Origin: Planctomycetota bacterium
GTDB lineage: Bacteria > Planctomycetota > UBA11346
DNA: 43,525 bases
Direction: 5' to 3'
NCBI GenBank assembly: GCA_027859175.1
Contig: JAQIBG010000432.1
Span: 1-43,525, forward strand
The notes beneath the pieces are model-generated. The model was not told the DNA's origin, did no database searches, and saw only the letters and a list, made by a program, of their open reading frames with translations. Numbering within the stretch: position 1 is the first letter of the stretch; every line of letters begins with the position of its first letter. The position numbers and the translations under genes were made by a program. Shown piece after piece: positions 1-43,525 of this stretch.

Positions 1-40
1 ATCAGGGCCATGAAGTACAACACCACGGGAGGGACTTCAA

Positions 41-1003
41 ATGCCTGACACACAATGGTTTGCAGACTGCGGCTGGGGCGTTTTCTGCCACTACCTAGCC
101 AACCCGCCAAGCACCAAGACCAACACGCCACTCAGCGCCGAAGCATGGAACCAGCAGGTTGACGCCTTCGACGTAGACGGCCTTGCCCAGCAACTTGAGG
201 CCGTCAAGGCCCCCTACTTCTTCATTACCATCGGCCAAGGCTCGGGCCACTTCTGCGCCCCCAGCGACACCTACGACAAGCTTACCGGCATCACGCCAAG
301 CAAGTGTTCGCAACGCGATCTCGTTGCCGACCTCCACGCGGCACTGGCCCCGCGCGGCATCAAGTTGCTGGTGTATTCGGCGGCCGAGATTGGCTGGGGC
401 GATGCCGAGGCCCGCCCCGGGCTGAAGCTCACCCACCACCACAGCGACCCCGACAGCGGCGGCACCAAGATCTGGCGCCGTCATCGTCAGGTTGCGTTCA
501 TGAAAAATATCGAGGCCATCCACCGCGAGTGGTCAATCCGCTGGGGCAACAAAGTTGCCGGGTGGTGGATTGACGGCTGCTATGAAGAAGAATACCGATT
601 CCCAGACGACAAGGCGCCCAATTTCAAAACCTTCGCCGACTCCTTGCGCGCAGGCAATCGCGACGCCATCGTGTGCTTCAATACCGGCGTGCGCACCCCA
701 ATAAGCTGCACCACGCAATATGAAGATTACACCGCCGGTGAAATTGCCGACGCGCTACCCGAAAGCCCAGGCGCCTGGATTGACAAGCAAGGCCACAAGG
801 CGCGCTATCACGTGCTTAGCTATTTGGGTGACTACTGGTGCAAGGGCGCGCCGCGCTTCCCCACCGCACTGGTGACCGGCTACACCGAGCACGTCATGAG
901 CAAAGGCGGCGTGATGACCTGGGACGTACCGATCGCTCAAAACGGCCTGATTCCAGAGGCCTTTATCCAGCAACTCGCGCAGATCCGCAAGCCGCCTAGG
1001 TAA
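41..1003 (+). CDS. Alpha-L-fucosidase-like (GH29-type) protein, no obvious signal peptide
   Basis: ORF of 320 aa with GGGAGG Shine-Dalgarno upstream of ATG; N-terminal WFADCGWGVFCHY, FITIGQGSGHFCAPSDTYDK and GWWIDGCY (candidate nucleophile Asp) resemble GH29 fucosidase motifs. Confidence 0.7.
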   Translation: MPDTQWFADCGWGVFCHYLANPPSTKTNTPLSAEAWNQQVDAFDVDGLAQQLEAVKAPYFFITIGQGSGHFCAPSDTYDKLTGITPSKCSQRDLVADLHAALAPRGIKLLVYSAAEIGWGDAEARPGLKLTHHHSDPDSGGTKIWRRHRQVAFMKNIEAIHREWSIRWGNKVAGWWIDGCYEEEYRFPDDKAPNFKTFADSLRAGNRDAIVCFNTGVRTPISCTTQYEDYTAGEIADALPESPGAWIDKQGHKARYHVLSYLGDYWCKGAPRFPTALVTGYTEHVMSKGGVMTWDVPIAQNGLIPEAFIQQLAQIRKPPR

Positions 1004-1017
1004 CACATAGCGCGAAG

Positions 1018-2367
1018 CTAAGGCAGGTTGGCAGCCTTGACGCCATTGATCCGGAGGCCATGCACGGTGATGGCGTCAAGCTCTGCTGGACCAACCCCCA
1101 AGTGCCAGATCTGCACCGTGGCCAGCGGATCGCGCCCGCCACGTGAGTCGACAAAAGCGCTCATCGGAATCTCCAAATGGCTCCGTAGGGCCTCTGGAAC
1201 CGGGGCCACGGCTTCAAGATTAGTGACCCACTCCCCCAACGAATTGACCACAACCAGCACCAGCGCGATATCACACGCGCGTTTGGCACTCAGGTCAATT
1301 TCCAGGCTACGGATCTGATTCAACGGAATGACCACACCCTGCCGATCATAGCGCACGCGGATCTCGTGATAGGGCTGGCCCACATCGGTCTCGGTATTGA
1401 TCGCTGGCCGCAAGCCATCGGCCACCGCGCGGCCAAACCATGGCGCATCTAAACCAATTTCGGTCACACCTGACAAAACAGCCTGATCGGCCGACCACAA
1501 TACTTCAATGGCCTCCACCGAGCCAGGCTCAGGCGCACCCAGTGCGGACTGCCCGGACGGCATCGCATCACTACGCCGCTCGCCACCAGCCTGCACCAAG
1601 TCCACCGCACCACCAGGCAACTGCCAAGCGACCTGACCCTCATCCACGGCCAAGGAGCTTGCGGCCGCCTCGACAGTCACCCGGAATCGAGTCCCCACCA
1701 CCCGCATCTCGGCGTGCGGAGTCGCAATCGTCATCGGCAACTCAGGCCGTTGCGGCTGGGCCACAATCGCCATCGATCCGAGCGCGACCCACTGGCGGTT
1801 ATCGGCCTGGAGCTGCCAACGACAGCCGGCCTGGAGCTGGATCAGGCTGCCATCACGCAAGGCGATCCGTGCTGGGCCATGCACCCAAGCACCCGCATCC
1901 AAATCTGATCCGGGGCGCACCACGGCATCGGGCGCCCCTTCAAGCAGCGTGGCCAGAAGCCGCGCCGTGCTCGGCGTCGGGTCCACAAGCACAGGCCGAG
2001 TCTGATCGCGCGACTGCATCGCCACCAGACCACCGATCAGCCCCAGCGTCGCCACCAGCAGCAAGCCAATCACAGCCGGATGAATGGCACGCCGACGCGG
2101 TGCTGGCTGCCGACGGTGGCCGGGCTGACGCGCAGACCGTTTGCGCGGCGCCCGTGGGTGCACGCCGGTGCCGGTGCTGGCAAGCACCGGCACCGCCTTA
2201 CTGCTATCACCCAGATAGGTCTCCAACAGCGCGCCATCAATCGCGATCAGCGCAGCCCAAGCTCGGCGTACGTCGACATCAGCTAACAATTCGCTGAGTT
2301 CGTCGGCCTCAGCCGTTGTCAATGCGCCATCGATCAAGCGCTCATACAGAGCCTCCAAGCGCTTCAT
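1018..2367 (-). CDS. FecR-like anti-sigma factor with one TM segment and a large C-terminal domain
   Basis: N-terminal MKRLEALYERLIDGALTTAEADELSELLAD (regulator-type N-domain), TM AVIGLLLVATLGLIGGLVAM, FecR-like ATPHAEMRVVGTRFRVTVEAAASSLAVDEGQVAW, then about 190 aa of additional C-terminal sequence; ATGA overlap with upstream sigma gene. Confidence 0.8.
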   Translation of the reverse strand: MKRLEALYERLIDGALTTAEADELSELLADVDVRRAWAALIAIDGALLETYLGDSSKAVPVLASTGTGVHPRAPRKRSARQPGHRRQPAPRRRAIHPAVIGLLLVATLGLIGGLVAMQSRDQTRPVLVDPTPSTARLLATLLEGAPDAVVRPGSDLDAGAWVHGPARIALRDGSLIQLQAGCRWQLQADNRQWVALGSMAIVAQPQRPELPMTIATPHAEMRVVGTRFRVTVEAAASSLAVDEGQVAWQLPGGAVDLVQAGGERRSDAMPSGQSALGAPEPGSVEAIEVLWSADQAVLSGVTEIGLDAPWFGRAVADGLRPAINTETDVGQPYHEIRVRYDRQGVVIPLNQIRSLEIDLSAKRACDIALVLVVVNSLGEWVTNLEAVAPVPEALRSHLEIPMSAFVDSRGGRDPLATVQIWHLGVGPAELDAITVHGLRINGVKAANLP

Positions 2368-2918
2368 TGCACCTGCTCCCGCCGGCGCTCAATGCAGTTC
2401 CGCAAGGCGGCACGAATCCGACTCAGACTCACCTGAATCGCGCCTGCCGTGGCATGAAGCCGTTCAGCGATCGCGTCAAGGCTCAGGCCCTGGTGGTAGC
2501 GCAGGCCAATTAACTCTTGGTGCCGCGGCTGGGCTCCCTCAAGGCAAGTTTGCAGATGATGCAAGTCTTCGTCACAGCGCAGATCTTGTTCCTGGAGGGC
2601 CTGCTCGATGCGCTCCTGCAACTCCTCTGGCAACACGGGGCGCTCGCGCCGATGCCGCTTACAAATTTTTGGCGCCACCTTTCGGGCAATCCCACGCACC
2701 CAAGCATCGAAATCGCGACTGCGATCAAAATCCTCAATTCGGCGCAACACGATCATGTAGCACTCTTGGAAGGCATCCTCAACCAAGTCCTGGGGCAGCC
2801 ATAAACGCAGAAAGCCAAGCAACTGTTGGCGCCGGGCAACGAAACGCCCCAACAGCGCGTGCCCACTGGCATCGTGGCCCAAGTCGGTGACATCCTCAGA
2901 ATCGGTTTCGCCGCCCAT
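2364..2918 (-). CDS. RNA polymerase sigma-70 family (ECF-like) factor
   Basis: LVEDAFQECYMIVLRRIEDFDRSRDFDAWVRGIARK (region 2) and LIGLRYHQGLSLDAIAERLHATAGAIQVSLSRIRAALRNCI (region 4); start chosen at MGGETDSED within the 2364..2996 ORF. Confidence 0.88.
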   Translation of the reverse strand: MGGETDSEDVTDLGHDASGHALLGRFVARRQQLLGFLRLWLPQDLVEDAFQECYMIVLRRIEDFDRSRDFDAWVRGIARKVAPKICKRHRRERPVLPEELQERIEQALQEQDLRCDEDLHHLQTCLEGAQPRHQELIGLRYHQGLSLDAIAERLHATAGAIQVSLSRIRAALRNCIERRREQVQ

Positions 2919-3119
2919 GCCGGCTACCCTAACAAGCAGACACCAGTGATGGCAACGCCAATCATGTGAGTGAGCCACATCGCCACGACCTAGCAAGGCG
3001 GCTGTATGGTTCGAAGTGCTCGCGGCAAGGGCGCCGCTGAGTGAGCCACCGCGGGTGGCCCAAGCACCCAGTCTGTATGGTTTCGACTCCTGCCGGCAAT
3101 TGCCACTGGAGACAAGCCC

Positions 3120-6100
3120 ATGTGGACCCGCAGTTTTGCACTTCTGACCTTATGCTCCAGTCTAGCCCTGGCCCTTGATGCCAAGCCCCGCGTGATTGAA
3201 ATCGCGCCGGTCACACCTGACACCATCCGCGTAGTCGTGATTCACGGTGAAGCTGCCAGCGGCGCCCTGGAGCCCTATGTTCCGCAAGCAGACGACATCC
3301 TGGAGGTAAAGGGCAAGACCCGCGTGGTCTACGCCCCCGACTACCGCATTCGCGGTCACTTGACCAATCACGGAGCCCAGGTCCTGTTCCGGCCGGTCGA
3401 CGTACTAGCCAAAGACAACTGGGATGCCGACCGTCTATTTGCGACGTCAAACGTGGCACTGAGCTCAAGCAACGACAGTGCCTTCTCGAGCCCCCATCAG
3501 CCCAGCGCGATCGCGCGCAAGAGCAAGGTCCACCACTTTCGCATGAACGCACTCGGCGCCGACGCAAACTGGCCGCCGCCATTTTCCGAACGCCACACGG
3601 CCTATCTCACATTTTCCACGGCACTCACTCCAGGCAAAACCTATCGCCTAGACCTCAGCGCAGCCGGATGCGGCATCCACGATTATCTCCACCAACCCCA
3701 CAACGTTGTCACCGAATCCGTTCACGTCACCCACCTCGGCTTTCGCCCCGATGACCCATCCAAACACGCCTACCTGAGCTTATGGCTCGGCACCGGAGGC
3801 GCCTATGACTTCAATGACCAACAAGCCTTCGAGTTGATCGACCACAACACCGGCAGCACTGTCTTCAGCGGCCAGGCCAGCCAGGTCCGCGCCGTCGATG
3901 GGCAAGACGGCTTCGGCGAAGTTCACACTGGAACCGAGGTCTTAGTGTGCGACTTCTCCTCCTTTGACACCCCCGGTACCTATCGCCTCTATGTACCCGG
4001 CTACGGCTGCTCCTACCCCTTCCAGATCGATGACAATGCCACCTGGCAAGTGGCCGCGCGCAGCGCGATCCGTGGCCTCTACCACCATCGCTCTGGGATT
4101 GCCCTAACCGCCCCCTACGCCAGCTGGGAGCGGCCACGAAACTTTCACCCCGATGATGGTGTCGACATCTTCCAGTGCACCACCACCTGGGCCGTGGCGC
4201 CAAGCTCTGACGAACAAACCGAGATCCACGCCGCACTCAATGCCAGTAAAACCAGCAGTACAATCGAGGCCTGGGGTGGCTACCACGATGCCGGCGACTG
4301 GGATCGGCGCCCGCAACACCTCGGCATTCCACGCTTGCTGCTGCAACTGTACGACATCAACCCCGGCTATTGGCAGCAACAGGATCTCAATCTTCCGCCC
4401 GATGGCAGCTTACCAGACCTTCTCTGCGAAGCGGTGTGGCTGGTCGATTTTTACCAGCGAATGCAACGCAATGATGGCGGCGTGCGCGGCATGATTGAGC
4501 TCGACCAAGAAGGCACGCAATGGCCCGATGCCAGCTTCACCAATAGCCTGACCGTCTTGGCAACCGATGCCGACCCAATGACCAGCTACCTGTTCGCCTC
4601 CGTTGCCGCTCAAGCAGCTCGCGTCATTGCGCCCTTCGACAGTGCGCGCGCAGCCGGCTACCAAACCAGCGCCGAGAACGCGATGGCCTGGGCCGAAGCT
4701 TGGCTGGCAAACAATAACGGCGCCGCTCTGCATCACGGCTACCGCGATGCACGCAATGCCGCTGCGCTCGAACTGTATCGGCTAACTGGCGCCACAAACT
4801 GGCACCAACTATTTCTCCAGACCACGGCTTTCGATGGCAGCAAAGAGCTCAAGACCCAAGTTTGGGACAGCCACGATCAAGCCTTCAACGCCTTGGAATA
4901 TTGGCTGGCAGCTGATCGCAGCCGAGATCAACAGGTCCTCGCGAATGTGACCACCGCCATCACCGCCAGCGGCGAAGAGTGGCTAGGATTCCGAGCTTTA
5001 TTTGGCTTTGGCAACACACGAAATCCCTACGCCCCTCCCGGCTGGGGAAACATCACCCTGCCGGCCGCGATTCCACTGGTCGGCGCCCACCTCGTCACCG
5101 ACGATGAACGCTACCTATCGGGCTTGATCGAAAGCGTCCAATACAGCCTCGGCGCTAACCCCGACAACCGCAGCTATGTCACAGGATTGGGCCACAATCA
5201 GCCCGAACTGCCCCTGCATATGGACTCGCTAACCATGGGCACCGCGCCGCCTGAAGGCATCGTCCTCTACGGCCCCCATCCCGGTTACGAGTGGTCACAA
5301 TATTTATGGGAAGATGCCTACGTTCCCGCCATTAACTCGTGGCCAGTTGGCGAACGCTTTGCTCACCTCGGCGGCGGCGGCGTACAGAGTAATGAGTACA
5401 CCGTTATGCAAGGCATGGGGCCAGGTGCTTTCCTGTGGGGGTATCTCGCGGCCCAGGGGCGTGACACCACGCCGGCAAATCGGCCACCAAAGGCTGAGTT
5501 CAGCAGCAGCAGCGATGATCTACGCGTCCAACTCGATGCTTCTGCCTCGTCTGATCCAGATGGCGACACGCTTAGCTATACCTGGAATTATGGCGATGGC
5601 GGCAGCGCTAGCGGCAAGACGGCAGACCACACCTATGCAGCCGCTGGCAGCTATACCATCACGCTAAACGTCAGCGATGGCGCCCTCAGCCACACCACCA
5701 GCAAAACCGTCACCGTCTCAGCAGCCGCGGCGCCATTGCTGCCTGCGCTAAGCGACCCGGGCAATCTCAAGGCCGGCTTACGCTACCGCAGTTTTATCGG
5801 CACTTGGAGCGCCCTGCCTGACTTTGCAAGCCTGAGCGAACACAGCAGCGGCATTGCCACCACCCTGGGCTTGGACCAGCGCCCTGCTGATGATAATTTT
5901 GCCCTGAGCTTCGACGGCTCTCTGTTGGCCCCCGCAGACGGCGTCTATCAGTTTACCCTCAGCAGTGACGACGGTAGCCGCCTATTCATTGATGGCGAAC
6001 TGGTGATTAATCACGACGGCCTGCACGGCGCCGACAGCAAGACCGGCAGCATCGGCCTAGCACAAGGCCTGCATGCAATCTCGGTCGATTACTTCGAGAA

Positions 6101-6332
6101 GTCCGGCGGCCAAGCTCTGACCGTGCAGTGGACGCCCCCCGGCGGCACCGCTGTCAGCATTCCGGCCGCAGCGCTATCCCATCCGGATACCGGTGACCAA
6201 GCCTACCAAGCGGCGGACGGCCTGGTGGTTATGGAAGCAGAAGCGGCCACTGGTGGTGCCGCTGGCCGTGGCGCCTACACCGGCACCACGCTGCCAACCG
6301 GGAGCGGCGGCCATGCCAACGACGCGTCGTAG
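3120..6332 (+). CDS. GH9 family glycoside hydrolase (endoglucanase-like) with PKD and PA14 domains, C-terminus probably truncated
   Basis: Signal peptide; N-terminal Ig-like domain; GGYHDAGDWDRRPQH (GH9 catalytic base motif), YSLGANPDNRSYVTGLG and NEYTVMQGMGPGAFLWGYL (C-terminal GH9 motifs); PKD LDASASSDPDGDTLSYTWNYGDG; PA14 GVYQFTLSSDDGSRLFIDGELVINHDGLHG. Confidence 0.9.
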   Translation: MWTRSFALLTLCSSLALALDAKPRVIEIAPVTPDTIRVVVIHGEAASGALEPYVPQADDILEVKGKTRVVYAPDYRIRGHLTNHGAQVLFRPVDVLAKDNWDADRLFATSNVALSSSNDSAFSSPHQPSAIARKSKVHHFRMNALGADANWPPPFSERHTAYLTFSTALTPGKTYRLDLSAAGCGIHDYLHQPHNVVTESVHVTHLGFRPDDPSKHAYLSLWLGTGGAYDFNDQQAFELIDHNTGSTVFSGQASQVRAVDGQDGFGEVHTGTEVLVCDFSSFDTPGTYRLYVPGYGCSYPFQIDDNATWQVAARSAIRGLYHHRSGIALTAPYASWERPRNFHPDDGVDIFQCTTTWAVAPSSDEQTEIHAALNASKTSSTIEAWGGYHDAGDWDRRPQHLGIPRLLLQLYDINPGYWQQQDLNLPPDGSLPDLLCEAVWLVDFYQRMQRNDGGVRGMIELDQEGTQWPDASFTNSLTVLATDADPMTSYLFASVAAQAARVIAPFDSARAAGYQTSAENAMAWAEAWLANNNGAALHHGYRDARNAAALELYRLTGATNWHQLFLQTTAFDGSKELKTQVWDSHDQAFNALEYWLAADRSRDQQVLANVTTAITASGEEWLGFRALFGFGNTRNPYAPPGWGNITLPAAIPLVGAHLVTDDERYLSGLIESVQYSLGANPDNRSYVTGLGHNQPELPLHMDSLTMGTAPPEGIVLYGPHPGYEWSQYLWEDAYVPAINSWPVGERFAHLGGGGVQSNEYTVMQGMGPGAFLWGYLAAQGRDTTPANRPPKAEFSSSSDDLRVQLDASASSDPDGDTLSYTWNYGDGGSASGKTADHTYAAAGSYTITLNVSDGALSHTTSKTVTVSAAAAPLLPALSDPGNLKAGLRYRSFIGTWSALPDFASLSEHSSGIATTLGLDQRPADDNFALSFDGSLLAPADGVYQFTLSSDDGSRLFIDGELVINHDGLHGADSKTGSIGLAQGLHAISVDYFEKSGGQALTVQWTPPGGTAVSIPAAALSHPDTGDQAYQAADGLVVMEAEAATGGAAGRGAYTGTTLPTGSGGHANDAS

Positions 6333-6655
6333 GCGCATACCACGAACAAGGAACATCGCGGGCTAAAGCCCACGCCACGGGTTGGATGCCGGCAGGTGTT
6401 GGTTGCGGTTGGTGCTTAGCGTGGCGTGGGCTTTAGCCCGCGATCTTCCCGGTGCGCGCTTCGCGCGTTGGATGCCGGCAGGTGCTCGCGCGCGTCAGGC
6501 CCTGGCGTACCACGAACAAGGAACATCGCGGGCTAAAGCCCACGCCACGGGTTGGAGCCGGCAGGTGCTCGCGCGCGTCTGGCCCTGGCGTACCACGCCG
6601 CCGGTCGGGAGCGGCGACCGTGCCTACGACGCGCCGTAGGCGCGCACCAGGAACC
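6284..6655. repeat. REP-like repeat block with direct and inverted copies
   Basis: 49-bp identical direct repeat TACCACGAACAAGGAACATCGCGGGCTAAAGCCCACGCCACGGGTTGGA at 6338-6386 and 6508-6556; inverted copy GTGGCGTGGGCTTTAGCCCGCGAT at 6421-6444; diverged flanking copies at about 6285-6347 and 6592-6654 (ACCACGC.GCC..(C/T)CGGGAGCGGCG.CC.TGCC.ACGACGCG.CGTAGGCGC..ACCA.GAAC). Confidence 0.9.
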
Positions 6656-6674
6656 AGAAACCAAGAACCAACCC

Positions 6675-7397
6675 TCAACGCCCAGCAATCACGCTCGGAT
6701 CTTTGATCCCATACCAAGCCTGCTTCGGTGACAGCGATTCGTTATGGCCGTCACAGAAGTTATAATTGGCGCGTCCACGATGGCGAATCTCGGCATCGTG
6801 GTGATCGCGGAACTTGCCCTCAGCACCCAACGTGGTGATGCCTGCCCCCCAGGAACAGCCGAACACGACGCGATCAGACTGGTGCTTGACCGTCGCCTGA
6901 TGGAAGTCGGTATTGTTCCAACTCATCACCTGGATGAAATTGGTGGCGTCGCTGTTCGGACGATCCAGGTAATTGTTCATGCCAAAACCGGGTCGCCACC
7001 CCCAAGCACCACTCTTATCATTCACGAAATCTGGGCAGCCTTTGATGACCGTGCTGATATCGCCCTTCACAATGGCCAGGCGACCATCGCGATCAACGCG
7101 TTCGCGCTCTACATAGGGCGCAAGCTCCAGAAACCAGATCGTCGTCGGCCCCCACGCCGCCTCACATTGCGTATAGGTCTCGCGCCGGACATAGTAGCCG
7201 TCGTTGTCTTCCTGATACGCCAAGTGGGCCATTCCAATCTGGCGCAGATTTGAGTTACACTTGATCGCCCGCGCCGAAGCGCGCGCCATGTTCACCGCCG
7301 GAATCAACAGGCCTGCCAGCACAGCGATGATCGACACCACCACCAGCAATTCGATTAACGTAAACCCCTTGTCGCTCCGCATGGACATGCTCCTCAC
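6675..7397 (-). CDS. Prepilin-type N-terminal cleavage/methylation domain protein (pseudopilin 1)
   Basis: [48 protein letters not shown]-terminal [18 protein letters not shown]. Confidence 0.92.
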
Positions 7398-7418
7398 TAT
7401 AGATGCACAGACCTCAGA

Positions 7419-8723
7419 TTACAAGGCGCGTTGCGCCGCTACCGCTGCATCTTCGAGTGGCCAACTGCATTGATGCGGGTCAAGCCCGGCACGCGCGGCA
7501 TATGCCGCAAGCTGGCCGGCGCCTTCGCCCATGGCCACGGCATTGCCGGTAACCCGGTAACTCGCATGCGCGAAAAAGTCACCGGAGATGCACCGACCCG
7601 CCATCAGCAGGTTATCAACATCACAGGCAATCAGGCTGCGCATCGGTACATCATAGGGCTGGGCCTTGACCCCTTCCCCGCCCAAACCTTTCCCCTTGCT
7701 GGGATTGGTGCTGTGCACATCCACGCAGAAGGTGGCGCGACACACTGCGTCATCAAAACGCGCGCCGCGCACAAGATCGTCAGCACTGAGCATGTAGCGA
7801 CCATGAATGCGACGGCCTTCGCGAATGCCAATCTGGGCGCTGGTCGCCACCAGACAAATATCGTTCCACACGCCGCCACGGCTGCGCAAGGCATCAACGA
7901 TGCGGTTAACCTCATCGCGCCCAGCCAGGGTGGCCTGCGAGACATCATCAGCGCTAAAGCCACAGGCTTGGTACTGGTGGTTCGCCATCATCAAGAACAG
8001 GTCATCGTAAACATGAAACAGGCTGGGCCTGGCGTAGGAGGGATCGACCCCACCTGCGCAAATGTCATTGCGGAAGTTATCGGTGACCTCGGCATAGCGA
8101 CCAGCCTGACCACACAAATAGTCATGCCCGATGGCCGCAACATCAAGACCACCAACCAAGGCAATCATGCTCATCGGCTGAGCCTCGCCTGGGGCATCGG
8201 GGCGACCGTAGTCAAAACCACAGCCCGCCGCCGCAGCCAGGTCACCATCGCCAGTGCAGTCGATGTACACCGCGGCTCGCCACGCCTCCACGCCCGACTT
8301 TGAGGCCGTCAGCACCGCGTCAATTCGCTCGCCACTGCGCACCACCTCAACAACCCGCGTATGCAAGCGCACCCCAACCCCAGCCTCCTGACACATCTGC
8401 TCGAGGGCGTATTTGGTTTGCTCCACATCATACGCGCTCTTGGCGCCACCCGGCTCATTGGCGCGCGGCTTGGCGCTCATGCGCTGATGGATCTCGGCCA
8501 TCAAGCCCGTTTTGTTGTTGGCATCGATGACCCAGCACAGCAAGCCGCTGGTCCAAATACCACCCAGGCACCCAGCGCTTTCAATCACATGCACCGAGGC
8601 CCCGGCGCGTCCGGCTGCGATGGCTGCTGCCACCCCGGCCGGCCCGCCACCGCACACCAGTACATCGACTTCGCGAACAACAGGCACACTCCGTGCCGGA
8701 GCTTCAATACGTGTGGTCGTCAT
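7419..8723 (-). CDS. FAD-dependent oxidoreductase (FAD_oxidored-like)
   Basis: VDVLVCGGGPAGVAAAIAAGRAGASVHVIESAGCLGG dinucleotide-binding motif; YIDCTGDGDLAAAAG; CDVDNLLMAGRCISGDFFAHASYRV; TAATG start/stop overlap with upstream gene. Confidence 0.9.
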   Translation of the reverse strand: MTTTRIEAPARSVPVVREVDVLVCGGGPAGVAAAIAAGRAGASVHVIESAGCLGGIWTSGLLCWVIDANNKTGLMAEIHQRMSAKPRANEPGGAKSAYDVEQTKYALEQMCQEAGVGVRLHTRVVEVVRSGERIDAVLTASKSGVEAWRAAVYIDCTGDGDLAAAAGCGFDYGRPDAPGEAQPMSMIALVGGLDVAAIGHDYLCGQAGRYAEVTDNFRNDICAGGVDPSYARPSLFHVYDDLFLMMANHQYQACGFSADDVSQATLAGRDEVNRIVDALRSRGGVWNDICLVATSAQIGIREGRRIHGRYMLSADDLVRGARFDDAVCRATFCVDVHSTNPSKGKGLGGEGVKAQPYDVPMRSLIACDVDNLLMAGRCISGDFFAHASYRVTGNAVAMGEGAGQLAAYAARAGLDPHQCSWPLEDAAVAAQRAL

Positions 8724-11700
8724 TATTTCGCCTTTACGTCAACGGTGACCGAGCCACCCAATGTTCGATTCGCATAGCTGCCGTCTGGTGACACATAGAA
8801 CACCACGGCAATCCGTTCGTAGCCAGCCGGCATCTTCGCGGGGGCTTCGTAGGGCGTGGTCACCCCCGGCACAATCTTGGGCTTATGACCACTGCCACCA
8901 ACCCCAGGCTTGCGCTTGCCACCATTGAAGCCGTGCAGATCAACGCGCAGAATCTGCTGCTTGGCAATCGTCTCGGTGCCGAACACCACCTGGAAGTCGA
9001 TCGTATCACCTGGAGCCGCCTCCTTAGGCACCGACACCGAACCCCAGTCGAAGGCCTTGACGGTGCGCTCAGGGCCATCTTTGAAGACCTTGGCAGTCGT
9101 GCTCGCTTCAACTTCTTTCTCAACATCCTCCTCCGGCTCGGGCGGCGTGTAGCGGATCGGCCGTTGCCCGGTAACCGCCAGGTTCTCCAAGGCACCGGCA
9201 TCACGCTGTCCATTAGGAGCGTGACCGGCAAAGTCATGGAGTTGCGGGCCATTAAACTGCCAGGTCATCAACTCGTCGATATCAGTCTGTGCATCCGCCA
9301 GGGTGCCGCGCGCAACGCGCAGGTAGTCAAGCGCACCAGCGAAGCCGTCACCCACCACAAAGTCAGCGGTATTATCAAGCGACACGCTTGCTGCCGGCAT
9401 CTGACCCGAAGCATCACCCGTCACATCCTTGCCATCCACATACACGGTCACGCGGCCCGCAACGCGATCGATTTCGGCCAAGACGTGATGCCACACCCCA
9501 TCATCAACGCGCACCGTCGCCAGTTGCCGCAACTCACTACCACCACCAATCAGACGCACTGCCGGACGACCGCCGTCGATCACCAGTGCGTAACCACTCT
9601 CGGTGCCCAGCTTGCCGGCGAGCACACCGTCTGCCGATACCGTCAGCACGGCCTCAATTAGGAAGTTATTGGTGTCCATCCGTACCGTCTGACGCTTGCT
9701 GCCGTCAACCGTGGTTTTCTCGACCTCCTTGCCCTTCTTCTTCTCAAAGACCATATCCTTGACCAGTTGCTGTTGCGCCAAGCGCAGCACCCGCTTGCCA
9801 TCCAACTGAAGCGCACCGTCAACCCAATCCTCCAAGGGGCCGGCGCGGTAATCGTCGAGGGTATAGCCAGTGGCCACCAAATCGTTGCCAGGAATCGCGC
9901 CACCAAGCATTTGCCGTTGCCCGCCAAACAACTTTTGCATGTACACATCGTAGCCGAGCACGGTCTGCGGATCGGCCGGATGCTTGCGGAAATGCCACTC
10001 GCCAACCTGGCCGCTAAGCGACCAGGGCACGAACACCTGCACGCCGCGGTCAATCGCCGCCGAGGTGTCGGTCAGTCGGAAGTCGCGCTGCTCCGGATCG
10101 CGGGTAATCGGATCGTCGGTCACCCAGCCCATGCTCGAGGTGATATTATTGCCAGCCTCGGCGATCGCTGCCGCGAACTCATCCGGGGTCACATACTTGG
10201 CACCACGCCAGCGGCTGAACACAGCTTGCACACCGTTGCCGACTACGTTGTTGGAATAGGCGATTTCCGGTGCTTCAAGCAGGGTCCAGGAACTAATCGC
10301 CGAGAAGTGCATCCCTTCAAATACGTTGCCGAGTACATGCTGCTGCTCGCCATGGCGGCTCGAATGGCGCTGCCCATTACGAAAACAATACCCAGTATTG
10401 TGGAAGACCTGGTTCAGGCGGTTGCGGATCCCATTGATGAAGGCATCGCCAACAATGCCCTTGTAGGCATCATCACGGCGCTCACTCCAGCCAATGTTGT
10501 TGAACAGGTAGGCCTTGATGCCGTGGTCTTGATAGAAGGCTTCGTTCTTATGGTAGACTTTGCGGTGCGCGACGAATCCAACCGGGTTGGCCGAGATATT
10601 GTTATAGATGTAGGCCGGGCCATTGCCCCAGAACTCGATGCCGCCAAAGTCGGTCCGATAGATCAGGCTGTCGACCACCTTGTTGCTCCTGATTTGAATT
10701 CGAACTAAGGGCGTATCAGCGGCATTGCCACCCATCCAGGCCGCGGAGGGCCGACCACCAACCACGTTGATGCCCTGCCCGCCGGTGGTGTGGATCACAT
10801 TACCGGCGATATCGCACACTTCAGGGCCGCTTAGGTTGATACCATTACCAGAGCCCGAACTATGACTGCGCAGGCCGATGGTTTGAAAGCGATTGCGCAG
10901 GACATTCACCTCAGTGAGGCGCCCCTTGGGATGCGATTCCACACGCCGGTAGCTATAGCCACGTCCAAGGCTGATGCCGGTGGTGTCAATGCGTTCGAAT
11001 TCACTGTCGCGAATCGTGATGCCGCGCACCACATCCTCGGCGCCGGTGATTAGATTGGTGACCGCCCCACCGGTGGTGTCGATCACGCGCAGGTTGTAGA
11101 GCTCAATATCTTGACAGTTACCCAGCAGGCGAATCGCGCTGTTGACATCGCAGGGCTTCGGCGCGTTGTAATCCTCAACATCGGGTGACTTGCGCAGATC
11201 CTGCACATTGGCGCCGGTGAAGGTCAGGCCCCCCACTACGATGTGCTGCTGACCGTGGATATCCAAGATGATCTCGTGCACCGCCGCTTCGAGCACCACG
11301 CTTGCTGGATCGACTCCCTCGGGCAGCCACACCGACAAACGACGCTCGCCTTGGTCAAAGAACCATTCGCCGGGTTCGTCCAGAAAATGCGCCGAGTTCT
11401 CTAAAAAGAACGGCGTGTCCTTACGCGGATGCCGGGCCGGATGCTCCAGACGCACCTGGAAGCTCCCGTCAGCCGGGTTGAATCCCTTCAAAGGCGACGG
11501 GAACGGTCCGTAGATCGAGAACTCACCACTCTTGTTTGGATGGTCTGCCCACACCGTCACACCCTTGAGCGCATCACGATCGGCCCCCTTGAGATCATCG
11601 CTGCGCAGGGAGATCCACGGAAACTTGAACTTGGCTTCATCAATCCGAAACCACTGCGTAAAGTGGTCGTAGGGATGTTCAATCTGCCAGTTGGGCCAGC

Positions 11701-12397
11701 GTGCAAGGTTCATGCGCTGGCGCTCACCAGCCTCATTTAAGCGCCACACAGCACGCGGCACGCCGGCACCAGGCACCGTGACAGCCACAAGTTGGCCCTG
11801 CGCGGCCGCCGGGAAACCGGCCGCTTCTGCGTCGGCAGCGCTCACGGCTTGCCAGCCAGTCAAGGCCACCGAACCAGCAATAGTAGCCGGCCCCGTGCCC
11901 CATTGGGGATCGCTGCATAAGCGAATCGGCTCGCTGGTGGTTCCTGATTCATCGGCAATCAACTGGCCGCGATAAATCACGCCACCCTTGAACACGTAGG
12001 TCTGCACGCCCTCGGTAGCCGCAGCCACACCCGTGGCGGCTGCATCCCAGGGATGATGCTTCCAAGCGGTATCAACGCTGGTGCCGGCTTGGCTGTCGTC
12101 GCCGTGCTCAAAGTCTACATAGCGAAGCGACGGACCTGGCGTGTAGGCATAGGCCTCGGGCACCCACTGAATATCGGTGACCCCCTCGGTAACGATTGCC
12201 TCTGCAGCAAGCGGCGTTGGCCAGCTTGGCAAATCATCAGTGGGCCAGGCTACGGTTTCGGCAGCTCCCAAGCTTGGCACACAACAGCCTGCGGCGATCG
12301 CCAAGGCTATGGCCACAGTAGAGGTGAAGCTGAAGGCCACATCGCTGATACAGCGAGCGCCTTTGCGGCCATGGTGCAATGCGACAGTTGGGAACAT
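8723..12397 (-). CDS. Large secreted right-handed beta-helix protein with LamG-like and C-terminal DWGS domains
   Basis: Start at MFPTV supported by AGGAG-N5-ATG; secretion signal; RYVDFEHGDDSQAGTSVDTAWKHHPWDAA (beta-helix enzyme N-terminus); parallel beta-helix repeats; LamG-like FLIEAVLTVSADGVLAGKLGTESGYALVIDGGRPAV...VWHHVLAEIDRVAGRVTVYVDGKDV. Confidence 0.82.
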   Translation of the reverse strand: MFPTVALHHGRKGARCISDVAFSFTSTVAIALAIAAGCCVPSLGAAETVAWPTDDLPSWPTPLAAEAIVTEGVTDIQWVPEAYAYTPGPSLRYVDFEHGDDSQAGTSVDTAWKHHPWDAAATGVAAATEGVQTYVFKGGVIYRGQLIADESGTTSEPIRLCSDPQWGTGPATIAGSVALTGWQAVSAADAEAAGFPAAAQGQLVAVTVPGAGVPRAVWRLNEAGERQRMNLARWPNWQIEHPYDHFTQWFRIDEAKFKFPWISLRSDDLKGADRDALKGVTVWADHPNKSGEFSIYGPFPSPLKGFNPADGSFQVRLEHPARHPRKDTPFFLENSAHFLDEPGEWFFDQGERRLSVWLPEGVDPASVVLEAAVHEIILDIHGQQHIVVGGLTFTGANVQDLRKSPDVEDYNAPKPCDVNSAIRLLGNCQDIELYNLRVIDTTGGAVTNLITGAEDVVRGITIRDSEFERIDTTGISLGRGYSYRRVESHPKGRLTEVNVLRNRFQTIGLRSHSSGSGNGINLSGPEVCDIAGNVIHTTGGQGINVVGGRPSAAWMGGNAADTPLVRIQIRSNKVVDSLIYRTDFGGIEFWGNGPAYIYNNISANPVGFVAHRKVYHKNEAFYQDHGIKAYLFNNIGWSERRDDAYKGIVGDAFINGIRNRLNQVFHNTGYCFRNGQRHSSRHGEQQHVLGNVFEGMHFSAISSWTLLEAPEIAYSNNVVGNGVQAVFSRWRGAKYVTPDEFAAAIAEAGNNITSSMGWVTDDPITRDPEQRDFRLTDTSAAIDRGVQVFVPWSLSGQVGEWHFRKHPADPQTVLGYDVYMQKLFGGQRQMLGGAIPGNDLVATGYTLDDYRAGPLEDWVDGALQLDGKRVLRLAQQQLVKDMVFEKKKGKEVEKTTVDGSKRQTVRMDTNNFLIEAVLTVSADGVLAGKLGTESGYALVIDGGRPAVRLIGGGSELRQLATVRVDDGVWHHVLAEIDRVAGRVTVYVDGKDVTGDASGQMPAASVSLDNTADFVVGDGFAGALDYLRVARGTLADAQTDIDELMTWQFNGPQLHDFAGHAPNGQRDAGALENLAVTGQRPIRYTPPEPEEDVEKEVEASTTAKVFKDGPERTVKAFDWGSVSVPKEAAPGDTIDFQVVFGTETIAKQQILRVDLHGFNGGKRKPGVGGSGHKPKIVPGVTTPYEAPAKMPAGYERIAVVFYVSPDGSYANRTLGGSVTVDVKAK

Positions 12398-12428
12398 GGG
12401 GTCTCCTGGTCGGGCGTACATGGCTTTG

Positions 12429-12442
12429 TGGCCACGTTGCCA
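12429..12442. promoter_or_regulatory. Candidate LacI-family operator TGGCCACGTTGCCA upstream of the beta-helix gene
   Basis: Pseudo-palindrome TGGC-N6-GCCA with central ACGT, 32 bp upstream of ATG; within an 18-bp identical copy found also at 14111-14128. Confidence 0.55.
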
Positions 12443-12565
12443 GTTATCATTGTATATCGTACTTGGGCGCGCGCTTGGTGTTGACTGGGATATGCACCGT
12501 TCGCGCTGCAGTGCCCATCCGTTCAGACAGACCCGAACGAATGGGTCACGCAAACACGTGGCCGA

Positions 12566-12967
12566 TTACTTGACCACAATCCGGCCGGTGCCGGTGACGC
12601 GCTTGCCGCTCCAACTGCCATCACCGAGATAGGTCACCAAGCTAATCGCGGTGATGCCGTCTTTGGCAGGAATAGTCCAATTGAAGGTATAGGTCTCCTG
12701 GTTTGCGTTGATCGTTTGCTTACCAACCGAACCAGCCACGCCGCCACGGTCACGCCCCTTATACCAATGGGGATCGATTCGGAGAATACCCCCCTTGGCG
12801 CGCTCAGCCTCGCTGAGGGTCACTACAATCTCAACCTGGTCTCCAACAGCAGCCGCTTCTGGGCTGACAATGCTACCCCAGTCGAGGGTCTTGGTGGTGA
12901 CGGCCGCCTGTTCAGCACCGGTCAGTACCACAGTGAAGGCCAAGATGGCCAAGAGTCGAACGAACAT
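12566..12967 (-). CDS. Small secreted protein, DWGS domain family (homologous to C-terminus of the 8723..12397 protein)
   Basis: Start at MFVRLLAILAFTVVLTGA (signal peptide) with GGGAG Shine-Dalgarno; KTLDWGSIVSPEAAAVGDQVEIVVTL aligns with KAFDWGSVSVPKEAAPGDTIDFQVVF. Confidence 0.75.
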   Translation of the reverse strand: MFVRLLAILAFTVVLTGAEQAAVTTKTLDWGSIVSPEAAAVGDQVEIVVTLSEAERAKGGILRIDPHWYKGRDRGGVAGSVGKQTINANQETYTFNWTIPAKDGITAISLVTYLGDGSWSGKRVTGTGRIVVK

Positions 12968-12982
12968 CAAAAACTCCCTTTC

Positions 12983-12998
12983 ATGACGACGTCGCCAT
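12983..12998. promoter_or_regulatory. Candidate LacI-family operator ATGACGACGTCGCCAT upstream of the small DWGS gene
   Basis: Near-perfect 16-bp palindrome with central ACGT; inner 14 bp matches TGGCCACGTTGCCA at 11 of 14 positions; 16 bp upstream of ATG at 12967. Confidence 0.4.
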
Positions 12999-13010
12999 TT
13001 TGTGAGAAAA

Positions 13011-14066
13011 TTAGGGTGAAGCAGGGGCGCAACTGCACCCCCGAAAAAGCTCATAAGGCATAGCAAGCGGCGCCCGAGGCTCAGACGGATCCGCAATCTT
13101 GGCCAGCAACTCGTCAACCGCACGACGCCCCATATTCGCCGCGTCGGTCCAAAAGCGGCTCAGGCCAAGACCGGCAGGGTCTTGCAGGCCCTGATCCACA
13201 AACAGGATCGACAGGTCGTGCGGAACACGCAGGCCCAATGACAGGGCCGCCATCATTGCCACTGTCGCCGAGCCCGCATTATCGGCCAGAATCGCAGTTG
13301 GGCGCGGTTCGGAGTTCAGCCAATCACGACCATGAGCGATGCGATCATCGCCACCTTGTTCATGCGTGTGCGGGCGCATGTCGCGCTCCCACACGAGGCG
13401 CCGCCGCCGAGCCGCTTTCATCACATCCACGTAGCCCTGACGGCGATCACGCACGCTGTAGTGATGCGCACTCGCGAGCGTCGTGTGCGACCACAATGCA
13501 ATCCGACGATGTCCCAAGCCGAGTAAATACTCGGTCGCCCGGCGTGCGCCCTGATAATCATCGGGATGCACACAGTCTTCAGGCCGTTTGTTATTGAGCC
13601 AGATTGTGGGGATACGGAAGCGCGCGATCAATTCAGTTAGGGCCGGCGGTTCGTTGTGGGAATACCCCATCAACAAGCCATCAAGCATCTGCTCTCGCAA
13701 CAGGCCCGGCAGCACCTGCTGATCACCGAGCTGATCATCGCTGAGGCGCGCCACGGCCAAGTGCATGTCATGGAGCGCCAGTTGGTCGTGAATGCCCTGC
13801 AGCAAACCGGTCGCAACCGTACTGGTGCTGCGCCCGCGTGACAAAACCAAACCAACGGTGCCAAAACGGCCCTCGCGCATCGCGCGCGCAGCCTGGTTAG
13901 GACGATAGCCCAATTCGTGCGCTACAGCGCGAATCCGCTCAGCACGCTCCACCGCATCTCTACGCGCGCCCTTGCCCCCCTCGCCATTCAGCACCCGGCA
14001 AGCGGTGCGAATCGACACGCCGGCACGCTGCGCAATCTCGTCGAGGGTGGCCTTGGTGGTGGTCAT
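13011..14066 (-). CDS. LacI family transcriptional regulator (LacI-1)
   Basis: TLDEIAQRAGVSIRTACRVLNGEGGKG HTH, RPNQAARAMREGRFGTVGLVLSR, periplasmic-binding-like effector domain. Confidence 0.93.
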   Translation of the reverse strand: MTTTKATLDEIAQRAGVSIRTACRVLNGEGGKGARRDAVERAERIRAVAHELGYRPNQAARAMREGRFGTVGLVLSRGRSTSTVATGLLQGIHDQLALHDMHLAVARLSDDQLGDQQVLPGLLREQMLDGLLMGYSHNEPPALTELIARFRIPTIWLNNKRPEDCVHPDDYQGARRATEYLLGLGHRRIALWSHTTLASAHHYSVRDRRQGYVDVMKAARRRRLVWERDMRPHTHEQGGDDRIAHGRDWLNSEPRPTAILADNAGSATVAMMAALSLGLRVPHDLSILFVDQGLQDPAGLGLSRFWTDAANMGRRAVDELLAKIADPSEPRAPLAMPYELFRGCSCAPASP

Positions 14067-14110
14067 CGGCCTGTATTTTAGCCGCGATCGCAGCACGGTC
14101 CAGCACTATA

Positions 14111-14124
14111 TGGCCACGTTGCCA
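14111..14124. promoter_or_regulatory. Candidate LacI-family operator TGGCCACGTTGCCA upstream of LacI-1 (autoregulation)
   Basis: Identical (18 bp including flank, 14111-14128) to 12429-12446; 45 bp upstream of LacI-1 start. Confidence 0.55.
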
Positions 14125-14206
14125 GTTAGTGCCAAGAAAGCTCACCCTCCCACGCGCTCCCCGCACCCATTTACCCGCAAGCCGGGTCAGCTTCGTCAAG
14201 TTCAGT

Positions 14207-15184
14207 TCAGCCCGGCTCAACCATCGACACCGGCAAGACCTCGGCCTTCTGGCTCGGACCACCTGCGATCCGGCGCATCAGCATTTCAACGCCACGCTGA
14301 CCGATACCCCGCATCGGCATGGTGACGGTAGGCAGATACGAGGCGCCGAACACATAGGGCCGCTCATTCACCAGCGTAATGATCAGATCGCTGCGCCCGT
14401 GCTGCATAGCCCACAGGCAGAGATCATGGGCTTCATTCTGGCAGTAGCAGAACACGCCATCCACATCGCTGCTCATCAAGCGAGCCCCCTCCGCCTCCCA
14501 CAGCTGCTGCTCGGTCTGCCGCTCCCCTGCCGGAGGAATAAACAAGGCAACGGGCTCACTACCCGCCGCAGCCAGAAAGCCTTCCATACGATCAACCATA
14601 CTATGGTGGCTCGCGGCAAAGCGGGTCACGTAGGCGATGTTGCGGCAGCCCCGATCGCGCAGGTAGTCATAGGCAATACGCCCAGCCATGACATCGTCTG
14701 GATACACCGAGTCGTACTCATGGCGACCGTTGAGAAACACTACTGGATAATGCCGTAAATTCTTGGCCACTTGATGATCAAATCCATCCGGTTGACCGTT
14801 GATCAACACGCCATCGGCATGGGTCTCGCGCATGATGGCTGGCAATTCGCCATCGCTCACCGCAGTGAGATGGCGAGCCAAGAGCTTGCAGTAGAGCAAG
14901 CGCTTGCAGTGCGCGTCAAGGGCATCGTGAATTCCGTCGATCATTTGACCGGAGATCCACAGTTCAGCCAAGTTGGAACCGGCAATCAAAGCCACGGTGT
15001 CAAAGACGCCGCTGCGCATCGCCGTCGGCAGGGCGCTGCCGCGATAACCAAGTTCCTCGGCAGCGGCCAGCACCTTATCCCGCGTCGCGCTGCCGAAGGT
15101 CCCCGCCTTGCCGCGCAACACATTGCTGACCGTCATCGCTGATACGCCCGCCTGTCGCGCCACATCCCGAACTGTTACCGCCAT
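14207..15184 (-). CDS. LacI family transcriptional regulator (LacI-2)
   Basis: MAVTVRDVARQAGVSAMTVSNVLRGKAGTFGSATRDKVLAAAEELGYRGSALPTAMRSG; start supported by AAGGTGG upstream. Confidence 0.93.
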   Translation of the reverse strand: MAVTVRDVARQAGVSAMTVSNVLRGKAGTFGSATRDKVLAAAEELGYRGSALPTAMRSGVFDTVALIAGSNLAELWISGQMIDGIHDALDAHCKRLLYCKLLARHLTAVSDGELPAIMRETHADGVLINGQPDGFDHQVAKNLRHYPVVFLNGRHEYDSVYPDDVMAGRIAYDYLRDRGCRNIAYVTRFAASHHSMVDRMEGFLAAAGSEPVALFIPPAGERQTEQQLWEAEGARLMSSDVDGVFCYCQNEAHDLCLWAMQHGRSDLIITLVNERPYVFGASYLPTVTMPMRGIGQRGVEMLMRRIAGGPSQKAEVLPVSMVEPG

Positions 15185-15228
15185 ACCTGACCACCTTAGG
15201 TCAGTCAAAGACAGAAACAACTACCAGA

Positions 15229-15240
15229 TTTACGCGTAAA
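15229..15240. promoter_or_regulatory. Candidate LacI-2 operator, perfect palindrome TTTACGCGTAAA
   Basis: Perfect 12-bp palindrome with central CG in the divergent LacI-2/pseudopilin intergenic region, 45 bp from LacI-2 start. Confidence 0.55.
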
Positions 15241-15272
15241 GCTTTATGGTTTACTGCACAGCCCAACGTGCC

Positions 15273-15301
15273 TTGCACCTTGTCCCCAGCTACCCTATAA
15301 T
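15273..15301 (+). promoter_or_regulatory. Housekeeping-type promoter for pseudopilin 2
   Basis: TTGCAC (15273-15278) - 17 bp - TATAAT (15296-15301), 27 bp before ATG at 15329. Confidence 0.65.
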
Positions 15302-15328
15302 CGCTACTGATCTCGCGGAGTCGTTACG

Positions 15329-16069
15329 ATGCCTAAGTTACCGAAGAATAAGCAGCGCAGCGGCTTCACCTTGATCGAACTCCTGGTGGTAGTGTCGATT
15401 CTGGCGATTCTGGTGGCCCTGCTGTTACCCGCCATTTCGATGGCCAAGCGCTCGGCCCGCAACCTGCAATGCCAATCCAACCTGCGGCAAATCGGCCTGG
15501 GCCTAGCCGGCTACTCACTCGACAATGACGGCTTCATCGTGCCCGTGGTTCGCGAAGACGGAACCAACGGCGTCACGTGGTACGTTGAGATCATGCCCTA
15601 TGTCGAATCCCAAATGGTTAGCCAACGCAACGACAAGAGCGGCGGCGTCTTCTACGGATGCCCTGAATGGCAGGGCCGCTACGGCAACAACGGGAGCTTT
15701 GCCAACACCAGCTTTGGCTATGGACTCAATGGCTACCCCGGACTTCCCGAGAACAACGCCTCCAGCAATTTCCGCCGCTATAACCCAGCCAACGGCCGCG
15801 GCGAATGGGGCAAAGCCGAACTGTTCCACGAACAGCAAATTACCTTCAATACCAACCGACTCTACGTAGCCGACTCCAACGACTGGCACTGTTACGGATT
15901 GCGCAGCAACGGCGTGGTCAACGAGCGCATTGAAGGTGGCTGGTCAAGCTACATCGGCGAGCGCCACGATAGCCGGATCAATGCCGTGTTCTTTGACGGC
16001 CACGTTGCCTCACCACACCTCGACGCAGCGCAGTTGGCAATCCTCAATCCACAACAAGCGCCGCCCTAA
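15329..16069 (+). CDS. Prepilin-type N-terminal cleavage/methylation domain protein (pseudopilin 2)
   Basis: [48 protein letters not shown]-terminal [15 protein letters not shown]. Confidence 0.92.
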
Positions 16070-16102
16070 ACACTGACCAGTCACCCGCTTGCCAAAGCCT
16101 GC

Positions 16103-16135
16103 CACACGGCGCACGCAACAGCGTGACGCCGTGTG
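16103..16135. terminator. Hairpin downstream of pseudopilin 2
   Basis: CACACGGCG CACGC AACA GCGTG A CGCCGTGTG stem-loop, no clear U-tract. Confidence 0.45.
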
Positions 16136-16261
16136 CGGTCGTGATGGCGACGCGCACAAGCAGCACCAATCAAGACTGGGCACCAAGCAAAGTCAGCCCA
16201 CGATGAACACCAGCCCTCGACAACGTAAAGTCCTGTAAAGCAGTACCGGTTATCAGACAAC

Positions 16262-16274
16262 TTTACGCTTAAAG
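16262..16274. promoter_or_regulatory. Candidate LacI-2 operator TTTACGCTTAAAG upstream of GH2-like gene
   Basis: One mismatch to TTTACGCGTAAAG at 15229-15241; about 22 bp upstream of ATG 16296; additional half-sites CGTAAAG/TGTAAAG at about 16224-16240. Confidence 0.5.
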
Positions 16275-16295
16275 CACGGACTTTCTGGAGACCAC

Positions 16296-19200
16296 ATGCG
16301 CCTCGCCATCACAGCCCTGATTCTTCTCTCGACCTGCCCACTCCACGCCGCAGACCAAATAAGCATTCCCGGAGCCGACTTTGGCCCTGACGCCGCCGAG
16401 CATTGGCGCGGTGACTGGAAGCTGCATCGGCTCAGCAGTGAGGGCGAGTTGAGCTTCGTTGCGATGCAATCAAGCAACACCAAAGGCAACACGGTGCTCT
16501 CGACAAAGATCCCGGTGGATCCAGACTGGCAACGCCTGCGATTTACCATGCGGGTTCGCGTTCACGAACTCACTACTGGCAGCGAGGGGTGGCAGAACTT
16601 CCGCTTCAATCAGCGTTTTACCGACGCCCAAGGCAAGCACATCGGTGGCTATCAAGGCATTGCCCAGGTCAGCGAGGTGGGCGACTGGCAGGAGATCAGC
16701 GCCGAACGCGATGTCCCGCCTGACGCCACCCAATTAGACCTGTCCCCTGGCTTCTACTTTGCGACCGGCCGGGTTGATCTCGACCACGTCGCCATCACCG
16801 TCCTCACCACCCGACCCAAACCAGGCGATGCGGTCAGCAGCGCCACCTTGCAGACGCATTGGGATCAAACCCCTGCGGTCGACCTCAGCGTCCGGCGTGG
16901 CGAAATGGTCCTCAATGATTGTTGGCAGTTTTCACCCGCCGAAAGCGACACGCCCCCAAGTATTGGCTGGGGTCTGATCCGGGTTCCCGGTTCATGGGTC
17001 TCGCAAGGCTGGCCACCGGTACCCGCAACCGAACAGGCTCCAGGCAGCGGCCCGCAGTGGACGGGCCCCCTGAAGGACGTGTCGCGCATGTGGTACCGCC
17101 GCGAGATCACGCCGCCAGCCACCTGGGACGGCCGCCGCTTCGAGCTCGACCTCGAGCTCGTCAGCACCGACGCTCGCGTGTATATCGACGGCGCCCTGTG
17201 CGGTGAAATCCATTGGCCGGGCGGCGTCATCGCCCTCGACACACTCAAACCCGGCGTGGCCAACCGCCTTGACATCTTGGTGGTGGCCGCCGCTGAAGAG
17301 AAGCAGGTCGCCAACTATATGGACGGCAACGATGTCACCATGAGTGACGCCAAACTCGCGGCCAAGGGCATTATCGGCAACGTGATTGTACGCGCGGTGC
17401 CCCAAGGCGAGCGCATTACCAGCGTGTTCGTGCAAACCTCGGTTCAACACGGTCACCTTGACTTGGCCATCGACACCGCCGAAGTCAGCGGACCACGCCG
17501 CTTCGCCGCCCGCATGATCGACGCCACTGGCGCTACCGCCCGCAGCTTCACCGGCACCACCGAGGTCAGCAACAACCAGGCCAGCATCGGCTGGGCCTGG
17601 GACGACGCACACCTCTGGGATATCGACGACCCGCATCAATACCGCCTTGAACTCGACCTCCTCAATACCGACGGCACCGTCGCCGATACCTTCGTGCAGC
17701 GCTTCGGCTTCCGCGAGTTTCACATCAAGGGCAAAGATTTTTACCTCAACAATAAGCGCTTGCGGCTGCGCCCAGTGCTGGGGGGTCTTGGTGGCCCCCT
17801 GGTTCCACAACAGATCGACAACGCGATCGACGCAATTCTCGACCAGGGCTTCACCTTCAAGGAATTCTGGCCCGGCCGTTCGCTCGAACGCGGCTCCAAC
17901 TCACTCGAACAACAACGCGTGTTTGCCGAATCAGCTAGCAGCAAGGGCCTGCTGATCAGCGGTATCGCGCCGCACCTGGCCGACCTCCTGCGCGATAATG
18001 ACTGCTCAGATGCTGACCGCGCACAAGTCCGCGATCGCTTCGCGTACACCCTACGCCTGCTGCGCAATGAACCCTCGGTCGTGATGTGGGCCAATACCGG
18101 CAACTTCTTCCCCTATACCATGGACCAAGACCCACGCCTGATTGGCCGCTCTGACCACGGCGGTTACGGCGCCAAGCCCGGCCAGCGCCACGTCCTCGGC
18201 GCAGAAATGGTCGCCTCCATGGCCGCCACCGACCCAACTCGGCCGGTATTCACGCACCATGGCGGCAGCATCGGCTCCGTCCATACCCTCAATATGTACT
18301 TGTGCCTGATTCCGATTCAGGAACGCATCGAATGGCTCGAGGCCTACTATAACGAAGGCAACATGCCGTTCATGCCGGTAGAATTCGGCACCCCCTTACA
18401 CACCACATGGCACCGTGGCCGCGCTGGGTTCGCGAGTGCTATCACCAGCGAACCCCTGGTGAGTGAGTTTGCCGCGCGCGACCTCGGCCGCACCGCTTAC
18501 GCGATCGAACGCAAGGAATTGCGCGCAACGATTCGCACCAAGTTCTCCAAAGACCAAGTCTACGGCAACATGCACGGCTCAATCAATCAAGAGCCCGCAC
18601 TCCTAGCCCAAATTGCTGAACACAGCGCATTAACTTGGCGCCATTGGCGCACCTGGGGCATCACTGGCGGCATGATCCCCTGGGCCAACGGCCACGGCTG
18701 GCGCACCGCCGATGGCGACAAGCAGATTGAACTGAGGCCCTATGTGGTCGGTCAACGCGGTACCTACACCAGCACGCTCCGGCAGTCGAAGTTGTTCCCC
18801 TTCGGGCTTCCCGGTAAGGAACGGACCATCGCCGGCGACGCCCTGGTTGCCAACAACACCGCCACCCTGGCGTGGATTGCCGGGCGCGATGGCAACGATG
18901 AACGCGACCGCCGTGGGTTCAGCGACCGCAGCCATCACTATTCCGGCGGCGACACCCTCAGCAAACAACTGGTGTTCATCAACGACACCCGCCACAGCCA
19001 AACGGTCAGCTATCAGTGGCGCGTTGAACTGGCCGGTGCCGTCATCGCAACTGGAGAAGATCAACTTGAGATCGGCTCCGCTGACGACCGTCTGGTGGCA
19101 ATTGACGTACCCCTGCCAGTCACCAACGCGCGCAGCGACGGCACCATCAGCCTCACGGCCACCATCGGTAACGCCAAGCACGAGGATCAATTCGCGTTCC

Positions 19201-21032
19201 GCGTTTATCCCGCAGCAACACGCCCGGGAACCCGCCTCGCCGTCCTTGACGCCCTTGGCGACACCGCCGCCATGCTCACCAAGCTTGGCTACACCACTGA
19301 AACCTGGGACGGCACCCCAAGCACCCTGCCGCTTGTGATCGGGCGCCGCCAACTGAGCGAGCACGATGTTCCCGCTGGTCTCGAGGCCCACCTCGCCGCC
19401 GGCGGACGCGCCATCATCATGGCGCAAGATCCCGAATGGATGCGGCACGCATGGGGTCTGCGCGTGGCCCATCATCAAGCGCGACGCATGTTCCCAGTCG
19501 ATACCGATCACCCGATCTCGGCCGGGCTCGACGAGCGCGACCTCTGGCTCTGGAACGGCCATTCGCGCCTGCTCGATCCGCGCCCCAACTACAATGACAC
19601 CAAGGGCTGGGCCAAAACGCCTGCCGGTCAACCTTACGCTGGCTGGCGCTGGGGCACCCGTCACAGCCTCAGTTCGGCGGCCATCGAAAAGCCGCACCAC
19701 ACTGGCTGGCGCCCGATTTTCGAGTGTGAGTTCGATCTTGCGTACAGCCCTCTACTCGAGCTCGATCACTTGGGCGGCAAGTTGATGCTGTGCACGCTCG
19801 ATCTTGAAGACCACAGTGCCGATCCCGTGGCCGAACTCTTGACCCATCGCATCGTCACCCATCTCGCCACCGCGCCGATACAGCAGGCGCGCACCACGGT
19901 CCTCCTCGGTAGCGATGATGATGCTGCCCTCCTGCAATCGATGGGCCTGCAATTCACGCGCAGCAAAGACTTGCCCGCCACAGGTTTGGCGATCATCGGC
20001 GACACCAATGTCAACGACGCCGCCCTGCGCCGCTTCGTTAATGAGGGTGGGCACGCTGTGATTCTGGCCCGCAGCACCGCACAAGGCCTGCTCGGCATGC
20101 ACCTGCAGCGGAAAAACAGCATCGGCAGCCTCAACGATCCAAGCTGGCCTGAAGCAGCCGGCCTGTCGGCCTCCGATTTGCGCTGGCGCAACCGAGAAGC
20201 ATCCTGGCTCCTGAGCAAGGGCGCAGAGGGCACCGAACTTGGCGCTGACGGCCTCCTGGCGCGGCAAGTAATTGGCACCGGCGTGGCGATCCACATGCAA
20301 ACCGACCCTCGTCAGCTCCCGGCCGACACGCAAACCTACTTCCGCTATACCCGCTGGCGCCAGACCCGCGCCCTCGCGCAGATCCTGACCAACTGCGGCG
20401 CAAGCTTCGCCGGCAACGCTGCCCTGCTGACCCAGCGCGATCTCGACCGCGTCAGCCTGGCTGATCACCCATGGCAAGCGCGACAGACCTTGATTATCGA
20501 AGCTGCGCCGCGCCCGCAAGACGGCCACGCCGACCCCGGCGTCACCGAAGCCGCCCAGGCCGCAGTGGCCGAAGCAGTCGGTAGCCCTGGCTGGCAAAAC
20601 GTCACCCTGCCATCTGCGATGGAAGAGCTCGGCCCCAGTTGGGCCGGCAAAGATGGCGAAGCGGTGTTCCGTTGCAGCATCGAACTCAACGCTGAGCAGG
20701 CCGCCCAAGACCACGTTCTGGTACTGGGTAAGATCGACGACTTCGACACCGTGTTCGTGAACGGCACGGCGGTCGGCAGCACCAACAAGTCGACCAAGAG
20801 TTGGTGGGCCCACCCCCGAGAATACCGCGTCGCGGCCAGCGCTCTGAAACCCGGCGTCAACCAAATCGCGATCCGCGTGTTCGATAATTTCGGCGGCGGC
20901 GGCGTCACCGGCGGCGGTCGCGACTTCGCCCTGCTGCCGGCAGCCAAACCAGAGAGCGTCGGCCTCTACCACGCCGACTACCGCGAAGACTTCAAGCTCG
21001 GTGACGACCCGTACCGCTACTATCGCTGGTAA
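16296..21032 (+). CDS. Very large secreted GH2-like glycoside hydrolase with N-terminal carbohydrate-binding-like and C-terminal jelly-roll domains
   Basis: Signal peptide MRLAITALILLSTCPLHA; GH2 sugar-binding-like RMWYRREITPPATWDGRRFELDLELVSTDARVYIDGALCGE; GH2 TIM-barrel-like RNEPSVVMWANTGNFF...MPFMPVEFGTP. Confidence 0.8.
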   Translation: MRLAITALILLSTCPLHAADQISIPGADFGPDAAEHWRGDWKLHRLSSEGELSFVAMQSSNTKGNTVLSTKIPVDPDWQRLRFTMRVRVHELTTGSEGWQNFRFNQRFTDAQGKHIGGYQGIAQVSEVGDWQEISAERDVPPDATQLDLSPGFYFATGRVDLDHVAITVLTTRPKPGDAVSSATLQTHWDQTPAVDLSVRRGEMVLNDCWQFSPAESDTPPSIGWGLIRVPGSWVSQGWPPVPATEQAPGSGPQWTGPLKDVSRMWYRREITPPATWDGRRFELDLELVSTDARVYIDGALCGEIHWPGGVIALDTLKPGVANRLDILVVAAAEEKQVANYMDGNDVTMSDAKLAAKGIIGNVIVRAVPQGERITSVFVQTSVQHGHLDLAIDTAEVSGPRRFAARMIDATGATARSFTGTTEVSNNQASIGWAWDDAHLWDIDDPHQYRLELDLLNTDGTVADTFVQRFGFREFHIKGKDFYLNNKRLRLRPVLGGLGGPLVPQQIDNAIDAILDQGFTFKEFWPGRSLERGSNSLEQQRVFAESASSKGLLISGIAPHLADLLRDNDCSDADRAQVRDRFAYTLRLLRNEPSVVMWANTGNFFPYTMDQDPRLIGRSDHGGYGAKPGQRHVLGAEMVASMAATDPTRPVFTHHGGSIGSVHTLNMYLCLIPIQERIEWLEAYYNEGNMPFMPVEFGTPLHTTWHRGRAGFASAITSEPLVSEFAARDLGRTAYAIERKELRATIRTKFSKDQVYGNMHGSINQEPALLAQIAEHSALTWRHWRTWGITGGMIPWANGHGWRTADGDKQIELRPYVVGQRGTYTSTLRQSKLFPFGLPGKERTIAGDALVANNTATLAWIAGRDGNDERDRRGFSDRSHHYSGGDTLSKQLVFINDTRHSQTVSYQWRVELAGAVIATGEDQLEIGSADDRLVAIDVPLPVTNARSDGTISLTATIGNAKHEDQFAFRVYPAATRPGTRLAVLDALGDTAAMLTKLGYTTETWDGTPSTLPLVIGRRQLSEHDVPAGLEAHLAAGGRAIIMAQDPEWMRHAWGLRVAHHQARRMFPVDTDHPISAGLDERDLWLWNGHSRLLDPRPNYNDTKGWAKTPAGQPYAGWRWGTRHSLSSAAIEKPHHTGWRPIFECEFDLAYSPLLELDHLGGKLMLCTLDLEDHSADPVAELLTHRIVTHLATAPIQQARTTVLLGSDDDAALLQSMGLQFTRSKDLPATGLAIIGDTNVNDAALRRFVNEGGHAVILARSTAQGLLGMHLQRKNSIGSLNDPSWPEAAGLSASDLRWRNREASWLLSKGAEGTELGADGLLARQVIGTGVAIHMQTDPRQLPADTQTYFRYTRWRQTRALAQILTNCGASFAGNAALLTQRDLDRVSLADHPWQARQTLIIEAAPRPQDGHADPGVTEAAQAAVAEAVGSPGWQNVTLPSAMEELGPSWAGKDGEAVFRCSIELNAEQAAQDHVLVLGKIDDFDTVFVNGTAVGSTNKSTKSWWAHPREYRVAASALKPGVNQIAIRVFDNFGGGGVTGGGRDFALLPAAKPESVGLYHADYREDFKLGDDPYRYYRW

Positions 21033-21072
21033 GCAAACGCAGCCCAAGTCATTCGGGAAACCGCTGACGATA

Positions 21073-21109
21073 ACTGACAAGGCAGGCCACTACGGCCTGC
21101 CTTGTCAGT
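21073..21109. terminator. Strong hairpin between convergent genes (bidirectional terminator candidate)
   Basis: Perfect 16-bp stem ACTGACAAGGCAGGCC / GGCCTGCCTTGTCAGT with ACTAC loop. Confidence 0.75.
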
Positions 21110-21144
21110 GTACATCGCGCTCACTCAGCGCTCGCAAGCTCTCC

Positions 21145-23454
21145 TCAGGGCGTCATCTCACGCTGCTCGCGCTGCCACAAGAAGAGCGAGGGCACCGGTG
21201 GCACCGGGGCTGCGATGTCATTGGGCAACGGCACCGCCTCCATCTCGCGGGGCACACCAATCCACAACTCATTGGCCGTGCCACTCAGGCCGCCGCCGCC
21301 GAAGGCATCCCACACGCGGATCGCGATGGTGTTGCCCGTGGCCCGCAGCAGACCAGCCGGCACCGTGTAGGTGCGCGGAGCGCTCCAGGCGTCGGGGCCC
21401 GCGGTGGCGCCTACCTGCTGACCGTTAATCCACACCTCATCGTGGTCGTCAACCGCACCCAAAGACAGGCTTACTGCCGTCGCGAGTTGCTCAGCATCCA
21501 GGTCAAACTGGCGACGAATCACTACTTCACCATCGCGGTGATTGAAATCGAGCGGCTCACGATTGAACATACTCGGCATCGCCATCACCGGCCACTGAGT
21601 ATCGTCAACCCCCTCGCCCATGAGCGCGCGAGCAGCATCACTCAAGCCGGGGTCAGCATGACGCTTGCCGCCAGAAGGCGAGGGCGGCAAATCCTGAACA
21701 ACCTGCACCCGCCAGTCACCGACCAGCGCTACGGTTCCGGCAATCGTCGCCCCTGCGCGCGTCGGCACTGCGGCAATGCTCTCATTGCTACGGTTGACCT
21801 TCGGCTGGGCACCGGTGAACAGCGAGCCCTGCGGCGCACCATAGAAGCGGTTATTGATGAAACTGACCTCGGTGGGCTCGCCGTGCGGAAACAGCACCGC
21901 GCCGCTGAGCAATTCTGGCTGCGCATGGCCATATTGCTCAAGCGCCATCCACCGCTTACGCAGATGTGGCGCGCGCAGCACAAATACATTATCGCGCACC
22001 ACGCTGCCTTCGCTACCACGTCGGATAACCGCCGCAAAGCTCTGCTTCACATCAAAAACGTTATACACCACAAGGCTGTCGCGGGTCGCGCCACCACCGA
22101 GCATCAGGCCATCAAAATCGCTGAATATTTGGTTGTTATAGAAGCTCAGGCGCGGCCCAGCCGGGCAGTGCATATCGCCATCCAAACGCGGCGTATAGAT
22201 GCCATGACCATACGAACCACGCTTCTTCTCGTCAGCGGCGGCATCTGGGCCAACACCGCTATCCACGTGGCATTGTTCAAATAGCACCTCGTAGGGCCAG
22301 TTCAGATGGAAATTAATGTCGATATTTTCCAAGAAGCATTTGCGAAACACCAAGCCATTGGATGTCATCGAAATGCTCAAGTGGCGCAAGCGCGTCGCGC
22401 GCACGTTTTCGATCACGCCATCGCAAGCAAAGCCAAAGCCAAAGTAGGCCCGGGCACCACCGGCTGAACGCGACGAGTCCAGTACACAATCGCGCATCTC
22501 AAACTGCCAACAGCGGTCCCACGACACTGGATAGTTACCTATATTCAGCACCGTCACGCCGCTTGCCCAGCAGCCACGGGTGCGCGCAAAGCTCAGGCCA
22601 TGAATGCCCTTATCGGCAATCGACTGATCAATGGTCAGATCTTCCACCCCACTACCCTGGAGAAGGTTCGGCACATGCATCAACTTGGGCGTCTGATCAA
22701 GCGCCAGATCGAGCCGAATCGGCTGAGCCACCGTAATCGTAGCGCCATCAACCGCGGTCACCTCCAGATACTGCCAGCTATAGATAGACCCATAACTGCC
22801 GTCACCGGCCTGCTTCTGTAAGTTGGGCGCCAGCGTTGCTACCACGTCGCTCGGCGGCGTCGCCGCCAGCACCACCACGTCGCCCAGCTTGACTCTTCCG
22901 GCATCCTTCTCGCGCAGCACCATGCTGGTATCGCCGCGACTGATCGCCTCGGCCGGGTACACATCGTAATTGCGCCGAACCTTATCGCCCACCACTTCAA
23001 TCATGGTGACGGTTCGCGCCCCATCGCGCAGGTCTTGCCCCTGGAAGCGTGGAATCAACCGAGTCCGCTCGCGGTCCTCGCCGCGCAGGGCGACGCCGCC
23101 GCGAGTAATCCGAATTGGGCTATCGATCAGATAATCGCCCACCGGCAACAGCACCGCGCCGCCACCCTTGGCCACCGCCACCGCAATCGCGGCCTGAATT
23201 GCCGCCGAGTCGTCTTTGTCATCATTGGGCACCGCGCCGAAGTCAGTGGCCTTAGCCACCACCGGGAGCTCAGGGATGCCACCTGGGATGCCTGCGCGCG
23301 AGAAATCGGGGTAAACTTGGCCGTCGGGTCCAAGCAGGTCGGCAGCTGTGACCGTTTCGACCGCAGGCAGCAGCGCCGCACCGGCCAGGGCTGCCGCCAG
23401 CACCAGGACGCGTGGCGCGCTCACTCGAAGGCATTGCGTTGAAATCGGGTTCAT
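21145..23454 (-). CDS. Secreted Pectate_lyase_3 / beta-helix protein with C-terminal jelly-roll module
   Basis: Start at MNPISTQCLRV (signal peptide, AGGAT upstream); ATDFGAVPNDDKDDSAAIQAAIAVAVAKGGGAVLLPVGDYLIDSPIRI is the classic Pectate_lyase_3 N-motif. Confidence 0.85.
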   Translation of the reverse strand: MNPISTQCLRVSAPRVLVLAAALAGAALLPAVETVTAADLLGPDGQVYPDFSRAGIPGGIPELPVVAKATDFGAVPNDDKDDSAAIQAAIAVAVAKGGGAVLLPVGDYLIDSPIRITRGGVALRGEDRERTRLIPRFQGQDLRDGARTVTMIEVVGDKVRRNYDVYPAEAISRGDTSMVLREKDAGRVKLGDVVVLAATPPSDVVATLAPNLQKQAGDGSYGSIYSWQYLEVTAVDGATITVAQPIRLDLALDQTPKLMHVPNLLQGSGVEDLTIDQSIADKGIHGLSFARTRGCWASGVTVLNIGNYPVSWDRCWQFEMRDCVLDSSRSAGGARAYFGFGFACDGVIENVRATRLRHLSISMTSNGLVFRKCFLENIDINFHLNWPYEVLFEQCHVDSGVGPDAAADEKKRGSYGHGIYTPRLDGDMHCPAGPRLSFYNNQIFSDFDGLMLGGGATRDSLVVYNVFDVKQSFAAVIRRGSEGSVVRDNVFVLRAPHLRKRWMALEQYGHAQPELLSGAVLFPHGEPTEVSFINNRFYGAPQGSLFTGAQPKVNRSNESIAAVPTRAGATIAGTVALVGDWRVQVVQDLPPSPSGGKRHADPGLSDAARALMGEGVDDTQWPVMAMPSMFNREPLDFNHRDGEVVIRRQFDLDAEQLATAVSLSLGAVDDHDEVWINGQQVGATAGPDAWSAPRTYTVPAGLLRATGNTIAIRVWDAFGGGGLSGTANELWIGVPREMEAVPLPNDIAAPVPPVPSLFLWQREQREMTP

Positions 23455-23549
23455 GATGGGTATCCTGTGTCTGTTTATAGGCCTGCGAAGCAGGATGGTG
23501 TTATGGCTGTACCCGACAGGCACAGAACCATGAATTGGTGGTCTTTATT

Positions 23550-23559
23550 TTACCTGTAA
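23550..23559. promoter_or_regulatory. Candidate LacI-2-type site TTACCTGTAA upstream of beta-helix lyase gene
   Basis: TTAC-N2-GTAA as in TTACGCGTAA at 15230-15239. Confidence 0.35.
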
Positions 23560-23739
23560 CACAATACGACGGAGAACGCGCGGCGTTGAATGAGCATCAA
23601 TGGACGATATCCATAATATATTCTAAGTTTTTTATATGAAACAATTTATGGATAATCATGCAGACCCTAACACCCCGCTAGGTTTACGAACAACCCGCCT
23701 GACGAGTATCAGAACGCCAAATTCCCCTGTACTTTAAAG

Positions 23740-23749
23740 TTACCTGTTA
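23740..23749. promoter_or_regulatory. Candidate LacI-2-type site TTACCTGTTA upstream of pseudopilin 3
   Basis: One mismatch to TTACCTGTAA at 23550; adjoins a perfect ACTTTAAAGT palindrome (23731-23740). Confidence 0.3.
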
Positions 23750-23893
23750 TAGTATTCACGCAACAAACGCAGCCACCGCTCCAGAGCAACTGCTGACATG
23801 CACCAGCCTGTAGCTCAATACGGCACCGTGTGCCAGACCGCAAAGTCGGATAAGCGCCTCATTCAGTCTCAGACCAAACCACCAGGAAGCCTC

Positions 23894-24676
23894 ATGCAAC
23901 GACGCGCCTTTACCCTGATCGAACTTCTCGTGGTCGTCTCCATTATTGCCGTCTTGGCCGCACTCCTGCTACCTGCCGTGGGCATGGCTCGTGACGGCGC
24001 CCGCAGCGCGCAATGCTTCTCAAACCTGCGCCAACTCGGCCTCGGCATCATCAGCTATACCGACAGCTGGCATGGCATGCTGCCACCCGATCGCCGTTTC
24101 CTGCCTGGCAACTCTGAACTCACCTGGGATTCCCACCTCGTGGCCTCAGAATTGTATGATTTCAACAGCAACACCAGCGTCAGCAACGCCTTCAACTGGG
24201 CCGCACGCGGCAATCGCTCGCGCGGCGTATTTTCATGCCCATCAAGCCCTTCAAGCATCACAATCTGGCACAGCAACTCGGAATACGGCCTCAACTCCGT
24301 GCTGTGCCCGTACGTCAACTGGAACCCCAGCAACAGCACCAACCAACCCTATGGAGTCGAACGGGTCACCCAGATCGCAACCGTAGCTCGGTCAACCGAA
24401 ACCTACCTCATCGGCGATGCCACCAACATCCGCAATGAGAGCGGCACTATGAAGTACTATACCACCTCTGGCCTGCCCACAGGGCTGCTCAAGAACGACC
24501 CGCCGAGCCCAAGCAACGGCATCGACCTCCGCCACCGCGGCGGCGTCAATATCACCTTCGTTGACGGCCACGTTGAGCGTGTCAATAAAAAGGACCTCCC
24601 GATATCCGACGTCACCGGCGAGCACTGGAGCTACCACCCACAGCGCAGCCCCTGGGCCGCCCAGCCAATCGATTAA
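23894..24676 (+). CDS. Prepilin-type N-terminal cleavage/methylation domain protein (pseudopilin 3)
   Basis: [49 protein letters not shown] with AGGAAG Shine-Dalgarno; C-terminal [17 protein letters not shown]. Confidence 0.93.
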
Positions 24677-24692
24677 AGCCCGGCCGCAGCGC

Positions 24693-25523
24693 CTACTCGC
24701 GCGGCTGCAGCAGAATCCCGGGGATATCCTGGCTCTTCTCTTCCTTTTTGCCGTCCGAGTTGACCTCTTGGGTCAGTCGCGAAAAGCGCATAGCGGTGGT
24801 CTGTTTGCATTTTTCGCAGCACAAGACTTCGGCTTTGACATGCGGATAGGCACGTCCCTTCTGCGGCGGCAAGGCCAACAACTCGGCATGGCTGACACTC
24901 TCCACAGGCCGAGTCAAAAACTCCGGATCAATCTTGAGACGGCATTCTTCGGCGGTCCCGCACCATTTCCCGCAGTCCTCGCAATACACCTCGCGCGAAA
25001 TCGCTGCTGCCGTAAATAGTGTCACGCCACCCACAATAATACCGGCCTCAACCAGCCACATCAGCCACAACACAAAGCCAGACGGGGTCGCGCCAAATAC
25101 CGCATACCAGCCTTCAGCAGCGATCTCACCAGCCACCCCCCACATCGCGCCAGGGCTCAGCAATATTTCTGCCTGAGCAACATGCTGCCCTCCAGAGGCA
25201 TAACGGTTGATCAAGGCGTGCTCAAACTCAGCCCAGCTGAAGTATAAGGCCACCAAGCCTGCGCCAAGACCAGCCAGCCATAAGAAGCGCTCACTCCGGC
25301 ACCGCGCAAAGCGAGCAATGAGCGCAAGTCCAAATCCGTTCACGAATACGTAACCAAGCAAAATCAGCACAGTCAGATAACCAACGATGGGCGAGTACAC
25401 CGCAATATACCCATAAATCAGACTGGTAACAAACAGCAAGGGCACACCCAGAACGGGCACCAACAAGGGCGCAGACCCCATTTTACCAGAATGCTGGTAC
25501 AGCAGCGGTGATTCTTCGGTCAT
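24693..25523 (-). CDS. Multi-pass membrane protein with two CxxC pairs in its C-terminal cytoplasmic or periplasmic part
   Basis: Start at MTEESPLLYQ with AGGAG upstream; several hydrophobic segments; YCEDCGKWCG and LCCEKCKQT zinc-ribbon-like motifs. Confidence 0.65.
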   Translation of the reverse strand: MTEESPLLYQHSGKMGSAPLLVPVLGVPLLFVTSLIYGYIAVYSPIVGYLTVLILLGYVFVNGFGLALIARFARCRSERFLWLAGLGAGLVALYFSWAEFEHALINRYASGGQHVAQAEILLSPGAMWGVAGEIAAEGWYAVFGATPSGFVLWLMWLVEAGIIVGGVTLFTAAAISREVYCEDCGKWCGTAEECRLKIDPEFLTRPVESVSHAELLALPPQKGRAYPHVKAEVLCCEKCKQTTAMRFSRLTQEVNSDGKKEEKSQDIPGILLQPRE

Positions 25524-25747
25524 GGTCGGGCTCCTGTGTTGCACCGAGCATGCAGGGTCAGCACCTGCCCGCGCTACTCGGCAGCACCGCCTGTGCGCGG
25601 CAGTATCAGTCACCGCCTACACCCCCAGTTACAGAACGGACAAGCCCCGCCGAATCATGCATGTAATCCATGCATTGTGGGCGAGCACGAGCACCAGCAT
25701 CTGCGCGCGCGCTCGCCCACCGTTGGCAGCATCAAAGCCACTTCCCT

Positions 25748-28700
25748 TCAGCGCGAAGACGTAGCGAGCGGCAGGGCTTCAGGAATCGCATAGCGCAAAT
25801 GACCACTCACTGGCAGGCGCCCATCCGCCCCCAACGGAACCCGGCGGCCAAAGAAGTCCAGGCAGACAGCCGAACCCAAAATGGCCGGCGCCGCGATATC
25901 CTCAGGCACAGCAGCCGTCGACCAGTAGGCCACCACCGGATGGCCGTCGGCCCGGTCAAATCGGAATACGTGCACGTCCTTGTCATCGGGGGCGAGGTCC
26001 TTGCCGAATTGGGCATTGCCCAACACGCGGTCCCAGGTCGCAATCATCGGGACGGTCACCAGCGGCCGACCGTCAAATCCAAACAGCAACGAAAAGTTTT
26101 GATGCCCTGGGTATTCCCTGGGAACGGCATTATAAAAATAATAGCGCTGCATACCAGACGCCTGACGTGCGATCAAGCCCTGCGCCAGGATCATTGCGTC
26201 GGCGAAACCAGCAACGCCATCAGCCAAATCCTTGATGCCCGATTCCGAGTCATAGATCGGCAGGTCCGCTCGTCCTAACTCGGGCAGCGTCCTCGCCAGA
26301 TAATCTTGGGTAAAGGAGAATGCCGCCAGCCCCTGCCCGGCGAAGTTGGCCCCGCCGTAGGCATGGTAGCTGATCGCGTCGCATGAATCAGCAATGCCAT
26401 GCCGCTGCATGCTGCGCACGGTAAACGAAGGATGCCCTGCACAGGCCCCGATGACTACTGTCGCGTCTGGGTCCCCCTGCTTGATGATCGGATACGCAAT
26501 CCGCACCAGATCGGCATAAATCTCTTCGAGACTCCGTGGATCGGTGGGTGCCTTTTGCATCCAATGCCCATTGGGCTCATTCCAAATCTCATAATAATCT
26601 ACCTGATCACCACAGGCGGCAACCACTGCGCGGATATACGCTGCCCAATCGGCCAGGTCATTCGGTGGAAACTTCTGTGCTGCATGCCAGCCTTGACGCA
26701 TGTTTTGCGGCGCGCTGGAGGCCCAGTCTGGCGTGCCACTGAGCACCAGCATCGGCTCGATGCCGGCCGCGCGGTACACCTCGAGGTCTGACACTGGAAA
26801 GGCAAAGGGATCGCCTTGGTTGGGCTGGGCCGTGGCCCAATCCGCATCCCACAAGCGGACGTGCTTGATTCCGAGCGAGGAGATCAGTTCGACCTGCTGG
26901 CGCGTATTCAGCCGACCAAGATGCGTCCCAAGAAAGCCATTGCGCTGCATGGTAGGGTCAGCCGGCAGGATCACTGCCAAGTCATCGCCCACGACCGCTA
27001 CCGTTTCCCCTTGGGCAACAGCACTGACATGAAACCAGCCTAGCGGCAAGGCATCCAGGGCCACATCCACCGTGTGCGGCCAGGGCCCAATCCCCTTCTG
27101 CACCGGCACCTGCAACACGCTGCTGCCCTGTTCATCGCATACGTCCAAGGTGAGGGTCGTTCCATCCGACAAGCCAGCGGTCACCACCTGAGCGAGCACC
27201 GGCTCACCGAGAACTGCAACCGCCTCGCACTGTGACGATCCCACCCCAAGCCTGATTCCAACTTCCGGCACCGCTGCTGTATCCACCGTTCCCTCGCAAA
27301 ACGCGACCGAACTGATCGTAGCAGCTGCATGCCCCCGATGACGCAAACGGAGACCGAAGTGCTCCTCGGGCCGCGCCACCATGCCCTGCTCCGGGGTCAG
27401 CAAACGGTAGACGTGCTCGGCCACACCATCGACAAAGGTCAGCGGAAACACCTCGGTGTCGACCGCGGCCATGCCAGGACGAATCAGAATGGCATCGATA
27501 TCACCGGCCTCAGCCGCACCCTGAACCCTGATCGTGTAGCTGCGCCCATACTGGCACACCAGCGGCGAGGCACTGGTCAACAAGGAGCGCTCGCCAGCAG
27601 GCAACTGCAATCCAGCGTCCCCAAGCGCAACCTGCAGATTGCGGGCCTGCGGCGCCGTTGCCCCAGCCTCTCGCTTCGGATAGCGCAAGGTCCAATTCAG
27701 GTCGTCCAGTTGGAAGGCGCCATTTCGCAGCAACTCACCGCGCTCGGGCGTGGTCACCGCGGGGAGCTCGAAGGTCGGCAGCTCGCTGATTGTGACCTCG
27801 CGTATCTGGAAACGCCCAACACCACTGAAGGTCAACTGGAGACGGTGCTCCCCGCCGCGCGCGCGAACCTGCACCGAGTGCACAGCCCAGTCTCGATGCA
27901 GCGGCCATTGAATCGGACGGAAATCGCGTGAGTCCATCCGGGCTCCGACTTGCTCAACTTGGCCAACAATACGCGCCATGATATCGAAGCGGTACACCAT
28001 TCCTGGCCGCATCGACACCTTGTCGCGCAGAAACAGCCGAGCGCGACTTTGCACATCCACCGATAGCACCGATCCCGCGGTCTGGTCTTCGAGGGCGAGA
28101 ATGCCCGTGGCATCACCCTTGAGCCTGTCGGTCCACACAGAATCCGCCGTTGTCGCTAAATCGGCGCTGGCCTGTGACACCAGCAGCCCCCGCGCCGGGC
28201 CCGCTTCAGGGGCGCGCATTACACCGTCGGCAGCACCACGCTGACCCGCCTGGGCCGCCGCTTCCTGGATCGCCGCACCCGCTGCCTTGGCCCCAGTAAA
28301 CACCGTCAAGTGTTTGAATTCGGCCTCGGTTGCGCCACGCACCGCCACGCCGACGTAGTCAATGCTGTCCAAAGGAATTTTCAGATCGCGCTCAACCGGA
28401 TCGCAGCCCGCAACCACCAAACTTACCCGCTTGGCGTCGCAATCGATGCGCATCGTGATATCGAACGGCTGATCCACATTCGGCAGAGCAAACCGCACGG
28501 CCGGGTTGTGTTGGTCTACCGCTTCCTTGTCCAGCCCGCTGTATTGGATAATTGAATTGCGCCCGATACCGGTCCACACCCCGCCAACAACCAAACTGTC
28601 GGGGCTCGCACTCGAGCCAAAGCTCACAAACATCAGACGATGACGACCCTCCACGTGCTGAGCCGACACCCGGATCGCAACAACCTTCTCAGGGGCAGCC

Positions 28701-28948
28701 AACTGCCGTCGCAACACGCACGGCGTCTTGGGAATCGCGCCAGGACCGGCAATCCGCATTCGCTCCTCACCCACCGTGGCAGATCCACCGTTGACCAGGA
28801 CATAATCCCCAATCACTTCGGTCACCACGCCATCAGCACCCCCGACAGCACCCTCGACAGCACCCTCGACAGCACCCAGGATATGGCCCGCAGGCAGTGC
28901 CCATACACACAGGACAAATATCATCGACAGGAGTTGATACCGCATCAT
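25748..28948 (-). CDS. Large secreted GH39-like (beta-xylosidase-like) glycoside hydrolase with N-terminal beta-sandwich domains
   Basis: Signal peptide; TIM-barrel region FLGTHLGRLNTRQQVELISSLGIKHVRLWDADWATAQPNQGD, VDYYEIWNEPNGHWMQ (acid/base NEP), IYDSESGIKD (candidate nucleophile region). Confidence 0.72.
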   Translation of the reverse strand: MMRYQLLSMIFVLCVWALPAGHILGAVEGAVEGAVGGADGVVTEVIGDYVLVNGGSATVGEERMRIAGPGAIPKTPCVLRRQLAAPEKVVAIRVSAQHVEGRHRLMFVSFGSSASPDSLVVGGVWTGIGRNSIIQYSGLDKEAVDQHNPAVRFALPNVDQPFDITMRIDCDAKRVSLVVAGCDPVERDLKIPLDSIDYVGVAVRGATEAEFKHLTVFTGAKAAGAAIQEAAAQAGQRGAADGVMRAPEAGPARGLLVSQASADLATTADSVWTDRLKGDATGILALEDQTAGSVLSVDVQSRARLFLRDKVSMRPGMVYRFDIMARIVGQVEQVGARMDSRDFRPIQWPLHRDWAVHSVQVRARGGEHRLQLTFSGVGRFQIREVTISELPTFELPAVTTPERGELLRNGAFQLDDLNWTLRYPKREAGATAPQARNLQVALGDAGLQLPAGERSLLTSASPLVCQYGRSYTIRVQGAAEAGDIDAILIRPGMAAVDTEVFPLTFVDGVAEHVYRLLTPEQGMVARPEEHFGLRLRHRGHAAATISSVAFCEGTVDTAAVPEVGIRLGVGSSQCEAVAVLGEPVLAQVVTAGLSDGTTLTLDVCDEQGSSVLQVPVQKGIGPWPHTVDVALDALPLGWFHVSAVAQGETVAVVGDDLAVILPADPTMQRNGFLGTHLGRLNTRQQVELISSLGIKHVRLWDADWATAQPNQGDPFAFPVSDLEVYRAAGIEPMLVLSGTPDWASSAPQNMRQGWHAAQKFPPNDLADWAAYIRAVVAACGDQVDYYEIWNEPNGHWMQKAPTDPRSLEEIYADLVRIAYPIIKQGDPDATVVIGACAGHPSFTVRSMQRHGIADSCDAISYHAYGGANFAGQGLAAFSFTQDYLARTLPELGRADLPIYDSESGIKDLADGVAGFADAMILAQGLIARQASGMQRYYFYNAVPREYPGHQNFSLLFGFDGRPLVTVPMIATWDRVLGNAQFGKDLAPDDKDVHVFRFDRADGHPVVAYWSTAAVPEDIAAPAILGSAVCLDFFGRRVPLGADGRLPVSGHLRYAIPEALPLATSSR
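28835..28877. repeat. 12-bp in-frame tandem repeat (about 3.6 copies) after the signal peptide of the GH39-like gene
   Basis: AGCACCCTCGAC-type units encoding GAVEGAVEGAVGGA. Confidence 0.8.
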
Positions 28949-29017
28949 TGACCTTTCTCAAAAATTGCGAACACAAGGTGATTGTGCCGCTTGATGATTC
29001 CAGCAACCCGCAACCGG

Positions 29018-29722
29018 CTAGGGTGCAGACCGCTGTGCCGGGTCAGTCACTGCCATCCAGGCCTCTGGATACGGAACCGACTCAACGTGAGAATCGAAGA
29101 ACACTGCGTTGACTTTATTGCCGTGGCGCAGCCCTTCGCCAACCCAATTTTTATCGATCGACTGATAGACATACTTGCTATTGAGCAGACCAATGAGATG
29201 CCAGTCATTAGCGTCAGCAACCGCAATCCGATCGCTTTGGTGCGTCACCTGGGATTGGTGGAAAAACTGCGATGCCGGCCCCCAATTGTCTCGAAAGTTA
29301 CTGTCGTTGGGGTTGTCGGGCAGACCAGGCTCGGGGTTGATCCCATAGCCAAAACCGGTGCGAGCCAGCTGCCCCGATCCCAGCGTCCGACCGCGCCACG
29401 AAGGGCATCCGTAAAAGACCCCACCGCCGGCTTCACCAGGCTGAGTCAGGTTCGACTCCACGTATGGCATCACGAAATTGTGCCAGGTGCCCGAGAACGG
29501 GACATCTTCGGGAGCCACGGCGGCAACCATGAAACCATCGTTATCCATTGCATAGCCCTCCAGTCCCAATCCGATCTGACGCAGGCTAGACTGGCATTCT
29601 ATTTTGCGCGCCGCTTCACGCGCCATGTTGATCGCCGGCAACAGCAAGGCTGCCAGAATCGCAATGATGGTGATAACCACGAGGAGTTCGATCAAAGTGA
29701 ATCCGGCCTGATTGGTCTTCAT
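29018..29722 (-). CDS. Prepilin-type N-terminal cleavage/methylation domain protein (pseudopilin 4)
   Basis: [52 protein letters not shown]-terminal [14 protein letters not shown]. Confidence 0.93.
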
Positions 29723-29853
29723 GGTAGCACCCTCGCTCGTATCGGTCAGGTAGTGATGCGTCCCGCAGCGAGCGGTGGCACCATCATGGCACACATCCTA
29801 GCCCAAATGAACATTTGCGACAAGAGGACTCTCACAGTAAACATAGCACTATC

Positions 29854-30744
29854 ATGCTCGATGACCTGTCCGAGTTTTACCTGACCCTGACCCAGGAGGT
29901 GCCTGCACCATGCGGCGCCTGGCTCATGGCCTGCGGGCTCAATGCACCAACGAGTGCTGGATACTGTCAGCACGGCAACTTCCCGGCAGCCCGTGGACGT
30001 AGCATTTTTCAGTACACCTTGGAAGGACATGGTCACTTGCGCTTTCGCGGCATCGACTACCGGGTTGAGCCGGGCTTCGCCATGCTCCTACAACCTCCCG
30101 ACAGCTACACCTACCAGGCCATAGACGGGCAAGCTTGGCGCTTCGTGTTCCTAACCCTGGGCGGCAAAGATGCCGCCCGCCATTGGCGCACTGCCAACGA
30201 TCGCCACGGGCCGCTATTAGCATTGGCAGATACAGGACCACTGCTCAGCCAAGTCCAGACAATCGTGCTCGATCGTCTCCACCAAACCAGCCCACCAGAC
30301 GCTTGGCGCGATGCCATAGATGCCTACGCGCTCTGCACAGCCTTGACGCGCGAACTTGCCAAGCTTGAAGGCGACACCGTGACGCCGCTCCAGCAGCACC
30401 TACGCCGAGCGGCTGATTACGCGCAACGCAACCTGTCTGGCCCCTGCGACGTAGACACCCTCGCCGCCGCAGCAGGCATGAGCAAAGCCCATTTCTCGCG
30501 ACGCTTCCGCGGTCACTACGGCACTGCGCCCGGTGAATACGTGCTGCGCTTACGCCTTGAACATGCATGCGAGCTCCTGGTCACCACACATCGCACCGTG
30601 CGCACAATTGCCGCAGCCTGCGGATTCGATGACCCCAACTACTTTGCCCGCATCTTCCGGAAACGCATTGGATCAGCCCCACTAGCTTGGCGCAGCGCAA
30701 GCCGCACGCGTCACACCAGCGAGCAGAACCGACGCCAACCGTAA
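29854..30744 (+). CDS. AraC family transcriptional regulator (AraC-1)
   Basis: Cupin-like N-domain FQYTLEGHGHLRFRGIDYRVEPGFAMLLQPPD; HTH LSGPCDVDTLAAAAGMSKAHFSRRFRGHYGTAPGEYVLRLRLEHACELL...IAAACGFDDPNYFARIFRKRIGSAP. Confidence 0.92.
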   Translation: MLDDLSEFYLTLTQEVPAPCGAWLMACGLNAPTSAGYCQHGNFPAARGRSIFQYTLEGHGHLRFRGIDYRVEPGFAMLLQPPDSYTYQAIDGQAWRFVFLTLGGKDAARHWRTANDRHGPLLALADTGPLLSQVQTIVLDRLHQTSPPDAWRDAIDAYALCTALTRELAKLEGDTVTPLQQHLRRAADYAQRNLSGPCDVDTLAAAAGMSKAHFSRRFRGHYGTAPGEYVLRLRLEHACELLVTTHRTVRTIAAACGFDDPNYFARIFRKRIGSAPLAWRSASRTRHTSEQNRRQP

Positions 30745-30806
30745 ATGCCTCTCGCCGAATGGGTTATTTGCGATCAAGGAACCTTGTCTCCATTCCACTT
30801 GCAGAG

Positions 30807-31673
30807 CTAGCGCCAGCTTTGCCCGCGGGCCCGACGGTAGGCACTGGGGGCGATCCCAACCGCGCGCCTGAACACGTGACTGAAGTGATTGTAGCTGGCA
30901 AAGCCAACCGCCCCGGCGATCTGCGCGATCGACTGCTGGGTACTCAGCAACAAGCCTTTGGCCCGCTCCACGCGCAGATTCGTCAACACCGTTCCGACTG
31001 AGGCCCCCTGCTCACGGCGGAACAAGCGCGCCAAATGAGCCGGCGAGCAATGCGCGGCGGCGGCAATCTCATCACGGGTAATCATCTGATCGAGATGCCG
31101 TTGCATAAATGCGAGAGCCGCCGTCACCTGGTGGACCTCAGCGCTTCGGTTCAGCGCTGGCCGCTGCGGCTCATGGCCACCACCCTGAATCTGCACCAAG
31201 CCAAGCAGCAAACGCACCACCAAGGCCTCGCGCAAGAATTCACGCTGCGGTATGTCGACCTCACGGAGGGTCGCAATCAAGGCGGCAATGTCAGGGTCAA
31301 GGGCCGCCGACACGCGCAGCACCTTGGCATAGAGCGAACTGAGCTCGAGACCGGGATTACGAAAGGTCACCCAGAAGTACCCTGGTGGGCGCACGCGAGC
31401 GCCATCGGCAGCCGCGACGGCACGCGGCCCGCGCAACACCCCAGGCGGATACACCACGCCACAGCCGGCCTCCAAGCGCAGCACCGCGTCGTCATAACGC
31501 TGCTCAATCTCGCCATACACCACGTGATACCACTGGAAGTCATCGCGCCGATGCGGGTCGGTGGTGTAGTCGGGGTCGCGCTCGATGAAGCTGGCCGCGG
31601 CTATGTCGATCGGTCCTGACATCGGCTTCAAGGCTACCGCAGCGCCCACCTTAAGCATGCGCAATCCGGCCAC
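30807..31673 (-). CDS. AraC family transcriptional regulator (AraC-2)
   Basis: MITRDEIAAAAHCSPAHLARLFRREQGASVGTVLTNLRVERAKGLLLSTQQSIAQIAGAVGFASYNHFSHVFRRAVGIAPSAYRR; start may instead be at 31622. Confidence 0.92.
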   Translation of the reverse strand: MAGLRMLKVGAAVALKPMSGPIDIAAASFIERDPDYTTDPHRRDDFQWYHVVYGEIEQRYDDAVLRLEAGCGVVYPPGVLRGPRAVAAADGARVRPPGYFWVTFRNPGLELSSLYAKVLRVSAALDPDIAALIATLREVDIPQREFLREALVVRLLLGLVQIQGGGHEPQRPALNRSAEVHQVTAALAFMQRHLDQMITRDEIAAAAHCSPAHLARLFRREQGASVGTVLTNLRVERAKGLLLSTQQSIAQIAGAVGFASYNHFSHVFRRAVGIAPSAYRRARGQSWR

Positions 31674-31771
31674 ATGATCGGATAACGTACATTTTGGCGC
31701 GTAGCGTGCTAGCCGGCCAAGCCCCGCGCCGTTATGATCAGCCTCGGATTGTACGCATCCGGGAGGACACC

Positions 31772-33691
31772 ATGCACCTATCCATCTTCAGCGACGAACT
31801 TCACGACGGCGACACCGTCCGCACCCTCGACACCCTGGTCTCATGGGGCCTGGAATACGTCGACTTCCGGGGCGGCGTATTCGGCAAACCCATCGACGCC
31901 CTCAGCGCAGCTGAATTGCGCCAACTCCGCAGCCTGCTCAAAGAACGCGGCCTGCGCACTGCCGCGCTGCAAAGCTCGCTGGCCAAAGTGCACCTGCCCG
32001 ACGCCGCCCGGCGCGCCGATGAAGCAACCAAACTGGAAGGCCTGATTCGCGCCGCCGAAGCACTCGACTGCCCGCTGGTCCGAAGCTTTAATTTTTGGCA
32101 ACCCGGCCCCGAGCAACGAGGCGCCCTAGCACAACAGCCCGATCAACGGCAACTCGTACTCGACGCCTTCGGCCCCCTGGCCGAGCGCGCGCACCAGGCC
32201 GGCCTCGTGCTGGCGTTCGAAAACTGCGGTCAATCAACTGCTGAAGTCCACGCCCTGCTCGACGCCTTGGCGATTGAAGCCTGGGGCCTAGCCTGGGACC
32301 CCTACAACGAATGGGCCGGCAGCCCCGAGCGCGAGCGCGACGAAGTCGCCTACCTGCTTAAACACGCCGCGCGCAGCCGCATGCTGCACGTTAAGGCCCA
32401 CGGTATTTTACCTGAACTCGGCGAAACGCCCCTGCCTTGGAATCGGCTGATCGCGACCTATCTGGCCAGCGGCGGCACTGGCCCGGTGAGCGTGGAAACC
32501 CACAACCGCGCCGACTCACCCCTGAGCCACGTCGAAGCCAGCCAGCGCTGCGTCAATGCCACGCGCGAAGCCTGGCCCACCGACACCCCGTCGGACCCAC
32601 GCGAGGCAGCCAAGCCACGCATGGTGCCGGTCGTGGCCCGCGATTGGGCCAGCAATCCGCTGCGCCTCGTGGTGGTTGGCCTCGGCATGGGCCGCAATCG
32701 CGCGCGCATGATTGCCGAAACTACCGGCTGTCAGTTATATGGCGTGTGCGATCTGCAGGAAGACCGTGCCCGCACGGTTGGCGCCGAACGCGATGTCACC
32801 TGGACCACCACCGTCGATACCTTTTTGACCGACCCCCAAGTCGAGGCGGTATTCGTGGTCACCGAAACCGGCCGCCACCTCGATGTCGCCGAACAGGCCC
32901 TGAAGGCCGGCAAACACGTCATCACCACCAAACCAATGGAGGCCTCGCTCGAACGCTGCAATCAGATGATCGCCGCCGCCGATCAGGCCGAGCGCGCCCT
33001 CGCGGTCGACTTTTCACGCCGCTACGCGCGCAACCTGGGCGAGCTCAAGGCAGCCCTTGATGAGAACTGGTTTGGACGCGTGCTCTCGGTCCACAGTCAT
33101 CTTAAAATCTGGCGCGATGAAGGCTACTTCGCCCGCAACGAGGCCTGGCACGGCACCTGGGCCCTCGATGGTGGCGGCACTTTCTCCAATCAGTGCATTC
33201 ACCACATTGATGAACTGGTGCACTGCTTTGGCTTACCCGAGCGCGTGCGATGCTTGGCCCGAACGCAAGCCAAGCCGATCGAAGCCGAAGACTACGCCAG
33301 CGCCAGTTGGGAATACGCCGACGGCCTGATCGTTGAGATTTCCTCGACCACCTCGTGGCGCGCGTCGAGTTGGTATCATCGCCTGGAGGTGTGCGGCAGC
33401 GAGGCCGATTACATCAGTCACAGCGGCGGGCCAGAGACCGCGGCCACGCGGTGGTGGAAAGACGGATCGTGGAGCGACCAAGCCCCGCTACCCGCGGCCA
33501 GCACCTGGCTCAACAGCGCCGACAATTTGGCTGCACACCTCAGGTCTGGCGCCCCACTCGCCTGCGACGGTCGTGACGGCGCCCGCTCACGCCAAGTCCT
33601 CGATGCGATGTACACCTCGGCCCGCAACGACGGCGCGTGGACCGCGATCGATGCCGCCGGCACGGTACTGGCCCAAGGCACGCTGGTGTAA
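31772..33691 (+). CDS. Fusion of sugar phosphate isomerase/epimerase (xylose isomerase-like TIM barrel) and Gfo/Idh/MocA oxidoreductase
   Basis: N-terminal MHLSIFSDELHDGDTVRTLDTLVSWGLEYVDFRG...LAFENCGQS...LAWDPYN...LHVKAHG...VSVETH; C-terminal LRLVVVGLGMGRNRARMIAETTGCQLYGVCDLQEDRA...VEAVFVVTETGRHLDVAEQALKAGKHVITTKPMEASLE; one continuous frame; GGGAGG Shine-Dalgarno. Confidence 0.9.
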   Translation: MHLSIFSDELHDGDTVRTLDTLVSWGLEYVDFRGGVFGKPIDALSAAELRQLRSLLKERGLRTAALQSSLAKVHLPDAARRADEATKLEGLIRAAEALDCPLVRSFNFWQPGPEQRGALAQQPDQRQLVLDAFGPLAERAHQAGLVLAFENCGQSTAEVHALLDALAIEAWGLAWDPYNEWAGSPERERDEVAYLLKHAARSRMLHVKAHGILPELGETPLPWNRLIATYLASGGTGPVSVETHNRADSPLSHVEASQRCVNATREAWPTDTPSDPREAAKPRMVPVVARDWASNPLRLVVVGLGMGRNRARMIAETTGCQLYGVCDLQEDRARTVGAERDVTWTTTVDTFLTDPQVEAVFVVTETGRHLDVAEQALKAGKHVITTKPMEASLERCNQMIAAADQAERALAVDFSRRYARNLGELKAALDENWFGRVLSVHSHLKIWRDEGYFARNEAWHGTWALDGGGTFSNQCIHHIDELVHCFGLPERVRCLARTQAKPIEAEDYASASWEYADGLIVEISSTTSWRASSWYHRLEVCGSEADYISHSGGPETAATRWWKDGSWSDQAPLPAASTWLNSADNLAAHLRSGAPLACDGRDGARSRQVLDAMYTSARNDGAWTAIDAAGTVLAQGTLV

Positions 33692-33708
33692 GCATCAACA
33701 AGGTGCGA

Positions 33709-33748
33709 GTCCTGGCACGCTGATCCGCGCGGATCAGCGTGCCAGGAC
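33709..33748. terminator. 40-bp perfect palindrome downstream of fusion gene (hairpin/terminator candidate)
   Basis: GTCCTGGCACGCTGATCCGC|GCGGATCAGCGTGCCAGGAC. Confidence 0.7.
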
Positions 33749-33793
33749 GCCACTAGTTCTGGCGAGATCTGCGGTCGCTGGTACGACCATCGC

Positions 33794-36700
33794 ATGCGCA
33801 TTGTCGTCTTGCTCGCACTCGGCCTGGTGCTCACCGCAGCCGAGCCCACCCCATCGCAGGTTCTGGCCGCCCATGGCGCCCTCCTCGCAGGGCCCGTCGC
33901 TGAAGGCAGCTTCGACGACGCCACGATAGCTGCGGCGCTGCACCACCAGGCTTTCGGCCTGGATGCGCCCCGCGTTGACCTGGACCCGCGCCTGCTGCAG
34001 CCGCTGATGGAGGCCGTGCGTGATGGCGAAGAACTCACACCTGAGCTGTTGTCGGTGCTCAACCTGCCGTGGTTCGAATACTCACTCGCGATCCTGCATG
34101 AACCGCCCGCACTGGCCGATGCCGCCACCCTGTACCGCAAACAATTCATGCATCGTGAAGAAGCGCTCAATCGCGCGCGCGTCGTTGGCCTGACCCAGTG
34201 CTGGCTGCACGCCCCGTTTGGTCGGGCCAAGGCACGGTGGTCGTCAATCCTGAGTAGCATGATCACCGCCTGCCAACAGCAGTCGCAGCCAAACTTGATG
34301 TCACAGCATGCCTTCGCTGCCACCATGATCGGATCGCAAAATGGCATCAAACACCTCCTGCAACAATGCGACCTCAATGGCGCCAGCCCCGAGGCCCGCA
34401 GGGCAACCCTAAGCCAGTTCTGCACCATGAGCGCCTGGATGAGGGCCTACATTCCGGCCGACACCTTCGCCTGTCTCAGATTCGATAAACACACGACCAG
34501 CGCTGAGCTTGCGGCCATCATCGAAATACTGAGCCGGTCACCTGACGGCGTTTATCACAGTTTCCGCGAAACCCTGCTCCACTGCGCCACCTTATCGCGC
34601 GCTGCGCCGCCGCCCGCTCTCATTGAGGCCGCCCAACGCTCTGGCATTGCCGCGCTTCTGCTGGCTCACATGCGGCCACAAGCCGATGACCTCAAGCGTG
34701 TCGTCGCTTGGCTCCTAACACCACCCAAACGACTCGGGGCCGATTGGCTCTCCGGTGCCGCCACACGCCGGAACTGGCCCGTCGACACTGAGGCTGGCCT
34801 TGGCGTCATCGCCCCGGAAGACTGGCGGGATCTCTGGATGCAACCAGCGTGGCAGATACATCGCCACATCCTTGCGTCTGAACTTGAAGCCAGCTGGGCC
34901 AAATTCCCGAGCGCGATGCGGTGCCTGCTACTGGTAGCCTGCGATTCAGCCTTCGATCTCCCCTCTCCCATTCTGGAGCAGGCCAGCACCGATGCCGACC
35001 CGCGCGTTCGCATGCTCGCCGCTGATGCCATCGTTCGGCGCGACCTCACGACCCATGAAGCCTGGCTCAACGCACTCATCGCACTCAGCACTGACGACCG
35101 GCAAGCCTGCTGGGTGCTCATCCACCACATGATTGAACGCTGCGCTGGACTGCCTCCCGATGAGGCCTTACCGCTTCTACGCACCGTGCTCGCCATGATC
35201 CCACAGGGCGGCGAACCTTGGGGCGAGTGGTGGGCCCTGGAAACACTTACCAGCATCGCTGCGCGTCATCCGCAAGCCGACATTGGCGCTGAAGTCAAGA
35301 CCGCCATCGCCGACCGGTGTCGCAATGAAGGCAAAAGTCGCTGGAGCGGCAACCTGGTCAACCATGCGGCCGCCGCCCTCGATTGGGTCACAGCGGTAGA
35401 CGATCGCACAGATACCCTCGCCCACTTCGCCCCCCTGCATCCACTGCTCCACGCCGACCTACTGGCGCGCTGGGGGCAAGCCCAGGAGGCCCTCGAACGT
35501 ATTTCCGAACTCGAAGACGATCAAAAGCGCAATCTCCCCCGCGCACTGCTGGCAGCGCAAATGGCCCTCAATTTCGAAGCCGCACTCGACGGACCCTGGA
35601 ACCGACACCTCTGGCAACCCTGGCGCGGCAGTGACCAAGCCCCATGGAGCCGCCCACCGCAGGGCTTCGCTGACCCACCCAATGGCCGCACCGGGATCCA
35701 CGAAGTCATCAGCGCGAGACTGAGCGGGGCCCGCGTCTCAATAGACTGGCCACAACTCCACCAACTGACCGATCCACACAAAGCCGTGCTCGCGCTGGCA
35801 GATGCCAAGCAGTTGGAACAGCGTGACGGCCCCAAGATTCGCGACGCTCTCCTGCGTGACGGACAAGATTTTCACTGGGCTTGGACCGGCCCCGAATTGG
35901 TTGCCGTTCTGCGCACCCTGAACAAGCCAGCACACGATGCACCGAACTCCCTGCCAAATCGCATGATCGACGCTGAAACCCTGTTTCAAGACTGCCAATG
36001 GGCCGCTGCGGCTGAACAATTTGCCATCATTGCCAATAATTTTCCACCCCATGAATTAACTCTCAATCGCTGCGCCCTAGCCCACATTCTCAGTGACACC
36101 CCCCAGCCCATCGCCACCCGAGCACCGATCCTTGCCACCAGCAACGAAGGTCGATCATGCCTGGAATCAGTGGCACGCTGGCTCGCGGCGCGCGGAAGGG
36201 TCACCGAAGCCAAAGACTGGCTGTCACATATCCCGGCCGCGGCTTGGCAACCGAGCGCGCTCAAGATACGCATCGCGCTGGCCCATGGTAACCGCGCTGA
36301 AGCACTGGCAGCCTTCACCCGCGCCATGGCCAAAGCCGATGACATTCCCGAACGCGCCTGGGTAGACACCTTCAACGGCCTCATCGAGTCCATTGATGAC
36401 CCCACCGTCCGAGAATGGGCCGGTGCCGCACGCGTCGACCCCGACCAGCAACTCGCCCAGGTCACAGACTGGCTTGGGCGCACCCAATCTGCCGCGCTGC
36501 GCCGGCGCCTAGTCGCCGAACGCAGCCTGATCCACACTGCTCTCGGCGACATGCAGGCCGCCATGGATGGCTGGGTCACCCTCAGTGCTGACGATGATTG
36601 GTGGGGCACACTCGCCAAACAGGCCATCGCAGCCCAACTCAACACCGCCCCCAGCCGCATGCTGCTGGCCCCCAACCAAGACCGCGCCATCGACCTGGGT

Positions 36701-37006
36701 GCGTATGTGCCCCCGTGGACCCCTGGCATCGGCCTGACACTCGACCCCGTCAAGGGCGCCCCCTTGGCGCGACAAGAACAGGCCATGCTGGTGGGCCCAG
36801 ACGGCCATCCCTTCACGCGGCCACGGCCACGCTTGCTCGGGCCGTATGCGGGCAATCTCTGGACCTGCGCCGGCTGGCGGCCCGCGCTTGAACCCGGCGC
36901 GTATCTAATCCTGGCCAAGATTGACAGCCAGAGCGAACAACGCGGCTTCGTCGTCCTCCCCATTGAGAAGCCGACCCGTCCGCCGGAACCAATCGAAAAG
37001 GAATAG
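33794..37006 (+). CDS. Large secreted protein of unknown function, helical repeat (HEAT/TPR-like) content
   Basis: 1070-aa ORF with signal peptide MRIVVLLALGLVLTAAEP; Ala/Leu-rich helical repeats (e.g. CQWAAAAEQFAIIANNFPPHELTLNRCALAHIL; RIALAHGNRAEALAAFTRAMAKADDIPE). Confidence 0.75.
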   Translation: MRIVVLLALGLVLTAAEPTPSQVLAAHGALLAGPVAEGSFDDATIAAALHHQAFGLDAPRVDLDPRLLQPLMEAVRDGEELTPELLSVLNLPWFEYSLAILHEPPALADAATLYRKQFMHREEALNRARVVGLTQCWLHAPFGRAKARWSSILSSMITACQQQSQPNLMSQHAFAATMIGSQNGIKHLLQQCDLNGASPEARRATLSQFCTMSAWMRAYIPADTFACLRFDKHTTSAELAAIIEILSRSPDGVYHSFRETLLHCATLSRAAPPPALIEAAQRSGIAALLLAHMRPQADDLKRVVAWLLTPPKRLGADWLSGAATRRNWPVDTEAGLGVIAPEDWRDLWMQPAWQIHRHILASELEASWAKFPSAMRCLLLVACDSAFDLPSPILEQASTDADPRVRMLAADAIVRRDLTTHEAWLNALIALSTDDRQACWVLIHHMIERCAGLPPDEALPLLRTVLAMIPQGGEPWGEWWALETLTSIAARHPQADIGAEVKTAIADRCRNEGKSRWSGNLVNHAAAALDWVTAVDDRTDTLAHFAPLHPLLHADLLARWGQAQEALERISELEDDQKRNLPRALLAAQMALNFEAALDGPWNRHLWQPWRGSDQAPWSRPPQGFADPPNGRTGIHEVISARLSGARVSIDWPQLHQLTDPHKAVLALADAKQLEQRDGPKIRDALLRDGQDFHWAWTGPELVAVLRTLNKPAHDAPNSLPNRMIDAETLFQDCQWAAAAEQFAIIANNFPPHELTLNRCALAHILSDTPQPIATRAPILATSNEGRSCLESVARWLAARGRVTEAKDWLSHIPAAAWQPSALKIRIALAHGNRAEALAAFTRAMAKADDIPERAWVDTFNGLIESIDDPTVREWAGAARVDPDQQLAQVTDWLGRTQSAALRRRLVAERSLIHTALGDMQAAMDGWVTLSADDDWWGTLAKQAIAAQLNTAPSRMLLAPNQDRAIDLGAYVPPWTPGIGLTLDPVKGAPLARQEQAMLVGPDGHPFTRPRPRLLGPYAGNLWTCAGWRPALEPGAYLILAKIDSQSEQRGFVVLPIEKPTRPPEPIEKE

Positions 37007-37106
37007 GGTAGCCGGCATAGACATAGAGATTGACCTACGCGGCGACCCCCAGGTGATGCCGAGACCAAGCGCCGAGCCGGAGGCCCGAGTGCCTGACAGT
37101 CAAGAA

Positions 37107-37132
37107 CCCCAGTCGATTGACTGGGGCTCTTT
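37107..37132 (+). terminator. Rho-independent-like terminator after the 1070-aa gene
   Basis: CCCCAGTC GATT GACTGGGG followed by CTCTTT. Confidence 0.6.
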
Positions 37133-37199
37133 CGTTCGGTGCTCGCTGCGCTCCGCTCCGAGGTGGGAGCATGGGCCCGAGTGCCAGAGCAGACGGATC

Positions 37200-37270
37200 A
37201 CGGTAGGAACGGCCCTTGCGGGCCGCCCCCCGTACAGATCCGGACGTGCGGAACTACCGCATCCGGCTCC
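37200..37270 (-). ncRNA. Group II intron 3' remnant: domain V (37237-37269) and domain VI
   Basis: Minus strand GAGCCGGATGCGGTAGTTCCGCACGTCCGGATC folds as domain V (10-bp stem with one mismatch, CA bulge, CGG/CCG upper stem), followed by GGCGGCCC GCAA GGGCCG hairpin as domain VI; no reverse transcriptase ORF adjacent. Confidence 0.78.
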
Positions 37271-37657
37271 TCGCTCGGGTCATACGCGCTCGCCCACTGA
37301 CAAGCCGTGAACTATCATCATGCAATACACCGTTTTATCGAGTTCAGTGCCCCGTTGATGTGCATTCCGATCGTTCGCCCCTTGCGCCAGACCCTTTCCT
37401 CCATCCACTCCGCCGCGACCGACGCCCGAAGGCTGAGGTCGCCTTGTTGAGCGACAGCCACCCAGCGGTTGGCTGGATCCCGTGCGGCTGTGGACCGAAC
37501 AGCATCCAGCCTAGGCCTAGTCGCGGCCTGGTGCGGCGACGCTGGCGCCGTGAAATGAAGCAATCACCGCTTCATTGACCTGAAACTTAGCGCCCCTGAT
37601 GGCGACAACACTGCTGGCGCGTCGGCACCGGGCGCAAGGGTCCACGAGCCGCGCTCG

Positions 37658-37951
37658 CTACGGCTTCATTGCGAAGTCCTCAAAGCCGCTCTCGACGCTG
37701 TTACCGTCGGCATCACGTAGCCGCACCCCCACGCGCCAGCCTTCTCCCTCCGGAACGGTGACCGTCCAGGTCCATGCTTCGTCTGACAAGGTGCCGGTGG
37801 TCCAATTGGTGGGAGCGTCAAGCTGCAAGGCCGCCGCGATCTCGACCGGAGTTTGGTAGCCGGGTTTCGCGATGACGACCGCCTTCACTGTCAGCTCTGC
37901 ACCGGGCAACACGGAGCCGACCCGTGCAATCTGCACGGTGTATCCTGGCAT
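37658..37951 (-). CDS. Hypothetical beta-sandwich-like fragment
   Basis: 97-aa ORF MPGYTVQIARVGSVLPGAELTVKAVV...GWRVGVRLRDADGNSVESGFEDFAMKP; possibly a fragment of a longer gene. Confidence 0.35.
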   Translation of the reverse strand: MPGYTVQIARVGSVLPGAELTVKAVVIAKPGYQTPVEIAAALQLDAPTNWTTGTLSDEAWTWTVTVPEGEGWRVGVRLRDADGNSVESGFEDFAMKP

Positions 37952-38109
37952 GGCGCACTCACCAAGCCCGACCGCGGAACTCGGATCGGTCTGTGCTTGT
38001 CCACCACCATCACCTTGGGTACCGCCGGGTCACCACGAACGACCACGGGGAAACCGCATGGGGTCAACGCCCCATAGAAACCCTTTCTGCGTCGCTGTAT
38101 AGTGTGCAC

Positions 38110-38268
38110 ATGAACATCTTACTCATTGTTATCCTCGTCCTTCTCCTCTTCGGTGGTGGTGGCGGCTTCTATTTCGGTGGACCTATCATCGGCGGTGGAA
38201 TCCTCGGCCTCGTTGTGCTGGTGGCCGTGGTCATGTTCTTTATGGGCGCATTTCGCACCAAAACCTGA
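38110..38268 (+). CDS. Small glycine-rich membrane protein (52 aa)
   Basis: MNILLIVILVLLLFGGGGGFYFGGPIIGGGILGLVVLVAVVMFFMGAFRTKT; resembles short DUF3309-type membrane proteins. Confidence 0.6.
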   Translation: MNILLIVILVLLLFGGGGGFYFGGPIIGGGILGLVVLVAVVMFFMGAFRTKT

Positions 38269-38394
38269 TCGGATCGGATGGGATAGCCCGCCTGTTCCGG
38301 ACAAAGGTCATCTGCCTTGTGTCCGTCTGGCGGGCACCTTTCGCTGATCAGCTAGGTCTGATAGCCTGCCGTGTGGGGCGCAAAAAGTCATGCC

Positions 38395-38990
38395 GCCTCC
38401 CGGCGGTGCGAACTGAGCGTATTCCCCACGAATCCACGACGAACAAGGGCCCCGTCGGTGCCTGAACTTCGGCCGTGGAGCGGCGCTGGCATCCTGGGTC
38501 CCGGTAGTCCGTCCGTGATAATAGTGGTCAACGTGCTCGGGCAGGGTGCGCCGGAGCGTATCCGTTGAGAACGCAATGATGGATCGTCCAACCTCTCGGC
38601 GGGCGGTGCCGATAAAGCGTTCGATGGAGGCGCCGCACGTGGGGCTTTGGGGTGGAGTAATTGCGATCTCGCACCCGATTGACCGGAAGCACTCCTTGGC
38701 CGAATCCTGGAAGCACTCCTTGGCCGAATCGGTGAAGAGTAGGGTCGCGGTCCATGATCACCCAAGTGGTTTCGGCGACGACATCATCCTCGTAGGCGGT
38801 GCGGTTCCGGCAGCACCTTGTGACCTATTCGCCGTTGGCATCATCGGTCACGCCCATGAGGCGGACCTCGAGTAAAGTCAGCACAGAGAAGTTCTCGGGG
38901 CACCATCTGTCTCCAGGACAGGGTCAGACCGCGATGGGGCCTGGCAAGGTCGGAGGCTGAGGGCGGCCAGACTTTCTTGACCCCACAGGT
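38395..38990 (-). pseudogene. Degenerate rve-type integrase/transposase, multiple frameshifts and a stop
   Basis: Minus-strand pieces in different frames: VRLMGVTDDANGE*, CCRNRTAYEDDVVAETTWVIMDRDP, then LLFTDSAKECF...RSIGCEIAITPPQSPTCGASIERFIGTARREVGRSIIAFSTDTLRRTLPEHVDHYYHGR, matching the DRDPLFT / PP.SP...ERF / YHH core of rve integrases. Confidence 0.75.
38685..38730. repeat. 24-bp tandem duplication inside the integrase pseudogene
   Basis: GGAAGCACTCCTTGGCCGAATC repeated at 38685 and 38709, giving DSAKECF twice. Confidence 0.85.
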
Positions 38991-39108
38991 TCGGCGCGAT
39001 CGCGAGGAGCATGTCGGCCTCTTCTTCGAAGTAGACCTCGGTGTCGGCATACCAAGTCATGCGCTCCGCGGCCTGCCGCGCGCACCGCAAGCAAACCCGC
39101 TCAGCAGG

Positions 39109-39624
39109 CTAATCGCCGTTTACCTGCGCCCTTGGACGAATGCGGCCCAAAGCTTTAAACAAGCAGTATCCCTGCAGATACAAGCCCAAACCGAGAAATA
39201 GCAGCATGAAATTGTGACCAAATCCCCAGGGCCGGCGATCCCCCCGCAGACCCGGCGGTAGACCAACGGATGGCACCCATGTCGCATAGCGCACCGATGG
39301 CGCGATAGCATCATCGGCAGTCTCTGGGCTCGGATTCCCATAAGCGACTCCCGAATAAGCGGCGCCGTTGACCTCATAGCGGTACTGAACCTTGACCACA
39401 CGCCTATGAGTAGTCCGCCCCCGAGTCGAAGCCGAACCATACTCGGCCTCGCTCAACTCCGCAGCAATCACCGGCGCCGTGGCATCCGGCAGCACCACGA
39501 GCGCAACACTGCGCCAGTTCCCCAATGCCCCAAACATCCAAAGGATAAGCAGCGGCAGAGCGATGAAGGCCGCCGCCATAACTTGATACTGCCACAGCGG
39601 TGGCGTCAGGGGCGATGTGCTCAT
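39109..39624 (-). CDS. DUF3592-like membrane protein
   Basis: Two TM segments flanking ATAELSEAEYG...VVKVQYRYEVNGAAYSGVAYG-type periplasmic domain. Confidence 0.6.
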   Translation of the reverse strand: MSTSPLTPPLWQYQVMAAAFIALPLLILWMFGALGNWRSVALVVLPDATAPVIAAELSEAEYGSASTRGRTTHRRVVKVQYRYEVNGAAYSGVAYGNPSPETADDAIAPSVRYATWVPSVGLPPGLRGDRRPWGFGHNFMLLFLGLGLYLQGYCLFKALGRIRPRAQVNGD

Positions 39625-39696
39625 GACGCAAAGATAGGCATGGGCATGGCGCAACCAACTGCTGAGCCCATTCCAAGGAAATCCTCGCTGGCGGGA

Positions 39697-40071
39697 TTAA
39701 CGAATCACATGCTCCGCTAAGATGGAGCCGCTCTTCATGGACCCCGTGGCCGTTGTGATACTCAGCGTGCCACTCAAGTCGCCACCGTTCTTCTTATTAT
39801 TGAGCGTCATCGACATGGTGAGGCGATCGCCACGCGCGTTGGTGATATCGATGGCATAAATCGGTCGTCGATTCGATTTGGTGCCACCCGACAGCGTCAG
39901 CTCAACCGGCGAGTCAAAGCCATTCTGCCTGAACCAAGGCGAACTCATCTTGCCATCGGCAAACGCTGCATTGATGACGCCAACCTTGTTGCCGCCAATC
40001 GTCAACTCGATAGCGGCTTCCCGACCCATGAAAGTGTAGTCACCCTTGGCAGCGGCGCAGCAACACCACAC
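39697..40071 (-). CDS. Hypothetical exported protein, N-terminus uncertain (possible frameshift)
   Basis: 124-aa ORF; a hydrophobic leader MNHEDG...RTVALLCVVLLRRC lies just upstream in a different frame. Confidence 0.45.
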   Translation of the reverse strand: MWCCCAAAKGDYTFMGREAAIELTIGGNKVGVINAAFADGKMSSPWFRQNGFDSPVELTLSGGTKSNRRPIYAIDITNARGDRLTMSMTLNNKKNGGDLSGTLSITTATGSMKSGSILAEHVIR

Positions 40072-40145
40072 ACAGCAAGGCTACCGTGCGCACATGCCGC
40101 CACCATGCCCCGTGTACCAACGGCCCTGTTGTTCGGATACCGTCC

Positions 40146-41171
40146 TCATGATTCATCCTCCGCGTGCGCAGGAGCGCGCCGTCTCAAGCTTGTGCCTGGT
40201 CTGACTGTGAGCTCAAAAGGGATAGCCTGACTCGCAAACGAGCGCCCGGTCTTGATTTTGCGCAGGAGCGCCCTGACGCCTTCGCGCCCCATGTGGGCGT
40301 CCGGCGTCCGCATGACCCAATGCGGCGATTGAAAATAAATGTGCGAAGCCGAGGTAAAGAATCCGATTGGGCACCCTCGATACCACGGTGCGGTCACCAC
40401 ACTTTCTTCAAGACCACCATAACAGATCACCGCCTCAGGTTTGAAGTCTTCCAAGCAGCGGTTGATGTAGTCGTGGATGCCGAGCTCATCGCCAACGCGA
40501 GACGGGGCCACCACCAGCGGCTTGCGCTTGGCGTCATGCATCGCGCCGAGATACCCAGCCAAGCGATCATCCACGCTATAATGCCGTGACGCAGCTGGAA
40601 TATCCTGACCAACATAGGCGATACGTCGTAGCCCTTGCTCCAAGAAACACTGGGTCAATTTCCGGGCGGCACCCAGGTCGTCGGGATAGATGCAGTCACG
40701 CGGCAGCTTGGTATTGAGAAATACCGACGGCACGCGCTCAGCAGCACAGCGATCAACAAAGAGTTGCGGGGCGCCGGTGGTAAACCAAGTCAGCAGACCA
40801 TCAACGCAGCGTTGCTTGAAAATCTCGGCTTGCCCCTCGCCATCAACCGAGCGCGGCACCTGGGTCACCGTCAACTGCATGTCAACCTCATTGAGCACCG
40901 CCATGACCTCACCGAGGAGATGCCGCGAGATGCCCTGGCCCCATCCGCCGTAGTCGATTAGCAGCGAAATCGCATTGAAGCGCCCGCGCACGATAGACCG
41001 AGCAGCGGCGTTCGGCTTGTACCCCATCTCCGCCGCCAGTTCACGAATCTGCGCGGCCCGCGCCTGCATCGACGGGCGGTTTTCCTTATACTTGCCATTG
41101 AGCACCTGGGACACGGTGGCCGGTGACACGCCAGCCCGCTGCGCGATATCAGCGATTTTAACCACAAGCAT
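40146..41171 (-). CDS. LacI family transcriptional regulator (LacI-3)
   Basis: KIADIAQRAGVSPATVSQVLNGKYKENRPSMQARAAQIRELAAEMGYKPNAAARSIVRGRF. Confidence 0.93.
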   Translation of the reverse strand: MLVVKIADIAQRAGVSPATVSQVLNGKYKENRPSMQARAAQIRELAAEMGYKPNAAARSIVRGRFNAISLLIDYGGWGQGISRHLLGEVMAVLNEVDMQLTVTQVPRSVDGEGQAEIFKQRCVDGLLTWFTTGAPQLFVDRCAAERVPSVFLNTKLPRDCIYPDDLGAARKLTQCFLEQGLRRIAYVGQDIPAASRHYSVDDRLAGYLGAMHDAKRKPLVVAPSRVGDELGIHDYINRCLEDFKPEAVICYGGLEESVVTAPWYRGCPIGFFTSASHIYFQSPHWVMRTPDAHMGREGVRALLRKIKTGRSFASQAIPFELTVRPGTSLRRRAPAHAEDES

Positions 41172-41217
41172 CCCCCCTCACTAGCGTCGCTGGCATTGGA
41201 TCAGTGTCAGGTCGCGC

Positions 41218-41229
41218 TCAAGCGCTTAA
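41218..41229. promoter_or_regulatory. Candidate LacI-3 operator TCAAGCGCTTAA
   Basis: Pseudo-palindrome with perfect AAGCGCTT core, 47 bp upstream of LacI-3 start. Confidence 0.4.
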
Positions 41230-41238
41230 CCTAAGGCC

Positions 41239-43248
41239 CTATCTTGTAGGCGTGGTCACGTAGAGCGGCATATTGAGAACCCGGCCGTACTTGAACTCGC
41301 GCATTTCCTTGGGCATCTCCTTTTCAAGCACCTCGCGCACGGCGTCGCCGTTCTGCTCCAAAACCTGCACGAAATGGCGACGGTTACCGCGATCTTTGCC
41401 ATGTGCGGTTGCCGACCAGGTCAGTGCGGCTATCGAATCAATCAGCCGATACAAGGGTACCTGGCCGTTCTTGAATCCCTGGGCCGGATAGTGGAAACCA
41501 CCAAGTACTTCAACGGTCGCCTTGTCGCGCGCCGATAGGAAGGTGAAGCCACCCTCGGTCTTCGCACCAAGGATCCACCCCGTACCCCCGTTAAAATTGA
41601 CCTGCGCCAGTTCATTGCGATCGCCACCTCCGATGCCTTCGGTGTTAATCGATCGTCCGTAGTACTCCTGCGGGTGGGAAAACTGGAACGGCGCACCACA
41701 GGTATCCATCACGAACATGCGTCCAGACTTTGGACCATTGGTATAGCCGCCAGAGAGGGTGTGCTGGATCACGAAGTCACCAGCAGCAGCATGTTTGAAC
41801 GCCCAACGTGGCGTATGCCGCTTGGATTTATCCGGCACGATGACGTGCAGGTGTTCGATCGTCACCGATGCCTGATCACCATCAAAAACGAAAGTCGGCT
41901 CGCCAGCCATCACGTCAGGATCGATCGCGACCAAACTCCGCATCCCCACGATATGCCGCAGCTTGCCACGCAGGTGCACGGTTTTGTCAATGCGATACGA
42001 ACCACCCAAGGTCTTCGGGAAGTAGATCGTGCGCGCGCCACTATCGATCGCCGCCTGAATGGCGTCCGAACAGTCGGTGGTGCCGTCTTCTAGCGCACCG
42101 AAGGCAGCAACGCTGACCCAGTCGGCGGTTGCGTCATAGCTCATCGCGGGGTGCTCAGCCACGGGCAGGCGCGGCAGCGGTGCCACCGGGTTGGCCTTAT
42201 CGCTCTGCCCAGCCGCGGTCATGATCGGGAAAGTGGTGTACATTGCGCTCGTCTCGAGCGGCAACTGAGCGCCAGAGCGGTCCGTGAGCGCATGGCCATA
42301 CCCACGGCACACCACGTCGCGCAGGTACAGCATGCCGTCTTGCTCAAGCACCGCGCTGCCGTCTGCGGCGGCGGAACCACCCTCCAGAATGGAATCCACC
42401 AGCACGATCATATTGCTATCTTCGCGCCCCTCTTTGACCTCATTGGCGTTGATGATGGCGGGCACATCGTTGCGACTGAAAATATGACGCATCCACAGGC
42501 AGTTGAAGGCGTTGTACACACCAGCAAGCGACTGCTGCTCAAGAAGGATGTTTTCGAACACCGGCCCAAACATCGCGTTCTTGGAGTAGATCCCATAACG
42601 GAAGCCACGAATGTGCATGTTGCGATGAATCTGCGGGCCAGGGTCAGCCCAATTCAGCAGCAGACCAGCATAGGCCTTGCCGTCATCACAGCTAATCGAC
42701 AACTCGGTGGTCGCGCCGTAGTTGCTGGCCTTATAGCGCAAACCAGCGGCGCCCGGATTATTGGCACCAATTGCGATTGTCAGGTTTTGGACGTAGTTGC
42801 CAAAAGCTTGGTTGTTGTTGTTACCGCCACCGATCTCCAGCAGCGGAACCACGCTTTCAGCGTCACTGAAGGCCGCGCTCGCCGCTTGCAACCGGATCGT
42901 GGTCTGTGAGCGCTGCTCGCCTATGAGTGCAAAGAAGCGCCCCTCCACCTTCAGCGGTTCGCTGATCAGGTAGGTTCCACGCGGTAGATACACGAAAGGC
43001 CGGAAAAACTTATACTCGCCCGATTTCGTGATGGCCGCCTTGATGGCGGCGGTGTCATCAGTGGTGCCGTCGCCCGTGGCGCCGAAGTCTTTCACGTTGA
43101 TCACGCCCGCATCGGCCGGCGGGCTAAATACGTACTCAGCCTTGGCCTGCTCCAGGATGGCACCTTCGAGGTCGGCGCCAGCAAGCTGACCAGCACCCCC
43201 CACCAAGATGACGGAAAGGACGCAGAGTCCGGCGATGTGTCTGCTCAT
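41239..43248 (-). CDS. Secreted protein with tandem Pectate_lyase_3 beta-helix domains (GH55-like architecture)
   Basis: Signal peptide; VINVKDFGATGDGTTDDTAAIKAAI...VYLPRGTYLISEPL and VSVAAFGALEDGTTDCSDAIQAAIDSGARTIYFPKTLGGSYRIDKTVHL. Confidence 0.85.
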   Translation of the reverse strand: MSRHIAGLCVLSVILVGGAGQLAGADLEGAILEQAKAEYVFSPPADAGVINVKDFGATGDGTTDDTAAIKAAITKSGEYKFFRPFVYLPRGTYLISEPLKVEGRFFALIGEQRSQTTIRLQAASAAFSDAESVVPLLEIGGGNNNNQAFGNYVQNLTIAIGANNPGAAGLRYKASNYGATTELSISCDDGKAYAGLLLNWADPGPQIHRNMHIRGFRYGIYSKNAMFGPVFENILLEQQSLAGVYNAFNCLWMRHIFSRNDVPAIINANEVKEGREDSNMIVLVDSILEGGSAAADGSAVLEQDGMLYLRDVVCRGYGHALTDRSGAQLPLETSAMYTTFPIMTAAGQSDKANPVAPLPRLPVAEHPAMSYDATADWVSVAAFGALEDGTTDCSDAIQAAIDSGARTIYFPKTLGGSYRIDKTVHLRGKLRHIVGMRSLVAIDPDVMAGEPTFVFDGDQASVTIEHLHVIVPDKSKRHTPRWAFKHAAAGDFVIQHTLSGGYTNGPKSGRMFVMDTCGAPFQFSHPQEYYGRSINTEGIGGGDRNELAQVNFNGGTGWILGAKTEGGFTFLSARDKATVEVLGGFHYPAQGFKNGQVPLYRLIDSIAALTWSATAHGKDRGNRRHFVQVLEQNGDAVREVLEKEMPKEMREFKYGRVLNMPLYVTTPTR

Positions 43249-43262
43249 AGGTACGGACCTTT

Positions 43263-43278
43263 TCTAAATCGTTTTAGA
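43263..43278. promoter_or_regulatory. Candidate LacI-type operator TCTAAATCGTTTTAGA
   Basis: TCTAAA-N4-TTTAGA pseudo-palindrome centred on CG, 15 bp upstream of ATG at 43248; shares AANCGYTT core with 41218-41229. Confidence 0.45.
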
Positions 43279-43455
43279 TAATATAACGACCACTACGCCA
43301 AGAGTCAAGATGCATGGCCCCTGAGACAGCCCGACGCCACTCAAATTCGCACCAAATCAGAACTTTACCAATAAGCCTCGAACGCAGACGACACCACGCC
43401 GTATACCCTGCCTCACCTGCACCACAGCCCTGTGCACGTGATGGAGACAACCCGC

Positions 43456-43525
43456 ATGCACCACCACCCCGCCAGGCATGCCTTGGCCAGCGCCTGCCTC
43501 GCCCTCCTCCTGGCCCAAGCCTCCC
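43456..43525 (+). CDS. Start of a secreted protein, truncated by the window end
   Basis: GGAG upstream of ATG; MHHHPARHALASACLALLLAQAS looks like a signal peptide. Confidence 0.5.
   Translation, partial: MHHHPARHALASACLALLLAQAS

Follow-up and report, generated by a model that had tools for sequence, protein, structure and literature searches.

The sigma/anti-sigma locus

The window studied here, a stretch of 43,525 nucleotides from a Planctomycetota bacterium (contig JAQIBG010000432.1), encodes near its left end an ECF-type sigma-70 factor (2364..2918, minus strand) and a FecR-type anti-sigma factor of 449 aa (1018..2367, minus strand; ATG at 2367), the stop of the sigma gene overlapping the start of the anti-sigma gene by 4 bases (ORF ends 2364 and 2367). 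The sigma gene is contained in a longer minus-strand ORF (2364-2996), in which the ATG at 2918 is the likelier start. Its product matches the Pfam Sigma70_r2 and Sigma70_r4 families, and TIGR02989 was the top-scoring of the NCBIfam matches listed (103.6 bits, 9.6e-30), short of its curated cut-off of 124.55; the protein is described here as being of the Rhodopirellula/Verrucomicrobium type, TIGR02989-like. Upstream of the pair lies a GH9 glycoside hydrolase gene (3120..6332, plus strand), the product of which matches Glyco_hydro_9 (E 4e-27) and also contains CelD_N, PKD and PA14 domains. On the other side is a gene encoding a possible GH29 alpha-L-fucosidase (41..1003, plus strand), an assignment that is weak (Alpha_L_fucos, 27.1 bits against a Pfam cut-off of 25.2). 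A preliminary description of this DNA, made from the sequence alone, had proposed a sigma/FecR-like anti-sigma pair at 1018-2918 located between a GH29-like fucosidase and a GH9 gene; the ORFs, the Pfam matches to FecR and to sigma regions 2 and 4, and the matches on both flanks, that to GH29 being weak, bear this out. Because the GH9 gene is transcribed divergently from the sigma gene, and the fucosidase gene convergently with the anti-sigma gene, both fall outside the sigma/anti-sigma operon, and both are considered candidate target genes.

The window contains three LacI-type regulator-like ORFs (13011-14096, 14207-15220 and 40146-41171), which may mean that nearby glycan genes are controlled by other regulators. 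Four prepilin-like genes are also found in the window (6675-7397, 15329-16069, 23798-24676 and 29018-29794), several of them near genes of carbohydrate-active type.

The divergent intergenic region defined by the gene coordinates (2919..3119) contains two copies of the box pair GAGTGAGCCAC-N24-TGTATGGTT, at 2968..3011 and, 71 bp downstream with the same spacing, at 3039..3082 (both plus strand), in which the spacer sequence has diverged. This double arrangement occurred in none of 3000 dinucleotide shuffles and in 7 of 1875 genomic slices. It is the double arrangement only that is unusual: TGTATGGTT by itself is not below chance frequency in the window, and a degenerate version of the box motif is no more than slightly commoner genome-wide than its reversed control. 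No third copy of the box pair was detected anywhere in the genome at up to three mismatches, and no promoter motif common to this locus and other genes was found in the genome. The box pairs may serve the divergent sigma/GH9 pair as promoters or operators, and nothing ties them to the sigma factor.

Architecture of the anti-sigma protein

A full-length AlphaFold model of the anti-sigma protein (19 sequences, mean pLDDT 72.8) consists of an N-terminal group of helices (residues 2-52), a transmembrane helix, a FecR solenoid and a C-terminal beta-sandwich (residues 310-443). The cytoplasmic N-domain (residues 1-52; 2212..2367, minus strand) is modeled as a three-helix bundle with a pLDDT of about 90 and is presumed to bind the sigma factor; its helical pattern is common to the FecR paralogs, and no DUF4880 match was obtained in Pfam for the window protein, whereas the E. 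coli FecR control does match. The single transmembrane helix (residues 95-121; 2005..2085, minus strand) is identified by the model and by a hydropathy maximum of about 2.5 in 19-residue windows starting at residues 97-99, and the N terminus is placed inside because an Arg/Lys-rich stretch precedes this peak. The periplasmic FecR domain (PF04773, residues 165-246; 1630..1875, minus strand) scores 32 bits against a Pfam cut-off of 24 and is predicted to be a beta-solenoid, with PupR (6ovk_R) as the best PDB match to the whole protein in Foldseek searches (rmsd 2.0 over 107 columns). Weak matches of the FecR protein to acylphosphatase and histone families were taken as chance.

In E. coli FecR and in FoxR, a Gly-Thr bond is self-cleaved, after which RseP frees the cytoplasmic part of the protein (PMC9249621). 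The equivalent of the E. coli FecR Gly181-Thr182 bond in the window protein is Gly225-Thr226 (1690..1695, minus strand), which aligns with it exactly in terms of residue presence, and the Gly-Thr pair is invariant in 75/75 members of the family. Self-cleavage is dispensable in FoxR (PMC9249621), and the FoxR residues are termed non-conserved in another study (PMC7186176). The genome encodes a site-2 protease.

The FecR domain, single transmembrane helix, sigma pairing and Gly-Thr bond all match FecR and FoxR, and could be read as canonical FecIR signaling, in which an outer-membrane TonB-dependent receptor, for a siderophore or a glycan, contacts the anti-sigma C terminus. We consider this reading very improbable. 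The STN module is the part by which FecR-type proteins dock to TonB receptors (PMC7186176), and neither FecR_C nor STN was detected by Pfam in the window protein at E values up to 1; like DUF4880, this module is detected in the E. coli FecR control. There is no TonB-dependent receptor gene near the locus, and the whole assembly (88% complete) yields three Plug matches, none of them on this contig, against 15 FecR proteins.

The putative C-terminal sensor domain

The C-terminal domain of the anti-sigma protein (residues 285-446; 1030..1515, minus strand) was delimited from the AlphaFold model, Foldseek searches and its relatives. The roughly 185 residues following FecR match no Pfam family, and neither the window domain nor its close relatives match any Pfam CBM family, including CBM_11; an HTH_Tnp_2 match was taken as chance. 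The domain is conserved: profile searches of other genomes matched it with E values of 1.4e-32 and 5e-18. When modeled in isolation from five sequences, it is all-beta, with a pLDDT of about 70-86 in the core (mean 63.7), and Foldseek searches with this model placed CIA30, CBM11 (E 1.8e-4) and CBM30 (2.0e-4) on top, with CBM6 and a laminarin-binding module further down. With the full-length model, CBM22, CBM28, CBM11 and CBM29 were found below PupR. The CBM11 match (6r31_A) has TM-scores of 0.46-0.49 to what is a moderate-confidence model, and TM-scores to the CBMs as a whole range from 0.40 to 0.49. The sandwich also matches non-sugar proteins, among them CIA30, seipin and viral capsids; because of these unrelated jelly-roll matches and the level of the TM-scores, it is the fold class, and not sugar binding, that the models indicate. 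We assign the sensor with moderate confidence to the CBM-type (CBM11/CBM30/CIA30-like) sandwich class. The preliminary description had called for the order N-domain, transmembrane helix, FecR, C-terminal domain, and had noted that the last of these looks like a beta-sandwich. Pfam FecR, hydropathy and the AlphaFold model agree with this order, and the sandwich is recovered at moderate pLDDT. The fold prediction and fold search that it had named as able to overturn its proposal returned CBM11, CBM30 and CIA30 as nearest neighbors (TM 0.4-0.5) and did not overturn it.

Module exchange among FecR paralogs

The genome containing the window encodes 15 FecR proteins, and in its paralogs the domain following FecR is identified by Pfam as LamG in two cases and CBM_11 in one. 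In a Pfam search of 75 family FecR proteins, the domains identified were PA14 (7 proteins), LamG (6), GLEYA (3), CBM_11 (2), the SGBP_B (SGBP-B) xyloglucan-binding domain (2), beta-helix (2), and CBM96, NPCBM and a 3-keto-disaccharide hydrolase domain (1 each). The extension behind FecR has a median length of 203 residues in the family. When aligned by hhalign to a profile of 20 other FecR extensions, of which one is CBM_11-positive, the window sensor was matched with a probability of 89 (E 2.5e-6). A sigma gene is located directly upstream of, or is fused to, 77 of the 81 FecR genes surveyed. These recognized carbohydrate-associated modules, in the same position of the paralogs, strengthen the analogy to RsgI on which the preliminary description had been built.

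Since the top fold match of the sandwich is CIA30/NDUFAF1, which is no sugar sensor, the domain could instead be a structural or protein-binding tether, to the cell wall, the surface layer or an envelope protein, by which the anti-sigma factor senses the state of the envelope. We regard this as unlikely, as the same slot in the paralogs holds PA14, LamG, CBM_11, CBM96, NPCBM and the xyloglucan-binding domain, and as the sensor loci adjoin hemicellulase genes.

Two other arrangements were observed among the paralogs. Sigma and FecR share one ORF at L017:6668-9724 (minus strand; 1018 aa) and at L131:4383-8291 (minus strand; 1302 aa), the latter with PA14 behind FecR; by their sequence, these are candidates for a single-polypeptide sigma/anti-sigma/sensor. 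One genome, G008, has many FecR paralogs (L142-L159) with extensions that carry a common WQTVSIPL...F...W(V/F)T pattern; they represent an expansion, specific to this lineage, of a single sandwich-like type of sensor.

Relatives of the sensor and their neighboring genes

A single-sequence search with the C-terminal domain in 23 genomes of the class returned its own sequence alone, and the full anti-sigma protein searched against the genome contigs gave no match. A two-row profile, composed of the window domain and the C terminus of a FecR protein from genome G012, was required to detect relatives; used against 392 genomes of the phylum it found more, every one in the window's own family, and a four-row profile added a relative in G020. 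Intact relatives of the sandwich are thus present in four other genomes (G012, G003, G015 and G020). In the first three the domain is C-terminal to FecR, and in G020 the contig stops at the domain, leaving its partner out of view. A degraded paralog on contig C44 of the window's own genome (L028:5849-6614, minus strand) has FecR and the sensor domain in different frames, with frameshifts, and lies next to regulator-like ORFs of the AraC and LacI types and a gene resembling those for pectate lyases. In G003, two FecR genes occur in tandem (L085:6650-8392 and 8822-9985, minus strand), the other one having a 300-residue extension of an unrecognized type.

In a tree of the sigma factors, those of the window, G012 and G003 group together with an own-genome sigma factor whose anti-sigma factor bears LamG (support 0.998), and the G015 sigma is placed elsewhere despite having an anti-sigma factor with the same sensor. 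The groupings cut across sensor type, so that the sensor appears, from these sequences, to move between sigma/FecR chassis.

Glycoside hydrolase genes recur near the sensor. The G012 relative adjoins a gene for a GH74 xyloglucanase, the G003 relative has GH74 at a distance of 6.8 kb, the G015 relative has a GH51-like gene nearby and GH9 at 7.4 kb, and the G020 relative has GH29, GH2 and esterase genes nearby. GH9, GH29 or GH74 is found within about 8 kb at 5/5 sensor loci as against 3/76 other FecR loci, a count that was devised once the loci were known and that is based on few loci with uneven flanks. With the window excluded, and also the G012 locus from which the GH74 query came, the comparison is 3/3 against 3/76 (Fisher p about 3e-4). 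Queries for GH9, GH29, GH74, GH51 and GH2 had zero matches in a 160 kb control sequence. The wider comparison of glycoside hydrolase genes next to FecR pairs covered 97 neighbors and 60 control genes with the best 25 of 128 families, and most G008 loci in it have no called neighbor. As a set, the GH9, GH29 and GH74 families are what one would expect to act on xyloglucan and hemicelluloses akin to it, and because they recur near the sensor loci, xyloglucan-type hemicellulose is the leading candidate for the substrate. The GH74 xyloglucanase genes near two of the relatives make the xyloglucan-type substrate, which had first been put forward as a guess, a stronger one.

Carbohydrate-active genes abound in the genome, and the sensor might bind a polysaccharide while its regulon lies elsewhere, the proximity of GH9 and GH29 reflecting only a CAZyme-dense genome. 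This is a possible reading, if a doubtful one. In its favor, further CAZyme-type genes are present in the window (GH2-like, two pectate-lyase-like and LamG/GH141-like), the fucosidase gene is convergent, and the box pairs occur at no other site, so that no wider regulon is visible. Set against it is the difference between the sensor loci and the other FecR loci in their GH9/29/74 neighbors, together with the empty control sequence.

A proposed FecR-based counterpart of SigI/RsgI

In Clostridium thermocellum, the sensors of RsgI proteins include CBM3, CBM42, PA14, GH10 and others, and a self-cleaving step in the periplasmic domain of RsgI has been proposed to precede RseP (PMC12203970). The window system resembles SigI/RsgI in having an anti-sigma factor with one transmembrane helix, a presumed N-terminal sigma-binding domain and an exchangeable extracytoplasmic C terminus, with PA14 occurring in both (PMC12203970), and in its many paralogous pairs and the self-cleavage proposed ahead of RseP. 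It differs in that the periplasmic part is a FecR beta-solenoid, whereas RsgI has a self-cleaving domain of its own, and in that the partner is an ECF sigma factor of the Rhodopirellula/Verrucomicrobium type (TIGR02989-like) from the Planctomycetota, rather than a SigI factor from the Clostridia. In searches of Pfam and NCBIfam for the RsgI N-domain and self-cleaving domain, FecR was the sole convincing match in the window protein. FecR, FoxR and PupR share with it the FecR domain (PupR 6ovk), the single transmembrane helix, the sigma pairing and the Gly-Thr bond (PMC9249621, PMC7186176), but here STN/FecR_C is replaced by a predicted CBM-type sandwich, no TonB receptor is nearby and the N-domain lacks a DUF4880 match. 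The ECF52 protein SCO4117 of Streptomyces coelicolor likewise couples sigma control, across the membrane, to a carbohydrate-binding domain on the extracytoplasmic side, although in that case the sigma factor carries the module within its own polypeptide and a FecR protein is absent (PMC8999054). The CBM11 and CBM30 modules of C. thermocellum cellulases resemble the sensor in its predicted fold class, without a sequence-family match, but belong to enzymes and not to anti-sigma factors. By anatomy the window protein is RsgI-like, but it does not belong to RsgI and is instead a FecR protein that lacks the known signal-receiving module. In the open-access literature, no account of carbohydrate-binding modules in FecR proteins was found.

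We propose that the two proteins form a transmembrane switch, of the sigma/anti-sigma kind, for the use of plant polysaccharides, similar to SigI/RsgI and built on a FecR chassis, and assign this reading a probability of roughly 0.6. At the level of architecture, there is good support for an RsgI-like sensor of polysaccharides built on FecR; the pairing, domain order, missing STN/FecR_C, sensor fold class, module exchange and recurring GH9/GH29/GH74 neighbors were all computed here. In the proposed mechanism, the N-terminal helical domain would hold the ECF sigma factor inactive at the inner membrane, as expected from its family, and the FecR domain would probably be cut or weakened at Gly225-Thr226, by analogy with FecR and FoxR. 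The sandwich would bind a poly- or oligosaccharide, most likely a hemicellulose of the beta-glucan/xyloglucan type to judge from its fold, paralogs and neighbors. Binding of this ligand may then expose the stub to an RseP-type protease and free the sigma factor, which would transcribe its own operon and the nearby glycoside hydrolase genes, the divergent GH9 gene first.

The proposal can be extended to the planctomycete family as a whole, in which FecR anti-sigma factors would form a plug-in platform: the docking module would have been swapped for exchangeable glycan-binding modules across dozens of paralogs, with one polysaccharide for each pair and the self-cleaving FecR bond as the first cut, giving a counterpart of RsgI derived from a different starting protein. 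We hold the chances of this broader proposal to be about even. Planctomycetes possess very many sigma factors with unassigned input. If FecR proteins are direct sensors of polysaccharides, the C-terminal module would predict the substrate and the neighboring genes would predict the response, and dozens of sigma factors would become testable. FecR proteins in this phylum would no longer be taken for iron regulators by default, and the RsgI design would have been reached independently, through two distinct proteins, for both of which periplasmic self-cleavage has been reported.
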